Assembly: GCF_900172315.1 (NCBI RefSeq)
Contig: NZ_FWFV01000004.1
Location: 124,001 to 188,000 of the forward strand
DNA length: 64,000 nt
Direction of reading: 5' to 3'
Source: Palleronia marisminoris
GTDB taxonomy: Bacteria > Pseudomonadota > Alphaproteobacteria > Rhodobacterales > Rhodobacteraceae
The translations under genes and the position numbers were made by a program. This document shows, piece after piece, positions 1 to 64,000 of this stretch. Position 1 is the first letter of the stretch, and every line of letters starts with the position of its first letter. The notes below the pieces were generated by a model. The model did not search any database and had not been told where the DNA came from. It saw only the letters and a program-made list of their open reading frames with translations.

Positions 1-17
1 TGCCGATCTGAGGCACG

Positions 18-1142
18 TCAGAAGCCCGCGGTCTCGAAGCGCCGCTCCAGCATGATCGACAGTTCCGACCGGTGCGTCCCCGACGCCCGCTCGGTGTCCA
101 TGCGACGGTGCCCCAGTTCCGCGACGAGCGACCAGTCCCGCGTCAGAGCACGACTGACCCCGGCCGCGGCCCGGACCCCCCGATCTGCCTCGGATCCATC
201 CAGCGGATCCCGGTGGAAGGCGCCGAGGCCGAACTCGACCGACGTGAGGCGGGTCGGGCGGTGAGTTGCGCGCAGATCGAAGCGCAGGTCGCCGATCTCG
301 CCCCGCAGGGGATCGTCGATCACATGGTGGCCAGCCTCGATAGAAAGCCGGCTCTGCCGCGACAAGCCAAGACGCAGATCGATATCGCCGATGGGAAGGA
401 TTGCGCCCTCGGCCGTCTTCGCCAACCCCAGCTCCGCGCCCAGCGCACCGCCCCGCGGCATCTCGCGGTGGGTCGCGACGCCTGCCGAGAGCCGCGTGCC
501 ATCGGGCGTCGTTCGGGCGCCGAGGCGCGCTTCGTCGCGACCGCGCGGCCGGTGCGCCTGCAGCGAAAGGGCCAGATCCTCGTAGGTCGCATCCGCCGCT
601 GCCATGCCGCGCTGCTCGTGCCCCAAGCGCAGCGCGACCCGTCGCGCCGGGCGGGGCGAGAGACCGATCTCGGCCCCCAGCTGATGGCCCGAGGCCTCGC
701 CTTCGTCCGACTGCTCCTGGAAGATCGCTCCCGAGAACGCCCAGTCGAGGGGTGCACCCGCCGCGCGGCCGAATTCGAACCGGCTGCGCGTGGTCGAGCG
801 GGGTGACGTCAGGATCGCTGCCGGATCGAAGCCCCCCTCGTCGAGGCGCTGATGGGACAGGTCGAACGCGGCGATCCGCCCGTCTTTATGGTCCGCGAAG
901 GACAAGGCTGCAGTTCCGGCGGCGTCGCCCTCGGCGTCGAGTTCGCCGGCCAGACCCAGTGTCAGAACGCGATCGGCCGATTGGCGCCGCGCCTGAAGGT
1001 CGAACGCGGCGGCGACGCCCAGCGCGGTCCGATGAGGCGTCTGCACCGCCGACGCGCCTTGGGCAAGGCCGAATGTCAGCTCGGTCGCCCCCTGCGCGGC
1101 GGTCGCGGCAGAGAGGAGTGCGATCAGGGCAAGGTGGCGCAT
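18..1142 (-). CDS. Putative outer-membrane beta-barrel protein of the polysaccharide locus
   Basis: The 374-residue product opens with a Sec signal peptide (hydrophobic MRHLALIALLSAATAAQG, cleavage near residue 18). The rest is a run of alternating polar/hydrophobic strands and ends in phenylalanine (ERRFETAGF), as outer-membrane barrel proteins do. No catalytic motif or named domain is recognised. It starts 4 bases after the stop of the Wza-like export gene, so the two are almost certainly one minus-strand operon. Inference: an outer-membrane partner or porin-like secretion component for the exported polysaccharide. It could equally be an unrelated barrel protein; only localisation and operon membership are well supported. 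Confidence 0.65.
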   Translation of the reverse strand: MRHLALIALLSAATAAQGATELTFGLAQGASAVQTPHRTALGVAAAFDLQARRQSADRVLTLGLAGELDAEGDAAGTAALSFADHKDGRIAAFDLSHQRLDEGGFDPAAILTSPRSTTRSRFEFGRAAGAPLDWAFSGAIFQEQSDEGEASGHQLGAEIGLSPRPARRVALRLGHEQRGMAAADATYEDLALSLQAHRPRGRDEARLGARTTPDGTRLSAGVATHREMPRGGALGAELGLAKTAEGAILPIGDIDLRLGLSRQSRLSIEAGHHVIDDPLRGEIGDLRFDLRATHRPTRLTSVEFGLGAFHRDPLDGSEADRGVRAAAGVSRALTRDWSLVAELGHRRMDTERASGTHRSELSIMLERRFETAGF

Positions 1143-1146
1143 CGGC

Positions 1147-1755
1147 CTATTCGAACAGGCGGCGGGCGGGGACGATCAGTGTATCCCCGTCGGCGACGGG
1201 CACCTGACCATCGGCGCTCTGTCCCCGCTCGACAGCGTCGTAGTTCAGTGCATAGACCGCCTCATCGGCGCCGTGCGACCGGCGCAACTGGATGCGCTTC
1301 GTTGCCGCGAAGTCGCTGAACCCGCCGACCGTCGCCAGGACCTGGAGCACGGTCGTCCCCGGCGCGACCTCGACATGGCCCGGCTTCGCGACTTCGCCCA
1401 TGACATACACGCTCAGGGTCTCGGCCGGTGCGGGAACGACCTGTACCGGAGCGCTCGGGGCAACCGACGACACGCCAACGAAGACCGTCGGCCCTATTGC
1501 AAAGTCGTCCGCCAGCGCGGTTGCCAGCCCGGCCCGTATCTGGTCGACCGACCGCCCTCCGGCGGCGACACTGCCGACGAACGGCAGGTGGATGCGCCCA
1601 TCCGGGGTGACCAGCGTGTCGCGGTTCATCGCCGGGTCCTCCAACACCTCGACGCGCAGAACGTCGCCCGGCCGCACGAGGTAATCGCCCGCCCTGACCG
1701 GCGCGGCGAAAGCCAGCGCAAGAATCAACAGTCCGATTCGCGTCGCGAGCAGCAT
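1147..1755 (-). CDS. Wza-like polysaccharide export protein (Poly_export + SLBB)
   Basis: The 202-residue periplasmic/outer-membrane protein has a signal peptide (residues 1-22), a Poly_export domain opening with YLVRPGDVLRVEV (about 25-95) and one SLBB-like domain (YVMGEVAKPGHVEV, about 117-200). This family forms or gates the outer-membrane channel for exopolysaccharide. It is much shorter than E. coli Wza (about 380 residues) and the leader has no lipobox cysteine, so it resembles the minimal GumB/ExoF-like versions. The start is the ATG at 1755, placed 8 bases after an AAGGAG ribosome site; a longer frame back to 1923 would overlap the divergent gene. It is followed by the barrel protein. 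Confidence 0.85.
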   Translation of the reverse strand: MLLATRIGLLILALAFAAPVRAGDYLVRPGDVLRVEVLEDPAMNRDTLVTPDGRIHLPFVGSVAAGGRSVDQIRAGLATALADDFAIGPTVFVGVSSVAPSAPVQVVPAPAETLSVYVMGEVAKPGHVEVAPGTTVLQVLATVGGFSDFAATKRIQLRRSHGADEAVYALNYDAVERGQSADGQVPVADGDTLIVPARRLFE

Positions 1756-1905
1756 GGCAGGGTCTCCTTGCCGAAGGGTTTCCCGTCGAATGCCTCGCTC
1801 ATGGTTAAGACTTCGTTGCGCCCGCCCCCGGTCCGTTCTTAACCCGATCTTCACCTCGCCTGGCCGAGGTTGCGCTCGACGCCTCCATCCACGGTCCCGA
1901 TCGAC
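1756..1905. promoter_or_regulatory. Divergent promoter region of the polysaccharide locus
   Basis: This 150-base spacer separates the minus-strand export gene from the plus-strand chain-length gene and must hold both promoters. It carries GTTAAG and CTTAAC elements about 30 bases apart (around 1803 and 1836), but I cannot assign confident -35/-10 boxes or an operator. Confidence 0.4.
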
Positions 1906-3279
1906 ATGCACGCATCCCGGCAACCTGCCCCGGCAGACATCGGCTACATCCTCGCCACGCTGCGATTCCGCTGGCGGTGGGTCGGGGTGCCGGTCGCGGT
2001 TTTCGTGGCGCTGGGGCTGCTCGCGCCCCTCTACCTCGGTGACCGCTACATTTCGGAGGCAACGCTGCTGGTCGAGCCGCCGCGCATCGCTGGCGACGGT
2101 GCCGAAGCGTTCCTCAACGAAGAGATCGAGACACTGCGCCTGGTCGAGCAGTATGCGTTGTCCGACACCTTCCTCACGGAACTCGCGGCCGCCTTGGGCG
2201 AGTTGGACGAAGGGCCCGCGGATCTGAACAAGCGCATCCGGATCACAACCACCGGCGGCCCCGCACGAGGCGCGCCCGGTGCGCCGATCACGGTCGATAT
2301 CAGCTTCACCGCGCCCAAAGCCGAACTGTCAAAGCGCGCGACGAGCGAGATCGTCGCTTTCGTGTTGTCCGAGCATGCCGCCCGGCGCGCCGGCCGCGCG
2401 GACGGAACGCTGGCACATTTTTCGGGTGAGGCTGCCCGCCTCGGCGCAACGCTCGCCGCCGCCGAAGGTCGGCTGCGCGAATTCGAGCTGCGGAACCAGG
2501 CGTCACTGCCCGAATCGCTCGCCTTCCGCCGCACGCAACGCGCGGATCTGCGGGCTCAGATCATGCAGATCGACCGAGACAGGTCCGACCTCGAGGCCGA
2601 GTTGGCCGGCATCGCCGATCAGCCCCCGACGAACGCGTCCGAACAACTCGGCAGATTGCGCGAGGACCGAGCTGCGCTCGCCGCAGTGTTGTCGCCGACC
2701 AATCCCCGACTGGCGACACTCGACGCGCGGATCCGGGCGATTGAAGCGGATCAGGGTGCGGTAACGACCCCAAGCGCTGAGCCTCGCGCCGAACTGGAAG
2801 CCCGCCTGTCCGCGTTGACAGTTCAGCGCGAAGGCCTCGCAGCCGAGATCGACGCACTCTCGCGTTCCATCGAAGAGACACCGGGTATCGCGAGTGACCT
2901 GGCGACGCTGCAGCGCGACCTCCACGCGGCCGAGCGCAACTACGAGATCGCACTCGACAGGAAGGCAGGCGCCGAAGCAGGCGCGCAGGTGGACCGTCTG
3001 CAGGCGGAAGGTCGGATCGCCGTCCTGCACCCGGCCGTCTTGCCAGAGCACCCCGACGGGGCCGGACGCGCAACGCTGGCCGCGCTCGGCGGCGCGTTCG
3101 GGTTCTTCGCCGGCCTGTTCCTGCTGGTCGCCCGCGAGATGTTCGACACCACGATCCGACGCCCGCGCGACCTTCGCACAGCGCTGGACATCGATCCGTT
3201 CGCAGTGATCCCCGTTCTTTCGATGCCCACATCGCGGCGGCTCGGGTCGTTCAACACGAAACTCGGAGGGCTGAACTGA
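1906..3279 (+). CDS. Wzc/GumC-like polysaccharide chain-length determinant
   Basis: The 457-residue inner-membrane protein has the polysaccharide co-polymerase layout. Residues 25-44 form a first membrane segment (VGVPVAVFVALGLLAPLYL). A long periplasmic part follows with predicted coiled coil at about 170-350 (many R/E/L heptads). A second membrane segment lies at about 390-410 (LAALGGAFGFFAGLFLLVA), before a short cytoplasmic tail. Family members set chain length and couple polymerisation to export. The kinase domain of Wzc is absent here and is encoded separately by the next gene, which overlaps by one base (TGATG). I chose ATG 1906; a TTG at 1870 is an in-frame alternative. Confidence 0.85.
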   Translation: MHASRQPAPADIGYILATLRFRWRWVGVPVAVFVALGLLAPLYLGDRYISEATLLVEPPRIAGDGAEAFLNEEIETLRLVEQYALSDTFLTELAAALGELDEGPADLNKRIRITTTGGPARGAPGAPITVDISFTAPKAELSKRATSEIVAFVLSEHAARRAGRADGTLAHFSGEAARLGATLAAAEGRLREFELRNQASLPESLAFRRTQRADLRAQIMQIDRDRSDLEAELAGIADQPPTNASEQLGRLREDRAALAAVLSPTNPRLATLDARIRAIEADQGAVTTPSAEPRAELEARLSALTVQREGLAAEIDALSRSIEETPGIASDLATLQRDLHAAERNYEIALDRKAGAEAGAQVDRLQAEGRIAVLHPAVLPEHPDGAGRATLAALGGAFGFFAGLFLLVAREMFDTTIRRPRDLRTALDIDPFAVIPVLSMPTSRRLGSFNTKLGGLN

Positions 3280-4031
3280 TGCAGACGGAACCGATCTGGC
3301 ACGACGCCTCCCCGCCGTTCGAAGACCCCCTCCCGTCCCGCGACGGAGGATCCGCGTGGAGCCAGCTGCCCCCGATCGCCCTCGACAGCGAAGCCTTGTG
3401 CGCGAACGGCATCCTCACGCGTCGCAGCCTTCCCGAATCGCGCCCGTTCGACGCGCTTCGGACGCGAACGCGCCAGCGGATGCGTGCTGCAGGATGGCGT
3501 CGCCTGGCGATTTGCTCGCCCACACCCGGAGGTGGAGCATCGACAGTGGCACTGAACCTCGCCTTCTCGTTCGCCCGGAAAACGGAAGATCGGATCGTCT
3601 CGATCGAGGCGAACCTCGCCGCCCCCAGCCACCTGCGCATCCTCGCTCAGCCGCCCCGCGAGGCCTCCGTGATTCGGATGTTCGAGGGCCGCGAGGATTT
3701 CGCGACGGTCGGCGTGCGTGCGGGACCGGCACTTGCCATGGCCTTCGCGACCCATCCGCGCGATGACGAATCCGACATCCTGCAAGGCTCCGGACTTCGC
3801 GTGGCTCTCGACCGGCTCGAGGCCCGATATTCGCCGCTCGTGACAGTCATCGACGCCCCACCTCTTTTAGAGGGGGACGCCGCGATGTCGCTGCTCGAGA
3901 CTGCGGACTGCGCCCTGATCGTAGCCCGCGCCGACCGCGTCACCCGGGAAGAGCTCGACCTGGCGGAGCGGCTGGCCTCGGAACAAACGAACCTGATCGG
4001 CATCGTCCTGAATGGCTGCCGCTTCGCCTGA
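3279..4031 (+). CDS. CpsD/CapB-like tyrosine-kinase-family ATPase with degenerate P-loop
   Basis: The 250-residue cytoplasmic protein has the fold landmarks of the bacterial tyrosine-kinase (BY-kinase)/MinD-like ATPases that partner chain-length determinants. Residues 77-95 match the Walker A segment but read SPTPGGGASTVALNL, so the essential lysine is alanine 87. The Walker A' segment (IVSIEANL, 106-113) lacks the usual aspartates. Walker B (LVTVIDAPP, 187-195) is intact. There is no tyrosine-rich tail. It is translationally coupled to the chain-length gene. Family membership is clear, but kinase activity is doubtful. It may be a structural regulator of the co-polymerase. Confidence 0.8.
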   Translation: MQTEPIWHDASPPFEDPLPSRDGGSAWSQLPPIALDSEALCANGILTRRSLPESRPFDALRTRTRQRMRAAGWRRLAICSPTPGGGASTVALNLAFSFARKTEDRIVSIEANLAAPSHLRILAQPPREASVIRMFEGREDFATVGVRAGPALAMAFATHPRDDESDILQGSGLRVALDRLEARYSPLVTVIDAPPLLEGDAAMSLLETADCALIVARADRVTREELDLAERLASEQTNLIGIVLNGCRFA

Positions 4032-6398
4032 TCACCCGAGTTTCGGCGTTCCCGCCACCAGCCACGTCCTGACGCCATCGAAACCGGTCCCGGCTTCGTG
4101 AATGTAGGGCGCGACCGTTTGGCCGCTGACCGAGTAGAACGGCTGACCGAGCGCTGCGATGCCCCCGTCGCCACACCCGGCATACCAGACTGACATGCGG
4201 TCCACACCGCCTGTGAACCCGTTGCTGCCGCCCGTCAGGAACTGCACGTTCCGATTGGTTTCGAACGTTGCGACATTCGGCTTGATCACCAGATCTTCGG
4301 CCCGCAGCCCATCCTTCCACAGTTGCACCCGCCCGGCGGCAAGATCGATGCTCACGACCAGGTCCACAAGCACGCCGAGTGCCAGCGTCGTCTGCATCGA
4401 GGGCACCGAGATCAAGCCGCCCGCGTCCATCATGAGAAGCCGTAGCTTTCCATCCGGCAGGCGCTGTAGCGTGACCCGCGCCCCCTCGACACCACCGAGA
4501 TCCTGCGAAACCGTGCCAAGCGTCGGTCGAACGCGCCAATGCCAGGTGATTGCAGTCGTGTTCGAGGGAATGCGCGCGATGTCCCGCAAGATGACGTCGC
4601 CGGACGACAGGAACTGAGCGGCAGCGGGCAGAGTCGACCTGATCGCCTCCTGATCCGGCATCGGCGCAACGGCCACACCCTCGATCCCCGAGATTCCGAC
4701 CACGGCCAGCGGCAGATCCTTCCAGATCGCCGCGAATTCGTCATCCGGCGCGGCAACGACGCCGGACGCCCCTCCCAGCCCGTAATCGAGCCGCGTCGTT
4801 CCGTCGAACGTCCCGGTGTTGGGATAGACGCGGATGCGACCGTCGACGATCTTGGTGGTATCCGCGGGTTTCCCGTTGATGAAGAAGCCCGCGAGTTCGC
4901 GCATGTGGGGCGGCTCGACCGGCGAAGGCTCGCCGCGCTCGAGCCGGGTCGTCGAAAGCCGCGGCGTCCGCCCCCGGGCGTCCTCCCACCACAGGTCGAC
5001 ATGGTTCGCAGTCCAAGCGGCGCGGTTGAGCACCGGCACGTCCGTGGAAACCCGCCCGAGCGCATAGAGCGCCGCGACCGCAGTATGACGGGCCCGGGCC
5101 GGCAAGCCGTCGTCAGTGTAAGCCGAAGGGTGCGCCGCGTCGGCCCAGTTGACCCAGGCATTTGGTTCGGGGTCGAAGCTTTCTGCGAAGCGGATACCGT
5201 CCCACTCCGTGGCCGTCGTCGGCGTTCCGTTCTGATACAGCAGGATTTCGGGACCCCTGGGGCGCATGATCGGCGCAAGCTGCGGATCGGCCGCCATCGC
5301 CCGGATCGACATCCGGGTGTCCTGCTTCTGCGCCCGAAGGCCGGGGATATAGTTGCCCTGCGCGTCCATCGTGAAATCTTCGAAGCGGTGCGGGCCGTGG
5401 AAGGCGAGTTTCGTCACGCCGGCATCGAACAACGCCGCGTCGCGCGCGTGGCCGGTCAGATCCCACAGGAAGTGGTCGATCCGGTAGGAGGTCCCTCCGT
5501 CGCTCATCACGCCGCCGAGGGGGAACACGCTGCCGTCGATGCGCGCCCCAGAATAGACGGGGTGGAACCGCACGCGGAAATTGTCGCCGGGCGCGCTGTC
5601 CGAGGCGGTCCACGTATCCATCACCACGCCGACATCGCCGCCATAGCCGCGCACGATCTCGACGGCGTCAGCAAGCGTCGCCTGCCAATCCCGATCCGGA
5701 TTGCTGTCGTCGACAAGAGCCGTGCGACTGGTGCCCTGCTCGGTCGCATCGATCAGAAGCAGCGGCTCTCCCGGAGCATTCGCGGCGAAGACCGCCGCAA
5801 AATGCGCCAGCGAGGCTGTCAGCGGCGCAGCTTGCGAGACTGGGACGATTCCGTTCGCGCCATAGCTGCCGCCTGCGCCGTGGTCTGCCCACGTCAGGAC
5901 GAACAGGCTGTTCTCGGCAAAGCTCGGGACAGTCTGGTAGCGGCGATCGTCGAAGACCGGATGGAACATCCGCGAGTCTTCGGACTGCCCGATCAGGCAG
6001 ACGACGTGACCCACGAGGAACTCGTCCCCCATCCGGGTGATGACCGATTCGCCGGCGACGCGCAGTTCGGCCCTCAGTCGATGTGCGTTCCGCATTGCGA
6101 ACGGAAATGCACCCGACCACGCCCCTCCGGTCACGGTGGCGATCGTCGCCCAGGGATGCACCTCTACCCCGTCAGCAGATCGGACGATCCGCGCCTCGAC
6201 CTGGGCTCCGTCCAGCGCATCGCTCGTTCCTGACAGCGGGATGTCGGCCGAGTTCACCCCGCGAGCCGCACCCGAGTCGAAAATCGCCGGGCTTTCCCCG
6301 AAGGGTTCGGCCATGACCGTCCGGATGACTCGGCCGGCCTGCCGGGCCCCGGGCCGGAATGACGGGGCAGAGATTGCGATGCCGAGGCTCAGGTCCAT
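4032..6398 (-). CDS. Large SGNH-hydrolase-like protein with lectin-like C-terminus; candidate spike/fibre protein
   Basis: The 788-residue product has no signal peptide. It carries a sialate-O-acetylesterase-like block (VVCLIGQSEDS, serine 139) and a matching late block (WADAAHPSAY, 418-427), which suggests an SGNH/GDSL esterase with an Asp-His pair at 420/423. Residues about 640-770 look like a LamG/concanavalin-type beta-sandwich ending in VDRMSVWYAG. The gene lies 74 bases downstream of a GTA-type spike base protein and convergently abuts the tyrosine-kinase-like gene (shared TGATCA junction). The start is ATG 6398 behind AAGGAAA. Inference: a polysaccharide-binding or deacetylating fibre of a virion-like particle, not a metabolic enzyme. 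The exact family is not recognised. Confidence 0.5.
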   Translation of the reverse strand: MDLSLGIAISAPSFRPGARQAGRVIRTVMAEPFGESPAIFDSGAARGVNSADIPLSGTSDALDGAQVEARIVRSADGVEVHPWATIATVTGGAWSGAFPFAMRNAHRLRAELRVAGESVITRMGDEFLVGHVVCLIGQSEDSRMFHPVFDDRRYQTVPSFAENSLFVLTWADHGAGGSYGANGIVPVSQAAPLTASLAHFAAVFAANAPGEPLLLIDATEQGTSRTALVDDSNPDRDWQATLADAVEIVRGYGGDVGVVMDTWTASDSAPGDNFRVRFHPVYSGARIDGSVFPLGGVMSDGGTSYRIDHFLWDLTGHARDAALFDAGVTKLAFHGPHRFEDFTMDAQGNYIPGLRAQKQDTRMSIRAMAADPQLAPIMRPRGPEILLYQNGTPTTATEWDGIRFAESFDPEPNAWVNWADAAHPSAYTDDGLPARARHTAVAALYALGRVSTDVPVLNRAAWTANHVDLWWEDARGRTPRLSTTRLERGEPSPVEPPHMRELAGFFINGKPADTTKIVDGRIRVYPNTGTFDGTTRLDYGLGGASGVVAAPDDEFAAIWKDLPLAVVGISGIEGVAVAPMPDQEAIRSTLPAAAQFLSSGDVILRDIARIPSNTTAITWHWRVRPTLGTVSQDLGGVEGARVTLQRLPDGKLRLLMMDAGGLISVPSMQTTLALGVLVDLVVSIDLAAGRVQLWKDGLRAEDLVIKPNVATFETNRNVQFLTGGSNGFTGGVDRMSVWYAGCGDGGIAALGQPFYSVSGQTVAPYIHEAGTGFDGVRTWLVAGTPKLG

Positions 6399-6472
6399 GG
6401 CGATTTCCTTGATTGAATGCGGGTGCGCGAAAGGGTCGCGCGGCACGGCACACACCGCCCGCGCCCAGGCCG

Positions 6473-6733
6473 TCAGAAGAGGCCGCGGATCCCCGTGGCA
6501 TCGGTGCCGGTGGCCCACACGCGCCTGGCCCGGATCGGAAAAGCGACGCCGGCTGCGATGCAGATCGTCTCGGTCGTGCCCGATACGGTCGTGATTCGAA
6601 CGTTGCCGGTGTTCGACACGTTGATCGCCCGGGTCGCATAGGCCAGGTCGACGCGGTCGTCGGGCACGATCAAGGTGATGGACTCGGCGGGAGAAGACAG
6701 ACCCGGCATGTGGCTGGAGAATGTGTCGGCCAT
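6473..6733 (-). CDS. Head-spike base protein, RCAP_Rcc01079-like
   Basis: The 86-residue protein resembles the small spike base protein of Rhodobacter capsulatus gene transfer agent (Rcc01079/GhsA). It has an N-terminal linker, a beta-rich core (ATRAINVSNTGNVRIT), a PIRARRV strand and the characteristic ending RVWATGTDATGIRGLF. In RcGTA this protein anchors the head spike whose fibre binds capsular polysaccharide. The start is ATG 6733, 6 bases after GAGG. The gene precedes the large SGNH/lectin-like gene on the same strand, as base precedes fibre in RcGTA. Family assignment is from motif memory, not a search. Confidence 0.65.
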   Translation of the reverse strand: MADTFSSHMPGLSSPAESITLIVPDDRVDLAYATRAINVSNTGNVRITTVSGTTETICIAAGVAFPIRARRVWATGTDATGIRGLF

Positions 6734-6950
6734 GGTGAACCTCGTTGGCGGCTGGTTTCGGTCGCCCCGGGATATGCTGACTCGACCGTTAATGCGGCGT
6801 GGCACAACCGTACGGTGGTCCCGCTTGGAGCCACGCTATCGCAGGAGGAAATCGAGGATTGGCCGGTGAAAGCCGCGCCCGGACTTCCCGGAGCCGACGC
6901 AACGACACACTGCGGCGCGCGCACCGCGTACCACCAAACGTTGACAGACC

Positions 6951-8063
6951 TCAGCGCGGGCCGGGGTTCAGGCCCTTGTCGTAGGGGTGCCAATCCTCGA
7001 TCTCGGAATAGAACTGCCGGCGCCATGCCTTCACGCGGGGGTTCATGATACGCTTCCAAAGCGGGGGGATCATCGCCGCGACGGTCATCACCGGGTAGCC
7101 GGCGGGAAGCTGCGGGGCCGCGTCCTCGGCATGGGTCTGCAACAGCGGAAACCTGCGGTCGGGCCGGGAGTGATGGTCAGAATGACGCTGCAAGTTGATC
7201 AACAGCCAGTTCGACGCCTTTTGGTTCGCGTTCCACGAATGCCGCGGCCGCACGCGCTCGTATCGCCCCTCGCCCAGGTGTTTCCGCGTCAGGCCGTAAT
7301 GCTCGACATAGTTGACGAGCTCGAGCTGCCAGATCGCCACCCCTGCCTGGAACACCAGCAGTGCCACACCTTCCCATCCGCCCAGAAGCAACGCCAGCAG
7401 CAGGAACCCCGACTGCAAGCCCCAGTAGCGCCAGAACGGGTTTCCCCGGTCCCACCACGGCCGGCCCCTCCGCGCCAGCATCGCGGCCTCGGCCTTGAAG
7501 GAAGAGGTCAGGCTCTGTCCCAATACACGCGGGTAGAAGCGATGGAACCCTTCGTTGTAGCGCGCCGTCACCGGGTCGAGGGGCGTTCCGACATGGCGAT
7601 GGTGGACGAGCAGATGCTCGGACCGGAAATGCGAGTATAGCACCATTGCGAGCAGCAGATCGCCCAACCACCGCTCGACCCGGTTTCGCTGGTGCATCAA
7701 CTCATGGGAATAGTTGATCCCGATGGTCCCCGTCAGCACGCCGACGCCGAAGAAGATGCCGACGGTCTCCCAGAACCCGTAATCGGCGCGCGGAACGTAC
7801 CAGATCAGGCCGAAGGTCCACAGGAACTGCAGCGGGAACCATGCCAGCGTGATGGCACGGTACCAGAACAGGTGCGCATCGGGTGTCGAAGGATCCTCGT
7901 TCGCGGTGTTCAGCCCGACGACGGCGTCGATGATGGCAAAGAGCCACCACGTCACCGCGGGCACCAACAGCACCCAGATGCCGCCCTTTGCGACGGCGAA
8001 AAGCGATGCCGGCAGGCAGACGAGCGACAGCCAGAAGGGCAAGGCACTTGTGAAGCGCGTCAT
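6951..8063 (-). CDS. alkB: Alkane 1-monooxygenase (AlkB)
   Basis: The 370-residue integral-membrane non-haem di-iron enzyme hydroxylates the terminal carbon of alkanes using rubredoxin electrons. The diagnostic histidine boxes are all present: HELMH (120-124), EHLLVHHRHVGTPLDP (149-164), NYVEHYGL (251-258) and LQRHSDHH (291-298). Several hydrophobic helices fill residues 8-110 and 212-248. The first box lacks the lysine that usually follows (HELMHQ, not HE..HK), and the second reads VHH where GHH is usual, so it is a divergent AlkB. No rubredoxin or rubredoxin reductase gene is adjacent. It ends 27 bases after the start of the neighbouring mutY frame's downstream end and is probably transcribed alone. 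Confidence 0.88.
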   Translation of the reverse strand: MTRFTSALPFWLSLVCLPASLFAVAKGGIWVLLVPAVTWWLFAIIDAVVGLNTANEDPSTPDAHLFWYRAITLAWFPLQFLWTFGLIWYVPRADYGFWETVGIFFGVGVLTGTIGINYSHELMHQRNRVERWLGDLLLAMVLYSHFRSEHLLVHHRHVGTPLDPVTARYNEGFHRFYPRVLGQSLTSSFKAEAAMLARRGRPWWDRGNPFWRYWGLQSGFLLLALLLGGWEGVALLVFQAGVAIWQLELVNYVEHYGLTRKHLGEGRYERVRPRHSWNANQKASNWLLINLQRHSDHHSRPDRRFPLLQTHAEDAAPQLPAGYPVMTVAAMIPPLWKRIMNPRVKAWRRQFYSEIEDWHPYDKGLNPGPR

Positions 8064-8090
8064 CGCGTCAAACCCCCTCGTTCCGCCCCG

Positions 8091-9134
8091 CTAGGGCGCC
8101 GGGTCCGCAAGGTCGAAGGCCTTGCGCATCACCCTCGGCAGGTCCGACGGTCGGAACCTGTCTGACGTCATCCAGTCACCCCGCTCGGGCACCGCATCCG
8201 TCTCGGCCTTCATGATCGTCAGGATCAATTGAAAATGAGTGAAGGTGTGCCGCACCTCGCCAACCTCGCGCCACTCCGCCGCGACCGGAGGTACATGGTC
8301 CGGCACGGAAGTCGCCCAATCCGAGCCCGGCCACCCGAGCATCCCGCCCAACAGCCCCGTCTCCGGCCGCGTCTCGACCAGCCACGCGCCGTCCGGCCGC
8401 CTCGCGAGATAGGCGACGCCCCGACGCACGGGCTTGACCGATTTCGGCGCCTTCCGCGGCAAGTCGGTCGCCACCCCCTGCGCCCGCGCGGCGCAATCGG
8501 CCATCCACGGGCAGATGCCGCAGGCGAGACTTCGGGGCGTGCAGATCGTGGCGCCCAAATCCATCACCGCCTGCGCATAGTCGCCCGGACGCTCCGCCGG
8601 CGTCAGGGTCGCAGCCAGCCGCGCCAGTTCCTTCTTCGATCCGGGCAAGGGCGCCTCGACGGCGAAGACCCGCGCCATCACCCGTTCGACATTGCCGTCC
8701 ACCACCGTTTCGGGGCGGTCGAAGGCAATCGCCGAGACAGCCGCCGCCGTATAGGGCCCGACCCCCGGCAGGGCGAGCAGCCCCTCGCGCGTGTCTGGAA
8801 AGCGCCCCCCGAGCTCTCCGGCCACCACGCGCGCGCATTTCAGCAGGTTTCGTGCCCGGGCGTAGTAGCCAAGGCCCGCCCATTCGCCCATCACCGCGGC
8901 GTCCTCGGCGGCGGCAAGATCGCTCACCGTCGGCCAGAGCGCGGTAAACCGGCGGAAGTAGTCACGCACCGCCGCCACGGTCGTCTGCTGCAGCATAACC
9001 TCGGACAGCCAGACGCGGTATGGATCGGGCCAGACGCCCGCCGCCCGCGCCGCCGGACCGATCCGCCACGGCATCTCGCGCGCATGCATGTCGTACCATG
9101 CAAGCAGCACTCCGGGGTCAGGCGCGTCACGCAT
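8091..9134 (-). CDS. mutY: A/G-specific adenine glycosylase MutY
   Basis: The 347-residue DNA repair enzyme removes adenine mispaired with 8-oxoguanine. Seen in sequence: the catalytic glutamate in SEVMLQQT (Glu45), the helix-hairpin-helix LPGVGPYTA (122-130), the catalytic aspartate in VVDGNVERV (Asp146), the 4Fe-4S cysteines 198, 205, 208 and 214 (spacing C-x6-C-x2-C-x5-C), and a NUDIX-like C-terminal 8-oxoG recognition domain from about residue 235. It lies divergently from the DUF721 gene, separated by 63 bases that must contain both promoters. Confidence 0.95.
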   Translation of the reverse strand: MRDAPDPGVLLAWYDMHAREMPWRIGPAARAAGVWPDPYRVWLSEVMLQQTTVAAVRDYFRRFTALWPTVSDLAAAEDAAVMGEWAGLGYYARARNLLKCARVVAGELGGRFPDTREGLLALPGVGPYTAAAVSAIAFDRPETVVDGNVERVMARVFAVEAPLPGSKKELARLAATLTPAERPGDYAQAVMDLGATICTPRSLACGICPWMADCAARAQGVATDLPRKAPKSVKPVRRGVAYLARRPDGAWLVETRPETGLLGGMLGWPGSDWATSVPDHVPPVAAEWREVGEVRHTFTHFQLILTIMKAETDAVPERGDWMTSDRFRPSDLPRVMRKAFDLADPAP

Positions 9135-9197
9135 CTTTTATGGCCTCCCTTCGCATCGGGGCTTTCCCCGCCCGCCCCAGCGCATAGATTGGCCGCG

Positions 9198-9710
9198 ATG
9201 AGCCAGAGCCAGACGCCATATCGCCGCAAGTTCCGCAAGGGGCCCGTACGGGCCGCGACGCTGGTCGAGCGCGACATCCGACGCGTCGGCGAAAGCCGTG
9301 GCTTCGCCGTTTCGCGGCTTCTGACCCACTGGCACGAGGTCGCGGGCCCCGAGATAGCGGCGATCTGCCGGCCGGTGGACGTCTCCTTCTCGCGCGGGGG
9401 GATCGGCGCGACGCTGACAATCCTCACGACCGGCGCGCAGGCCCCGATGCTGCAGATGCAGACCGAGACGCTGCGCCGTAAGGTGAACGCCTGCTACGGC
9501 TACGACGCCATCCGGCGCATCCACATCACGCAGACAGCGCCGTCAGGCTTCGGTCCCGAAGCTCCGATGCGCGCCGAAGCGCCGTCGCGCCCCATCGATC
9601 CCGACGCCCGGTCCGAAGCCGCTTCGGTCTCGGACCCAGACTTGCGCGCCGCCCTCGAACGGCTGGGCACCAACGTGCGCGCCGACCGCCCCAGAAAGGA
9701 CCATCCATGA
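9198..9710 (+). CDS. DUF721 domain protein
   Basis: The 170-residue protein has a DUF721 core (DIRRVGESRGFAVSRLLTHW, then a nucleic-acid-binding-like beta segment GATLTILTTGAQAPMLQMQ). DUF721 includes the DciA helicase-loader group, but this copy has a long disordered, proline/alanine-rich tail (about 115-170) and no assigned role. The start is the ATG at 9198; the longer in-frame extension upstream is the antisense shadow of mutY. Its stop overlaps the ATG of the DsbA-like gene (ATGA), so the two are translationally coupled, an arrangement typical of Rhodobacteraceae. Confidence 0.8.
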   Translation: MSQSQTPYRRKFRKGPVRAATLVERDIRRVGESRGFAVSRLLTHWHEVAGPEIAAICRPVDVSFSRGGIGATLTILTTGAQAPMLQMQTETLRRKVNACYGYDAIRRIHITQTAPSGFGPEAPMRAEAPSRPIDPDARSEAASVSDPDLRAALERLGTNVRADRPRKDHP

Positions 9711-10387
9711 ACAAGATCGCCTCCATCGCCGCCGCGACCGCCCTCGTTGCGGGCGGCGCCTGGTACCTGCAAGATTCGGGCAGCGGGACCCCCGCGATGA
9801 CGCCCTTCGCCCCTGCCCAGGCACAGGAATCGAGCGCGACCGAAGCCGAAGGCGAAGCGGTCGAGGTGCAGGAGATGACGCTCGGCAATCCCGACGCCGA
9901 GATCCAGGTGATCGAATACGCCTCCTTCACCTGCCCCCATTGCGCCAACTTCGCCGAAACCGTCTATCCCGAGCTGAAAGAGAACTACATCGACACCGGG
10001 AAGATCGAGTTCGTTCATCGCGAGGTCTATTTCGACCGTTACGGCTTGTGGGCCGGAATGGTGGCGCGCTGCGATTCCGACAAGTATTTCGGCCTCTCGG
10101 ACCTGATCTACGAGCGGCAGCGCGACTGGGCGCAGGGCGAACCGGCCGAGATTGCCGAGAACCTCAAGCGTCTGGGCAAGACGGCCGGCCTCTCGGACGA
10201 GCAGCTCGAGACCTGCCTGGCGGACGGCGCCAAGGCCGAAGCCCTCTACGCGACGTTCCAGCAGAACGCCGAGGCGGACGACGTCACCTCGACGCCAACC
10301 TTCATCATCGACGGCGAGAAGTATTCGAACATGGGCTACGACGAATTCTCGTCGATCCTGGACGAGAAGCTCGGCGAAGAAGGCTAA
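9707..10387 (+). CDS. DsbA-family thiol:disulfide oxidoreductase
   Basis: The 226-residue exported thioredoxin-fold protein has an N-terminal signal/anchor (residues 5-20), a linker rich in Glu/Ala, and then the active site FTCPHC (Cys76/Cys79) in a DsbA-like fold. The cis-proline segment TSTPTFII lies at 195-202. It probably oxidises or isomerises periplasmic protein disulfides. The gene is coupled to the DUF721 gene by a 4-base overlap. Its TAA stop overlaps the TAG of convergent lpxK in the tetramer CTAA, so no terminator separates the pair. Confidence 0.88.
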
Positions 10388-11361
10388 AGGCCCAGATCGG
10401 CCAGCCGCGCCTCCAGTTGCGCGGCATCATCAATCTCAAGGCGCACCGGAAGCGTCAGGACCGAGCGCCTGAAGGACGCGGGTAAGCGCACCGCGTCCTT
10501 CTCCGTCGTGACAAGCTGCGCATGCGCCGCCGCCGCGTCCCGCGACAACCGCTCGAGCAGCGCCGGCGCAAAGACCTGATGATCGTCAAGCGGCACGCGC
10601 CCGACCACGTTGGCGCCCAGGTGGTCCAGCGTCTCGAAGAACTTGGCCGGCCGCCCGATCCCCGCGAAGGCAAGGACGCGCAAACCCGTCCAAGGCATGC
10701 CGGTCGGCAATGGGGCGAGTCGCCCAGTCATCACGGGCAGGGCAAGGTCGCCCCACGCCGCCCGAAATCCTTGCTGCGCGGCCGGCTCACCGATGGCCAG
10801 CAACAGGTCCGCCCGTGCAAGGCCGGCCGAGACAGGCTCGCGCAGAGGGCCGGCCGGAAGGACCCGGCCGTTCCCGAACCCCACCGCTGCATCCACGACG
10901 ACGAGCGACATGTCCTTCACCACAGCCGGGTTCTGGAATCCGTCGTCCATGACGATCACATCGGCCCCGTCGGCCACCGCGGCACGGGCGGCGGCCGCGC
11001 GATCGGGCGAGACATGGACGGGCGCGAATTGCGCCAGCAGAAGCGGCTCGTCCCCCACCTCGTCCGCCCGATGTCCCGACGGATCGACCCGCAGCACCCC
11101 CCGGACCCGCGCGCCATAGCCGCGGCTGATCACGTGCGGACGGCGACCCCGCGCCATGAGGCGCATCAGAAGGTCCATCACGGCGGGCGTCTTGCCCGTC
11201 CCGCCGACATTGATGTTGCCGACGCAGATCACCGGCACGTCCAGCTTTTCCCCGTCCCGCGCCACGCGCCGCGCCGTCCCTGCGGCATAGACAGCCCCCA
11301 GCGGCCCAAGCGCGCGTGCCGCGAGGCCGGGCGGCGCGGACCAGAAGCGCGGCGGCCGCAT
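10384..11361 (-). CDS. lpxK: Tetraacyldisaccharide 4'-kinase LpxK
   Basis: The 325-residue membrane-associated kinase phosphorylates the 4' position of the lipid A disaccharide. Near the N-terminus is [16 protein letters not shown], in which GGTGKT (residues 53-58) is the Walker A of LpxK. The family hallmark [10 protein letters not shown] follows. The N-terminal segment [20 protein letters not shown] is the expected membrane-associated helix. The start is ATG 11361, which overlaps the stop of the upstream Kdo-transferase-like gene by 4 bases. The longer frame to 11445 is not needed. Confidence 0.93.
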
Positions 11362-12503
11362 CAGACGGGAATCCCGGCCAGCGTGTCGTCCACAAGCTCG
11401 AACAGGTAGGCTGCGGCCTCGGCCCCGGCGCTCGTCGCCTCCCACCCACGGGCTGCACGCTTGGCGGCCTCTTCGGGGTTGAGCAATTGCTCGACCGCTT
11501 CACCCAGACCATCGCCGTCACGCACCATGCGCGAGGCCCCCCTCTCGCGCAGCGGTTCGAGGTCGTTCGCGACCGCGCCGAGCCTCGGCCCATGGATCAC
11601 TACCGAGCCGAGCGCGGCCGGAACCTGCGGGGACACGGGACTTCCCTTCCCCAGGATCGTTCCGCCCATATAGGTAATCGGCGACAGGCGCAGCCACAGC
11701 CCCGTCCTGCGGCCGGGCCGGCTGACGATGACCTGCGTATCCGACTGAACTTGCCCGGAGTCTTCGCACCAGCACCACTGCCACCCGCCTGCGTCGAGCT
11801 TCGCCTCGACCTCGGGATCCGACGTGGACAGCACCAGTACGAGGCGATGAGCCATCCGCGAGGCGCGGCGATGTGCGCCGAGGATAAGCTCGGTCTCTTC
11901 CCGTCCCGCGTCGAGCGCGTACCAGATCGGGCGGGTGGCCAGCGCGTCGGCCATGGCCTCCAGCGCCGCGGCATTGGCAGAGGGCGACATGGGCGTCGTC
12001 GAAAGTGGTCCGACGACCTCGAGCGCGGGACCTAACCTGGGGTCGGGCGCGCGCGCCAGCACCGCGTCGAACCGCGCCATCTCCTGGACCAGCGGAAGTG
12101 CCTGACGGGCCGGCTCGACATCGGCGGCGAAAAGCGGGATCCCCCGCGACAGCGCCTCGGCCCAGAGCGTGGGAAACGTGTCGGTGCCCGAGAAGATCGC
12201 GAGATCCGGCGACCAGTGGTCGAGGAAGGCGCGCGCGGCGGCCTGCGCGTCCGTGGGCGGCGGTGCGGTCAGGTCGGGGTGGGTACCCTGCCCCGTCGTC
12301 ACGAAGCGCAGGTCGGGATGCTCGCGGCGGAGCCGTTCGAGCACGATGCGCACCCCCGCCGCACGGACACCCGCGCCGAAATGCGCCCAGATCAACCGCC
12401 CCTCGGGCCGCCCCTGCGGCGCCATGGCCGGACGGGGTCGGCGCGCCTGATCGCGCGCGGCGGCCAGGCGATGGCGCAAGAGGGTCAGGGAAAAGCCCGC
12501 CAT
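11361..12503 (-). CDS. waaA: 3-deoxy-D-manno-octulosonic acid transferase family protein (WaaA/KdtA-like)
   Basis: The 380-residue GT30-type glycosyltransferase sits directly upstream of lpxK, so a role in adding Kdo to lipid A precursor is expected. The C-terminal half has the family pattern: a GG-containing loop ([20 protein letters not shown]) and IHGPRLG. The N-terminal half aligns to the WaaA domain, but the usual HAASVGE motif reads HFGAGVR (41-47). The glutamate that acts as base in characterised WaaA is thus arginine 47, and the ETELWP segment reads GTDTFP. It is also about 45 residues shorter than E. coli WaaA. It may be a divergent Kdo transferase or a paralogue with a changed role. 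Confidence 0.75.
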
Positions 12504-12512
12504 GGCGGTGGC

Positions 12513-12758
12513 CTACTCGCCAAGCTCCTCGGTTGCCGAGGCCGCCGCTTCCTCGTCCCGGAGGCGATGGATGTGGGCGATGTAGTAGCGCATATGGGCG
12601 TTATCGACCGTCTTCTGCGCCCATGTCTTCCAGGCGTCGAAGGCGGATTTGTAGTCGGGGAACATCCCGACCATGTGGATCTCGGACACGTCCTTGAAGA
12701 CGTTGCGAGCTGGATCGACGAGTTCTCCGCCGAAAACGAGGTGCAGGCGCTGGGTCAT
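12513..12758 (-). CDS. DUF4170 protein
   Basis: The 81-residue soluble protein matches DUF4170: LHLVFGGEL at the start, IHMVGMFPDY, AWKTWAQKTVDNAHMRYYI and LHRL-like IHRLRDEE near the end. Its function is unknown. In Rhodobacteraceae it is habitually found beside the Kdo transferase and lpxK, and here it sits 9 bases upstream of the waaA-like gene. I chose ATG 12758, 6 bases after AAGGAG. The ATG two codons earlier touches the ribosome site itself and is unlikely. Confidence 0.88.
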   Translation of the reverse strand: MTQRLHLVFGGELVDPARNVFKDVSEIHMVGMFPDYKSAFDAWKTWAQKTVDNAHMRYYIAHIHRLRDEEAAASATEELGE

Positions 12759-12831
12759 GGACATCTCCTTTCGTCCATCATGTATCGCGCCGGGCCCGTT
12801 TCCTCAATCCGCCCTTGGGACGGTCGTCCGC

Positions 12832-13596
12832 CTAGACCAGCGCATCCCGCACCCTGCCATGCAGCGTCGGGTTGGCGGCGACGATCCCGTCGCTCGCCCG
12901 ACCCGGAGAGTTGAAGGTGAGCGGCCCGCCGTGGCGGTCGGTCACGCGCGCTCCGGCGGATTCGGCGATCAGCGCTCCGGCAGCGATGTCCCATTCCCAA
13001 GCCGGCCGCAGCGACAGCATGAGATCGGTGCGCCCCTGCGCCAGATAGGCCAGCCGATAGGCGATCGAGGGGCGGAAACTGCGCTGGAAGCTGGGAAGAT
13101 GCCGCCAATGCTCGGCCGCGAAGGCGGCCTTGTTGGCCAGCACGCGCGCTCCGTCCGGGTCGGGGCGGGCCGAGACGCGCACCGGGTCGCCGTTCAGCCA
13201 CGCCCCCTCTCGCGTCGCGGTAAATGTCAGGCCCCGCGCCGGCAGATGCACCACAGCTGCGGTCGGGCGGCCGCCCGAGACGACGGCAAGCGAGACCGCC
13301 CAGGTCTCTTCCCCCCGCAGAAAGGCACGGGTGCCGTCGATGGGGTCGAGGATGAAGCATTGCTCGCGCTCGAGCCGGTCCAGATCCTCGGGGCTTTCCT
13401 CGGACATCCAGCCATAGTTCGGCCTCGCCACCAGAAGCGCGTCGCGCAGGGCATCGTCCACCTCGATATCGGCGACCGAGACGGGGGAGGCGTCCTCCTT
13501 GATCCACGTCTGCGGCGCCCCCTGCCAGTGGGTGCGGGCGATCTCGCCGGCGGCACGGGCGGCGTCGATCAGCAGGGGCAGATCAGTCGCCGGCAA
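12832..13596 (-). CDS. Inositol monophosphatase family protein (CysQ-like 3'(2'),5'-bisphosphate nucleotidase)
   Basis: The 254-residue Mg-dependent phosphatase has the classic metal sites: SEES (Glu66/Glu67), LDPIDGTRAF (Asp84, Asp87) and WEWDIAAG (Asp203). This superfamily includes inositol-1-phosphatase, CysQ and fructose bisphosphatase relatives; the EEDIxD-like layout and position suggest the CysQ branch, but substrate cannot be fixed from sequence. It overlaps the end of the PmbA-like gene by 14 bases, so the two are co-transcribed. Confidence 0.85.
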   Translation of the reverse strand: MPATDLPLLIDAARAAGEIARTHWQGAPQTWIKEDASPVSVADIEVDDALRDALLVARPNYGWMSEESPEDLDRLEREQCFILDPIDGTRAFLRGEETWAVSLAVVSGGRPTAAVVHLPARGLTFTATREGAWLNGDPVRVSARPDPDGARVLANKAAFAAEHWRHLPSFQRSFRPSIAYRLAYLAQGRTDLMLSLRPAWEWDIAAGALIAESAGARVTDRHGGPLTFNSPGRASDGIVAANPTLHGRVRDALV

Positions 13597-14929
13597 GGGT
13601 CATCCCTTCGACCAGCAGCGAAGGGACACGGCGCGACAGGTGCTCGCGCGCATCGTTGGCGGGAACCAGACGGCGCAGCATGTCGGGGAGGTGGCCGGCG
13701 ATGGTGATCTCGTTGACCGGGTAGGCGATCTCGCCGCCCTCGACCCAGAAGCCCGATGCCCCGCGCGAGTAGTCGCCCGTATTGGGATTGATCGTCGCGC
13801 CGATGAAAGAGGTCACCAACAGCCCCGTTCCCATGTCGCGCAGCAGATCGTCCCGTGTGCGGTCGCCCTGCGTCAGGGTCACGTTGGTCAGGCTGGGTGA
13901 CGGCGGCGCGGACGTCCCGCGCGCGGCATTGGCCGTGCTCTCGAGCCCCAGCTTGCGCCCGGTGGCGAGGTCGAGGGTCCAGCTGCGCAGGATACCGTTC
14001 TCGACGATGGTGCTGGGGTGCGTCGCAAGACCCTCTGCATCGAAGGGCCGCGATCCGGCGACGCGGGGGCGGTGCGGATCCTCGGTCAGGGACAGGGCCT
14101 CGGGCAGGACCTGCGCATCCATCAGCCCCCGCGCCCAGGACGCGCCCCGGGCGATGGCGGTGCCGTTGATGGCGGTCAGCAGGTGGCCGATCAGCGACGA
14201 CGAGATCCGTTCGTCGAAAAGGATGGGATAGCTGCCCGTCTTGGCGCGCCGGGGCCCTGCCATGGCGGCCGCGCGCTCGCCCGCAATGCGGCCGATCTCG
14301 GCCGGGTCCGGCAGGTCGGCGGCGTGGGTGCGGCTGTCGCCGTGGAACTCGCGCTCCATCTTCAGACCCTCGCCGGAAATGGCGACGCAGGACATCGACG
14401 ACCCGGTGCGCCGATAGCCGGCGGAAAAGCCGTTCGTCGCGGCCAGGTGGATGTCGCGCATACCCCACGATGCGGTCGCACCCTGCGTGCTGGCCACCCC
14501 CTGCACGCCAAGCGCCGCGGCCTCGGCGGCGCGGGCCATGTCTTCGAGCTGAGCCGGCGTCGGCTCCGCGGCATCGTCCGCCAGATCGAGGCTGGCGGCC
14601 GACGTGTCCGCGGCAAGCTGCGCCGGATCGGCAAGGCCGGCGCCGGGGTCCTCGGGCGCTTCGCGGGCCATGGCCACGGCGCGCTCGGCCATCTCGGCCA
14701 TCGTGCGCGGCGTCAGGTCCGAGGCCGAAACGCAGGACTGCCGGCGCCCCAGCAGGACGCGCAACCCGATCTCGACGCCTTCGGACCGCTCGGCCTGTTC
14801 CAGCGTTCCGCCCCGCACATCGATCGACAGCGACGCATCGCGGACCGCGATCGCGTCGGCGGCCTCGGCCCCGGCCCGTCTCGCGGCATCGAGAAGGGCG
14901 GCAGAGAGCTCGGCGAGGCTGTCGGTCAT
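13583..14929 (-). CDS. pmbA: TldD/PmbA family protein, PmbA (TldE) type
   Basis: The 448-residue protein belongs to the TldD/TldE heterodimeric metalloprotease family, involved in microcin maturation and CcdA turnover in enterics. It lacks the HExxxH zinc motif of TldD; the corresponding region reads SSLIGHLLTAINGTAIARG, so it is the non-catalytic PmbA/TldE partner. The C-terminal family signature TNVTLTQGD and FIGATINPNTGDYSRGASGFW is clear. No tldD gene lies in the window. The start is ATG 14929 behind AAGGAC; the large frame extending to 16078 on this strand is a shadow of the DUF2125 gene. Confidence 0.9.
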   Translation of the reverse strand: MTDSLAELSAALLDAARRAGAEAADAIAVRDASLSIDVRGGTLEQAERSEGVEIGLRVLLGRRQSCVSASDLTPRTMAEMAERAVAMAREAPEDPGAGLADPAQLAADTSAASLDLADDAAEPTPAQLEDMARAAEAAALGVQGVASTQGATASWGMRDIHLAATNGFSAGYRRTGSSMSCVAISGEGLKMEREFHGDSRTHAADLPDPAEIGRIAGERAAAMAGPRRAKTGSYPILFDERISSSLIGHLLTAINGTAIARGASWARGLMDAQVLPEALSLTEDPHRPRVAGSRPFDAEGLATHPSTIVENGILRSWTLDLATGRKLGLESTANAARGTSAPPSPSLTNVTLTQGDRTRDDLLRDMGTGLLVTSFIGATINPNTGDYSRGASGFWVEGGEIAYPVNEITIAGHLPDMLRRLVPANDAREHLSRRVPSLLVEGMTLAGD

Positions 14930-14991
14930 GAGATGTCCTTGAAGTCCGGGGCTTGCCACAGGTAGTGCCCCCGCGCGGCGCTGCCAAGCCG

Positions 14992-16338
14992 TCAGGGCAA
15001 CGTGAGCACCCTGCGACCATTGAGGCTGACCCCGCCCTGCGGCCCGATGTCGACATTGCTCTGAAGCTCGTCCGGCCCGTCGCCCTCGGTGGTGAAGAAG
15101 CCCAGTCCCATCCGCATGCCGACGAGGTTCCCCGTCGAGATCGTCCCGAGCGCGTCGAGCTGGTCCAGGAGGCTCATCGCACCTGCCAGGTTGAACGAGA
15201 ACGAGCCTACCGGCCGGCCATATGGCCGTTCCCCGCCAGCCTCCTGGAACAGGACCGACCCGCTGCCGGTCAGCGTGGTGCCGAGCGCCGACAGGGCGAA
15301 TTCGTCCAGCCCGAGCCGCTCGGGCGACAGTTCGGTCGGGCTCCGTCGCAGGATCTGTCCGCTGAGCGCGAGGCGAAGGTCGGCAGGCTCGCGCGGCAGT
15401 TCCCCCGCCGGATCGAAAAGCTGCCACGCCTGCTCGGACACCGTCAGATCGGTCACGTCGAGCTCGAGCGACACCGGCGCCGGCTCGTCCGAGATCGCGA
15501 CGGAGGTGACGAGACTGAGAGCCACCTCTTCGGCGGTGGCGCTCGCGTCGGGCAGCGGCACCTCTTCCCCCGCGGCGGCAACCTGCACCTCGGCGAGGCT
15601 CTGCTCCAGCGTCGCCACGCCCTCGGTCACGGTGATCGCATCCCGCGTGGCACCAGAGGTGATCGTGAACGTGGGGGCGACATCGTCCCGCGGCGTAAGG
15701 CTTTGCGTGCTCGATGCAGCCTCGACGGTCAGCGCCAGGTCCGGCGTCGGCGCCCCCTGGATCAGATCGGCCAGCGCGTCGAGCGGCCCGTCGAACTGGA
15801 CGGACAGGTCGCGGCGGGCGGCCGAGAAGGCCGACAGGTCCTCGGTCGCCTCGCCCGCGACCGACAGGCTGTCGGCGGACAGGTCGAACCCGTCGCTCGC
15901 GAGGGCGCCCGACAGCTCGACGGCCACGACGGACAGGAGCTGCCCCGTCCCTTCGAGCGGGACGCTCAGCCTTGGCGCGTCGATCCGGTAGGTCGGGGCC
16001 TCGGCCGCACCCGTGGCGAGGATCGTCGCACCGGGGGCGTCGACGGCGGCGGTCAGCTCTCCGCTTTCCACGGTCCACTCCTCGGGTAGCGTGACCCTTG
16101 TGCCTTCACCCTCGGACGTAAGCGTCATCTCGCCGATCTCGGCCGACAGCGTGCCGATCTCGACCGTGGCACCCGTGATCCGCAGCGCATCGCCATCTGC
16201 GGGCACGGCATCGCCCGTGGCGGTCAGCGTCCCCTCGCCCGACTGCCAATGCGCCCAAAGCGCGTTGGGCGCGACCTCGGCCTGCAAAGGCAGGGCGAAC
16301 AGCGCGATAGGGGCAGCGAGGCGAAGGTCGCGGCGCAT
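14992..16338 (-). CDS. DUF2125 periplasmic protein
   Basis: The 448-residue exported protein has a signal peptide (RRDLRLAAPIALFALPLQA, cut near residue 20). A long, repetitive beta-strand body follows, with many amphipathic Leu/Val-Thr/Ser strands, as in DUF2125 proteins of alphaproteobacteria. Function is unknown. The body resembles the elongated lipid-bridging or AsmA-like folds, but that is only an impression. The start is ATG 16338 after AAAGGAC; the upstream frame to 16428 has no signal peptide at its start. It stands 62 bases upstream of the PmbA-like gene on the same strand. Confidence 0.75.
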   Translation of the reverse strand: MRRDLRLAAPIALFALPLQAEVAPNALWAHWQSGEGTLTATGDAVPADGDALRITGATVEIGTLSAEIGEMTLTSEGEGTRVTLPEEWTVESGELTAAVDAPGATILATGAAEAPTYRIDAPRLSVPLEGTGQLLSVVAVELSGALASDGFDLSADSLSVAGEATEDLSAFSAARRDLSVQFDGPLDALADLIQGAPTPDLALTVEAASSTQSLTPRDDVAPTFTITSGATRDAITVTEGVATLEQSLAEVQVAAAGEEVPLPDASATAEEVALSLVTSVAISDEPAPVSLELDVTDLTVSEQAWQLFDPAGELPREPADLRLALSGQILRRSPTELSPERLGLDEFALSALGTTLTGSGSVLFQEAGGERPYGRPVGSFSFNLAGAMSLLDQLDALGTISTGNLVGMRMGLGFFTTEGDGPDELQSNVDIGPQGGVSLNGRRVLTLP

Positions 16339-16467
16339 GGGGCGTCCTTTCGGGAAGCACTTGCAAAGACGGCCAAACGATGGCCTGTCACGGCGACCTG
16401 TCAAGTCCATCGGTGGACAGTCGGGCATGCGGATCTAAGCTGGCGGCGGCTTTCAGGAGGGAACGGG

Positions 16468-17229
16468 ATGAGCGATCTTACAGGCAAGGTGGTGCTGGTC
16501 ACGGGCGCGAGCCGCGGGATCGGCGCGGCGGCGGCGCGGGCATTCGCCGATGCCGGCGCCATTGTCGGCCTGATCGCCCGGTCGAAGGACGAGATCGCGA
16601 CGCTCGCGGGCGAGCTGGGAGCGGATCGGGCGCTGGCCATCACCTGCGACATCACCCGGTTCTGGGAGGTCAGCGCCGCGGTCGATGCCATGATCCAGTC
16701 GTTCGGACGTCTCGACGTGCTGGTGAACAACGCGGGCGTCATCGAGCCGATCTCGCCCCTGGACGAAACCGATCCCGAGGCGTGGGGCCAGCTGATCGAC
16801 ATCAACCTGAAGGGCGCGTTCCACGGCATCCGGGCCGCCGCCCCCGTGATGAAGCGGCAGGGCGCGGGTACGATCATCACGATCTCCTCGGGGGCTGCAT
16901 CCCGGCCGATCGAAGGGTGGTCGGCTTATTGCGCCTCGAAGGCCGGCGCGAAGATGCTGACCGAAGCGGCCGATCTGGAACTGCGCGGCCAAGGGCTGCG
17001 GGTGATGGGACTGTCGCCCGGCACGGTCGCGACGGACATGCAGAAGGTCATCAAGAGCTCTGATGTGGACAACAGGGTGCGCCAGCTCGAATGGGACGAC
17101 CACATTCCGCCAGAGTGGCCGGCACGCGCCCTGGTCTGGATGGCCGGCCCGGCCGGAGACGACCTGTGCGGGCAAGAGGTCTCGCTTCGGGACGAAGACG
17201 TGCGGCGAGCGGTCGGGCTTGTCGACTGA
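16468..17229 (+). CDS. Short-chain dehydrogenase/reductase
   Basis: The 253-residue Rossmann-fold oxidoreductase has all classical SDR motifs: cofactor loop TGASRGIG (12-19), NNAG (87-90), catalytic serine in ISSGAAS (Ser141) and Y-x3-K in YCASK (Tyr154, Lys158). NADH versus NADPH preference and the substrate cannot be read. The start is ATG 16468 behind CAGGAGG. It is followed 45 bases later by a crotonase-like gene on the same strand, so a role in acyl or small-alcohol metabolism is plausible but unproven. Confidence 0.9.
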   Translation: MSDLTGKVVLVTGASRGIGAAAARAFADAGAIVGLIARSKDEIATLAGELGADRALAITCDITRFWEVSAAVDAMIQSFGRLDVLVNNAGVIEPISPLDETDPEAWGQLIDINLKGAFHGIRAAAPVMKRQGAGTIITISSGAASRPIEGWSAYCASKAGAKMLTEAADLELRGQGLRVMGLSPGTVATDMQKVIKSSDVDNRVRQLEWDDHIPPEWPARALVWMAGPAGDDLCGQEVSLRDEDVRRAVGLVD

Positions 17230-17274
17230 TACCGGCGACGCGCCATGTGCGAGACGATAACGAAAGGGGCGCGG

Positions 17275-17883
17275 ATGGCGGCGGTACGGGTCGAGCGTGA
17301 GAGTGGACTGACCTGGATCGTGCTGGATCGTCCCCGGAAGGCGAATTCGCTGACGGCGGAGATGCTGGAGAGCGTGCGCGACAACGTCCGCGCGGCGACG
17401 ACACCCGCACTCGCGATCACCGGAACGGGGCGCGTGTTCTCGGGCGGAGCGGACCTTCCGGCCGCGCGCGCGGGGCTAGCGGCCTCACCGCTGTGGGAGG
17501 AAGTCTCGTCCGCGGTCGCGAACTTTCCCGGCCTGACAGTGGCCGCGCTCAACGGGTCCTGCGCGGGCGGTGCGCTCGGCATGGTGCTCGCCTGCGATTG
17601 CAGGGTGGCGGTTCCGGGGGCGACGTTCTTCTACCCGGTGATGAAACATGGCTTTCTTCCCCCGCCGTCGGATCCCGTCCGCCTCTCGGCCCTGATCAAC
17701 GCGGGGCGGGCGAAGATGATGCTGATGTGCGGGGCAAAGGTCAGCACCGAAGAGGCTTGCGCTTGGGGCCTTGTCGACCGCGTGGTCGAGGATGCCCGGG
17801 CCGCGGCGACCGCTCTTGCAGCCGATGTGCTGGCCGGGCCGGAGGGGCACGGCGCCACCCTCAAGGCGCTGTTTCCGCGTTAA
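17275..17883 (+). CDS. Crotonase-fold (enoyl-CoA hydratase/isomerase family) protein lacking both catalytic glutamates
   Basis: The 202-residue protein has the crotonase N-terminus (LTWIVLDRPRKANSL) and both oxyanion-hole segments (GRVFSGGADL and LNGSCAGGALGMVLACD). It is shorter than the usual 255-265 residues and lacks the C-terminal helical trimerisation arm. The two glutamates that hydrate the double bond in enoyl-CoA hydratase are not there: GGALGM stands in place of GGxCEL, and YPVMKHGFLPPPSD replaces PEIxLGxxPGxGG. It probably catalyses another acyl-CoA reaction. The start is ATG 17275 behind AAAGGGG; ATG 17245 lacks a site. It is likely co-transcribed with the SDR. Confidence 0.8.
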   Translation: MAAVRVERESGLTWIVLDRPRKANSLTAEMLESVRDNVRAATTPALAITGTGRVFSGGADLPAARAGLAASPLWEEVSSAVANFPGLTVAALNGSCAGGALGMVLACDCRVAVPGATFFYPVMKHGFLPPPSDPVRLSALINAGRAKMMLMCGAKVSTEEACAWGLVDRVVEDARAAATALAADVLAGPEGHGATLKALFPR

Positions 17884-18299
17884 CGGCACGTTAGGACTGG
17901 CGGGGCTATTCAGGGCGGCGAAATGTCACGGCGCGCAGTGGACAATGGTCGTAATCGACCGACCCGATGCGCGTCTTGGCAGGCGCCGACGAGTTGCAGA
18001 CCGTGTGTAAGTCCCACCCACCCGGCAATTCGAAGGCACCCGGTGATCAGCGCCCGAAGTTGGCGCTGATGGCCCGCTTTGCGAAGACGGTCTCCTGGTG
18101 GGGGCGCGTCTCGCGACTGCCGACCGCGCCCTCGGGGGCGCAAGCGATGCGACAGGCGAGACCATCGGTCGTCAGAACGGCACCGAGCGCCCGCATTCGA
18201 TCTTGCGCCAACGTAGAAGTACCCAAACCCGCTACTGCCGAAGATAAGCGCGGAAAGGGCGCCGCCCACCGGACAACGCCCCGCCTGGCCTTGGGCCGA
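17884..18299. other. Gene-free 416-base stretch with one strong inverted repeat
   Basis: No convincing gene lies here. A perfect 7-base inverted repeat (CAGCGCC ... GGCGCTG, 18048-18054 and 18062-18068) could act as a transcription terminator for the converging transcripts, but lacks a T-run on either side. A minus-strand frame through the repeat reads HQETVFAKRAISANFGR before a stop; it has no ribosome site or recognisable family and may be decayed coding sequence. Confidence 0.5.
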
Positions 18300-18473
18300 C
18301 TACTCGGCGCCCGCCACCTCTCCACCGACCGTTTCATCGATCAGGTGGTCGTTCAGGTGCAGGTTGGGGCCGTCGTATTTCAGCTCGGTGGGGATATAGA
18401 GCGTCTCCATCCCCACGAGCATGACCACGGCCAGAACCACGGCGACGGTGACGCCCGAAAGAAACGATATCAT
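18300..18473 (-). CDS. 57-aa single-pass membrane protein at the end of the formate dehydrogenase operon
   Basis: The frame was read directly from the minus strand: ATG at 18473, TAG at 18300-18302. It starts MISFLSGVTVAVVLAVVML (one membrane helix, residues 3-20) and continues METLYIPTELKYDG into a short acidic tail ending GGEVAGAE. Its ATG overlaps the TGA of the cytochrome b gene by 4 bases (ATGA), which strongly supports real, coupled translation. I do not recognise the family. Inference: a small accessory subunit or stabiliser of the membrane-bound formate dehydrogenase; the tail after the helix would lie on the side set by topology, probably periplasmic. Confidence 0.7.
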   Translation of the reverse strand: MISFLSGVTVAVVLAVVMLVGMETLYIPTELKYDGPNLHLNDHLIDETVGGEVAGAE

Positions 18474-19708
18474 TCCGCAGGTCCCCTCTTCCTGTCGATC
18501 TCCTCGAGCCAGAGATCATGGTGTTCGGCGGCCATGTTGCGATCCACGTCGCCGGTCCACATCGCCCAGAACGCGCCCTGCATCCCGACCGAACCGATAT
18601 AGATGTGCCCGAGGATCACCGCGATCATCAGCACCGCCACGATCGCATGGGTAAGCATCACCCACCCCATGCCGTTGATGTCCAGCCAGAAGAACGGGAA
18701 CATCAGGGTGATCCCCGAAAGAACCAGGATTCCGCCGCCCAGGATCACCGACCAGAAGATCAGCTTCTGGCCCGCGTTGAACCTGCGCGCCGAGGGATGG
18801 ACATCGTCCCGGAACAGGCCGCCGCCCTGCTTCAACCACTGAAGGTCCAGCTTGGATGGCAGCGCATCGCGTATCCACAGGATGAACATCGTCAATATGC
18901 CGAGCGCGAAGGGAGGGAAGAACATCATGTGGCCCCAGGTGGCCAGCCATCCGGTCTGGCCCAGGACGTAATCGCCGAAGGGAAGGATCAGCGTATCGCC
19001 GTAGGCGATGACGATGCCCGTCAATGCCAGCATCACGAAGCTGCCGCTCGTCATCCAGTGTGTCGCTCGTTCGATGAAGCCGAACCGCTCGACCTTTCGC
19101 CCGGACTTGCCGCTCGAAATTGGGACGCGGCCCCGGATCGCAAGGAAAGCGGCCAACAGGAACGCGAAGCCGAGGATGGCGAGCGCGCCGAGATGCGTGG
19201 CGAAATCGGCCATGCCGAGGCGCCAATCGCGGGCGAAGGGTCGCTCGTATACTTCCGCGCCGACATAGGGCAGCGACGAAATGCCCTCCACCCGGTCAGT
19301 GCCGCGGACCATCGGCAGGGTCTCTCGGGACGGATCGGACCAGGCGAGGGTCTGCAGCGCCGATGGCGTCTCGATCTCTTCGCTTATCATCTGGGTCTCG
19401 GAGCCGACCTGGTAGGTGCGCTGGTTTTCCGGGCTTGGGCCGAAGACCTCTCGCGGTCCCTGCAGGGTTGCGCGTTCGCGGAGCAGTTCGTCGGTCCCGA
19501 CGCCGGAAAGGCCGGACTGCACGTTCGAAATGGGCGGCGTGCCCCAACGGTACTCGGGGATCGTCCGCGCGTCGTCATCGAAGATCTCGAAGACCTGCAC
19601 GGCAAGAAGAACCAGAAGGACGAGCGCCACGATGGCCCCCCCGATCCGATAGCCGGCACCACCCGTACTTGGCGGAGCTCCGGCGCCAGCGGCGTGCGTC
19701 ATCGTCAT
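18470..19708 (-). CDS. Formate dehydrogenase cytochrome b (gamma) subunit
   Basis: The 412-residue membrane subunit carries electrons from formate oxidation to quinone. An N-terminal helix (GAIVALVLLVLLAVQVF) is followed by a soluble insert of about 120 residues, then the FdnI-type di-haem cytochrome b domain: RATHWMTSGSFVMLALTGI carries the first histidine ligand, and further helices contain GHMMFFPPFA, THAIVAVLMI and GHIYIGSVGM. The soluble insert makes it longer than E. coli FdnI (217). It lies 4 bases downstream of the iron-sulfur subunit gene. Confidence 0.9.
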   Translation of the reverse strand: MTMTHAAGAGAPPSTGGAGYRIGGAIVALVLLVLLAVQVFEIFDDDARTIPEYRWGTPPISNVQSGLSGVGTDELLRERATLQGPREVFGPSPENQRTYQVGSETQMISEEIETPSALQTLAWSDPSRETLPMVRGTDRVEGISSLPYVGAEVYERPFARDWRLGMADFATHLGALAILGFAFLLAAFLAIRGRVPISSGKSGRKVERFGFIERATHWMTSGSFVMLALTGIVIAYGDTLILPFGDYVLGQTGWLATWGHMMFFPPFALGILTMFILWIRDALPSKLDLQWLKQGGGLFRDDVHPSARRFNAGQKLIFWSVILGGGILVLSGITLMFPFFWLDINGMGWVMLTHAIVAVLMIAVILGHIYIGSVGMQGAFWAMWTGDVDRNMAAEHHDLWLEEIDRKRGPAE

Positions 19709-19712
19709 GATA

Positions 19713-20306
19713 TCAAGCCTCCTCCGGGTAGTACGCGGTCTCCCAGCCCCATGCGCCCGAGCCGAAGCCCCGCGCCAGCACTCTCTCGCGATAGATCTCG
19801 CCGATCACCTCTCCGTCGCCGGCCAGAAGCGCACGTGTCGAGCAGACCTCGGCGCAGATCGGCAGCTTGCCCTCGGCGATGCGGTTCCGGCCGTATTTGC
19901 GGAACTCGGCCTCGGAGCCGTTCTCTTCGGGACCGCCGGCGCAGTAGGTGCACTTGTCCATGATGCCGCGCGTGCCGAACAGGGTCGCACGCGGGAATTG
20001 CGGCGCACCGAAGGGGCAGGCGTAGAAGCAGTAGCCGCAGCCGATGCAGTTGTCCTTGTTATGAAGAACCACGCCGATGTCGGTCTGGTAGAGCGTGTCG
20101 GTCGGGCAGACCGCCACGCAGGGTGCATCGGTACAGTGCATGCAGCTGATCGCGATGGATTTTTCGCCGGGCGAGCCGTCGTTGATCGTGACGACGCGGC
20201 GGCGGACCATGCCCCAGGGAACCTCGTGCTCGTTCTTGCACGAGGTCGCACAGGCGTTGCACTCGATGCAGCGGTCCGTGTCGCAAAGAAATTTCACGCG
20301 TGCCAT
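19713..20306 (-). CDS. fdh3B: Formate dehydrogenase FDH3-type iron-sulfur (beta) subunit
   Basis: The 197-residue ferredoxin-like electron-transfer subunit is rich in cysteine clusters for four 4Fe-4S centres: CIECNACATSC, CMHCTDAPCVAVCP, CIGCGYCFYACP, and a fourth set CTYC...CAEVC. It links the molybdenum subunit to cytochrome b. There is no leader peptide, so it would be co-exported with the Tat-bearing large subunit. The gene is 10 bases after the large-subunit stop, within one minus-strand operon. Confidence 0.93.
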   Translation of the reverse strand: MARVKFLCDTDRCIECNACATSCKNEHEVPWGMVRRRVVTINDGSPGEKSIAISCMHCTDAPCVAVCPTDTLYQTDIGVVLHNKDNCIGCGYCFYACPFGAPQFPRATLFGTRGIMDKCTYCAGGPEENGSEAEFRKYGRNRIAEGKLPICAEVCSTRALLAGDGEVIGEIYRERVLARGFGSGAWGWETAYYPEEA

Positions 20307-20316
20307 TATGTGCTCC

Positions 20317-23300
20317 TTACGCCTGCTGGATGCGGCACAGGGTGGCCTTGGTTTCCTGCATCTGGGTCACGACGTCGTAGCCGTAGGTCCATGCAGTGTT
20401 CGCGGCTTCGCCCGCGACGACGGGGGCGGTGCCTTCGGGATAGCGGTCGGTCAGATCCTCGCCCATGAAGAAGCCGGCGAAGTGGAACGGCATGAACACC
20501 GTGCCCGGCCCCACGCGAGGCGTCACCAGCGCTGCGACGTTCACCCGACCTTCGGGCGTCTCGACCCAGATCTGGTCCCCGGTGGAGATACCTGCGGTTG
20601 CCGCGTCGACCGGATTGACCTCGGCGAACATCTCCTGCTGGAACTCGGCCAGCCACTTGTTCGACCGGGTTTCGTCGCCGCCGCCTTCGTATTCCACGAG
20701 GCGCCCCGAGGTCAGCACCATCGGATACTCGTCCGCGAAGTTGACGTCCTGGATCGACTTGAACATGACCGGCAGGCGCCACAGGCGGCGGTCGTCATAG
20801 GTCGCGTATTTCGGCAGCAGGTCGCGCCGGTTGGTATAAAGCGGCTCGCGATGGAGCGGCACCGGGTCCGGGAAGTTCCAGACATAGCCGCGCGCCTTGC
20901 CGTTGCCGTAGGGCGCCAGCCCGTGAAGGATCGCGACCCGCTGGATGCCGCCCGACAGGTCGGTCTTCCAGTTGACGGCCTCGATCTTGGCCTGGATGCT
21001 CTTGGACTGCCCCTCGGGCACATCTTCGTTGTTCGCGATGTAGGCCTGGATCGCGATGATCGCGTCACGCGGATAGGCCGAGTACTGCTGCGTGATCTCC
21101 TGCGTGGGTTCCTTCGCCCGGCCGCCCTGACCGCCCTGCCACGAGCCGTCGATATCGGTCGCTTCGCCGGCACCCATGCGGCTCAGTTCCGGCAGGGTCA
21201 GGTTGTTGATGCGCGCCTGCGCGTCCTCTTCCGAGATGTTGAAGAGGTCCCATTCGAACGCATCGGCACCGACCATCGCGATCATCAGGCGCTCTTTCGC
21301 CGTCAGTTCGCCGGAATAGCCGAGCGCGTGCAGCACCCCGAGCGTCATCTCGGGATAGCCGTCCTCGATCGCGGAGCCGACGTTGTAGCTGTCTTCTGCC
21401 AGAAGGTTGTTGCCCTCCCACTCCACGCCCCAGCGGGCGCGGAACGGCATGCCGCCTTCCGCCACAGTCTTGTCGATCCGGTAGAGGATGGGCGAGCCGG
21501 GATGGTTGAACTCGGGCGTGCCCCAGGCCGGCCAGGGATAGCAGTAGTACTCGCCCTCGACCGGGGTGCCGGGCTTGCCCAGCAGCGTGTTGCCGTCGAA
21601 CATCTCCTGGTAGCGCATGTGGCGCTTCAGCTTTTCGGCGCTCTGGCCGGTATAGCCGATGGTCCAGGTCCCGCGGTTGATCTCGGCCAGCAGGCTTTCG
21701 GCCTGCGGGTTCTTGTCGATCACCTCGATGTGCTTGAACATCTCGTCCGCGAAGCCAAGCGCCTCGGCGAGCAGGTAGGTGATCTCGTAATCCGTCTTGG
21801 ATTCGAACAGGGGCTCGAACACCTTGTCGCGCCACTGCACCGACCGGTTCGAGTTCGTGACCGATCCGTCGCATTCCGCCGTGGTCGCGGCGGGCAGCAG
21901 GTACACGTTGTCCTGCTTGCTCGTCATGATGGCAACCTGCGTGGGGTGCGGGTCGATCACGCAGAGCAGGTCCACCGTGTCCAGCGCCTTCATCTGGTCC
22001 GGGCCGCGCGCAATCGAGTTCGCGGCGTGGCCCCAGAACATCATGGCCCGCACGGGGTTCGGCTGGTCGATGGATTCGGCATCCTCGTTGATCGCGTCCA
22101 TGTAGCGCGACAGGGGCATCCCCGCCGTCTCCATCAGCTCTTTCGAGACGAACTTGTCGCGGATGTACGCGTAGTCGGTGTCCCAGACGCGGCACCAATG
22201 CTTCCAGGCGCCTTCCTCGAGACCGTAATAGGCCGGCAGACTGTCCACGGCTACGCCGAGGTCGGTGGCGCCCTGCACGTTGTCGTGGCCGCGGAAGATG
22301 TTGGCACCGCCGCCTTCCTTGCCGATATTCCCCAGCACGAGCTGCAGGATCGACGCGGCGCGGGTGTTGGACGACCCGATCGTGTGCTGGGTCAGGCCCA
22401 TGCACCACACCAGCGTGCCGGGCCGATACTCGGCCAGCGTCCGGGCGACGGCGCGGGTCTGCTCGGGCGGGATGCCGCAGACATGCTCCACCTCTTCGAG
22501 GGTCCACTTGTCGCACTCTTCGCGGACGGCCTCGATGTTCCAGACCCGCTGGTCGAGATATTCCTGATCCTGCCAGCCATTCTCGAAGATCTCGCGGACA
22601 AGTCCCCAGATGAAGCCGATATCGGTGCCGGGGCGGATGCGGACATATTCGTCGGCATGGGCGGCGGTGCGCGTGAAGCGGGGATCGACGACGATCATCT
22701 TTGCGCCGTTCTCGCGCCCGTTCAGGACGTGCAGCATCGAGACGGGGTGCGCCTCGGCCGGGTTGCCGCCGATGATGATGATCGACTTGGCGTTGCGGAT
22801 GTCGTTGAACGTGTTCGTCATCGCGCCGTAGCCGAACGTGTTGGCCACGCCCGCAACGGTGGTTGAGTGACAGATCCGCGCCTGGTGATCGACGTTGTTC
22901 GTGCCCCAGTAGGCCGCCAACTTGCGGAACAGGTAGGCCTGTTCGTTCGAGAACTTGGCCGAGCCCAGCCAGTAGGCGGAATCGGGACCGTACTCGTCGC
23001 GGATGTCCATCAGCTTCTCGCTGATCTCGGAAATCGCCTGATCCCACGAGATGCGGGTCCATTCGCCGCCGACCCGCTTCATCGGGTATTTCAGCCGACG
23101 CTCGCCGATGGAGATCTCCCGCATCGCCGCGCCCTTGGCGCAGTGGGTGCCCTGGTTGATCGGCGACTCGAAGGCGGGCTCCTGGCCGACCCAGACGCCG
23201 TTCTCGACCTCGGCCCACATCGAGCAGCCGACCGAGCAGAACTGGCAGATGGTCTTCTTGAAATCGGGAAGATCGGACGCCTCGACGGCGGTGACCTGCG

Positions 23301-23460
23301 CTTGCGCCGTGCGGCGCGCGCCCGCGAACGCGGCGAGGCCCAGGCCGGCGACGCCGGAGGCCTGGAGGAACCCGCGGCGCGACAGGCCGGTGTCCGCGGC
23401 AGGCGCGATGGGAACGGGGCCGCGCGACCGGGTGGTTCGGGTAGATGTACGCTTCAGCAT
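20317..23460 (-). CDS. Formate dehydrogenase large (Mo-bisPGD) subunit, Tat-exported
   Basis: The 1047-residue catalytic subunit oxidises formate to CO2 in the periplasm. Residues 28-48 form a twin-arginine signal (SRRGFLQASGVAGLGLAAF). The 4Fe-4S site uses Cys72, Cys75, Cys79 and Cys107. The molybdenum ligand is cysteine 197 with the adjacent histidine (ARICHSTTVAG), where some homologues have selenocysteine. The FDH signature TFGYGAMTNTFNDI follows. The C-terminal molybdopterin-binding domain includes the YPMVLTSGRL segment. It follows the Tat-target leader protein by 11 bases. FdhD/FdhE accessory genes are not in the window. Confidence 0.95.
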   Translation of the reverse strand: MLKRTSTRTTRSRGPVPIAPAADTGLSRRGFLQASGVAGLGLAAFAGARRTAQAQVTAVEASDLPDFKKTICQFCSVGCSMWAEVENGVWVGQEPAFESPINQGTHCAKGAAMREISIGERRLKYPMKRVGGEWTRISWDQAISEISEKLMDIRDEYGPDSAYWLGSAKFSNEQAYLFRKLAAYWGTNNVDHQARICHSTTVAGVANTFGYGAMTNTFNDIRNAKSIIIIGGNPAEAHPVSMLHVLNGRENGAKMIVVDPRFTRTAAHADEYVRIRPGTDIGFIWGLVREIFENGWQDQEYLDQRVWNIEAVREECDKWTLEEVEHVCGIPPEQTRAVARTLAEYRPGTLVWCMGLTQHTIGSSNTRAASILQLVLGNIGKEGGGANIFRGHDNVQGATDLGVAVDSLPAYYGLEEGAWKHWCRVWDTDYAYIRDKFVSKELMETAGMPLSRYMDAINEDAESIDQPNPVRAMMFWGHAANSIARGPDQMKALDTVDLLCVIDPHPTQVAIMTSKQDNVYLLPAATTAECDGSVTNSNRSVQWRDKVFEPLFESKTDYEITYLLAEALGFADEMFKHIEVIDKNPQAESLLAEINRGTWTIGYTGQSAEKLKRHMRYQEMFDGNTLLGKPGTPVEGEYYCYPWPAWGTPEFNHPGSPILYRIDKTVAEGGMPFRARWGVEWEGNNLLAEDSYNVGSAIEDGYPEMTLGVLHALGYSGELTAKERLMIAMVGADAFEWDLFNISEEDAQARINNLTLPELSRMGAGEATDIDGSWQGGQGGRAKEPTQEITQQYSAYPRDAIIAIQAYIANNEDVPEGQSKSIQAKIEAVNWKTDLSGGIQRVAILHGLAPYGNGKARGYVWNFPDPVPLHREPLYTNRRDLLPKYATYDDRRLWRLPVMFKSIQDVNFADEYPMVLTSGRLVEYEGGGDETRSNKWLAEFQQEMFAEVNPVDAATAGISTGDQIWVETPEGRVNVAALVTPRVGPGTVFMPFHFAGFFMGEDLTDRYPEGTAPVVAGEAANTAWTYGYDVVTQMQETKATLCRIQQA

Positions 23461-23471
23461 CGGGACCTCCG

Positions 23472-23666
23472 TTAGCTGCTGCGGGCCAGCGCGTAGTAGG
23501 CGCGGGTGTGGGGCGTATCCTTCAGGACGACGCGGCGATGATCGTCGGGCGCTGGCTCGGGTGCGAGCGGGGCAGCATCTGCGTCTTGTCCGATCGCGGT
23601 GGCGGCGCCGGCGAGCGCAGTGCCCAGCAGCACGTTCCGGCGCGAGAGCTTCGGCGTGTCACTCAT
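23472..23666 (-). CDS. Formate dehydrogenase region Tat-target protein
   Basis: The 64-residue protein consists largely of a twin-arginine leader (KLSRRNVLLGTALAGAATAIG) and a short tail ending VVLKDTPHTRAYYALARSS. It matches the small 'formate dehydrogenase region TAT target' family that precedes respiratory formate dehydrogenase operons; its function is unknown. The start is ATG 23666, 7 bases after GGGAGG, in preference to an upstream ATG at 23696. It is the first gene of the operon, 11 bases before the large subunit. Confidence 0.85.
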   Translation of the reverse strand: MSDTPKLSRRNVLLGTALAGAATAIGQDADAAPLAPEPAPDDHRRVVLKDTPHTRAYYALARSS

Positions 23667-23768
23667 CGCATTCCTCCCTTTGAACCACTTCGTCATTCGT
23701 TACCCTACGAGTATGACGCGATTTCACTCCAATGAAAGCGAGGAACTGTCGAATCTCATTCACATTTC
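23667..23768 (-). promoter_or_regulatory. AT-rich leader upstream of the formate dehydrogenase operon
   Basis: These 102 bases are strikingly AT-rich compared with the surrounding DNA and separate the cytochrome c gene from the Tat-target gene. They must hold the formate dehydrogenase promoter. I see no clear FNR box or sigma-54 element, so the regulator is not named. Confidence 0.45.
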
Positions 23769-24854
23769 TCAGTTTTCTCCGTCATTTATCCGATTTAATT
23801 CGTCGGGATTTCGGGACGAATACCACGCCGAGACCGCCTCGATTTCCGCATCCGAAAGGCGCGCCGCCGCCTGGTGCATGATTTCAGCGACCTCGGAACC
23901 GCCCCGCTCCCCGGCGCGCCAGAGCCTCAGCTGCGTCTCGAGATACGGCCGGTACTGACCGCTGAGCGACGGGTAGGCAGGGTTGATGGTTTCCGGCCAG
24001 GGGCCGTGGCAGGAGGCGCAGGCCGGCACGTCCGAACCCGGCGCGCCCTCGAGCGCGATGCGCCTTCCACGCAGCGTCAGCGAGGTTTCCGGCTCGGCCT
24101 CGCCCGTGGGCGACTCGGCAGCGAAGATCGCGGCGAAGCGCGGCAGATCTTCCACGGGCACCTCGGTCGCCGCGTGCTGCATGATGCCGCTGTCGCGCGC
24201 GCCCGTGCGGAAGGCGAGAAGCGCGCGGGTCATGTATTCCTCGCTCAGGATGTCGAGCCGCGGGATGTCGGGGTTGCCCGACACGCCCGTCTCTTCGTGG
24301 CAGGTCGCGCAATACGCGAAGCCGCGCGGGTCGGCCTTGGGCGCGGCGGTCAGGGCGTCGTATTGCTGCCGGTTCAACCCCTCCTGAACGCGGGTGAGGA
24401 AGGCGACCGTGGACCAGACTTCATCGGGGCGATCGGCGGGCCAGTGCGGCATGCCCGACATCTTTACGCCCTCGTAGACGATCCAGTGCAGCTCGCTCGG
24501 GCTCCAATCGCCCACGGCAGCCGTGATGTGCGGCGGCTCCGGCTTCATCGACAGCATGGTCGCCGTCCGCGCGTAGCCCGGGGCCGAGTGGCAGACCCGG
24601 CAGGCGGCGTCGAAATGCTTCGCCCCGAGGCTCGCCATCGCGTCTGTCAACTCGGGAGCCGCGCTTTCGGGCGGTGCACGGAAAGTCACGGCCTGCTGGT
24701 AAGTGGTGTGCAGGATCCACTTGACCCCCGGCAGGTGCCCCGCCCGCGCCGAGACGTTGTAGAGCCCGAAGCCCACGACCGCGCTCGCGCCGATGACGCC
24801 CAGGACGGCCAGCGCGGCGAGCGTCAGGAAGACGGAGCGGAGGTCGATCTTCAT
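23769..24854 (-). CDS. Tri-haem c-type cytochrome
   Basis: The 361-residue periplasmic, membrane-anchored cytochrome has an N-terminal helix (residues 8-33), then three CxxCH haem sites: CRVCH (85-89), CATCH (182-186) and CASCH (279-283). Each lies in its own cytochrome c domain; the last has the ITYPSLSGQ-like NPAYPSLSGQ and axial-methionine region typical of cytochrome c4/c5 relatives. It closes the oxidase operon (overlap ATGA with ctaG) and is the likely electron donor to that oxidase. The start is ATG 24854; a longer frame to 24974 lacks a membrane anchor at its start. Confidence 0.85.
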   Translation of the reverse strand: MKIDLRSVFLTLAALAVLGVIGASAVVGFGLYNVSARAGHLPGVKWILHTTYQQAVTFRAPPESAAPELTDAMASLGAKHFDAACRVCHSAPGYARTATMLSMKPEPPHITAAVGDWSPSELHWIVYEGVKMSGMPHWPADRPDEVWSTVAFLTRVQEGLNRQQYDALTAAPKADPRGFAYCATCHEETGVSGNPDIPRLDILSEEYMTRALLAFRTGARDSGIMQHAATEVPVEDLPRFAAIFAAESPTGEAEPETSLTLRGRRIALEGAPGSDVPACASCHGPWPETINPAYPSLSGQYRPYLETQLRLWRAGERGGSEVAEIMHQAAARLSDAEIEAVSAWYSSRNPDELNRINDGEN

Positions 24855-25408
24855 GGGCGGGCCTCGTCGGGGGAAAGCGCGCGGGCGGTAAGCCAGAGGC
24901 CGCCCAGAAGGTAGGCGGGCGTGCCGATGGCCAGCATGATCATGCCGCCGATCTGTTGCTGCTCGGGGCCGCAATAGGCGTAGAGCGCCGTGGGCGACAG
25001 GATGAGAAGTGCGCCCAGAAGCGTCATGTGCATCGAGGTCAGCAGCATCCCGCCTGCCCCGGCCAGGGACTCGGGCGCGCGGAGGGCCGAGGCCCAGGTG
25101 ATCAGGCCGACAGCCAGGAAGCTCGCCTGTTCGAGCACGAAGATCGAGGGGCGGAAATAGGCGGCCTCGTGCAGGGCCGGAGCGTGCCAGCCCCAGATCG
25201 CGGCGAACTCGATCAACGCCGCAAGCAGCACCGACGGCGCGGGGATCGGTGGCAGGCCCAGCACCAGAAGCGGCGGGATCACCGCCACCAGCGCCATGTG
25301 GCGCAGCATATGCGCCGGGAACGGCCCGACCGACGGGCCCAGTGGCAGGACGTATAGCGCCACCAGCCCCACGGCCGCGAGGATCAAGGCGCCCGCCTTC
25401 ACAGGCAT
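24851..25408 (-). CDS. ctaG: Cytochrome c oxidase assembly factor CtaG (caa3 type)
   Basis: The 185-residue polytopic protein of the caa3-CtaG family is involved in copper delivery and assembly of the oxidase. Conserved histidines lie in the helices: AHMLRHMALVAVIPP, WGWHAPALHEAA and TSMHMTLLGALL. Five or so membrane segments are visible. The start is ATG 25408, which overlaps the preceding small membrane protein gene by 10 bases. Length is shorter than Bacillus CtaG (about 300) but usual for the alphaproteobacterial form. Confidence 0.82.
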   Translation of the reverse strand: MPVKAGALILAAVGLVALYVLPLGPSVGPFPAHMLRHMALVAVIPPLLVLGLPPIPAPSVLLAALIEFAAIWGWHAPALHEAAYFRPSIFVLEQASFLAVGLITWASALRAPESLAGAGGMLLTSMHMTLLGALLILSPTALYAYCGPEQQQIGGMIMLAIGTPAYLLGGLWLTARALSPDEARP

Positions 25409-25782
25409 GTCCCCGCGAACCAGACCGGCATCGTGTTGAAGATCACCGCAACGAAGGACAGGCAGGCGAGCATGAAACCGGCATGGCCAAGGAACTCGCG
25501 CCGGTGCTCGTCGGTGCTTTCCGAGTGGACGTAATCGTAATCGTCGAGGTAGTCCCACTGGGTCCACATCTTCAGCCCCAGGAACACGATGGCGACCTCT
25601 GCCGCCACCGTGTAGCCGGTGACGACGAGGGTCAGCGTATCGGGATCGCCAAGGTCCTTGGCGCACCAGATTGCGGCGGTACAATAGGCCAGCAGGAAAT
25701 GGATCGCCCAGATCGTGGGCGCCAGGATCATCCGGAAGAGGTTCCGGTGCGCGGGCAGGTCCGGCTTTTCGTGTGCAGCCAT
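25399..25782 (-). CDS. Small membrane protein of the oxidase operon
   Basis: The 127-residue product has three or four hydrophobic segments (PTIWAIHFLLAYCTAAIWC, LVVTGYTVAAEVAIVFLGL, FLGHAGFMLACLSFVAVIF) and a charged loop with WDYLDDYDYVHSE. It starts one base after the fused subunit I+III stop and overlaps ctaG, so it is certainly part of the oxidase operon. Histidines and cysteines in the helices hint at a metal- or haem-related assembly role, but no family is recognised. Confidence 0.8.
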   Translation of the reverse strand: MAAHEKPDLPAHRNLFRMILAPTIWAIHFLLAYCTAAIWCAKDLGDPDTLTLVVTGYTVAAEVAIVFLGLKMWTQWDYLDDYDYVHSESTDEHRREFLGHAGFMLACLSFVAVIFNTMPVWFAGTCL

Positions 25783-25783
25783 C

Positions 25784-28384
25784 TCAGAGCATCCCCGGTA
25801 GCGCGCCGATCGTGAAGGCTGCGACCAGCGCCGTCACCAGAAGGAAGTGCCAGAACAGCACCGTGTTCCAGATCGGGGCGTCGTAGGTCGGCCGGATCTT
25901 CCCGAATATCGTCCCGGCGAGGCAGTAGAACTGCATGATGATGCCCGGGATCGTGTGCACCGCCGTCCAGACCGCGATGGCATAGAGGATCGCCGGATAC
26001 ACATGCGAGGTCGGATCCAGATGCAGGATCGACCAGACCAGCGCCCCCGCACCCAGTGCCGCGGCCAGTGCGCCGCCCGCCAAAAGGACCTGCGCCAGCG
26101 CCACCTGCCCGTCCCGGTTCAGCGGCCGCGCCACGCGCGTCGCCCCCCAGGCCGCGCCGTAGAGCACCGCCGATGCCAGCACCAGCGCGCCGTCGGCGTG
26201 CTCGGCCAGCGGCGGCGGAAACTGCTCCGAGGCGGTCCAGTAGAAGAACACCCCGAAGATCAGCGAGGCGAAGGCCGTCATGTCCCCCAGCATGGTGATG
26301 AATACGCCCCACCAGCCCGGTGCGGACGGCCCAGAGACATAGGTGGGCAACTGCAGGCCCATGCCGACGTCCTTCATCGGGTGCTCGGGGATCAGCGCGG
26401 TCGAGGTCCAGAGCCAGTAGATCACGCAGGCGGTCGCGAGCACCGCGCAGATCATGGCGGGGATATACATGTGAAAGACCGGCAGGATGAACGCGCCGCC
26501 GGTGAAAGCCGCTGCCCACATCGTGCACCATGCGGGGCCGGTGATGCGCGCGACGAATTGTGGCTGCGCGTCGATGGCCGAGGTCACGATGGTCTCGCGC
26601 AGCCCTTCCTGCGCGTCGGGAAGGTAGTAGCCGCCCGCGTCCATGCGCTCGACGATGCCGGGCTGATCCCACAGCGGGTTGCGCGAGGTCACGTAAGGGA
26701 TCGACCGGACACCCCAGAACTTGTCCGGGATGTCGTGCGCCCACATCAGGTCGCCGGCGCCCCAGGGATTGCGCTCTTTCATCTCGTCGCCCTTGGGGCG
26801 CACCAGGTCCCAGGCGAAGACCAGGATGCCGGATGCGATGACGAATGCACCGATGGTCGACAGCATGTTGAGGTCGTCCCACCCCACGCCCGCGGGATAA
26901 GTATAGACCCGGCGCGGCATCCCCAGAAGGCCCGTCAGGTGCATCGGCAGGAAGGTCAGGTTGAAGCCGACGAAGGTCAGCCAGAAGCTGATCCGGCCCA
27001 GCCTTTCGGACATGCGCTGCTTGCGGATGAACGGGTAGAAGAAGTAGATGCCCCCGATCAGCGGAAACACCATGCCGCCGAACAGCGTGTAGTGCAGGTG
27101 CGCGACGATGAAGTAGCTGTCGTGGACCTGCCAGTCGAATGGCGCCAGCGCCACCATCACGCCGGTCAGCCCGCCCGCGGTGAAGATCGCCAGCGCCCCC
27201 GCGATCCAGAGCATCGGCAGGATCATCTTCACCCGCCCCGCCAGCAGCGTGGCCACGAAGGCGAAAAGCTGGATGCCGGTGGGGATCACCACCGCCTCGG
27301 ACGCGGCCGAGAAGAACCCGAGCGAGATCGTCGGCAGCCCCGTCGTGAACATGTGGTGGACCCACAGCCCGAAGGACAGGAACCCCGTTCCCACCGCCGA
27401 CAGGACGATCCAGTTGTAGCCCACCATGGGCCGCTGTGCCGCGGCGGGCACGATCATGGCGGCGACTGCGATCGAGGGCAGGAAGACGATGTAGACCTCC
27501 GGGTGGCCGAAGATCCAGAAGAGGTGCTGCCACAGAAGCGGGTCTCCGCCGCGCGCGGGGTCGAAGAAGGGCCAGTCGAAGCTGCGCTGAAGCTCGAACA
27601 GGAAATCGCCGGCGATCAGCGGCGGGAAGGCGAAGAGGATCATCACCCCGACGACCAGAACGTACCACGCGTAGAGCGGCATCAGGTTGATGCGCATCCC
27701 CGGCGGGCGGCACTTGATGGTGCCCACGATCAGCTCCACCGCTGCCGCGATGGAGGCAACCTCGATGAACGACAGGCCCAGAAGCCAGATGTCGGGGCCG
27801 ACACCCTCGTCGATGGTCGAAAGCGGCGGGTACATGAACCAGCCCGCGGCCGGCGCTGCCCCGAACAGCAGCGACCCCATGATGAAGACGCCGCCGATCA
27901 GGAACGCCCAGAAGCCATAGGCCGACAGCCGCGGAAACGGCATGTCGCGCGCGCCGAGGAAGGCGGGCAGAAGCAGGATCGAGATCGCCTCGAACATCGG
28001 AACGGCGAAGAGGAACATCATCGCCGAGCCGTGCATCGTGAAGAACTGGTTGAAGCGGTCGGCCGAGATCAGGTCGTTGTCAGGCACGGCAAGCTGAAGG
28101 CGCATCACCAGCGCCAGCCCGCCAGCCATCAGCATGAAGACGAAGGAGGTCAGGGCGTACCACAGCCCGACCTCGGAGTTGTTGACCGCCGACCAATAGC
28201 GCCAGCCCTGCGGGGCGTACCACGCCTTCAAGAGACGATCGGCCGTCGCGCGCGACTCCTCGGGGTCGATCGGTGCGCTCAGCATCTCTTCGGTCGGGGG
28301 ATAGGTGCCCTCGGCCACGCGAACCTCGTGCTTTTCGAGGTCGCGGCGCGCGCTGGTGTCGCCGATGCGGGGGGCGTCGGTCAT
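25784..28384 (-). CDS. ctaD: Cytochrome c oxidase subunit I, fused to subunit III
   Basis: The 866-residue terminal oxidase subunit reduces O2 to water and pumps protons. The subunit I part (about 1-620) has TMHGSAMMFLFAVPMFE (low-spin haem histidine), WQHLFWIFGHPEVYIVFLP with the His-Tyr crosslink pair and the D-channel glutamate, CuB histidines in VHHMFTTG, and AHLHYTLFGG with the haem ligands. The C-terminal 220 residues (GWWGVFITMLGDMTAFASL ... FWHFLLVTALVA) are subunit III, fused in one frame. The start is ATG 28384, overlapping coxB by 4 bases; the longer frame to 28783 is coxB's shadow. Confidence 0.95.
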   Translation of the reverse strand: MTDAPRIGDTSARRDLEKHEVRVAEGTYPPTEEMLSAPIDPEESRATADRLLKAWYAPQGWRYWSAVNNSEVGLWYALTSFVFMLMAGGLALVMRLQLAVPDNDLISADRFNQFFTMHGSAMMFLFAVPMFEAISILLLPAFLGARDMPFPRLSAYGFWAFLIGGVFIMGSLLFGAAPAAGWFMYPPLSTIDEGVGPDIWLLGLSFIEVASIAAAVELIVGTIKCRPPGMRINLMPLYAWYVLVVGVMILFAFPPLIAGDFLFELQRSFDWPFFDPARGGDPLLWQHLFWIFGHPEVYIVFLPSIAVAAMIVPAAAQRPMVGYNWIVLSAVGTGFLSFGLWVHHMFTTGLPTISLGFFSAASEAVVIPTGIQLFAFVATLLAGRVKMILPMLWIAGALAIFTAGGLTGVMVALAPFDWQVHDSYFIVAHLHYTLFGGMVFPLIGGIYFFYPFIRKQRMSERLGRISFWLTFVGFNLTFLPMHLTGLLGMPRRVYTYPAGVGWDDLNMLSTIGAFVIASGILVFAWDLVRPKGDEMKERNPWGAGDLMWAHDIPDKFWGVRSIPYVTSRNPLWDQPGIVERMDAGGYYLPDAQEGLRETIVTSAIDAQPQFVARITGPAWCTMWAAAFTGGAFILPVFHMYIPAMICAVLATACVIYWLWTSTALIPEHPMKDVGMGLQLPTYVSGPSAPGWWGVFITMLGDMTAFASLIFGVFFYWTASEQFPPPLAEHADGALVLASAVLYGAAWGATRVARPLNRDGQVALAQVLLAGGALAAALGAGALVWSILHLDPTSHVYPAILYAIAVWTAVHTIPGIIMQFYCLAGTIFGKIRPTYDAPIWNTVLFWHFLLVTALVAAFTIGALPGML

Positions 28385-29364
28385 TCGAGGCTCTCCAGGT
28401 AGGCGGCCATCGCGGCGATGTCCTCGCGTGGAAGGTGGTCGAAGGCGGGCATCTTGGCGCCGGGCTTGATCGCCTCGGGGTGGCTGATCCAGGCGATCAG
28501 ATCCGGCACCGTCACCTTCAGTGCGCCGGCGGCAAGGTTGCCCCGGCTGGCGAGGTGGGTCAGGTCCGGCCCCACCCGGCCGCGCGCTGGCGTGCCGCGA
28601 ATGGCATGGCACCCGCCGCAGCCCTCGGACAGGAACACGTCGAGGCCCCGCGCCTGGAGGTCCGTCTCGGGTACTGCCGCGGGCGCGGCCTCGGCCTCGA
28701 CCCAGGCAGCGAAGTCGTCGGGCGTCATGGTCCGGGCGGTGAAGGCCATCCAGGCATGGCTCTCGCCGCAGAACTCGGCGCATTGGCCGCGGAATTCACC
28801 CGGTTCGGTGGGCAACAGGCTCATTCGGGTCACGCGCCCGGGGAACATGTCGGTCTTGCCCGCGATCGAGGGCAGCCAGAACGAATGGATCACCTGGTCG
28901 GCCTTCAACGTGATCTCGGATCGCACGCCCACGGGCAGCACGATCTCGTTGGCCGAGTGGATCGGCTCGGAGGCACCCTCGGGCCAATAAGCGACGCGGA
29001 ACCACCATTGCTCGCCCGTCACTTCGACGCGCAGCCCTTCGCCCGGCGCGCGCTGGTCGGGCATCATTGACAGCCCGTAGGCCAGCAGGAAGAACAGCAC
29101 GAAGGTGGGAAAGACCACACCACCGCCGAATATCAGGATCCGCGCGGCCTTGGACGAGATCGGCCGGGGCTTGGCGCGCCAGGCGTAGAAGATCAGCCCG
29201 TTCATCAGCAGCCACAGCACCACGGCCCCGGCAAGCATGACCCAGAACAGGCTGGCGAGGCTCGACGCATCGGCCCCCGCGGGATCGAGCGCGGATTGCG
29301 GGCCGCGGCACCCGGCCAGCGCGATCGCAAGGATCGCTGCGGCAGGGAGGACGAGCGGCCTCAC
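28381..29364 (-). CDS. coxB: Cytochrome c oxidase subunit II with C-terminal cytochrome c domain
   Basis: The 327-residue caa3-type subunit II starts with a lipoprotein signal (LAIALAGC, lipid cysteine 19), followed by two membrane helices (38-60, 76-99). The CuA domain has His160, Cys195, Cys199, His203 and Met206 (QCAEFCGESHAWM). A fused cytochrome c domain carries CGGCH (249-253). No ATG lies near the lipobox. I take GTG 29364, preceded by GGGGA at a normal distance; this start gives a proper signal peptide. It is the first gene of the oxidase operon. Confidence 0.92.
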   Translation of the reverse strand: MRPLVLPAAAILAIALAGCRGPQSALDPAGADASSLASLFWVMLAGAVVLWLLMNGLIFYAWRAKPRPISSKAARILIFGGGVVFPTFVLFFLLAYGLSMMPDQRAPGEGLRVEVTGEQWWFRVAYWPEGASEPIHSANEIVLPVGVRSEITLKADQVIHSFWLPSIAGKTDMFPGRVTRMSLLPTEPGEFRGQCAEFCGESHAWMAFTARTMTPDDFAAWVEAEAAPAAVPETDLQARGLDVFLSEGCGGCHAIRGTPARGRVGPDLTHLASRGNLAAGALKVTVPDLIAWISHPEAIKPGAKMPAFDHLPREDIAAMAAYLESLE

Positions 29365-29464
29365 GCGTCGTCCCCGACGATCTGTCCCCTCGGGAATGTC
29401 ACACGCGGCCCCTCGCCCTGTCTTCGTTCCCTGAGGATAGCGGCAGATCGCCGCCGATCCAGCA

Positions 29465-32023
29465 TCACCCTGCCAGCTTGCGCAACGCCGCGGAGAAATC
29501 GGCCTCGGTGTAAGGCTTCTTGACGATGGGCGCCTCGGGGAAGGTGTTGCGAATTTCACCCACCGCGCCGTAGCCCGTGGCCAGGATGAACGGCACGCCC
29601 TTCGCGGCCAGCACCTCGGCCACGACGACGCTCGTCTCGGTCCCGAGGTTCACGTCGAGCACGGCGATCGAGATGTCGTGCTCTTCGATCTGGCGCTGCG
29701 CGTCCGACACGCCTGCCGCGATATGGACACCCGACGCCCCCAGATCCTTCAGCATGTCGGCCACGTCCATCGCGATGATCATGTTGTCCTCGAGCACCAG
29801 CGCCGCCCCGGAAATCGAGACCTCGGGCGCGGGCGCGTCGGACTGGTCCACCTGCGAAACGCTTCCCGCGCAGGGCCGGACGAGGTGGCCGGGCAAGGTG
29901 AACCGCGCGGTCAGGCCCGTCACCTTGTAGCTCACATCGGCCGTGCCGCGCAGGTCATAGGGGATCGAGCGCTGGATGATGGTCGTCCCGAACCCTTCGC
30001 GGGTCGGCGCCTTCACCGGCGGACCGCCGCTTTCGATCCAGTCGATGACGAGGGTGCCGTCGCGCTCCAGCCGGGTCGCGACGTCGACCGAGCCCGTCGC
30101 CGAGGACAGCGCGCCGTACTTGGCCGAGTTCGTCATCAATTCGTGCAGCACCAGCGCCAGCGTGGTGAAGGCGTTCGGCGACAGCTCGACCTCGTCTCCG
30201 GTCTGCCGCAGCCGTTCGCCTCGACCCGCAAGGAAGGCGCGCGTCTCGATCGCGATCAGCTCGCGCAGGGGCGACCAGCCCCATTCGCGCTGCGTCAGCT
30301 GGTCGTGCGCCCGGCTGAGCGCGGTGATCCGCGTATCGAGCACGCGGGTATATTCATCGACCGACAGGGCCCCGCCGCGGCTTTGGCTGACGAGCCCGCG
30401 GATGAGGTTCAGGATGTTGCGGACCCGGTGGTTCAGCTCGGCGATCAGCAGCTCCTGCCGCTCCGAGGCCTGTTTGCGCGCCGCATCGGCCTCGTCGGTG
30501 AGCTTGAGGATCACCTCGATCAGCGTGATGCGCAGGCTGTCCGCGGCGCGGCGCTCGGGTTCCGTCCATCGGGCAGAGCGGCCCCGGACCACCTCGCGCC
30601 AGGTCTCGAAGCTCTTGCGCGGAGTCAGGCGGACGCCGTTCGGGCCCGTCTCGGCCGGCTTGTCGGGATTGCCTGCCCATTCCACGCTTTGCGAAAGTTC
30701 GCGCCGGAACAGGACGATGTAATCGCGCGGCGTGCGCGAGACGGGCAGCGCCATCAGCCCCGCCGCTCGGTCGGCAAAGCTGTCGGCGCCGGGGTAGTGC
30801 GCCTCGATATTGTCGGTGACGAAGGTCTCGGTCGCGCTCGCCGCGTTGAGGAACCGTGCGAGGCCGTAAAACTCGTCCTGCGTCGGCACCCTGCCACGCG
30901 CGGTGTATTCGCCGCCCGCGTAGAGCACGATGCCGTCATGCGGGATCGCCTCGGCGATGCGGTCGGCCAGGGTGTCGAACTCGGCTTCCAGCCCCTCGCC
31001 GCTTGAGACCTGGTTCATCAGCACGTCGTGCAGGCGGCGCGCCCGCTCGACATCCTCCATCTCCCTTTCGGTCTCTTTCTGGACCAACTCGTACGAGAAC
31101 AGCTGCGCGAACAGCTCGAGCGCCGAGCGTCGTTCGAAATCGATATAGCGGGGCGAATGATGGTGGCAGGCGATCAGGCCCCACAGTTTTCCCTTGCGCA
31201 GGATCGAGATCGACAGCGAGGCCCGCACCCCCATGTTGCGTAGGTACTCCAGGTGGATCGGCGACACCGCGCGCGTGGCCGACAGCGACAGGTCGAGCGG
31301 CACGCCATCGGGCGACACCGCCGGCTGGATCTCGTGCGTTGGCGCGTCCACGTCGGCGATCATGCGGATCAGGTTGCGCGTGTAGAGCGCGCGCGCCTGC
31401 TTGGGGATGTCCGAAGCGGGAAAGCGCAGCCCGTCGTAGGAATGCGCGTCGTCGCCGCGCGCCTCGGCGATCACCTCGCCCGACTGATCATCGTCGAAGC
31501 GATACACCATCACCCGGTCGAACCCGGTCAGCGAGCGCACCGCCTGTGCGGCCTCGTCGGTGGCGCCGGCGAGCGTGTCGCGCTGCCGCAGCCGGGCGAT
31601 CATCATCTGCACCGCGGTGGCATCGTCGCGGTCGGGCTCTTCGCTGGCTGGCTCCATCTCGATCACGTAGGTCCGGCCCGACAGGTGGACCGAGACGTCG
31701 AAGGCGCGGCCGTCGCCAATGGGGTCGACACGGTAGAGCCGCACCGTGCTGTCCTCGGTCGCCAGAAGCTGGATACGGTTGCGCAGCCGGTGCAGGAAAT
31801 CGGGTGCGAGGTGCTCGGAAATCCGCGTGCCGATCATCGTGACCGGGTCGAGGCCCAGATGCGCGGACAGGTTGGCCGAGGCGTGGCACACCATCCACTC
31901 CAGCGAGACGGCGATGAGGCAGCCATAATCCTGGACACGGCCGGGGATATGGATCGGCTCGCGGTCGCAATTGGGCAGATCGACGGCGTCGGTGTTCGGC
32001 ACGGGCGGCTCGAGGTCAGGCAA
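29465..32023 (-). CDS. bphP: Bacteriophytochrome histidine kinase (PAS-GAF-PHY-HWE kinase-receiver)
   Basis: The 852-residue red/far-red photoreceptor kinase has these domains in order. A PAS domain carries the biliverdin-binding cysteine 19 in LPNCDREPIHIPG. A GAF domain contains RFPASDIPKQA and the LIACHHHSPRYI chromophore histidines. A PHY domain has the tongue motif PRKSFETWRE (about 469-478). An HWE/HisKA_2 kinase has ELNHRVRNILNLI (His532), HELMTNSAKYGAL and the WxE of IDWIESGGPP. A C-terminal receiver ends the protein (LVLEDNMIIAMDV, aspartate in AVLDVNLG). No ATG is available; I chose TTG 32023 behind GAGAAAGG, overlapping bphO by 8 bases. GTG 32002 is an alternative. Confidence 0.92.
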   Translation of the reverse strand: MPDLEPPVPNTDAVDLPNCDREPIHIPGRVQDYGCLIAVSLEWMVCHASANLSAHLGLDPVTMIGTRISEHLAPDFLHRLRNRIQLLATEDSTVRLYRVDPIGDGRAFDVSVHLSGRTYVIEMEPASEEPDRDDATAVQMMIARLRQRDTLAGATDEAAQAVRSLTGFDRVMVYRFDDDQSGEVIAEARGDDAHSYDGLRFPASDIPKQARALYTRNLIRMIADVDAPTHEIQPAVSPDGVPLDLSLSATRAVSPIHLEYLRNMGVRASLSISILRKGKLWGLIACHHHSPRYIDFERRSALELFAQLFSYELVQKETEREMEDVERARRLHDVLMNQVSSGEGLEAEFDTLADRIAEAIPHDGIVLYAGGEYTARGRVPTQDEFYGLARFLNAASATETFVTDNIEAHYPGADSFADRAAGLMALPVSRTPRDYIVLFRRELSQSVEWAGNPDKPAETGPNGVRLTPRKSFETWREVVRGRSARWTEPERRAADSLRITLIEVILKLTDEADAARKQASERQELLIAELNHRVRNILNLIRGLVSQSRGGALSVDEYTRVLDTRITALSRAHDQLTQREWGWSPLRELIAIETRAFLAGRGERLRQTGDEVELSPNAFTTLALVLHELMTNSAKYGALSSATGSVDVATRLERDGTLVIDWIESGGPPVKAPTREGFGTTIIQRSIPYDLRGTADVSYKVTGLTARFTLPGHLVRPCAGSVSQVDQSDAPAPEVSISGAALVLEDNMIIAMDVADMLKDLGASGVHIAAGVSDAQRQIEEHDISIAVLDVNLGTETSVVVAEVLAAKGVPFILATGYGAVGEIRNTFPEAPIVKKPYTEADFSAALRKLAG

Positions 32024-32570
32024 CGCGTCGACCTTTCTCGCCCGGCGCGCAGGCCAGAGCGGTCCCGAAGATGTCGAAGATACGCAGCGCGTCCGAGACG
32101 ACCCGGTCGGCGGCGGGTCCTGCGGCAGGTCGCGCGGCAAGCGCGTCGCAGGTCGCGCGCCACCCTTCCGCGTCGATGGGGGCGTCGAAATAGGCCCCGG
32201 CCGCACGGACCTGCGGGTCGTCAGTAGCATGCCACCGGCGCTTCAGCACCTTGGTACCCAGGCGCGAGCCTTGCAGGATGTAATCCACCGCCAGCGGATC
32301 CAGCGGGCCGCCCCTATCCGGCACCGGCGCTTCGGGCGCGCCCAGATGATCCAGGTCGCGGCCAGCACGGTCGGCCAGATCGCACAGGGCCGGCAGCGGC
32401 GCGACTGCGTCGAGGGCGCGGAAGGCACGGTGGTGGGTCTGCATGAACCGCACGAAACCCGGTCGGGTCGCGATGTCGATCGTGGAGATGTCCCGATCCA
32501 GGCGTGCGTGGCGCTCTGCCGTGTCCGCCCGCAGGCGGGACCGGAGCGTGGAAACTGTGTCACTCGTCAT
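32016..32570 (-). CDS. bphO: Haem oxygenase BphO
   Basis: The 184-residue haem oxygenase opens haem to biliverdin, the bacteriophytochrome chromophore. The proximal haem ligand is His21 in TAERHARLDR, near the N-terminus as in BphO/HmuO. The mid-region VDYILQGSRLGTKVL matches the distal helix of the family (glycine-rich, contacting haem). It lies directly upstream of bphP with an 8-base overlap, so chromophore supply and receptor are co-expressed. Confidence 0.9.
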   Translation of the reverse strand: MTSDTVSTLRSRLRADTAERHARLDRDISTIDIATRPGFVRFMQTHHRAFRALDAVAPLPALCDLADRAGRDLDHLGAPEAPVPDRGGPLDPLAVDYILQGSRLGTKVLKRRWHATDDPQVRAAGAYFDAPIDAEGWRATCDALAARPAAGPAADRVVSDALRIFDIFGTALACAPGEKGRRVA

Positions 32571-32673
32571 ACGGCCGTCCCTGAAACCGGAGTTTCAAAC
32601 ACGATGCAGCGCCGAAAGTTCCCCTTCGACGCTGCATTTCCGTTCGGATATCGTCAACTGGGCCGCGAAGAGG

Positions 32674-33567
32674 TCAGGCCGCTTGCTGCGACCGTCCCGC
32701 AAGGCCGGCCACGGTGCGATAGGCCAGCCGCTGCACTTCGCTGATATTGGTGCGCTCGGGGTCGAGGCCGGCAGAGACGGTCAGCCAGCCTTCGTAATTG
32801 GACGCCGTCAGCAGGTTCATCACGGTGCGGAAGTCGACCGACCCGTCCTTGTCGCCGGGCAGCGTGAAGATGCCGTTGCGCACGGCCTCCTTCCAGGACT
32901 GGTCGCTCATGCGGGCCTTGGTCAGCGGACGGACCCGCACGTCGCCGAGGTGGACGTGGCGCACGCGCGGCAGGTGGCGCGTCAGCACCTGCGTCGGCTC
33001 GCCGCCGCCCACATAGACCTGCGCCGTGTCGAACAGGAGAAACAGGTTGGGCCCGGTCTCCATCATCAGCTTGTCGACCTCTTCGGGGGTCTGGACGACG
33101 GTGCCTGTGTAGGGCTGGTAGACGGCCGTGATGCCTTGATCGGCAAGCCAGGTCGCCAGCTGCTCGAGCTTCAGCCCGAAGCTGTCCCACTCCTCGGCGG
33201 TCAGGCTCGGCTGCTTCGACATCGGCACGTCCTTGGCGAAGATCGCGTTCGAGACCTCGCGCAGGATCAGCGTCTGGCAGCCCACGGTCTTCATGCGGGC
33301 GACGACGGCTTCCATCGCCTCGCGCTCTTCCTCGACCGAGAGGTTCAGGAGGTTCGTGCCGTGATACGACGCGACCAGGTCGAGCTTGCCGTTGGCCAGA
33401 GCATCCTTGAGCGCGGCCGGATCCTGCGGCAAGCCGCGGCCGTCCTCGACGCCCTCGTATCCGAGATCGGCGATTTCCGAGATCAGGGCCTCGGGCTTGA
33501 CGCCCGCGTCGAGTTGCGTGTCGTCTTCGTTCGTCCAGATGGCAGGGGTGGTCGCGATGCGTAGCAT
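32674..33567 (-). CDS. Sugar phosphate isomerase/epimerase family TIM-barrel protein
   Basis: The 297-residue protein has the AP-endonuclease-2/xylose-isomerase-like TIM-barrel features: an N-terminal strand IATTPAIWTN, SEIADLGYEGVE, LVASYHG, TLILREVS, a central FLLFDTAQVYVGGG and VRHVHLGDVR carrying acidic and histidine metal ligands, and a C-terminal YEGWLTVSAG. Members include IolE-like dehydratases and hydroxypyruvate isomerases; substrate is unknown. The start is ATG 33567 behind AAAGGAGA. No inositol genes surround it. Confidence 0.85.
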   Translation of the reverse strand: MLRIATTPAIWTNEDDTQLDAGVKPEALISEIADLGYEGVEDGRGLPQDPAALKDALANGKLDLVASYHGTNLLNLSVEEEREAMEAVVARMKTVGCQTLILREVSNAIFAKDVPMSKQPSLTAEEWDSFGLKLEQLATWLADQGITAVYQPYTGTVVQTPEEVDKLMMETGPNLFLLFDTAQVYVGGGEPTQVLTRHLPRVRHVHLGDVRVRPLTKARMSDQSWKEAVRNGIFTLPGDKDGSVDFRTVMNLLTASNYEGWLTVSAGLDPERTNISEVQRLAYRTVAGLAGRSQQAA

Positions 33568-33812
33568 GGGGTCTCCTTTTGTTTGGCGGCGCGGAAAATC
33601 GCCGAACGGCCCGGAGTGAACGGGCGCGGTGCCGGCGACGCGCGTGCAGACGGCCGAAATGGGCGGGCCGGAGCAGTTCCGGTGCGCCGGCAGGGGCCGG
33701 ATGTGACCGCGCTGTCCGGCGCGGGTGGCGAAACTGTCGCCGACCGCGTCCCGTTGGATGCGGCGATGCGGCAATCTCTACCACATGATATCGGTCTCTA
33801 TGTGGGGCAACG

Positions 33813-33839
33813 GACCCGCCCGGTCAACCGGAGCGGGTC
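33813..33839 (-). terminator. Hairpin overlapping the response-regulator stop codon
   Basis: Nested inverted repeats GACCCGC/GCGGGTC and CCGGT/ACCGG form a stem of about 12 pairs (one bulged A) with a 2-base loop. It reaches into the last two bases of the stop codon of the minus-strand LuxR-type gene. There is no clear T-run after it, so it may terminate weakly or stabilise the 3' end. Confidence 0.5.
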
Positions 33840-34470
33840 AGAACAGGCCCTGCTGCTTGGCGATCATCGCGGCCTGGGTGCGGTTCGCCGCCCCGATCTT
33901 GCGGTAGAGCGTCTTGACGTGGAGCTTCACCGTAGGCTCGCGTATGTCGAGATCGCGGGCGATCTCCTTGTTCGGCAGGCCTCTGCAGATGCGCTCGAGC
34001 ACCTCGAGTTCGCGCGGCGAGAGCTGTGCGGCCAGCGGATGGGTGGCCATGCGATCGTCGGGCAAGAATGCGCCAGCCTCGTACTCGGCACCCTGCGCGA
34101 TGGCGCGGATGGCCCCGACCAGCGCCTGCGGGGTCACGGTCTTCGGGAAGAACCCCGACGCCCCCGCCGCTCGGGCCTGCCGGGCCACCTCCGGCGTGGC
34201 CGTGCCCGAGATGATGGCGATCCGCGTCTCCGGCGCGATCTCCCGCAGGGCCTGAAGCCCCGCAAGCCCCTGCATTCCCGGCATGTTGTAGTCCAGCAGG
34301 ATCACCGAGAACGGTGGGCCACCGCGCACCAGTTCGGCGGCCGAGGGCAGGTCGCTGGTCGTTTCGACGTCGAGATCGGGCTCGGCCCGCAGATAGTCGC
34401 GCAGCATCTCCCGAAGAAGGTCATGGTCGTCCGCAACGAGAATGCGCAGACGCGCTGGAGCTACGGTCAT
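33838..34470 (-). CDS. LuxR/NarL-family response regulator
   Basis: The 210-residue two-component regulator has a receiver domain (RILVADDHDLLREML; phospho-acceptor Asp60 in SVILLDYNMPG; FFPKTV lysine). A LuxR-type helix-turn-helix follows (LSPRELEVLERICRGLPNKEIARDL ... VKLHVKTLYRKIGA) at about 145-205. It probably activates or represses transcription as a phosphorylated dimer. No kinase gene is adjacent; the bacteriophytochrome two genes away on the same strand is a candidate partner by position only. The start is ATG 34470. Confidence 0.92.
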   Translation of the reverse strand: MTVAPARLRILVADDHDLLREMLRDYLRAEPDLDVETTSDLPSAAELVRGGPPFSVILLDYNMPGMQGLAGLQALREIAPETRIAIISGTATPEVARQARAAGASGFFPKTVTPQALVGAIRAIAQGAEYEAGAFLPDDRMATHPLAAQLSPRELEVLERICRGLPNKEIARDLDIREPTVKLHVKTLYRKIGAANRTQAAMIAKQQGLF

Positions 34471-34675
34471 AAAGTCGTCTTTCCAAGATCCCGGCGATTC
34501 GGCGGCCGTCCCGCAGATACGACTGGTAGGACATGCGCAAAAGATCCGCACCGCATCCTTTCGTGAGGTTTGGCGGGGTAGTCGGGGCCACCTCGATCGC
34601 TAGGTGGGACGGAATACGGAGGCCGCCCTTCGCCGCCGACTCGCATACCGCACCCAGACGGAGATTATCCACTCC

Positions 34676-35074
34676 ATGACCGATACCCAGCTGATCCAGA
34701 CCTATTTCGACGCCTTCAACGCCGGCGACGCCGACGCGATGGCCGCCCTCGTGTCCGACGACGTGCGCCACCACCCCAACCAAGGCGAGGTCCGCACCGG
34801 CAAGGAGGCCTTCCGCGCCTTCCTGTCCGAGATGGACCGAGCCTACCGCGAAGAGGCGCGCGACCTGGCGATCTTCACCGGTCCCACCGGCCGCGCCGCG
34901 GCGGAATTCGTCATCCACGGCACGTACCTGGAAAGTCAGTCCGGCCTGCCCGAGGCAACGGGACAGGTGTATGTGCTGCCCGTCGGCTCGTTCTTCGAAA
35001 TCGCCGAGGACCGCATCATCCGCGTGTCGACCCACTACAACCTCGCCGACTGGCTGCAGCAGGTAGGCGGATGA
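34676..35074 (+). CDS. SnoaL-like/ketosteroid isomerase-related protein
   Basis: The 132-residue protein has the NTF2-like cone fold typical of ketosteroid isomerase-related proteins: LIQTYFDAFNAGDADAMAAL at the start, then GKEAFRAFL, and a C-terminal strand ending THYNLADWL. The function of this bacterial group is not established. It is the first gene of a coupled three-gene operon (ATGA overlap with the acetyltransferase). The start is ATG 34676. The upstream spacer (34471-34675) holds an inverted repeat CCACCT...AGGTGG at 34588-34607 that could be an operator. Confidence 0.82.
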   Translation: MTDTQLIQTYFDAFNAGDADAMAALVSDDVRHHPNQGEVRTGKEAFRAFLSEMDRAYREEARDLAIFTGPTGRAAAEFVIHGTYLESQSGLPEATGQVYVLPVGSFFEIAEDRIIRVSTHYNLADWLQQVGG

Positions 35075-35655
35075 GCCTGACCTTCGAGACGCTGAGAGAC
35101 GCGCAGATCGGCCACGCCCTGGACGACCTCGCCCGGCTCAGGACCGAAGTGTTCCGCGCCTGGCCCTATCTCTACGATGGCGACCCAGCGAACGAGACCC
35201 ACTACCTGCGCAGCTACGAGAAGGCCGAGGGCGCGATCCTCGTGGCAGCCAAGGATGGCGAAAGGATCGTCGGCTGCGCCACCGGAATGCCGCTTGCCCG
35301 GCACGAGGATGCCAGCGACGTGCCGCTGGACGAGTTGGGGCTGACGATGGGCCAGGTCTTCTACTGCGCCGAGTCGGTCCTTCTGCCCGCCTGGCGCGGC
35401 CAGGGGGCCGGGCACGCCTTCTTCGACCGGCGCGAGACTCACGCCCGCGACCTCGGCTTCGACGTCTCGATGTTCTGCGCGGTCGAGCGGCCGGACGACC
35501 ACCCCCTGAAGCCCAAGGACGCCCGCCCCCTCGGCCCGTTCTGGGAAAAGCGCGGCTACACCGCGCGGGACGCGCATGTCACGATGACATGGCGCGACGT
35601 GAACGAGGACGCCCCCACCGAAAAGCGCCTGCGCGTCTGGACCAAGCCGCTGTGA
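35071..35655 (+). CDS. GNAT family acetyltransferase
   Basis: The 194-residue N-acetyltransferase has the acetyl-CoA-binding motif A in LLPAWRGQGAGHAFFDRRE, preceded by strands GAILVAAKDGERIVGCATG and VFYCAESV. The C-terminal part (LGPFWEKRGYTARDAHVTM) is the usual fold end. The substrate is unknown. It overlaps the preceding SnoaL-like gene by ATGA and the following nitrilase-family gene by GTGA, implying a functional trio. Confidence 0.88.
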   Translation: MSLTFETLRDAQIGHALDDLARLRTEVFRAWPYLYDGDPANETHYLRSYEKAEGAILVAAKDGERIVGCATGMPLARHEDASDVPLDELGLTMGQVFYCAESVLLPAWRGQGAGHAFFDRRETHARDLGFDVSMFCAVERPDDHPLKPKDARPLGPFWEKRGYTARDAHVTMTWRDVNEDAPTEKRLRVWTKPL

Positions 35656-36512
35656 GGGTCGCATCGGCCACCTGGCCGCTGGAGCGGCACGCCGACTGGC
35701 AGACCTATGCGGCAAAGCTCGAGGCATGGGTGACCTCGGCCGAGGCCGACCTGCTGGTCTTCCCCGAATATGCGGGGATGGAGCCGTGCCTGACCACGCC
35801 CCCCGCCCGCGACACGCCGCAGGATTGGGTCGATCACGCCGCGCGCACGGCCGACGACGTGCTGGCCCTGAACGTGGACCTGGCGCAGCGATGCGAGCGG
35901 CACATCCTGATGGGCAGCCTGCCCGTGGCGAGCGAAGCGGGCCTCGTGAACCGGGCCCACCTGATCGCGCCCTCGGGCACCGTCCTCTGGCAGGACAAGC
36001 AGATCCCCACCCCCTACGAGCGTGCGCACACCACGCTCGTCCCCGGCGACCCGCTGCGGGTCTTCGACACGGGGCTCGGCCGGATCGGGGTGCTGGTCTG
36101 CCACGACGCGGAGTTTCCCCTGCTGGCCCGCGCTCAGCCCTGCGACGTCCTGCTGATCCCCGCTTGCACCGACGCACCGCATGGCGCGGCACGGGTGCGG
36201 GCGGCGGCGCGGGCGCGGGCGCTGGAAGGGGCCTGCGTGACCGCGCTCAGCCAGACCATCGGAGATGTGGAGGGTTGCTGCTTTCTCGACACCAACCGCT
36301 CCGGCGCCGGAATCTTCGCCCCGCCAGACAGGGGCTTTCCCGACGACGGCATCCTCGCCCAGGTGCCGCCCAAGACGTCCGGCTGGGCCCGCGCCGAAGT
36401 CGACATGGACGCCCTCGCCGCCCTCAAGGACGGGCGCGGAGAGGTGGCGATCCCGCTGGACTGGCCGCGCTCGGAACGGGCCGAGCAGGCCCCTCGCGTA
36501 CGTCTCGACTAG
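35652..36512 (+). CDS. Carbon-nitrogen hydrolase (nitrilase superfamily)
   Basis: The 286-residue amidase-type hydrolase has the Glu-Lys-Cys triad visible: FPEYAGME (Glu39), WQDKQIPTP (Lys116) and GVLVCHDAEFP (Cys150). This group acts on amides, not nitriles, as a rule. The start is GTG 35652, overlapping the acetyltransferase stop (GTGA); the reading frame upstream to 35589 would intrude on that gene. The stop shares CTAG with the convergent transglycosylase gene. Confidence 0.9.
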   Translation: MRVASATWPLERHADWQTYAAKLEAWVTSAEADLLVFPEYAGMEPCLTTPPARDTPQDWVDHAARTADDVLALNVDLAQRCERHILMGSLPVASEAGLVNRAHLIAPSGTVLWQDKQIPTPYERAHTTLVPGDPLRVFDTGLGRIGVLVCHDAEFPLLARAQPCDVLLIPACTDAPHGAARVRAAARARALEGACVTALSQTIGDVEGCCFLDTNRSGAGIFAPPDRGFPDDGILAQVPPKTSGWARAEVDMDALAALKDGRGEVAIPLDWPRSERAEQAPRVRLD

Positions 36513-37846
36513 CCGTCCCGCAGCGCCTGCAGCACCCGCAGCGAGGCGAACCCGTCGGGCACCATCCCGCTCGCCCGCTGATAGGCGCGCACGGCGGCGA
36601 CGGTCAGCGGCCCGATGCGCCCGTCGATGCCCTCGGTATCGAACCCGGCCGAGGTCAGGCGGCGCTGCAGTTCCTCGCGCTCGCCCGAGTTGAGCGCACG
36701 GTCCTCGCGCGGCCACTCGGCGACGAGGGGGCCGTCCCCGGCGATGCGGTCGCTCAGGTGCCCCACGGCGACGACATAGGCATCGGCGGCGTTGTAGCGC
36801 TCGATCACGTCGAAGTTGGGGAAGGTCATGAAGGCAGGACCACCGGCCCCCGCGGGCACCATGATCGACGCCTCGGCATGGTCGGGAACGGCAGTTCCGT
36901 CCACCGCCGTCACGCCCAGTTCCGCCCATTCCGAGGGCAGACGCTCCTCGTCCCGCTTGGCGAGGCGATAGTCGAACCCCTCGGGCAGCGCGACCTCGAC
37001 GCCCCAGGGCTGATCCAGCACCCAGCCGTGCCGCGCCAGGTAGGCGGCGGTCGAGGCCAGCGCATCGGCGGGACTCCGGCCCCAGATGTCGCGGCGGCCG
37101 TCGCCGTTGAAGTCGACGGCGTGGACCAGGTAGGTCGTCGGGATGAACTGCGTGTGTCCCATCGCCCCGGCCCACGAGCCGGTCAGGGGCGCACCCCCGG
37201 TATCGCCGGATTCGAGGATCTTCAGCGCAGCGACGAGCTGCGCCTCGAAGAAGGCGCCCCGGCGTCCGTCGAAGGCCAGCGTGGCCAGCGCCTCGACGAC
37301 ATCGGTACCGCCGCGGTGGGTGCCGAAGTTGCTCTCCAGTCCCCAGATCGCCGCGACGACTTCCTTGTCGACGCCGTATTGCGATTCGACCGCCTCCAGC
37401 ACGCGGCCGAAATCGGTCAGCACGTTACGCCCATTGACCACCCGCGTGTCGGAAACGGCGACGTCGAGGTAGTCCCACAGGGTCGACGTAAATTCGCTCT
37501 GATTGCGGTCGCGGGCAATCACTTCGGTGTCGTAGGTCAGCCCGTCCAGCGCGGCATCGACCGTGGCCCGGTCCACGCCCTGCACCAGCGCGCGCCCGCG
37601 GAAGCGGGACAGCCAGGTCTCGAACGCGTCCTGGCGGGGCGAAACTGTGGGCAGATTCTCGGGCCGGGCGCGCGGGGCCAGGGTAACGATCGGAAGCAAG
37701 CTCGGCGCGGCCTCGGTCTTCGAGGACGTCACCGTTTCAGCCAGCGGGGCATCGGCGTCCCCGCGCAGCTCGGGACGGGGCGAGACCTCTTGCGCGGCGG
37801 CCGGCCAGGCTAGCGCCAGGGCGAAAAGACAGGCGATGCGCGGCAT
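36509..37846 (-). CDS. Lytic murein transglycosylase, MltB type, with peptidoglycan-binding domain
   Basis: The 445-residue exported enzyme cleaves glycan strands of peptidoglycan. It has a signal peptide (1-19, LFALALAWPAAAQ) and an SLT_2/MltB catalytic domain with Glu171 in AAIWGLESNFG, the GAMGHTQFIPTTY segment and the DGRRDIW motif (about 70-360). A C-terminal PG_binding_1 domain closes the protein (about 385-440, LQRRLTSAGFDTEGIDGRIG). The start is ATG 37846 behind GGGAGGT. There is no lipobox, so it is soluble periplasmic, unlike E. coli MltB. Confidence 0.93.
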   Translation of the reverse strand: MPRIACLFALALAWPAAAQEVSPRPELRGDADAPLAETVTSSKTEAAPSLLPIVTLAPRARPENLPTVSPRQDAFETWLSRFRGRALVQGVDRATVDAALDGLTYDTEVIARDRNQSEFTSTLWDYLDVAVSDTRVVNGRNVLTDFGRVLEAVESQYGVDKEVVAAIWGLESNFGTHRGGTDVVEALATLAFDGRRGAFFEAQLVAALKILESGDTGGAPLTGSWAGAMGHTQFIPTTYLVHAVDFNGDGRRDIWGRSPADALASTAAYLARHGWVLDQPWGVEVALPEGFDYRLAKRDEERLPSEWAELGVTAVDGTAVPDHAEASIMVPAGAGGPAFMTFPNFDVIERYNAADAYVVAVGHLSDRIAGDGPLVAEWPREDRALNSGEREELQRRLTSAGFDTEGIDGRIGPLTVAAVRAYQRASGMVPDGFASLRVLQALRDG

Positions 37847-38033
37847 GCGGGACCTCCCTCGGATGTCGGATGCTGCGCAGCGTATAGCGCAAAACGTCGC
37901 GGAAAAGAACCGATCCCGCGACCACTTCACGGATCGTTGCCGACGCCGTGAGATCCCTCGCTCACGCAGCGTTTCGCTTCCCCGGCGCAGGGGCCGGCGC
38001 TAGGCATTTTCGCGGACCATCAGGGAGGCCCAC

Positions 38034-39212
38034 ATGCTCGACGATATCGTGATCCTGTCCGGCGCGCGAACCGCGATCGGCACCTTCGGCGGCGCGCTCG
38101 CCGGCACCCCGCCCATCGACCTTGCCGCGACCGTCTCGAAAGCGGCGCTGGAGCGCGCGGGCGTCGAGGGAGGGCAGATCGGCCATGTCGCCTTCGGCCA
38201 CGTCATCAACACCGAGCCGCGCGACATGTACCTGTCGCGCGTCGCCGCGATGCAGGCCGGCGTGCCCGAGACCGTGCCGGCGATGAACGTGAACCGCCTC
38301 TGCGGCTCGGGCGCGCAGGCCATCGTCAGCATGGTCCAAGCGCTCGCCATGGGCGACGCCGACTTCGTGCTGACCGGCGGCGCCGAGTGCATGAGCCGCT
38401 CGCCCTACATCCTCCCCGCCGCCCGCTGGGGCCAGAAGATGGGCGACGTCGAGACCCGCGACATGATGCTGGGCGCGCTCAACTGTCCCTTCGGCACCGG
38501 CCACATGGGCGTCACGGCTGAAAACGTCGCCTCCGAGCACGGCATCACGCGCGAGGACCAGGACGCCTTCGCCCTGACTTCGCAACAACGCGCCGCGCAG
38601 GCCATTGCCGAGGATCGCTTCGCCGGTCAGATCGCGCCGGTCGAGGTTCGGGCCGGGCGCGACGCGGCGGTCTTCGACAAGGACGAGCATCCCAAGGACA
38701 CCTCGGCCGAGAAGCTCTCCGCCCTGCGCGCCGTGTTCCAGAAGGATGGCACGGTCACGGCCGGCAACGCCAGCGGCATCAACGATGGTGCCGCCGCGCT
38801 GGTCCTCGCCCGAGGTGCCGCGGCCGAGAAAGCAGGGCTGACGCCCGCCTTCCGCGTGCTGGGCTACGGCCATTCCGGCGTCCGCCCCGAGGTCATGGGC
38901 CTCGGCCCGATCCCCGCGGTGCGGAACCTGTGCGAGCGTACAGGCCTTTCTGCAGACGAATTTGACGTGATCGAGTCGAACGAGGCCTTCGCCGCTCAGG
39001 CGATCGCGGTGAACCGCGAGCTGGGCCTCGACGGCGACCGCGTGAACCCGAACGGCGGTGCCATCGCGCTTGGCCATCCGGTGGGCGCCACCGGCGCGAT
39101 CCTGACGGTCAAGGCCATGTACGAGCTGCAGCGCACAGGCGGAAAGCTGGCGCTGATCACCATGTGCATCGGCGGCGGCCAAGGCATCGCGCTGGCGATC
39201 GAGCGAATCTGA
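38034..39212 (+). CDS. Acetyl-CoA acetyltransferase (thiolase)
   Basis: The 392-residue biosynthetic/degradative thiolase condenses two acetyl-CoA or cleaves acetoacetyl-CoA. The active site is Cys90 (NRLCGSGAQAI), His348 (GGAIALGHPVGATG) and Cys378 (CIGGGQG), with NEAFAAQA (316-323) between. Full family length. ATG 38034 follows GGGAGG. No PHB reductase or synthase gene is adjacent, so whether it serves polyhydroxybutyrate synthesis or acyl degradation is open. Confidence 0.92.
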   Translation: MLDDIVILSGARTAIGTFGGALAGTPPIDLAATVSKAALERAGVEGGQIGHVAFGHVINTEPRDMYLSRVAAMQAGVPETVPAMNVNRLCGSGAQAIVSMVQALAMGDADFVLTGGAECMSRSPYILPAARWGQKMGDVETRDMMLGALNCPFGTGHMGVTAENVASEHGITREDQDAFALTSQQRAAQAIAEDRFAGQIAPVEVRAGRDAAVFDKDEHPKDTSAEKLSALRAVFQKDGTVTAGNASGINDGAAALVLARGAAAEKAGLTPAFRVLGYGHSGVRPEVMGLGPIPAVRNLCERTGLSADEFDVIESNEAFAAQAIAVNRELGLDGDRVNPNGGAIALGHPVGATGAILTVKAMYELQRTGGKLALITMCIGGGQGIALAIERI

Positions 39213-39278
39213 TCCGCCCTTAGCGCCCCGTTAACCCGGCCGCCCCATGCTTGCCGTGATGCGGCCAGCGGGGATGCC

Positions 39279-41393
39279 ATGCGGTCCGAAGAAGCCTTGG
39301 ACAGCGAACGGGAACGGCGCGAGCACCTCGCGACGGACCGCGAGCGCGAATTGACGGACCGGATCGCCCGGCTGGAAGAGACCTCGCACCGCCTCACCCA
39401 CGAGATCGAGGCCAAGCGATCGGAAGCGACGCGGCTCGACCGGACGAACGAGCTCGGCCAGGTTTGGGCAGGGCTGCAGTCGATCCTCGACGGGTTCGCG
39501 ATCTTCGACAGGGACCACCGCCTGGTCGTCGCCAATCACGCCTACCTGTCGGTTCTGGACAGCGTGCCCGAGGTCGCGCCCGGCATCACCTACGAGCGGA
39601 TGTGCGAGCTTCTGGTCTCGGAACGGATCGCGGACACCCCGCCCGACGGTGAAACGTGGTGCGCGTGGATGAAGGGCCGCTGGCGCCAGGAAGAGATCCC
39701 GACAGCGATCCTGCGCCTCTCCGACGGGCAATTCATCAAGCTGGTGGACCGCAGGCTGCCCGATGGCGGCATCGTCACGCTGGCCATCAATCAGACCGGG
39801 ATCCTGCGCCTTCGCGCCGCGATCGAGGCCCTGCCCGACGGCTTCGTCGTCTTCGACGCCGACGACAGGCTCGTCGCGGCGAACGAGACCTACCTGAACC
39901 TCGTCGGCATTTCCCGCCAGGAGGCCAAGCGCGGCGTCACCTTCACCGACATCCTGCGCAGCGGTGTCGACGAGGGCCGCTTCCTCGTCGAGGGGCCGGA
40001 CGACTGGCTCGGGGACCGGATCACGCACCACCAATGCGAAAACGGCAGCAGCCACGATTTCAGGCTGCTCGACGGCCGCTGGTTGCGCGCGGTCGATATC
40101 GCCTTGCCGGACGGTGGACGTGCCGGCCTTCGGATCGACATCACCGAGATCAAGGCCCAGCAGATCGAGCTTGCGCGTCTGGCCGGGGCCGCCGAGGCTG
40201 CGTCGCGCGCGAAATCCGCGTTCCTGTCAAACATGAGCCACGAGATCCGCACGCCGATGAACGGGCTGGTGGGCATCTCCGACCTGCTGCTCGCCACCCG
40301 CCTGGACGACGGCCAGCGAGAGATGGCCGAGACGCTCCGCCGCTCGGCCGAGGGGCTGCTCGGGCTGCTCGACGACGTGCTGGACTTCTCGCAGGCCGAG
40401 GCAGGTGGCCTCGCCTTCGAACTCGCTCCCATCCAACCCCGGGACCTGCTGGCCGAGATCGTCGCCAGCTTCCTGGCCGAGGCGCATGGTCGTGGACTTG
40501 CGCTGACGCTCGACATCGCCGAGGACGTGCCGCCGGCGATCCTGGCGGACGCGCGGCAGGTGCGGCGGGTCCTGACGAACCTGCTCTGCAACGCCGTGAA
40601 GTTCACCCGTTCCGGCGGCATCACCGTGCGTAGCGCCGTTCGGGACAAGATGCTTTCGATCGCGGTCGAGGATACCGGCCCGGGCATTCCGCCCGACCGC
40701 GCGGAACGGATTTTCGACGGATTCGTGCAGATCGAAGAGGGGCACGACCGCCAGCATGACGGACCCGGCTTGGGCCTTGCCGTGTGCCGCAGCCTCGTCA
40801 CGCAGATGGGCGGCCGGATCGACTACCGCGCTCGGCCGGACGGCGGATCGATATTCAGGATCAGCCTGCCGATCCGCGCAGCGACCCTTGCCCCCGCTCC
40901 GGCAGCCGAGGGCCAGCCGGCCCGGCGGCCAGCGACCCGGCGGGCGCGGGTCCTTGCGGTCGAGGACAATGCCACGAACCGCTTCGTCCTGGAAAAACTG
41001 CTCGAACCTCTCGACGTGGACCTGCGGGTGGTCGAGCGCGGCGCCGATTGCCTGGCCGAGGCGATGCGGGACCCGCCCGACCTTCTGCTGACCGACATCT
41101 CGATGCCGGACATGGACGGGCTCGAGATGACGCGCCGCCTGCGCACATGGGAAGCCAGGACAGGCCGCCATCCCCTGCGGATCGTGGCGATGACCGCCCA
41201 CGCGCTTGCCGCGGACATCGAAGAGATCCTCGCCGCCGGGCTCGACCGGGTGTTGACCAAGCCCCTGAAGCGCACGCTGTTGACCGAGGAATGTGCCGCC
41301 GCCCTGGTCCGCCCGGCTCAGGCCGCCTTGGCAGCCGATGCCTCGCTGCGGAAGAAGGCCGGTGCGTCGGGCTCGGACAGGTCGGGCGTGTAG
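39279..41393 (+). CDS. Hybrid sensor histidine kinase with two PAS domains
   Basis: The 704-residue, apparently cytoplasmic hybrid kinase has no membrane segments. Domains in order: coiled coil (4-60), PAS (63-170), PAS (181-290), HisKA dimerisation domain with the phospho-histidine in MSHEIRTPMNG (His321), an HATPase domain (N-box LLCNAVKFT, G-boxes DTGPGIP and GPGLGLAV), and a C-terminal receiver (VLAVEDNATNRFVL; Asp606 in LLLTDISMPDMDG). It probably senses an internal cue through PAS and relays to an unknown phosphotransfer protein. Its 3' end overlaps convergent yaaA by 76 bases. Confidence 0.9.
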   Translation: MRSEEALDSERERREHLATDRERELTDRIARLEETSHRLTHEIEAKRSEATRLDRTNELGQVWAGLQSILDGFAIFDRDHRLVVANHAYLSVLDSVPEVAPGITYERMCELLVSERIADTPPDGETWCAWMKGRWRQEEIPTAILRLSDGQFIKLVDRRLPDGGIVTLAINQTGILRLRAAIEALPDGFVVFDADDRLVAANETYLNLVGISRQEAKRGVTFTDILRSGVDEGRFLVEGPDDWLGDRITHHQCENGSSHDFRLLDGRWLRAVDIALPDGGRAGLRIDITEIKAQQIELARLAGAAEAASRAKSAFLSNMSHEIRTPMNGLVGISDLLLATRLDDGQREMAETLRRSAEGLLGLLDDVLDFSQAEAGGLAFELAPIQPRDLLAEIVASFLAEAHGRGLALTLDIAEDVPPAILADARQVRRVLTNLLCNAVKFTRSGGITVRSAVRDKMLSIAVEDTGPGIPPDRAERIFDGFVQIEEGHDRQHDGPGLGLAVCRSLVTQMGGRIDYRARPDGGSIFRISLPIRAATLAPAPAAEGQPARRPATRRARVLAVEDNATNRFVLEKLLEPLDVDLRVVERGADCLAEAMRDPPDLLLTDISMPDMDGLEMTRRLRTWEARTGRHPLRIVAMTAHALAADIEEILAAGLDRVLTKPLKRTLLTEECAAALVRPAQAALAADASLRKKAGASGSDRSGV

Positions 41394-42103
41394 ACGTAGC
41401 CGCCCGCATCGAAGTCGCGCAGTCCCACGGCCGAGGTAATCCGATGCTCGCAGACGAACCGCGCCATCGCGCCCCGGGCCCGCTTGGCGTGGAACGAGAT
41501 CACCTTGGCCTCGCCGTTCTTCTCGTCGAGGAAGCGCGGCGTGACGACCCGCAGGCCCAGTGCGGCGATATCGACCGCGCCGAAGTACTCCTGACTGGCG
41601 CAGTTCAGAAGTGTGGCGGAACCCGTGGCCGCCGCATCCTGGGCCAGCGCCGTTGCAATGCGGTCGTCCCAGAACTCGTAGAGCGACCGGCCCCGGTCGG
41701 TCGCAAGCCGCGTACCCATCTCCAGCCGGTAGGGTTGGATCGCGTCGCGGGGCCGCAGGACGCCGTAGAGGCCGGAAAGGATCCGCAGGTGCCCGTCCGC
41801 ATGGCGCTGTGCGTCGCCGTCCAGCGAGGCCCAGTCGAGGCCCTGGTAGGTGTCGCCGGCGAAGGTCTCGGCGGCGGCGCGGCTGTTTTCGAGGGTCGAG
41901 ACGTTGGCCATCGCCTTGAAACGCTCGCGGTTCAGCACCGCCAGCTTGTCGGACAGGCGCATGAGCCGCTTCAGATCGTCGGCCGTCAGCTCACGCGCAC
42001 GGTGCGCCAGCAGGTTCGCCTGATCCTGCATCCGGGGCTGCGTGGTTTCGGTCCCGGTGTCGGTCCAGTCGAGTTTCTTGGCGGGCGAGATCACGACGAG
42101 CAT
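41318..42103 (-). CDS. yaaA: Peroxide stress protein YaaA family
   Basis: The 261-residue cytoplasmic protein matches YaaA: an N-terminal MLVVISPAKKLDW, LSGLYGVLRPRDAIQPYRLEMG, LLNCASQEYF and FHAKRARGAMARFV. YaaA limits free intracellular iron and protects DNA during hydrogen peroxide stress in E. coli. The last 25 codons overlap, on the opposite strand, the end of the hybrid kinase gene. It may form an operon with recQ upstream (51-base gap). Confidence 0.92.
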   Translation of the reverse strand: MLVVISPAKKLDWTDTGTETTQPRMQDQANLLAHRARELTADDLKRLMRLSDKLAVLNRERFKAMANVSTLENSRAAAETFAGDTYQGLDWASLDGDAQRHADGHLRILSGLYGVLRPRDAIQPYRLEMGTRLATDRGRSLYEFWDDRIATALAQDAAATGSATLLNCASQEYFGAVDIAALGLRVVTPRFLDEKNGEAKVISFHAKRARGAMARFVCEHRITSAVGLRDFDAGGYVYTPDLSEPDAPAFFRSEASAAKAA

Positions 42104-42154
42104 GGGGCTTCCTTCTTGCGACGCTGCTCGGGATATGCCGATGGGCGACCGGCC

Positions 42155-44188
42155 TCAACCCTCGCGACAGACGGCGAGGAAGGCGTCGGCGAAGCGGTCG
42201 AACTTGGGTTCGGTCAGGCCGGGCGCGCGGGAGAGCTGCTCGAGACTGTCGGGACGGCGCTCGGCGATCCAGCGAATCGTGCTGGCATTGCAGGACATGG
42301 GCTTGCCGGTGCCGTCCTCGCCCCGCGACAGCTCGTTCTGCACGTCCATCAGGCGGTCGAAGATCCCGCCCGAGGCGCGGCCGGCGAGCTTCATGCGGGC
42401 CGGGTGCAACTCTTCGACAGCACCGGCGATCACCTGCAGGAACTCGCGACCGTACCGCTCGAGCTTCGTCGCGCCCACGCCGCCGATGCGGGCCATGGCG
42501 TCCATGTCCGAAGGCTTCGTCTCGGCCATCTCGATCAGGGTGCGGTCGTTGAAGATGACGTAGGCGGGCACGCCCTGGGCCTCGGCGAAGGCCCGGCGCC
42601 TGGCCTTGAGCGCCGACAGAAGCGGCGCGTCCTCGTCCGACACCAGCGCCTTGGCGGCGGGCCGGTCCTTCTCGGTCAGCACGTCCTTGCGCAGGTCGAT
42701 GGACTGCTCGCCGCGCAGGATCGGGCGGGCGGCGTCGGTCATTACCAGCGCACCGTGACGTTCCGCATCGGGGCGGACGAGGTCGTGACCCATCATCTGC
42801 CGGAAGATCGCCTGCCATTGCCTTGGCTGGTGGGTCTTTCCGACGCCGAAAGTCGGCAGGTCATCATGGCCGCGCTGCTTCACCTTGTCGGTCTCGCGGC
42901 CGACGAGGATGTCGATCAAATGGCCGGTGCCGAACCGCTCGGCCGTCCGCAGGATTGCCGACAGGGCCATCCGCACGGCTTCGGTGCCGTCGAAGATCGC
43001 CGGAGGGCGGTCGCAGAGGTCGCAATTGCCGCAGGGCGCGGCCTCTTCCCCGAAATATCGCAGCAGCTTCTGGCGCCGGCATCCGAGGGACTCGGCCAGC
43101 CCCAGAAGGGCGTTCAGCCGGCCGTGATCAGCGCTCTTGCGCTCCGGCGGGGCCATCCCCTCGTCGATTTGCGACCGGCGCAGGCGGATGTCGTCGGGAC
43201 CGTACAGCGTCAATGTCTCGGCCGGGGCGCCGTCGCGGCCGGCGCGGCCGATCTCCTGGTAGTAGGACTCGATCGACTTCGGAAGGTCGGCATGGGCGAC
43301 CCAGCGAATGTCGGGCTTGTCCACACCCATACCGAAGGCGACCGTGGCGCAGACGATCAGGCCGTCCTCGACCGCGAAGCGGGTCTCGACGGCACGGCGC
43401 GCCTCGGCCTCCATCCCGCCGTGGTAGGAGCAGGCGGCGTGCCCCTCTTGCCGAAGGGCATCGGCGAGGCTTTCAGTCTTGGCGCGGGTGCCGCAATAGA
43501 CGATGCCGGACTGTCCCCGGCGGGCTTGCGCAAAGCTGAGGATCTGCTGGCGAGGCTGGTTCTTGGGGCGGAAGGCAAGGTGGATGTTCGGCCGGTCGAA
43601 GCCGTGCAGGAACAAGCGCGGCTCTTCGCCGGTGAACAGGCGCGAGACAATTTCCTCGCGCGTTTCGGCATCGGCGGTGGCGGTGAATGCGGCCAGCGGC
43701 ACGCCCAAGGCGCGGCGCAGCTCACCGATCTTGAGGTAGTCGGGCCGGAAATCATGGCCCCACTGGCTGACGCAATGCGCCTCGTCCACCGCGATCAGGC
43801 CGACATTGGCCCGCCGCAGCATGTGCCCGGCTGATCCCAGGCGCTCGGGCGCGAGATACAGCAGCTTCAGCGTCCCGGCCTCGAGCTGCTCGTAGACGGC
43901 GCGCGTCTCTTCCTCGGTATTGGCCGAGGTCAGCGCACCGGCCGCGACGCCCGCGACCTGCAGGCCCCGCACCTGGTCGCGCATCAGGGCGATCAGGGGC
44001 GAGACGACCAGCGTGACGCCGTCGCGCATCAGCGCCGGCAGTTGGTAGCACAGCGATTTGCCCCCGCCCGTCGGCATGATGGCCAGCACCGGCTCGCCCG
44101 CTGCCACGGCCTCGACGATCTCGCTTTGGCCGGGGCGGAACTCGGAGAATCCGAAGACGGAGGCGAGGATCGCCTTGGGATCTTGCAT
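42155..44188 (-). CDS. recQ: ATP-dependent DNA helicase RecQ
   Basis: The 677-residue superfamily 2 helicase used in recombination and fork repair has Walker A PTGGGKSLCY (39-48), the DEAH box AVDEAHC (133-139), motif VI YYQEIGRAGRDG, the RQC zinc cysteines (LGCRRQKLLRYFGE, CGNCDLC), a winged helix and an HRDC domain (LKARRRAFAEAQGVPAYVIF). A further C-terminal helical segment (to 677) makes it somewhat longer than E. coli RecQ (609). ATG 44188 follows GGAGGCAG. Confidence 0.95.
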   Translation of the reverse strand: MQDPKAILASVFGFSEFRPGQSEIVEAVAAGEPVLAIMPTGGGKSLCYQLPALMRDGVTLVVSPLIALMRDQVRGLQVAGVAAGALTSANTEEETRAVYEQLEAGTLKLLYLAPERLGSAGHMLRRANVGLIAVDEAHCVSQWGHDFRPDYLKIGELRRALGVPLAAFTATADAETREEIVSRLFTGEEPRLFLHGFDRPNIHLAFRPKNQPRQQILSFAQARRGQSGIVYCGTRAKTESLADALRQEGHAACSYHGGMEAEARRAVETRFAVEDGLIVCATVAFGMGVDKPDIRWVAHADLPKSIESYYQEIGRAGRDGAPAETLTLYGPDDIRLRRSQIDEGMAPPERKSADHGRLNALLGLAESLGCRRQKLLRYFGEEAAPCGNCDLCDRPPAIFDGTEAVRMALSAILRTAERFGTGHLIDILVGRETDKVKQRGHDDLPTFGVGKTHQPRQWQAIFRQMMGHDLVRPDAERHGALVMTDAARPILRGEQSIDLRKDVLTEKDRPAAKALVSDEDAPLLSALKARRRAFAEAQGVPAYVIFNDRTLIEMAETKPSDMDAMARIGGVGATKLERYGREFLQVIAGAVEELHPARMKLAGRASGGIFDRLMDVQNELSRGEDGTGKPMSCNASTIRWIAERRPDSLEQLSRAPGLTEPKFDRFADAFLAVCREG

Positions 44189-44270
44189 GAAACTGCCTCC
44201 GGAGGTCGTTGAGCTGCGCGGGCTCACCGATCCCACATCGGGAATCGGGGGACAAGCGCGGCAGGTCGCC

Positions 44271-44558
44271 TCAGTAGAAGGCGGGGGCGTTGTTCATCAG
44301 GATGATGCGAAGCGCATAGACCGCGATCAGCGCCACCAGCGGGGCAAGGTCGAGGCCCCCCATCGGCGGCAGCACCCGGCGGATCGGCCCGTAAAGCGGT
44401 TCGAGCACGCGGTTCAGCCCGTCCCAGATCTGCGCGACCAGCGGCTGGCGAAGGTTCAGGACCTGGAAGTTGATCAACCACGACATGATGATGTGGGCGA
44501 TCATGATGAACCACACCACGTCGAGGATGAGGAGAAGAATCTGGATTACGGAGAGCAT
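44271..44558 (-). CDS. YggT family membrane protein
   Basis: The 95-residue protein has two hydrophobic hairpins of YggT type: VIQILLLILDVVWFIMIAHIIMSW, the conserved LNRVLEPLYGPIRRVLPPMGGLDLAP, and a C-terminal helix LVALIAVYALRIIL. The family is linked to osmotic adaptation and division-site organisation, but the exact function is uncertain. The start is ATG 44558 after GGAGAG; longer frames upstream run into the divergent thioesterase promoter. Confidence 0.88.
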   Translation of the reverse strand: MLSVIQILLLILDVVWFIMIAHIIMSWLINFQVLNLRQPLVAQIWDGLNRVLEPLYGPIRRVLPPMGGLDLAPLVALIAVYALRIILMNNAPAFY

Positions 44559-44652
44559 TTCGGTCCCTGTCTGGCGTCCGCCGCTACGTAACCATGGCGC
44601 TCGCCACGGGCAAGGCTTGACCGCCGCGGCGCGGCGCGGCACCTCGACGCTT

Positions 44653-45186
44653 ATGTATCCGATTTTACGCTTCGCGAACGAGCTCCGGCGCTTCAAAGAC
44701 GCCCCGACTCTCGGCTTCTTCGACACCCATGTCAGCCATCACCGGATCTGGCCCGTCGACATCGACATGTGGATGGAGCTGAACAACGGTCGCACGCTGA
44801 CGCTGTTCGACCTTGGCCGCATCGTGCTGTTCCGGCGTGCGCAGGTCTGGGACTTCATGCGCAAGCAAGGCTGGGTCGGCACGGTCGCAGGGTCGAGCGT
44901 GCGCTACCGCCGCCGCGTCCAGATGTTCCACAAGGTCGAGATGCGCAGCCGCATCGTCGGCCGGGACGCCAAGTTCCTCTACGTCGAGCAGGCCATGTTC
45001 CGCGAGAGCGACGGCGAATGCACCAGCCACGTGCTGCTGCGCACCGCCGTCACCGACCGCAAGCGGATGATCCCCATGAACGAGGTCGCCGAGGCCCTGG
45101 GCGGGCTCGACTTCCCGCCCCTGCCCGACTGGGTGCACGCCTGGTCCGAGGCCGACGCGCAGCGCCCGTGGCCGCCGATGCAATAA
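44653..45186 (+). CDS. Acyl-CoA thioesterase family protein (hot-dog fold)
   Basis: The 177-residue protein resembles the 4HBT_2/THEM6-like thioesterases: a HHRIWPVDIDMWMELNNGR segment with the NNGR motif in the active-site helix, then VGSSVRYRRRV-like GTVAGSSVRYRRRV and TSHVLLRTAV. It probably hydrolyses acyl-CoA thioesters; specificity is unknown. The start is ATG 44653, which is divergent from yggT. Confidence 0.82.
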   Translation: MYPILRFANELRRFKDAPTLGFFDTHVSHHRIWPVDIDMWMELNNGRTLTLFDLGRIVLFRRAQVWDFMRKQGWVGTVAGSSVRYRRRVQMFHKVEMRSRIVGRDAKFLYVEQAMFRESDGECTSHVLLRTAVTDRKRMIPMNEVAEALGGLDFPPLPDWVHAWSEADAQRPWPPMQ

Positions 45187-45244
45187 GCCTTTGCCGCCCG
45201 CGCCGCCCCGTGCTTGATGCGCGGGGGCAGAGAAGGGGCGACAC

Positions 45245-46573
45245 ATGCAGACGGTCGAGCGCAAGCGGATCTGGGGCTGGTTCTTCTTCGACTGGGCCAG
45301 CCAGCCGTACAACACGCTGCTCATCACCTTCATCTTCGGCCCCTATGTCAGCCAGGTTCTGGGCGACGGATCGCAGGCACAGGCCGTTTGGGGCTACGGC
45401 ATCGGCGCGGCAGGCATCGTGATCGCGATACTGGCGCCCGTGTTCGGGGCCATCGCGGACCAGAGCGGGCGGCGGATGCCGTGGATCTGGGGGTTCTCGG
45501 TGCTCTACGTCGTCGGCTCGGCGGCGCTGTGGCTTGCGACCCCGCAGGATTTCGACCTGCTCCGCACGATGATCTTCTTCGGAATCGGCCTGATCGGGAT
45601 GGAGTTCGCGACGATCTTCACCAACTCGATGCTGCCCGACCTGACTACGCGACAGACCATCGGCCGCATCTCGGGCACGGGCTGGGCCTTCGGCTACCTG
45701 GGCGGGCTGATCTCGCTGATCCTGGCGCTGCTGTTCTTCGCCGAGGACGGGCTGACCGGCACCACGCTTCTCGGGATCGAGCCGATCCTGGGCCTCGACC
45801 CCGAAACCCGCGAGGGCACGCGCTTCATCGGCCCGCTCACGGCGATCTGGTACGTCATCTTCATGGTGCCCTTCTTCCTGTGGGTGCGCGAACCCCGCGC
45901 CGCGGCGCGCCGCGTGAATGTCAGGGCCGCCCTTCGCGATCTGGGAGAGACGATCCGCCGGCTGCCCGAGACGCCGTCGCAGCTGACCTTCCTCATCGCG
46001 TCGATGCTCTACCGCGACGGGCTGGCGGGGGCCTACGCGCTCGGCGCGATCTTCGCCGCCGGGGTCCTGGATTGGAGCGTCGTCCAGACCGGCACCTTCG
46101 GCATCATCGCGGTGATCTCGGGCGCGCTCTTCGCGTGGATCGGCGGTCGGGCGGATGAGCGGTTCGGCCCGAAGCCGGTGATCGTCGTGAGCACCACCGC
46201 ACTTCTCTTCACCATCCTCGCCGCCATGTTCGTCAGCCGCGACAGCGTTTTCGGCGTGCCGCAGGGCGTCACCTCGCAACTGCCCGACACGATCTTCCTG
46301 GTCATCGGCGCGACCATCGGCGCGGCGGGTGGGGCCCTGCAATCGGCCAGCCGCACGATGATGGTCCGGCAGGGCAACGCGGCGCGCATGACCGAGGCTT
46401 TCGGCCTCTATGCGCTGACGGGCAAGGCGACCTCGTTCATCGCGCCGCTGTCGATCGGGATCGCGACCTCCCTGACCGGATCGCAACACCTTGGCGTGTC
46501 GCCCCTGATCGTCCTTTTCGCGGTGGCTCTGGTGCTGCTAGTCTGGGTCAGACCCGAGGGAGATCCTGTGTAG
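45245..46573 (+). CDS. MFS transporter, UMF1/Atg22-like
   Basis: The 442-residue inner-membrane protein has about twelve membrane helices. The opening WFFFDWASQPYNTLLITFIFG and the loop DQSGRRMPWIW are typical of the UMF1/Atg22-like branch of the major facilitator superfamily, which includes vacuolar amino-acid effluxers. Substrate in bacteria is unknown. It is directly followed by mepA, whose ATG touches the stop codon. Confidence 0.85.
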   Translation: MQTVERKRIWGWFFFDWASQPYNTLLITFIFGPYVSQVLGDGSQAQAVWGYGIGAAGIVIAILAPVFGAIADQSGRRMPWIWGFSVLYVVGSAALWLATPQDFDLLRTMIFFGIGLIGMEFATIFTNSMLPDLTTRQTIGRISGTGWAFGYLGGLISLILALLFFAEDGLTGTTLLGIEPILGLDPETREGTRFIGPLTAIWYVIFMVPFFLWVREPRAAARRVNVRAALRDLGETIRRLPETPSQLTFLIASMLYRDGLAGAYALGAIFAAGVLDWSVVQTGTFGIIAVISGALFAWIGGRADERFGPKPVIVVSTTALLFTILAAMFVSRDSVFGVPQGVTSQLPDTIFLVIGATIGAAGGALQSASRTMMVRQGNAARMTEAFGLYALTGKATSFIAPLSIGIATSLTGSQHLGVSPLIVLFAVALVLLVWVRPEGDPV

Positions 46574-47482
46574 ATGAGTGTATCGCGTATCCTTGGCGTC
46601 ATGGGGCTCGGCCTCCTGACTGCCTGCGGCGGCACGGCCAGCCGCGACATCCCGACGCCCAGCCTCGCCGGCGTCGAAGTCACGCAAAGCGGCATGGCCA
46701 AGCAGCTGTTCGGCAACAAGCCGACGCCCTCCGCCCTGCCTTCCGCGCCCTACGGCTTCTACTCGAAGGGCTGCCTTGCCGGTGCGCAGCAGCTGCCCGA
46801 AACGGGTCCGACCTGGCAGGCGATGCGCCTGTCGCGCAATCGCAACTGGGGCCACCCCGAGACGCTGGACGTGATCCAGCGGGTCGCGCAGGCCGCCGCG
46901 GCGCATCCGGCGTCCAACGGCATCTACGTCGGCGACATCAGCCAGCCCTCGGGCGGGCCGATGCTGACCGGCCACGCGAGCCACCAGATCGGCCTCGACG
47001 CCGATATCTGGCTGATGCCCGCCACGCTGGGCCTGTCGCGCACGCAGCGCGAGAACATCTCGGCCCAATCCTATCGCCGCAACGCGGGCGCCTATACGAC
47101 CAGCGACTGGTCCTCCTTCCAGGAGACCATCGTGAAGGCCGCCGCCACCGACCCGCGGGTCGAGCGCATCTTCATCTTCCCCGGCGCCAAGGTCGCCATG
47201 TGCCAGAACGCCACCGGCGACCGCTCGTGGCTCAACAAGGTGCGCCCCTATTACGGCCACCATTACCACTTCCACATCCGCCTCAGCTGCCCCGACAACG
47301 CGCCGGGCTGCGAGCCGCAGGACCCGCCCCCCGCCGGCGACGGCTGCGCAGAGGCGCAGCAATGGGTGCGCAACATCATCAACCCACCCCCGCCGGATCC
47401 GAACGCCCCCGCTCCGACGCCCAAGCGCGAATTGACCATGGCCGACCTTCCGCAGGCATGTCAGGCCGTCTTGGCACGCTGA
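46574..47482 (+). CDS. mepA: Penicillin-insensitive murein endopeptidase MepA
   Basis: The 302-residue LAS-family zinc peptidase cleaves D-Ala-meso-DAP crosslinks in peptidoglycan. It starts as a lipoprotein (MGLGLLTACGG). Metal ligands are in TGHASHQIGLDADIW and YYGHHYHFHIRLSC. Two pairs of cysteines near the end (CPDNAPGC, GC...AC) fit the extra disulfides of MepA. The gene's last 25 bases overlap the phytase-like gene. Confidence 0.93.
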   Translation: MSVSRILGVMGLGLLTACGGTASRDIPTPSLAGVEVTQSGMAKQLFGNKPTPSALPSAPYGFYSKGCLAGAQQLPETGPTWQAMRLSRNRNWGHPETLDVIQRVAQAAAAHPASNGIYVGDISQPSGGPMLTGHASHQIGLDADIWLMPATLGLSRTQRENISAQSYRRNAGAYTTSDWSSFQETIVKAAATDPRVERIFIFPGAKVAMCQNATGDRSWLNKVRPYYGHHYHFHIRLSCPDNAPGCEPQDPPPAGDGCAEAQQWVRNIINPPPPDPNAPAPTPKRELTMADLPQACQAVLAR

Positions 47483-48324
47483 TCCTCGCATTCACGACCC
47501 TTGCGGCCTGCGCCGGTCCAGCGCAGCAGCCGACGGGGTCGTGGGTGTGGGAGGATGACGACCCGGCTCATGGCGGCTATTCCGCCATCGAGGTGACCGA
47601 GGGCGGCCGCAGCGCCGTGGTCCTCTCGGACCGTGGCCGGCTGGTGCAACTGCGCATCCGGCGCGGCCCCGGTGGGCAGATCACCGGGATCGAGAGTGAT
47701 GGCGGCACGACGCTCGCCGCGTTCGACGGCGGCGAGGGCACGCCCGACACCGAGGGGCTGGCGATCCCGGACGCCGGCGACCGCTTCTACATCTCGATCG
47801 AGCGCAATCCCCGTGTCCTGGCCTACATGACGCCCAGCCGCACGCCGCGCAGCCTGCCGATCCCCGAGGCCTTCGAGGCGCTGCCCACGAACCGCGCGCT
47901 TGAAGGGCTGGCCATCGACGCCGACGGCGCGCTCTGGACCATGCCCGAGGACGCCTCGGGCGACACCTTGCCCACCTACATCCTTCGCGGCACCACATGG
48001 CAGGACGGCCCCGCCCTGCCCCGGCGCGGCGAATTCGTGCCCGTGGGCCTCGATTTCGACGATACCGGGCGGCTCTACCTGTTGGAGCGCGATCTCGAGG
48101 GGCTGCTGGGCTTTCGCAGCCGCGTCCGCCGCTTTACCTTCACGGGCGACGAGATCACCGCCGAGGAAGAGCTGTTGGCCACCCTTCCCGGTATCCACGA
48201 CAATCTCGAAGGCATCGCTGTCTGGCGCGACGACGCGGGCAAACTTCGGCTGACGATGATCTCGGACGACAACTTCTTCTTCGTCCAGCGCACCGAGATC
48301 GTGGAATACGACGTCCCGGACTGA
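47458..48324 (+). CDS. Esterase-like phytase domain lipoprotein
   Basis: The 288-residue lipoprotein (LAFTTLAACAG) has a beta-propeller body of the esterase-like-phytase family (PF13449 type): GGYSAIEVTEGGRSAVVLSDRG, DTEGLAIP, ALEGLAIDADGALWTMPED and HDNLEGIAVWRD. Most members are uncharacterised; phytase activity should not be assumed. The ATG at 47458 lies inside the mepA end. Confidence 0.82.
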   Translation: MSGRLGTLILAFTTLAACAGPAQQPTGSWVWEDDDPAHGGYSAIEVTEGGRSAVVLSDRGRLVQLRIRRGPGGQITGIESDGGTTLAAFDGGEGTPDTEGLAIPDAGDRFYISIERNPRVLAYMTPSRTPRSLPIPEAFEALPTNRALEGLAIDADGALWTMPEDASGDTLPTYILRGTTWQDGPALPRRGEFVPVGLDFDDTGRLYLLERDLEGLLGFRSRVRRFTFTGDEITAEEELLATLPGIHDNLEGIAVWRDDAGKLRLTMISDDNFFFVQRTEIVEYDVPD

Positions 48325-48346
48325 GCCCCGTTCCGGTCCTTGCACC

Positions 48347-48362
48347 GCGCCGTAAACGGCGC
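48347..48362 (+). terminator. Possible weak terminator hairpin after the phytase-like gene
   Basis: GCGCCG-TAAA-CGGCGC forms a 6-pair stem with a tetraloop 23 bases after the upstream stop codon. There is no T-run, so intrinsic termination is uncertain. It separates the lipoprotein gene from the riboswitch-controlled transporter. Confidence 0.4.
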
Positions 48363-48388
48363 TAAGCGCGCCCATCCCGTTCGCGGGA

Positions 48389-48422
48389 ACAAGTCTCCGA
48401 CCACCTTGTCTAAAAAAACGGA
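48389..48422 (+). promoter_or_regulatory. preQ1-I riboswitch controlling the queuosine-precursor transporter
   Basis: This 34-base element reproduces the class I preQ1 aptamer. P1 is ACAAG (48389-48393) with CTTGT (48405-48409). The pseudoknot P2 is TCCG (48396-48399) with CGGA (48419-48422). The A-rich tail CTAAAAAAA (48410-48418) fits the triplex, and C48404 corresponds to the cytosine that pairs with preQ1 in the Bacillus aptamer. The P2 3' strand CGGA lies 6 bases before the ATG and is the only Shine-Dalgarno candidate, so ligand binding should block translation. A CCCG-TTCG-CGGG hairpin (48376-48387) sits just 5'. Confidence 0.82.
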
Positions 48423-48428
48423 CCGGAC

Positions 48429-49067
48429 ATGACCCGCATCCTTCCTGGCATCCTTGCCATGGCCACCATCGTGGTGGCTTCGAACATCCTCGTGCAGTTC
48501 GTGCTGCTCGACGGCCTCCTGACCTGGGGCGCCTTCACCTATCCCTTCGCCTTCCTCGTCACCGACGTGGTGAACCGCGTCCATGGCCCGCAGACCGCGC
48601 GCCGCGTGGTGCTCGCCGGCTTCGCGGTCGGCGTCGTCTGCTCGCTGATCGGCACGCAGATCACGCTGCAGGGCGACGGCTACACCTATCCGGCCGTGCC
48701 GCTGCGCGTCGCAGTCGCCTCGGGCGTTGCGTTCCTGACGGCGCAGCTTGCCGACATCTTCGTGTTCAACCGGGTGCGCGGGGGGGCGTGGTGGAATGCG
48801 CCGCTGGCCTCTTCGATCGTGGGATCCGTGATCGACGCGACGCTGTTCTTCACCATCGCCTTTGCCGCGTTCATCAGCTTCGGTGCCGCCGCCGACAGCC
48901 ACGTCTCCTGGGCGTGGGACGCCGCGCCGTTCCTGACCTTCGGGCCGGCGACGCCGCTTTGGGTCTCTCTCGCGGTTGCGGACTGGATGCTCAAGCTCGC
49001 CCTCGTTTTGATCGCCCTTGTGCCGTTCCGGCTGATCACGAAAAAACTCACACAATCTCTAGCATGA
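48429..49067 (+). CDS. Queuosine precursor transporter (YhhQ/VUT family)
   Basis: The 212-residue polytopic membrane protein with six helices belongs to the YhhQ/VUT-1 (COG1738) family, which imports preQ0/preQ1 for tRNA queuosine. Landmarks: ASNILVQFVLLDGLLTWGAFTYP, FLVTDVVNRVHGPQTARRVV, and AQLADIFVFNRVRGGAWWNAPLAS with the conserved Q-D-F pattern. Its translation start lies 6 bases after the preQ1-I riboswitch, matching the substrate. Confidence 0.92.
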   Translation: MTRILPGILAMATIVVASNILVQFVLLDGLLTWGAFTYPFAFLVTDVVNRVHGPQTARRVVLAGFAVGVVCSLIGTQITLQGDGYTYPAVPLRVAVASGVAFLTAQLADIFVFNRVRGGAWWNAPLASSIVGSVIDATLFFTIAFAAFISFGAAADSHVSWAWDAAPFLTFGPATPLWVSLAVADWMLKLALVLIALVPFRLITKKLTQSLA

Positions 49068-49124
49068 TTTTGTTTGACTGACGCCAAATCTGTGCCACCG
49101 TCCCTCTATCGGCAATCAACGAAA

Positions 49125-49251
49125 GGAGGTGGTCCAGTGTCTAGAATGATGCAGGAGTGTGAGGGCGGAACAGTCATGGGGGCCGACGTCCAAGGGCAGT
49201 CCTGAGGACGAAGAACCATGATTGGGTCGGACCCTAACCGGGCCCACCTCC
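49125..49251 (+). ncRNA. Candidate structured RNA with a sequestered full-length Shine-Dalgarno
   Basis: Closing stem: GGAGGTGG (49125-49132) pairs perfectly with CCACCTCC (49244-49251). Inside are a nine-pair stem with one G-U pair, CAGTCATGG (49171-49179) with CCATGATTG (49216-49224); a nested CGTCC/GGACG stem (49187-49191 with 49206-49210); and a small GGGT/ACCC hairpin (49224-49234), which shares base 49224. The 5' strand of the closing stem is a nearly complete copy of the anti-16S sequence (GAAAGGAGGTGGTCC). An intrinsic terminator follows at 49263. I do not recognise it as a known family. Confidence 0.6.
49137..49205 (+). CDS. Putative 22-aa leader peptide inside the structured RNA
   Basis: A GTG start lies 7 bases after the very strong Shine-Dalgarno (GGAGG at 49125-49129). 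It reads (V/M)SRMMQECEGGTVMGADV and ends QGQS before TGA. The ideal ribosome site argues for translation, but the peptide has no recognisable family and the frame could be incidental to the RNA fold. The start is buried next to the closing stem, so translation would depend on stem opening. Confidence 0.4.
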   Translation: MSRMMQECEGGTVMGADVQGQS

Positions 49252-49262
49252 GAAACATTCGA

Positions 49263-49297
49263 GGGACCGTCGTATTCCGGCGGTCCCTTTTCTTTTC
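49263..49297 (+). terminator. Intrinsic terminator
   Basis: GGGACCG (49263-49269) pairs with CGGTCCC (49281-49287) around an 11-base loop and is followed at once by TTTTCTTTT. This is the clearest rho-independent terminator in the window. It ends the transcript that carries the structured RNA and separates it from arfB. Confidence 0.85.
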
Positions 49298-49351
49298 TCC
49301 ATGCGTCGGCCCACTTGCGCTTCACCGCCCGCAGGTGCTTCTTCTCGCGCC

Positions 49352-49774
49352 ATGACATTGCGCGTGAACGACCGTATCCAGATCGAGGATTGGGAGCTGG
49401 TGGAACAGTTCGTCCAGTCCGGCGGCCCCGGCGGGCAGAACGTCAACAAGGTCGCCACTGCGGTCGAGCTGCGGTTCGAGGCCGAGCGTTCCCCGAACCT
49501 GCCGGCCCCGGTCAAGACGCGCCTGCGCCGGCTCGCCGGACGCCGCTGGACCCGCGAGGGCGCGCTTCTGATCAAGGTGGACGAGACCCGCCACCAGGCC
49601 CGCAACCGCGCGATCGCCCGCGACCGCCTGGTCGAGCTGATCCGTCAGGCCCTGGAGAAGCCGAAGCGCCGCGTGCCGACGAAGGTGTCGCTGAACCAGA
49701 AGCGCAAGCGCCGCGAGGCCAAGCGCCAGCGCGGCGAGGTCAAGTCCCTGCGCGGGAAGGTCGACCCCGACTGA
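49352..49774 (+). CDS. arfB: Alternative ribosome-rescue factor ArfB (YaeJ)
   Basis: The 140-residue peptidyl-tRNA hydrolase frees stalled ribosomes. The catalytic GGQ is in QSGGPGGQNVNKVATAVELRF (residues about 20-40). The C-terminal tail is strongly basic (KRKRREAKRQRGEVKSLRGK) and would enter the empty mRNA channel. The start is ATG 49352; the frame upstream to 49301 lacks support. No Shine-Dalgarno is evident, so initiation may be weak. Confidence 0.92.
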   Translation: MTLRVNDRIQIEDWELVEQFVQSGGPGGQNVNKVATAVELRFEAERSPNLPAPVKTRLRRLAGRRWTREGALLIKVDETRHQARNRAIARDRLVELIRQALEKPKRRVPTKVSLNQKRKRREAKRQRGEVKSLRGKVDPD

Positions 49775-49810
49775 AGCCGGCGCCGCACAGCAGCGGCACC
49801 GAACCGTCGC

Positions 49811-50923
49811 TCAGTATTCGACGACCGCGCGGATCGACTTGCCCTCGTGCATCAGCTCGAACCCGTGGTTGATCTCGTCCAGGGTCAGCTTGTGGGTGAT
49901 CATCGGGTCGATCTCGATCTTGCCCTGCATGTACCACTCCACGATCTTCGGCACGTCCGTCCGGCCTCGCGCGCCGCCGAAGGCCGAGCCTTTCCAGGTG
50001 CGGCCCGTCACCAGCTGGAACGGCCGGGTCGAGATTTCCTCGCCCGCGCCCGCGACGCCGATGATGATCGACTCGCCCCAGCCCTTGTGGGCGCATTCCA
50101 GCGCCTGCCGCATCAGGGGCGTCTTGCCGATGCACTCGAACGAGTAGTCCGCGCCGCCCTTCGTCAGGTCCACGAGGTAGGGGACCAGGTCGCCCTCGAC
50201 CTCGTTCGGGTTCACGAAGTGGGTCATGCCGAAGCGCTCGGCGATCTCTTTCTTCGAGTCGTTGATGTCGACGCCCACGATCATCTCGGCGCCCACCAGA
50301 CGCAGGCCCTGGATCACGTTCAACCCGATGCCGCCCAGACCGAACACCACGCAGCGCGAGCCGGGCTCGACCTTGGCGGTGTTGATGACCGCGCCGATGC
50401 CGGTGGTGACGCCGCAACCAATGTAGCAGATCTTGTCGAACGGCGCGTCGGGATTGACCTTGGCCAGCGCGATCTCGGGCAGGACCGTGAAGTTCGAGAA
50501 GGTCGAGCAGCCCATGTAGTGCAGGATCGGCGTGCCGTCCTCCATGGAAAAGCGCGAGGTGCCGTCGGGCATCACGCCCTGCCCTTGGGTCGTGCGGATC
50601 GCCTGGCAGAGGTTGGTCTTGGGGTTCAGGCAGTATTCGCATTCGCGGCACTCGGGCGTGTAGAGCGGGATCACGTGGTCGCCCGGCTTCACGCTGGTCA
50701 CGCCTGGACCGACCTCCTGCACGATGCCGGCGCCCTCGTGGCCAAGGATCGCGGGGAACGCGCCCTCGGGGTCGGCGCCCGATCGGGTGAATTCGTCGGT
50801 GTGGCACAGGCCCGTGGCCTTGATCTCGACCAGCACCTCGCCCGCCTTCGGGCCTTCGAGGTTCACGTCCATGATCTCCAGGGGTTTGCCGGCCTCGAGG
50901 GCCACTGCGGCGCGCGTCTTCAT
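49811..50923 (-). CDS. frmA: S-(hydroxymethyl)glutathione dehydrogenase / class III alcohol dehydrogenase
   Basis: The 370-residue zinc enzyme oxidises the glutathione adduct of formaldehyde. Catalytic zinc: Cys40 ([10 protein letters not shown]) and His62 (GHEGAG). Structural zinc: Cys92, Cys95, Cys98 and Cys106. The Rossmann motif is [15 protein letters not shown]. The class III ending ([20 protein letters not shown]) is clear. It precedes no glutathione-thiol esterase in the window. With the periplasmic formate dehydrogenase near 20 kb it would complete formaldehyde oxidation. Confidence 0.95.
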
Positions 50924-51061
50924 GCTGTCTCTCCCAGCTTGTCATGGCGGAAGCCCGCCTCAACGAGCACAGTAAAGGCCACGCGCACAGCGGCAACCCG
51001 CCTTGGCTTGCTCCCGCTGGCTCGGGGTGCACATATGCGCCCAAATTCGGAGAGAACCGTC

Positions 51062-52354
51062 ATGGTCGACATCGCGACGCGCGTCTGGAACCACAAGTGG
51101 AAGATCGACCCGATCGTGCGGTCCCTGATCGACACGGATTTCTACAAGCTGCTGATGTGCCAGACGGTGTTCCGCCGGCACCCCAAGACGCGGGTGACCT
51201 TCAGCCTGATCAACCGCACCAAGTCCGTCCCGCTCGCCCGGCTGGTCGACGAGGGCGAGCTGCGCGAACAGCTCGACCACATCCGCAGCCTGTCGCTGTC
51301 GCGCGGCGAGTCCACCTGGATGCGGGGCAACACCTTCTACGGCAAGCGGCAGATGTTCACTCCGGCCTTCATGGACTGGTTCGAGAACCTGCGCCTGCCC
51401 GCCTACCACCTCGAACGCGTCGGCGACCAGTACGAGCTGACCTTCGAAGGCAGTTGGCCCGAGGTCATGCTGTGGGAGATCCCGGCCCTCGCCGTCCTGA
51501 TGGAACTGCGCTCGCGCGCCGTGCTTCACGACATGGGCCGGTTCGAGATGCAGGTGCTCTACGCCCGCGCGATGACCAAGCTGTGGGAGAAGGTCGAGCG
51601 TCTGCAGAAGCTCCCCGACCTCAGGATCGCGGATTTCGGCACGCGGCGGCGGCATTCGTTCCTGTGGCAGGACTGGGCGGTACAGGCCATGCAGGAGGGG
51701 TTGGGCCGCGCCTTTACCGGCACCTCGAACTGCCTGATCGCCAAGAACCGCGACCTCGAGGCGATCGGCACGAACGCTCACGAACTGCCGATGGTCTATG
51801 CCGCCCTCGCCGATACGGACGAGGCGCTGCGCCAGGCGCCCTACGACGTGCTCGCCGATTGGCACGACGAGCATGAGGGCAACCTGCGCATGATCCTGCC
51901 CGACACCTACGGGACCGGGAATTTTCTGAAACACGCGCCCGACTGGCTGGCCGGCTGGACCGGCATCCGCATCGACTCGGGCGACCCGGTGGAAGGGGCC
52001 GAGACCGCCATCCGCTGGTGGAAGGAGCGCGGAGAGGACCCGCGCCAGAAGCTGGTGATCTTCTCGGACGGCCTCGACGTGGACAAGATCGAGGAGCTTC
52101 ACGCCCGCTATGCCGGGCGCGTGCGGGTCAGTTTCGGCTGGGGCACCCTTCTGACCAACGACTTCCGCGGTCTGGTCGAGGGTGACGCGCTCGCCCCGTT
52201 TTCGCTGGTATGCAAGGCGCGTTCCGCGAACGGGCGGCCCACGGTCAAGCTGTCGGACAACCCCGAGAAGGCGACCGGCCCCGAGGACGAGATCGCGCGC
52301 TACCGCCGCGTCTTCGACATCGGCCACCAGGAGCGGCGCGAGGTCTTCGTCTAG
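51062..52354 (+). CDS. pncB: Nicotinate phosphoribosyltransferase
   Basis: The 430-residue NAD salvage enzyme makes nicotinate mononucleotide from nicotinate, PRPP and ATP. Landmarks: SLIDTDFYKLLMCQTV, the phosphorylatable-histidine region FGTRRRHSFLWQ, GTSNCLIAKN, and GIRIDSGDPVEGAE. Full length for PncB. The start is ATG 51062 behind GGAGAG; the much longer frame upstream is a shadow of frmA. The stop shares CTAG with convergent cobS. The product also feeds cobT, since nicotinate mononucleotide is its ribosyl donor. Confidence 0.95.
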   Translation: MVDIATRVWNHKWKIDPIVRSLIDTDFYKLLMCQTVFRRHPKTRVTFSLINRTKSVPLARLVDEGELREQLDHIRSLSLSRGESTWMRGNTFYGKRQMFTPAFMDWFENLRLPAYHLERVGDQYELTFEGSWPEVMLWEIPALAVLMELRSRAVLHDMGRFEMQVLYARAMTKLWEKVERLQKLPDLRIADFGTRRRHSFLWQDWAVQAMQEGLGRAFTGTSNCLIAKNRDLEAIGTNAHELPMVYAALADTDEALRQAPYDVLADWHDEHEGNLRMILPDTYGTGNFLKHAPDWLAGWTGIRIDSGDPVEGAETAIRWWKERGEDPRQKLVIFSDGLDVDKIEELHARYAGRVRVSFGWGTLLTNDFRGLVEGDALAPFSLVCKARSANGRPTVKLSDNPEKATGPEDEIARYRRVFDIGHQERREVFV

Positions 52355-53061
52355 GCCGCCAGCGCCAGCGCCGCCCAGCCCGCCGTCTCGGCCAGAAGCT
52401 GCGTCGCTCCGCAGGCGTCGCCGGTCTGCCCGCCCATCCGCTTGAGGCACAGGCGGCGCACCGCGACATAGACCAGCGCCATGGCCAGCGCGGCCCAAAG
52501 GGCGGCCCAACCGACGCCGAGTGCCAGCACCAGCGCCAGCACCCCGCTCCGCCAGAAATGCGGCGCACCCATGGCAATGGCGCTGAGGCCCTTTTCCCGC
52601 GCGGGCGGCAGGGCTGTCAGCAGGCGCAGCATCGCGATCCGGCTGAGGACCCCCAGGAACAGGAAGACCGCGCCGTGTCCCACCGCGGCGATCGCCGCGA
52701 CCTGCACCAGCGCAATGGCGATCAGGGCGAGGACGCCATAGCTGCCGATGCGGCTGTCCTCCATGATGGTCAGGACGTGCTCGCGGTCGCGCCCGCCGCC
52801 GATCCCGTCGGCGAAATCGGCGAGCCCGTCGAAATGCAGCCCGCCCGTCACCAGCATCATCGCCGCCACGGCCAGCGCCGCGCCCAGAAGGTCACCGCCC
52901 GCGACGCTGAAGACGGCCCAGCCGATGGCAGCCGGGACAAGGCCCGCGACGGGAAACGCCCAGGCGGCGTCCTTCAACTCGGGCGGCGTGTCGAGCCGCC
53001 CGACCGGCAGCCGCGTCAGGAACAGAATCGCCACGCGGATCTCATCGATGATGCGATTCAT
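52351..53061 (-). CDS. cobS: Adenosylcobinamide-GDP ribazoletransferase CobS
   Basis: The 236-residue polytopic membrane enzyme joins adenosylcobinamide-GDP and alpha-ribazole, the last step of the nucleotide loop. The metal/active-site motif GGLHFDGLADFADGIGGG and RIGSYGVLAL are diagnostic. Several hydrophobic helices follow. The start overlaps the cobT stop by 4 bases. The last gene of the cobU-cobT-cobS minus-strand operon. Confidence 0.95.
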   Translation of the reverse strand: MNRIIDEIRVAILFLTRLPVGRLDTPPELKDAAWAFPVAGLVPAAIGWAVFSVAGGDLLGAALAVAAMMLVTGGLHFDGLADFADGIGGGRDREHVLTIMEDSRIGSYGVLALIAIALVQVAAIAAVGHGAVFLFLGVLSRIAMLRLLTALPPAREKGLSAIAMGAPHFWRSGVLALVLALGVGWAALWAALAMALVYVAVRRLCLKRMGGQTGDACGATQLLAETAGWAALALAA

Positions 53062-54062
53062 CCGATGCCGGCCTCGGCGAAGGTGGCCATCCCGTCATGC
53101 GCCGCGAGCGCGTGACGCAGGACCGACAGCGCCACGGCCGCGCCCGACCCCTCGCCCAGCGCCATGCCCAGGTCGAGGATCGGGCGCTTGCCGATCGCTT
53201 CGAGCATCCGCGCATGCCCAGGCTCGGCGCTGCGATGCGCGACGAGGCAATGGCCGAACAGCTCGGGCTCGTGCGACCAAAGGGGCAGCGCCGCGGCGGT
53301 GCAGATGAACCCGTCCAGCATCACGGGGATGCGCCGCGCCCGCGCCGCCAGAACCGCGCCGGCGATCGCCGCCTGCTCGCGCCCGCCGACCGCGGCGAGA
53401 CGCTCGAGCGGGCGGACGCGCGAATGATGCGACACGCCGCTTTGCACCACCGCGACCTTGCGGGCCAGCACCTGCGGATCGGCGCCGGTGCCGCGGCCGA
53501 CCCAATCCTCGGCCTCTCCGCCCAGGCAGGCATGAGCCAACGCCGCCGCGACGGTCGAGTTGCCGATCCCCATCTCGCCCAGCAGGACGATGCTCGCCCC
53601 CGGATCGACCGCCTCGGCGCCCCTCTGGATGGCCGCCAGACACTCGTCCTCGGTCATCGCCGGGCCTTCGGTGAAGTCCGCGGTCGGCCGGTCCAGGTCC
53701 AGCGGCACCACCGTCATCTCGGCCCCCGCGACAGCGCAGAGCTGGTTGATCGCCGCACCCCCGGCCTTGAAGTTGGCGACCATCGCCGCCGTGACCTCTT
53801 GCGGAAACGGGTTCACGCCACGGGCACAGATGCCATGATTGCCGGCAAAGACCAGCGCCTGCGCCCGCTCGATCCGGGGCCGCGAGGTGCCCTGCCAGCC
53901 CGCCATGAAGATCGCCAGCTCTTCCAGCCGGCCGAGCGATCCCGGCGGCTTGGTCAGCTCGGCCTGCCGGGCCTGCGCGGCCTCGGCGGCGGCAAGATCC
54001 AGCGCGGGCAAGTCGGTCAGGCTGCGGGCGAGGGCGTCGAACGAAGAGAAGTCAGGCTGCAC
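53058..54062 (-). CDS. cobT: Nicotinate-nucleotide--dimethylbenzimidazole phosphoribosyltransferase CobT
   Basis: The 334-residue enzyme activates dimethylbenzimidazole as alpha-ribazole phosphate. Typical segments: LTKPPGSLGRLEELA, VFAGNHGICARGVNPFPQEVT, LLGEMGIGNSTVAAAL (phosphate-binding) and VALSVLRHA; the C-terminal catalytic glutamate lies in ATFAEAGI. The start is GTG 54062, overlapping cobU by 11 bases. Confidence 0.95.
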   Translation of the reverse strand: MQPDFSSFDALARSLTDLPALDLAAAEAAQARQAELTKPPGSLGRLEELAIFMAGWQGTSRPRIERAQALVFAGNHGICARGVNPFPQEVTAAMVANFKAGGAAINQLCAVAGAEMTVVPLDLDRPTADFTEGPAMTEDECLAAIQRGAEAVDPGASIVLLGEMGIGNSTVAAALAHACLGGEAEDWVGRGTGADPQVLARKVAVVQSGVSHHSRVRPLERLAAVGGREQAAIAGAVLAARARRIPVMLDGFICTAAALPLWSHEPELFGHCLVAHRSAEPGHARMLEAIGKRPILDLGMALGEGSGAAVALSVLRHALAAHDGMATFAEAGIG

Positions 54063-54567
54063 CGGGTTTCACCTTCAGGGGTTGGCCGGCGACGACGAGG
54101 AACACCTCGTCCGCCGCGTCGGCAATGGTCTGGTTGACGGTGCCCGCCGCGTCGCGGAACCGCCGGGCGAGCGCATTTGCGGGGACAATGCCAAGGCCCA
54201 CCTCGTTGGTGACGAAGACGACCGGGTGGTCGAGCGTCGGCAGAACGCCCGCGACCTCATCCACTGCGGCGCGCCAGTCGGCCTCGGCCAGCATCAGGTT
54301 GGTCAGCCACAGCGTCAGGCAATCGACAAGGCGCGGCCCCGTGTCGCTGGCGCGCAGCGCGCCGATCAGGTCGAGAGGTTCTTCGACCAGGCCCCACTCC
54401 GCCCCGCGCCGCGCCTTGTGGGCGGCGATGCGGACGTCCATCTCGTCGTCCTGCGGCCGGGCCGTGGCGATATAGGTGGGCGCGCCGCCCATCTTCGCGA
54501 TGGACCGCTCGGCAAACAGCGATTTGCCCGACCGCGCCCCGCCCGTGATGAGGATCGACTTTGCCAT
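54052..54567 (-). CDS. cobU: Bifunctional adenosylcobinamide kinase/guanylyltransferase CobU (CobP)
   Basis: The 171-residue enzyme phosphorylates then guanylylates adenosylcobinamide. Walker A is ILITGGARSGKSLFAER (GGARSGKS); the guanylyl-histidine region is RIAAHKARRG; Walker B-like LVDCLTLWLTNL and VTNEVGLGIVP are the family signatures. I chose ATG 54567. An ATG five codons upstream is possible. Only 49 bases separate it from the divergent phosphatase gene, so the two promoters overlap. Confidence 0.93.
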   Translation of the reverse strand: MAKSILITGGARSGKSLFAERSIAKMGGAPTYIATARPQDDEMDVRIAAHKARRGAEWGLVEEPLDLIGALRASDTGPRLVDCLTLWLTNLMLAEADWRAAVDEVAGVLPTLDHPVVFVTNEVGLGIVPANALARRFRDAAGTVNQTIADAADEVFLVVAGQPLKVKPGAA

Positions 54568-54616
54568 GCCGAAGTGACACATCACAGGCTGCCGGGAAAG
54601 GAAAGCCTCGCCGTCG

Positions 54617-55174
54617 ATGCCGCGCCCTGATCTGCTTTTCATCCGCCACGCGGCTGTCACCGACCCCACCCGGCTCTGGGGCCGGTCCGAGGTCGATACC
54701 GTCCCCGACCCCGCCTCGATCGCCGCGATGCGGGCGATGCTGGGCGAGGTCGCCACGGTGGTCAGCAGCCCCGCGCGCCGTTGCACCCGGACCGCCCGTG
54801 CGCTGTTCCCCGAGGCCGATGTGGCCGAGGATCCCCGCCTGTGGGAGCAGGATTTCGGCTGCCACGACGGCGCCCCCCTGGCCGATCTGCCCGACCTCGG
54901 CCCCCTGACAGGCGACGCCCTCGCCGCCCATAGGTGGGAGGGGGGCGAAAGCTTCGCCGAGCTCTGCGCCCGCGTCGCACCCGTGCTGGCGCCGCTCGCC
55001 GCCGAAGGACCGGTCGCCGTGATCGCCCATGCCGGCACGATCCGCGCGGCGCTCGCAACCGTCACCGGGCCGGGCGCCGCGCTCGCCTTCGAGATAGCAC
55101 CCCTGTCGCTGACCCGGATGACCGCATATACCGGCGGCTTCGCCATCGGCTGCGTGAACGCGAGGCCCAGATGA
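54617..55174 (+). CDS. Histidine phosphatase family protein, probable alpha-ribazole phosphatase
   Basis: The 185-residue phosphoglycerate-mutase-fold phosphatase has the phospho-histidine in LLFIRHAAV and the second histidine in VIAHAGTIRAAL. Its position in the nucleotide-loop block suggests removal of the phosphate from alpha-ribazole phosphate (Salmonella CobC role). The usual RHG reads RHA here. It leads a four-gene plus-strand run with 4-base overlaps. Confidence 0.82.
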   Translation: MPRPDLLFIRHAAVTDPTRLWGRSEVDTVPDPASIAAMRAMLGEVATVVSSPARRCTRTARALFPEADVAEDPRLWEQDFGCHDGAPLADLPDLGPLTGDALAAHRWEGGESFAELCARVAPVLAPLAAEGPVAVIAHAGTIRAALATVTGPGAALAFEIAPLSLTRMTAYTGGFAIGCVNARPR

Positions 55175-55926
55175 GCGGTCATTTCGGCGAGTGGATGCAA
55201 GGCCGCATGGACCCCGACGGCACGCTGGCGCTGGTCACGATGACCTGCCCCCTGCCCCCGGTCGAGCCCTCGCCCGGTGCCGGACCGCTCCTGCCGCCCG
55301 AGCGGATCGCAGCCTTCTGCGCCGCCCTTGGCGTCGCCGATCCAAGGCTCGACATGGCCGCGCGGATGCCGATGGGCGGCGGGACCGGCGCCTCGACGGC
55401 GGCACTCTTGCTGATCGGGCGCGCGGCGGGCGTCCACGACCCGGCACGCCTCGCCACCGCCTGCATCGCCGCCGAGGGGGCGAGCGATCCGTTGATGCTG
55501 GACTGCCCCGACGCCGTGCTCTGGGCCCCGCGCGAGGGGCGTATTCTCGACCGTATCGCGCCGCCCCCAAGGGCCGAGATCGTCGGCGGCTTCCAAGGCC
55601 CTCCGTTGCCGACCGACCCCGCCGATATCGACTTTCCCGACATCGCGGACCTGCACCGCCTCTGGGCCACCTCCGGGCAACTCTCCCTCTGCGCCGGGAT
55701 CGCCAGCGAGTCGGGCCGCCGCACCACCGCGGCTCGCGGCCCCGAGGGTGACCCGACCCAGACGCTCGCTGCCGATCTGGGCGCGCTTGGCTGGGCACGG
55801 GCGCATACCGGGTCGGCCCGCGCGCTGATCTACGCGCCCGGCGCGGTGCCCCCGGGCGTCGAGGCAGCGCTGGCAGAGGCCGGGCTGACCGGCATCGTCC
55901 GGTTCCAGACCGGGGGCGCGGCATGA
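55171..55926 (+). CDS. GHMP-family kinase, probable L-threonine kinase (PduX-like)
   Basis: The 251-residue GHMP-type kinase has the phosphate-binding loop MPMGGGTGASTAALLL (PxGxGxGAST), and the N-terminal MSGHFGEWMQGRM typical of PduX-like proteins (GxxGEWxQG). PduX makes L-threonine-O-3-phosphate, the precursor that threonine-phosphate decarboxylase converts to aminopropanol phosphate. Both that decarboxylase and CbiB lie immediately downstream, which supports the call. ATGA overlaps on both sides. Confidence 0.8.
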   Translation: MSGHFGEWMQGRMDPDGTLALVTMTCPLPPVEPSPGAGPLLPPERIAAFCAALGVADPRLDMAARMPMGGGTGASTAALLLIGRAAGVHDPARLATACIAAEGASDPLMLDCPDAVLWAPREGRILDRIAPPPRAEIVGGFQGPPLPTDPADIDFPDIADLHRLWATSGQLSLCAGIASESGRRTTAARGPEGDPTQTLAADLGALGWARAHTGSARALIYAPGAVPPGVEAALAEAGLTGIVRFQTGGAA

Positions 55927-56852
55927 TCGGAGCAATGGCGGTCGCTCTGGCGCTCGACGCCACCATCGGCTGGCCCGGCGCCGTACATGACCGGATCGGC
56001 CACCCGGTCACGTGGATGGGCCGGCTGATCGCGGCGCTGGACAGGCGCTGGAACGAGGGCGACGCCCGTGCCCGCCGCCGCACTGGCCAGATGACGGTCG
56101 CCGCGACGCTCGCAGCTGTGCTGGTCCCAGCGATCTTCCTGCAAAGCGCAATGTCGGACGGCCTGACGGCGACACTGGTGATGGGGGTGCTCGCCTGGCC
56201 GCTGGTCGCGGCGCGCTCGCTCCATGACCACGTGAAGGCCGTCGCCCTGCCTTTGACCGAGGGCGACGCCACGGCGGCGCGAGAGGAGGTCGCCAAGATC
56301 GTCGGGCGCGACCCGAGCCGCCTCGACCCGCCCGGCATCGCCCGCGCCGCGATCGAGAGCCTCGCCGAGAACGCCAGCGACGGGGTGATCGCGCCGCTCT
56401 TCTGGGGGGCGCTCTTCGGCCTGCCTGGCATAGCCGCCTACAAGGCGATCAACACGATGGATTCGATGATCGGCCACCGCACCCCGGCCTACGAGGATTT
56501 CGGTCGCGCGGCCGCCCGGCTCGACGATCTCGCCAATTGGATACCCGCGCGACTGACCGGGGCGCTGTTCTGCCTCGTCGCCCCCGCGCCCAAGGGCGCC
56601 TTCGCAGTGATGCGGCGGGACGCGCGCAGGCACCGCTCGCCCAACGCCGGCTGGCCCGAGGCGGCGATGGCGGCGGCCCTCGGGTGCCGATTGTCGGGGC
56701 CGCGCGTCTATGCAGATCGGGTCGCGGACGAGCCTTGGCTGAACGCGGGTGCGCCCGACGCGACAGCCGATGCCCTGTCCCGCGCGCTCGACCTCTACCG
56801 CCGTGCGATGCTGATCGCGGGGGCGGTGCTGGTGGCGGTGTGGATCGCATGA
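55923..56852 (+). CDS. cbiB: Adenosylcobinamide-phosphate synthase CbiB
   Basis: The 309-residue membrane protein attaches aminopropanol phosphate to adenosylcobyric acid. Family landmarks: the N-terminal LALDATIGWP ... RIGHPVTWMGRLI, IESLAENASDGVIAPLFW, YKAINTMDSMIGHR and LDDLANWIPARLT. It overlaps its neighbours by 4 bases each side, within the aminopropanol-arm sub-operon. Confidence 0.95.
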   Translation: MIGAMAVALALDATIGWPGAVHDRIGHPVTWMGRLIAALDRRWNEGDARARRRTGQMTVAATLAAVLVPAIFLQSAMSDGLTATLVMGVLAWPLVAARSLHDHVKAVALPLTEGDATAAREEVAKIVGRDPSRLDPPGIARAAIESLAENASDGVIAPLFWGALFGLPGIAAYKAINTMDSMIGHRTPAYEDFGRAAARLDDLANWIPARLTGALFCLVAPAPKGAFAVMRRDARRHRSPNAGWPEAAMAAALGCRLSGPRVYADRVADEPWLNAGAPDATADALSRALDLYRRAMLIAGAVLVAVWIA

Positions 56853-57796
56853 GGGACCACGGAGGCAACCTCGACGCCGCGATGGCGCGCTATGGCGGGA
56901 CCGGGTGGCTGGACCTGTCCACCGGGATCAACCCGCGCCCCTACCCCGTGTCGGAGCTTTCCACCCGCGCCTGGACCGCCCTGCCCACCCGCGCCGACAT
57001 GGCCGCGCTTACCGATGCGGCCCGCGCAGCCTACGGCACGGGGGCGCAGATCGTGCCCATGGCCGGGGCACAGGGGGCGATCCAGGCGCTGCCGCGGATC
57101 GTGCCGGGTCGCTTGGCGCGGGTGCTGGGGCCGACCTATAACGAGCATGCGGGGGCGCTGATTGGCGCAGGGTGGGAGGTAGCCGAGGCCACCGATCCCG
57201 ACGCACTGGAGGGCGCCGATCTGGCCGTCGTGGTGAACCCGAACAACCCGGACGGACGCAGCTTCGCGCCCAACGCGGTACGCGACATTGCGGCGCGGGT
57301 CGGCACACTCGTCGTGGACGAGAGCTTCTGCGATGTCACACCCGAGCTCTCCCTTGCCGCTGACATGCCGCCCAACGCGGTGGTGCTCCGATCCTTCGGC
57401 AAGTTCTTCGGGCTGGCGGGGGTGCGGCTGGGTTTCGCGCTTGCCGCCGAACCGCTCGCCGCGAAGCTGCGGGCCGAGGCGGGTCCGTGGCCCGTGTCGG
57501 GCGCGGCGATCGAGGTCGGGCGGCGCGCTCTGGCCGACACCGCGTGGCACGCGGCGACCCGCAGCCGCCTCGCGCGAGACGCCGCGCGGCTGGACCGGAT
57601 CGCCGAGGCGGCAGGCTGGCGGCTGGTCGGGGGCACGACCCTGTTCCGCACCTACGAAACGGGCGACGCGGTGGCGGCGCAAAGGCGGTTGGCGGAAGGC
57701 CGCATCTGGAGCCGGATCTTCCCCTATAGCGACGGGTGGCTGCGGCTGGGCCTGCCGGACGGCGACGGGTGGGCGCAGCTGGCAGCCGCGCTCTAG
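56849..57796 (+). CDS. cobD: Threonine-phosphate decarboxylase
   Basis: The 315-residue PLP enzyme of aminotransferase fold I converts threonine phosphate to (R)-1-amino-2-propanol phosphate. Landmarks: [38 protein letters not shown] and the PLP lysine in [17 protein letters not shown]. It is the last gene of the plus-strand run; its stop shares CTAG with convergent cobQ. Called cobC in Pseudomonas denitrificans nomenclature. Confidence 0.92.
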
Positions 57797-59235
57797 CGGG
57801 CCAGCGCCAGCATCCCGTCCACGTCCAGATGCGCCTCGAGATGGTCTGCCAGCGCGTCGAGCGTCGCCTCGACCCCTGCGCCGTAGCCAGCTTCGGAGGT
57901 CACTCCGAACCCGGCAAGCCACGATGCGCGGAACGCGTCGTCGGTGAACATGCCATGCAGGTAGCTGCCGGCGATCCTCCCGTCGGCGCTGACGGCGCCC
58001 TCGGGCTCGCCATCCACGTACCCGAACGGCCGGGCGCGGTCGGGGCCGTCGGTCATGCCCATGTGGATCTCGTAGCCGTCGAAGGGCAGGCCCGTCGCGG
58101 CGTGGGTCGCGCGCACCTCGGTCAGGCGCTTGTCGGCCGACATGGTGGTGGAAACGTCCAGCAGGCCGAGCCCGGGATCGGCCCCCGGCGCGCCCTCGAC
58201 TCCATGCGGGTCCGCAACCTCGGAGCCCAGCATCTGGTAGCCGCCGCAGATGCCCAGAACATGCCCGCCCCGCCTTGCATGGGCGGCAAGGTCGACGTCC
58301 CAGCCCTGCGCGCGCAGATACGCCAGGTCGCCGCCCGTGGACTTGGTGCCCGGGATGATCGCCACATCCGTGTCGCCGGGCAGCGCCTGGCCGGGGCCGA
58401 GCATGGTCAAGCGGACGCCCGGTTCGGCCGCCAGCGGGTCGAGGTCGTCGAAATTCGCGATCCGGCTCAGGCGCAGGCAGACGATGTGCAGCCCCTCGCC
58501 CCGCCCGCCGCGCAGGTCGAGCGCATCTTCGGCAGGCAACCTCCACGCGCCGTCGAACCAGGGGCAGACGCCGAAGCCGCGCCAGCCCGTGTGCGCCTCG
58601 ATCAGCCGGTAGCCATCGGCGAACAGCGTGGGGTCGCCTCGGAAGCGATTGACGATGAAGCCGCCGATCAGCGCGGCATCCTCGGGGTCGATCACCGCCT
58701 GCGTGCCCACGATCTGCGCGATCACCCCGCCCCGGTCGATGTCGCCCGCCAGCACCACCGGCACGTCGGCGGCGCGGGCGAAGCCCATGTTGGCGATGTC
58801 GCCGGCGCGCAGGTTGACCTCGGCCGGGCTGCCGGCGCCCTCGACCAGCACCAGGTCGTGGGCGGCTTTCAGGCGCTGGAAGCTCTCGAGCACCTTCTCG
58901 AGCAGTTGCGGCTTCAGCCTGGCATAGTCGCGGGCGCGGACGGTGGTCAGGCGGCGGCCCTGCACGATGACCTGCGCGCCGGTGTCGGTCTCGGGCTTCA
59001 GCAGGACCGGGTTCATGTCGGTGTGCCGGGGCAGACCGGCCGCCACCGCCTGCAACGCCTGCGCGCGGCCGATCTCGCCGCCATCGGCCGTCACGGCGGC
59101 GTTGTTCGACATGTTCTGCGGCTTGAACGGCGCGACCGACAGCCCCCTCCGGCGCGCGGCCCGGCACAGCCCCGCGACCAGCATGGACTTGCCTACGTTC
59201 GAGCCCGTCCCCTGGATCATCAGCGCGCGGCTCAT
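57793..59235 (-). CDS. cobQ: Cobyric acid synthase CobQ
   Basis: The 480-residue glutamine-dependent amidotransferase amidates four carboxylates of adenosylcobyrinic diamide. The synthetase half starts with a P-loop ([19 protein letters not shown]) and FKPQNMSNN; the glutaminase half has the nucleophile cysteine in [12 protein letters not shown] and the histidine in GSYLHGMF. The start is ATG 59235, overlapping the phosphoesterase stop by 4 bases; the longer frame to 59385 is not needed. Confidence 0.95.
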
Positions 59236-60011
59236 CCGACCTCGATCAGCACCAGCTCGGGCGGGCAGAACAGCCGGAACGGTGGCCCGGTGTTGCCGAC
59301 CCCGGCCGAGACGACGAGCTGCTTCGACCCCTCGGCGTGGTGCCCGTAGGCGTAGCGGCGGCCGTGATGCGAGGGGACGACCCACGGCCGCCCGAACAGG
59401 CGGATTTGACCCGCATGGGTGTGCCCCGACAGGGTCAGGTCAACCTGGTCGGGCAGTGTCGGGAAGATGTCGGGCTCGTGCGCCAGAAGGATCGTGAAGC
59501 GCCCGGGATCCGTGCCGGCGAGCGCTGCAGCGACATTGTCGCCCCCGCAATCGTCCGAGTAGGCGCGCTGTGATTCGAGCCCGGCGAGCGTGAAGGCCAC
59601 GCCCCCGGCTGTCAGGTGACGCGCGGCATTGACCAGGGGCGGCAGTCCGGCCTCGGCCAGCCCGTCGTGCCAGGTGGTCGAAGCCGCACGGCCTGTCTTG
59701 GCGGCGGGGTCGTCGTGCCAGTCGTGGTTCCCCATGACCCCATGCACACCGAGCGGCGCGGTCAGCCGGGCCAGAAGGGGCGCGACCTGTGCGGGCTTCA
59801 GCGTCCGCGAGGCCCAGGCATGGCCCACGTAGTCGCCAAGAAGGCAGATCACGTCTGCGCCAAGCGCCTGCACCTCGTCGACGATCCGGGCGATCCGCGC
59901 CTCGTCCATGAAAGGCGTGCAGGCGTGGAGATCGGCAAGGACCGCGATCCGGATGCGCGGGGCGGCGACATCGCGGCGGGGGGCGATGCGGTAGCGGGTG
60001 ATGGCGGTCAC
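59232..60011 (-). CDS. Metallophosphoesterase (YaeI-like)
   Basis: The 259-residue calcineurin-type phosphoesterase has motifs [28 protein letters not shown] and [14 protein letters not shown]. The substrate is unknown; YaeI-type members act on nucleotides or lipid phosphates. No ATG fits: GTG 60011 overlaps the HAD stop (GTGA). It is embedded in the cobO-to-cobQ operon without an obvious cobalamin role. Confidence 0.88.
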
Positions 60012-60622
60012 AGGCCCAGCATCCTCGGCAGGCGGTCCCGCGTCTCCGGGCCGAACCGGAACGCCTGCCAGCCGCGGCGCCGGGCGCTGGCGCAATTGTC
60101 GGCGCTGTCGTCGATCAGCAGGATGCGCGGGGGCGGCAGACCGGCCCAGCGCTCGATCTGGCCGAAGAAACCCGGAGACGGCTTGGCCACGCCCATCTCG
60201 CCGCTGGCAAAGACCTTCGCGGCCGCACGGCCCGCCTCGGTCCGCTCGGCGATGTAGCGGGCGCGGGACACGGCGTTGTTGGTGGCGATCACCTTGCGCC
60301 CGTCCGATTCCCGCAGCCATTCGACCGCCTCGGCGTCGGGCCGGTCGTCGGCGGTCAGCCAGTGCGCCAGGAATTCCTCGGCGGTGATGTCGTGCCCCTC
60401 GGCCTCGATCCAGCCGCCGAGCCGCTCGCGCAGGTCGCACCAGCCGTTGAGCACGTCGCGCCTTTGACCGGGCACGTTCAGGAAGCGCCGGAAGCTCTCG
60501 GGCGGAATGCCCACGTCCCGGTCGAGATCGGCGATCCAGGGGAACACTTCGCCCCCGGGATTGACGTTCAGCACGCCGTCGAAATCCCACACCGCAAGGT
60601 CGAAGGCGATCGGGGCAGTCAG
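60008..60622 (-). CDS. HAD-superfamily hydrolase
   Basis: The 204-residue phosphatase-fold protein has motif I WDFDGVLNVN, motif II IATNN, a motif III lysine in GVAKPSPGFF and motif IV LLIDDSADNC. The substrate is unknown. The start is uncertain: no ATG exists near the fold's first strand. A CTG at 60622 overlaps the cobO stop (CTGA) and keeps strand 1; the GTG at 60592 would start at the motif itself. It lies in the cobO-cobQ operon. Confidence 0.8.
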   Translation of the reverse strand: MTAPIAFDLAVWDFDGVLNVNPGGEVFPWIADLDRDVGIPPESFRRFLNVPGQRRDVLNGWCDLRERLGGWIEAEGHDITAEEFLAHWLTADDRPDAEAVEWLRESDGRKVIATNNAVSRARYIAERTEAGRAAAKVFASGEMGVAKPSPGFFGQIERWAGLPPPRILLIDDSADNCASARRRGWQAFRFGPETRDRLPRMLGL

Positions 60623-61224
60623 AACTCCACCCCCTTCTGCGCCTTGATGCCGTCGCGGAACGGGTGCTTCACGAGGTCCATCTCCGTCACCAGGTCCGCC
60701 GCCTCGATCAGCTCGGGCTTGGCGTTGCGGCCCGTCAGGACGACATGGGTCATCGGCGGTTTTTCTTCCAGCAGGAAGGTCACGACCTCGTCGATATCGA
60801 GGTAGTCGTAGCGCAGCGCGATGTTGATCTCGTCCAGCAGGACGAACCCGTTGCGGGTGTCGCGGATCTGCTCTTTCGCAATGTCCCAGCCGCGACGGGC
60901 GGCGGCGATGTCGCGGTCGCGGTCCTGGGTTTCCCAGGTGAAACCCTCGCCGGCGACGAACAGGCGCACTTCGGGGAAACGCTCCTCGATCACGCGCTTC
61001 TCGCCGGTTTCCCAGTCGCCCTTCACGAACTGGACGACCGCCGCCGGGATGCCCCAGCCGACGCAGCGCATCACCATCCCGAAGGCCGAGGAACTCTTGC
61101 CCTTCCCCTTCCCGGTATGGACGACGATCAGGCCCTTTTCGTCGGTCTTGTCCGCCATCATCCGGTCGCGCGCGGCCTTGATCTTCTTCATCTTGGCGTT
61201 GTGCCGCTCGGCTGCTTCGTCCAT
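60619..61224 (-). CDS. cobO: Cob(I)yrinic acid a,c-diamide adenosyltransferase CobO
   Basis: The 201-residue corrinoid adenosyltransferase transfers the 5'-deoxyadenosyl group from ATP to cobalt. The P-loop is VVHTGKGKGKSSSAFG (GKGKGKS, 38-44); VLLDEINIALRYDYL and VVLTGRNA are family signatures. I chose ATG 61224, 8 bases after GGAG; ATG 61254 gives an extra ten residues not usual in CobO. First gene of the minus-strand operon, with its promoter inside the opposite-strand riboswitch region. Confidence 0.95.
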   Translation of the reverse strand: MDEAAERHNAKMKKIKAARDRMMADKTDEKGLIVVHTGKGKGKSSSAFGMVMRCVGWGIPAAVVQFVKGDWETGEKRVIEERFPEVRLFVAGEGFTWETQDRDRDIAAARRGWDIAKEQIRDTRNGFVLLDEINIALRYDYLDIDEVVTFLLEEKPPMTHVVLTGRNAKPELIEAADLVTEMDLVKHPFRDGIKAQKGVEF

Positions 61225-61265
61225 CGCTTGACTCCGGGCTTGGGTTGCGCCCATGTCTCGCCTGC

Positions 61266-61432
61266 GCTGGTGCCCGTTGCAACGGGTGAAAAGGGAATGG
61301 GTCAGAAACCCAGCCGCCCCCGCGACCGTGACCGGAGAGGTCGCCCGACGCCACTGGCCACCCGGCCGGGAAGGCGGGACGACCGCGGGCCAACGCCCAC
61401 ATCCGCAAGCCGGGAGACCTGCCAGCCGGAAC
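61266..61432 (+). promoter_or_regulatory. Cobalamin (adenosylcobalamin-type) riboswitch
   Basis: The plus strand contains the B12-box aptamer landmarks in order: CGGGTGAAAAGGGAA (about 61283-61297), the GTCAGAAACCC arm, the core GCCGCCCCCGCGACCGTG (61313-61330), and the closing AAGCCGGGAGACCTGCC (61407-61423). It precedes DUF1636-cobW-cobN by about 90 bases, in the correct orientation to shut them off when B12 is plentiful. The intervening GGGGC...GCCCC stem could be part of the expression platform. No matching aptamer is seen on the minus strand for cobO. Confidence 0.92.
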
Positions 61433-61521
61433 GATGAACGACGTGGACGGGGTGCGCCACGATCGGAGGACGGGGCAGTTGCGCCCCCATTCCGTGATGC
61501 GCCCCGCCCGGAAAGGTAGCA

Positions 61522-61893
61522 ATGCCCGAGACCGAGCTTCTGGTCTGCATCAAGTGCCGCCGCGGGATCGACACGCCCGGCGAAAGCCGCCGCCCCGGCA
61601 AGGTGCTGGCCGACGCCGTCGCGGGCCAGCTGCCCGAAGGCGTGCGCCTGGTCGAGGTCGAGTGCATGTCGAATTGCGAGCGCGGCTGCTCGGTCGCGCT
61701 GCGCGGTCCCGACCGCTGGACCTTCGTCTACGGCAACCTGACCGAGGCCGACGCGGCCCTCGTGGTCGAGGGCGCCGGCCTCTACGCCGCGCAGCCCGAC
61801 GGCCTTGTGCCGTGGCGCGAACGGCCCGAACATTTCAAGCGCAACTGCATCGCGCGCATCCCCCCCTTCACCCTCCCGGAGGCCCCCGAATGA
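61522..61893 (+). CDS. DUF1636 protein
   Basis: The 123-residue protein has four conserved cysteines (LLVCIKCRRG and ECMSNCERGC) arranged as in thioredoxin-like 2Fe-2S ferredoxins, matching DUF1636. The family is habitually linked to B12-regulated cobW/cobN loci and may be a metal-binding or electron-transfer accessory. The start is ATG 61522 behind GGAAAGG. It overlaps cobW by 4 bases. Confidence 0.87.
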   Translation: MPETELLVCIKCRRGIDTPGESRRPGKVLADAVAGQLPEGVRLVEVECMSNCERGCSVALRGPDRWTFVYGNLTEADAALVVEGAGLYAAQPDGLVPWRERPEHFKRNCIARIPPFTLPEAPE

Positions 61894-62942
61894 CCGACCT
61901 GTCCAAGCTTCCCGTCACCGTCGTCACCGGCTTTCTGGGCTCGGGCAAGACAACGCTGATCCGCCACCTGATGCAGAACCCGGGCGGCCGGCGCCTCGCG
62001 GTCGTCGTCAACGAATTCGGCGACGTGGGCGTCGACGGCGAGATCCTCAAGGGCTGCGCGATTCCCGACTGCCCTGCCGAAAACATCGTCGAACTGGCGA
62101 ATGGCTGCATCTGCTGCACGGTGGCAGACGACTTCATTCCCACGATCGAGGCGCTGATGAAGCTCGACCCGCGCCCCGATCACATCCTGATCGAGACGTC
62201 GGGCCTTGCCCTGCCGAAGCCCCTGCTCAAGGCGTTCGACTGGCCCGACATCCGGTCCAAGATTACCGTGGACGGCGTGATCTCTCTGGCCGATGCCGAG
62301 GCCGTGGCGGCGGGCCGCTTTGCCCCCGACGTGGACCGCGTGCAGGCCCAGCGCGAGGCCGATGACAGCATCGACCACGAAACGCCCCTGTCCGAGGTGT
62401 TCGAGGATCAGATCTCCTGCGCCGACATCGTGCTTCTGACCAAGCCCGACCTCGCCGGCCCCGAAGGCGTCGCGAAGGCCCGAGCGATCATCGCCGCCGA
62501 AGCTCCCCGCCCCCTGCCCATCGTGGAATGCGCCGAAGGGGTCGTGGACCCGCGCGTGATCCTTGGCCTCGGTGCCGCCGCCGAGGATGACATGGACGCC
62601 CGCCCCTCGCACCATGACGACGCGGCCGACCACGATCACGACGATTTCGAGTCCATCGTCGTGGACATCCCTGAACTTGCCGCGCCCGCCGACCTCGTCG
62701 CCGCCATCGAGACGCTTGCGCGCGAACGCAACATCCTGCGCGTGAAGGGCTACGCCGCCGTGCAGGGCAAGCCCATGCGCCTGCTGGTCCAGGCCGTCGG
62801 CGCCCGCGTGCGTCACCAATTCGACCGCCCGTGGAAGCCCGAGGAAGCCCGCCGCGGCCGCCTCGTGGTGATCGCCGAGCATGACGACATCGACGAAACC
62901 GCGATCCGCGCCGCGCTTGGCGCGCTCGAGGCCGCCGAATGA
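61890..62942 (+). CDS. cobW: Cobalamin biosynthesis GTPase CobW
   Basis: The 350-residue metallochaperone GTPase of the COG0523 family has Walker A VVTGFLGSGKTTLI (12-25), the metal site GCICC (72-76), LIETSGLALPKP and the guanine motif TKPD. A His/Asp-rich patch at about 236-247 (HHDDAADHDHDD) is a likely cobalt or zinc reservoir. It presumably delivers cobalt to the CobN chelatase encoded next. The second gene of the riboswitch-controlled operon. Confidence 0.95.
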   Translation: MTDLSKLPVTVVTGFLGSGKTTLIRHLMQNPGGRRLAVVVNEFGDVGVDGEILKGCAIPDCPAENIVELANGCICCTVADDFIPTIEALMKLDPRPDHILIETSGLALPKPLLKAFDWPDIRSKITVDGVISLADAEAVAAGRFAPDVDRVQAQREADDSIDHETPLSEVFEDQISCADIVLLTKPDLAGPEGVAKARAIIAAEAPRPLPIVECAEGVVDPRVILGLGAAAEDDMDARPSHHDDAADHDHDDFESIVVDIPELAAPADLVAAIETLARERNILRVKGYAAVQGKPMRLLVQAVGARVRHQFDRPWKPEEARRGRLVVIAEHDDIDETAIRAALGALEAAE

Positions 62943-62969
62943 CCCGGCGCGCGATGACGGGCCCGTAAG

Positions 62970-64000
62970 ATGCACGTCATCTTCCGCGAAAGCCACGGGC
63001 TCGAAGAGGCCGGCACGCCCACCGATCTCGGCCAGGACCCGGCCGACCTGGTGGTGCTGTCGTTCTCGGACTCGGACCTCGGCGCGTTCGCGGAAGCCTG
63101 GCACAGGGCGCGCGACGGACTGCCGTCGCTGCGCCTCGCCAACCTGTCGGCGCTGCGCCACCCGCTGTCGGTCGATACCTATGTCGATCAGACGCTCTCG
63201 GGGGCGAAGGGCATCCTGATCCGCCTGATCGGCGGCGCGCCCTACTGGTCCTACGGCCTTCAGCAGGTCGAAGCGCTAGCTCGCTCCCGCGGCATACCGC
63301 TGGCCGTCCTACCCGCCGATGGCCGCCCGGACGAGACGCTGGACCGCGCCTCGACCCTGCCCACATCGACCCTGCGGCGTCTTCAGCATTTCTGCGACAC
63401 CGGCGGCGTCGTGGCGGCGCAAGCGGCGCTGCAGCAGATGGCGCTCGCCTCGGGACTCTATGCCGGGCCGGTCCGGGGGCAGAAGGCGCTGCCGATGGTG
63501 GGGGCGTGGACGCCCGAGGACGGGCCGTGTTGTCCGTTGGTCGGCATGGCATCCGGAACCGAGCGACGGGTGCTGGTCGTCTTCTACCGCTCCTACCTGG
63601 TCGCCGCGGACCTCGAGCCGGTGGCTGCCCTGATCGAAGCCCTGCGCGCGCGCGGGTTCGACGCCGTGGGGCTGTTCGCGCCCTCGCTGAAGGCGCCAGA
63701 TGCGGCGGGCTGGCTGCGGCGGCAGGTTCGGTTCTGGGCTCCGGTGGCCGTGGTGAACGCGACGGCGTTCTCGGGCCGCGGCGAGGACGGGACATCGCCC
63801 CTCGACGCCGCTGGCGTGCCGGTGTTCCAGGTCGCGCTGTCGACGGCCAACCGTAAGGCGTGGGCCGGGGCCGAGCGCGGCCTGTCCCCGGCCGATCTGG
63901 CCATGCACGTGGTCCTGCCCGAGATGGACGGCCGGATCCTCGGCGGCGTCGCCTCGTTCAAGGAACCCGGCGTGCGCGACCCCGACCTGCAGTTCGCCCG
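62970..64000 (+). CDS. cobN: Cobaltochelatase subunit CobN (partial, runs off the window)
   Basis: An open frame from ATG 62970 to the window edge (343 full codons, no stop) starts MHVIFRESHGLEEAG and continues SVDTYVDQTLSGAKGILIRLIGG and YWSYGLQQVEALARSRG, all typical of the N-terminal part of CobN, the large ATP-dependent subunit that inserts cobalt into hydrogenobyrinic diamide. Full CobN is about 1250 residues, so roughly a quarter is present. It follows cobW by 27 bases. Confidence 0.93.
   Translation, partial: MHVIFRESHGLEEAGTPTDLGQDPADLVVLSFSDSDLGAFAEAWHRARDGLPSLRLANLSALRHPLSVDTYVDQTLSGAKGILIRLIGGAPYWSYGLQQVEALARSRGIPLAVLPADGRPDETLDRASTLPTSTLRRLQHFCDTGGVVAAQAALQQMALASGLYAGPVRGQKALPMVGAWTPEDGPCCPLVGMASGTERRVLVVFYRSYLVAADLEPVAALIEALRARGFDAVGLFAPSLKAPDAAGWLRRQVRFWAPVAVVNATAFSGRGEDGTSPLDAAGVPVFQVALSTANRKAWAGAERGLSPADLAMHVVLPEMDGRILGGVASFKEPGVRDPDLQFA

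Follow-up and report, generated by a model that had tools for sequence, protein, structure and literature searches.

A diverged relative of the CC2171 RNA in Rhodobacteraceae with a probably translated short frame and a predicted helix that masks its Shine–Dalgarno sequence

Staphylococcal RNAIII encodes a functional peptide, has proven mRNA targets, and combines a short frame with C-rich anti-Shine–Dalgarno (anti-SD) segments able to close on the start region. The RNA described here has a similar arrangement; we claim no sequence relation and neither peptide function nor targets for it, and the precedent shows that such a layout can work. We know of no comparable upstream frame in RS0680a, SisA or suhB/MmgR (RF00519), which resemble it in carrying an anti-SD segment within a small structured RNA. 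That segment is described for the alphaproteobacterial sRNAs RS0680a (in part of PMC3927594) and SisA (in part of PMC12559287). In the Sinorhizobium meliloti DUF1127 leader ORF and in trpL-type leaders, translation of a short frame controls the fate of the RNA, according to passages of PMC12218461 and PMC10117765; these leaders act in cis on a downstream gene, whereas the RNA studied here has no conserved downstream gene.

The closest described system is the Rfam family RF01867, CC2171, which shares with our RNA the 5′ box GAAAGGAGGTGATCCAGTGTCT, the overall length, a match along the full length of the model, the terminator and a closing helix by which the 5′ region folds back on the pre-terminator segment. 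The Caulobacter sRNA set reportedly goes back to Landt 2008. An excerpt of PMC5596092 lists MH_s33, a homologue in Mesorhizobium, under RF01867 and gives RNA-seq coordinates for it. Our full-text search for CC2171 and RF01867, which covered sources other than the original Caulobacter paper, returned as relevant sources only this Mesorhizobium table and an Rfam table, and no function.

Kinship with CC2171 and distribution in the class

We analysed a 64-kb stretch of Palleronia marisminoris DNA (the window) in which an earlier note had described a compact transcript-like unit with a box complementary to 16S rRNA, a short frame and a terminator. The features lie where that note had placed them, including the pairing of GGAGGTGG with CCACCTCC, the nine-pair stem and the terminator with its T-run:

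48429-49067, gene for a Vut_1/YhhQ-type transporter, upstream neighbour (domain match)
49074-49079 (+), −35-like TTGACT, likely the RNA's own promoter (TTGAC conserved in relatives)
49097-49102 (+), weak −10-like ACCGTC, 17 bases after TTGACT
49113-49297 (+), full extent of the RNA, homologous to but diverged from Rfam RF01867 CC2171 (cmscan)
49121-49135 (+), extended Shine–Dalgarno (SD) or anti-16S box GAAAGGAGGTGGTCC, complement of the 16S tail in genome L212
49125-49132 (+), 5′ arm GGAGGTGG of the SD:anti-SD helix P1 (read directly and from the alignment)
49133-49156 (+), start-codon hairpin, arms at about 49133-49141 and 49148-49156 (alignment structure)
49137-49205 (+), small ORF with GTG start, 22 codons and TGA at 49203-49205 (read directly)
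49171-49224 (+), central hairpin P2, nine-pair stem, arms 49171-49179 and 49216-49224 (alignment structure)
49244-49251 (+), anti-SD copy CCACCTCC, 3′ arm of P1 (strict motif NC[AG][CT]CTCC in relatives)
49261-49297 (+), intrinsic terminator at 49261-49289, then T-run TTCTTTTC (terminator scan and paired changes)
49352-49774, RF-1-domain gene of ArfB size, downstream neighbour (domain match)

The note had found no known RNA family for this unit. An Rfam scan at gathering thresholds likewise reported none at the locus, but cmscan aligned 49113-49287 to the entire model of RF01867 CC2171 (positions 1–159 of 159). The match is a distant one, since its 39.9 bits (E = 2.1e-7) do not reach the gathering score of 75. 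The 5′ box of RF01867, GAAAGGAGGUGAUCCAGUGUCU, is present with one G-for-A difference, and the 3′ intrinsic terminator is present too; the middle and 3′ parts differ. When eight relatives were re-scanned with the RF01867 model, seven (four from the window's family and three from other orders) scored 33–42 bits and a Bosea copy alone passed, at 88.5 bits. The same model gave matches in 26 of 142 class genomes, five above the cut-off, and at 28 loci in all. Judged by sequence, the RNA is a diverged variant of CC2171, a known and apparently unexplained family. Of the other Rfam families tried and rejected, suhB/MmgR (RF00519) matched the 3′ part at 20.6 bits against a cut-off of 41, and the BjrC68 and hya matches fell far under their cut-offs.

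We next considered how widely the RNA occurs. A pattern joining the box to a start codon, one mismatch allowed, was found in 59 of 289 class genomes. Among 299 genomes drawn from the phylum it was found in 50; a hand count of the result rows places all 50 among the 86 class members and none among the 213 other genomes. Of at least 119 matching stretches in named genomes, the 80 loci listed were analysed and nearly all were labelled Alphaproteobacteria or its subgroups (Rhodobacterales, Hyphomicrobiales, Sphingomonadales, Acetobacteraceae and Caulobacterales); three were labelled 'Proteobacteria' and two were Gemmatimonadota metagenome-assembled genomes. In the two Gemmatimonadota-labelled contigs (L099 and L124) the 5′ box is accompanied by a start codon and a short frame, an occurrence that may reflect transfer, mis-binning or chance. 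Within the window's family, taken as Rhodobacteraceae from named loci with the same RNA type, a covariance model (R1) found exactly one copy each in 132 of 149 genomes and 131 of 148 genera; R1 was built from 36 family-type RNAs, the window's included, some of them from genomes later matched. Searches of plasmid records gave a single match, which covered just the 3′ end of the query. Outside the family, one genome (G047) has two copies (L035 and L054), which differ in type, CATTG in one case and CATGG in the other.

Two sets of family-type RNAs were compared. The first, of 41, consists of RNAs with sufficient flank that have GAG at codon 7 and TC at codon 2 and lack CAT at codon 3. The second, of 138, adds 70 loci, the box-bearing loci among L213–L242 and up to five single loci. 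Duplicates were dropped from both, and L034, L039, L044 and L045 were left out as duplicates.

A generic promoter scan reported no promoter at the locus. Counted from GGAGG, TTGAC stands at −51 to −54 in 36 of the 40 family-type RNAs compared, a conserved position that is compatible with, and likely reflects, a promoter of the RNA's own. The promoter spacer (about 49080-49097) is conserved as well (AAATCTGTG.CA here, CACAAAATCTGTG in many relatives) and could be a candidate site for a regulator. The terminator is unremarkable by itself, since the scan gave one such site against 0.6 expected by shuffling; its stem shows changes on both sides in nine of ten pairs among relatives.

The anti-16S box and the short frame

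The 16S 3′ end in a genome of the same genus (L212), recognised by sequence with no rRNA model behind it, reads TGGATCACCTCCTTTCT. The box is thus a 15-nucleotide complement with one G–U pair, which bears out the near-full anti-16S complement proposed in the note. The window genome's own 16S was not found by searches of this kind, one of which matched in one of four genomes. Exact GGAGGTGRTCC occurs once in the window. Box and start codon are present in 26 of the 28 loci found with the RF01867 model, which itself scores the box, and are absent from L051 and L055. A complement shortened to GAAAGGAGGTG occurs together with the start codon and an 18-codon frame in six loci (L245, L250, L283, L303, L305 and L307), and L021, L023 and L050 also have a shorter box with a start codon.

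We then asked what is conserved in the frame. In 289 class genomes, a pattern that fixed the box and TC but let the four bases following the box vary (AAAGGAGGTGRTCCNNNNTC) gave 48 matches, and all 48 had ATG, GTG or TTG at one fixed place and never CTG. Other start-codon counts are partly conditioned, because the patterns and scripts sought ATG, GTG or TTG; this free-triplet test is less so. With a script window of 10–13 nucleotides, each of the 138 family-type RNAs had a start codon 10–12 nucleotides 3′ of the G that opens GGAGG. An 18-codon frame was found in 125 of the 138, ending in TGA (64), TAG (47) or TAA (14), and nine of the ten RNAs in which the spacer between SD and start is shorter by 1–2 nucleotides retain 18 codons. 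The 22-codon GTG frame of the note is present in the window; its length is untypical, as codon 19 (49191-49193), the usual stop position, reads CAA and extends the frame to codon 22. Relatives of Rhizobiaceae/Phyllobacteriaceae type have frames of 22–25 codons. The frame is probably translated, judging from the constancy of its start and stop.

Selection on the peptide was sought by dN/dS with frame controls and gave no signal: over 124 distinct ORFs the ratio was 0.819 in frame and 0.784 and 0.728 in shifted frames. Glu7 is encoded by GAG in 121 of 121 ORFs and Thr12 by ACA in 110 of 112; because each keeps one codon, it is nucleotides rather than residues that are held there. Ser2, in contrast, is present in 116 of 124 with four synonymous codons, and Gly11 is written GGA (57) or GGG (53), variation that would fit selection on a few residues. 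Between orders, peptides have little more than Met-Ser in common and range from 14 to 35 residues. Apparently the start and stop of translation have been selected and the peptide has not. The translated short ORF expected of a dual-function sRNA is indicated here by comparative evidence.

Helices that close the start region

The RNA is predicted to fold at −79.6 kcal/mol (z = −3.8), and none of 200 shuffles was as stable. The note had staked its interpretation on conservation and compensatory change in related genomes. RNAalifold on the 41 family-type RNAs (alignment A1) gave 33 pairs, and at 16 of these both partners have changed in some sequence; 95.0% of cells were paired, against 36–53% with partners slid, and 0 of 500 shuffles were as high on any of five measures, counts that favour the structure because it was derived from the very alignment on which they were made. 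P2 has changes on both sides in some relatives at all six consensus pairs (87.4% of cells paired), and the usual stop codon position falls inside its span. In the start-codon hairpin 98.6% of cells are paired, three of seven pairs are invariant and none has changed on both sides.

The six main pairs of P1 are paired in 98.8% of cells across the 41 relatives with one-sided changes only, as expected if rRNA fixes the SD side. In 28 of the 41 RNAs the SD pairs at eight of eight positions with the RNA's own anti-SD copy, against 7.5% of shuffled regions. The strict anti-SD motif is present in 111 of 138 family-type RNAs and absent from 27. Where the eighth SD base is C, the opposite base is G in 7 of 15 RNAs, compared with 1 of 52 where it is A and 0 of 43 where it is G; overall, pairing at the eighth base was found in 54 of 111 RNAs against 43.4 expected, a value not reached in 5,000 permutations that ignored kinship. 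Other RNAs run contrary to this pattern, as A faces an unpairable C in 47 of 52 and C faces another C in 8 of 15. A duplex-energy test of closure was weak (40 of 132 family-type RNAs and 2 of 65 elsewhere). In a contiguous-helix test, devised after the duplex-energy test with other groupings and covering 132 of the 138 family-type RNAs, the SD paired with the pre-terminator segment within the top 5% of shuffles in 100 of 132. Comparison shows a predicted masking of the SD by the anti-SD copy in most family-type RNAs.

CC2171 closes differently: the 5′ arm of its closing helix is formed by codons 2–7, whereas in the window RNA it is the SD. Of the 18 RNAs that have CATTG at codons 3–4 (the CATTG type), 12 showed pairing of codons 2–7 with the pre-terminator segment within the top 5% of shuffles, and none showed such pairing of the SD; in the family type, codons 2–7 paired there in 7 of 132, the chance level. 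Of the CC2171 helix between codons 3–5 and the pre-terminator segment, the window offers only GAATG:CATTC, a pairing matched by 22 of 100 shuffles. Sphingomonadales-type RNAs (the CATGG group), which carry CATGGTTCAGC and GCTGACCATG and by eye form a bulged helix, passed the contiguous-helix test in only 1 of 11 cases with the codons and 3 of 11 with the SD; the corresponding counts were 0 and 3 of 12 in the AGT group, 0 and 0 of 8 in the 'CATother' group, and 3 and 0 of 16 in the 'rest' group. By eye, Bradyrhizobium RNAs have an anti-SD copy (GTCACCTC) within the frame itself. Since few RNAs beyond the family type mask the SD, SD masking appears as a variant of the family. These counts make closure of the start region onto the pre-terminator segment firm in two types and no more than a suggestion in the others.

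Proposed mechanism and rival explanations

We propose that the transcript is a free-standing small mRNA or sRNA in which ribosome loading competes with closure of the 5′ region onto the 3′ region, a reading to which we give about an even chance. The near-complete anti-16S box would load a ribosome on the 18-codon frame (22 codons in the window). With no ribosome bound, the SD would be held by the anti-SD copy just upstream of the terminator, and the start codon by its hairpin, leaving the RNA closed. A 30S subunit that took the SD would block P1, and the ribosome would pass P2 on its way to the stop, melting it and leaving the C-rich 3′ segment free. Initiation and P1 would be mutually exclusive because both use the SD. 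We infer that, in the cell, the supply of ribosomes sets which of the two states prevails, and ribosome-responsive behaviour, which the note had also suggested, is plausible. The least secure step is the output: the freed CCAYCUCC might pair with the SDs of other mRNAs, or the output might be the stability of the RNA. More tentatively, and with low confidence, the whole class may share a sensor of ribosome availability in which translation of a mini-ORF, indifferent to the peptide, decides closure and the freed 3′ segment or the lifetime of the RNA is the signal; the closing helices would then be clade-specific, formed by SD:anti-SD in the Rhodobacteraceae type and by codons 3–5 in the CC2171 type. 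The comparative data suggest that CC2171 be reread as a translated RNA, not a plain non-coding one, that is widespread in the class. If translation itself is the signal, the RNA would be equivalent to a leader peptide that stands on its own, and would give access to the way these bacteria sense ribosome supply.

Several other explanations take up parts of this evidence. The transcript could be a plain small-protein gene whose peptide is the product that matters and whose structure only tunes translation. Conserved start and stop codons and the synonymous variation at Ser2 and Gly11 are consistent with this, as is a possible relative, the highly translated SEP1 of S. meliloti. SEP1 is described in part of PMC10117765 as a 23-amino-acid peptide conserved in Rhizobiaceae, with the top translation efficiency among 54 candidate sORFs, a Western blot band and a single mass-spectrum match below the authors' threshold; its identity with the window frame is a guess made from the description. 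However, dN/dS is no lower than in shifted frames, the peptides diverge widely between orders in sequence and length, and Glu7 and Thr12 keep one codon each, and we regard this explanation as rather unlikely. That the RNA is instead a decoy or parking place for 30S subunits, gripping them through the 16S complement with translation incidental, would account for a box spanning the 16S tail visible in L212. We consider it improbable, since several lineages cut the complement to its short form yet keep the start codon and the 18-codon frame, and a conserved stop is needless for a decoy. A purely non-coding sRNA, in which the SD-like box and the anti-SD copy have a role in structure or in mRNA pairing alone, would fit the filing of RF01867 as an sRNA gene in Rfam and the sub-threshold suhB/MmgR match, but is quite improbable given a start codon that interchanges among ATG, GTG and TTG without CTG and three interchangeable stops at a constant distance.

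The note had also linked the RNA to arfB, which could make it a cis-acting attenuator or leader with the terminator as the regulated element. Among 25 loci of the same family, arfB lies in the downstream flank examined, on the same strand, in 22. The upstream transporter is at least as well linked, lying just upstream in 23, and arfB is more than 1.2 kb from the RNA in four of the 22 loci (L002, L003, L006 and L013). A tblastn search of 29 loci from other families (three of them duplicates) found neither gene, and in those of these loci for which neighbours were called, by heuristic means, the nearest ORFs formed a single common cluster, shared by two loci. Because neither neighbour accompanies the copies in other families, the RNA is a gene of its own, with no conserved regulated gene directly downstream; we ruled out an arfB leader on this synteny and hold it to be very improbable. 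The note's overall interpretation of a compact, structured transcript unit has therefore stood, whereas its link to arfB and the lack of a known family have not.

Two further features of the window were recorded in passing. ARAGORN called a 91-nucleotide tRNA-Pro with anticodon AGG at 55832-55922 (+), where the Rfam scan at gathering scores had no tRNA, and the call is probably a false positive. A cobalamin riboswitch lies at 61251-61440 (+), with 93.2 bits against a cut-off of 31.5.
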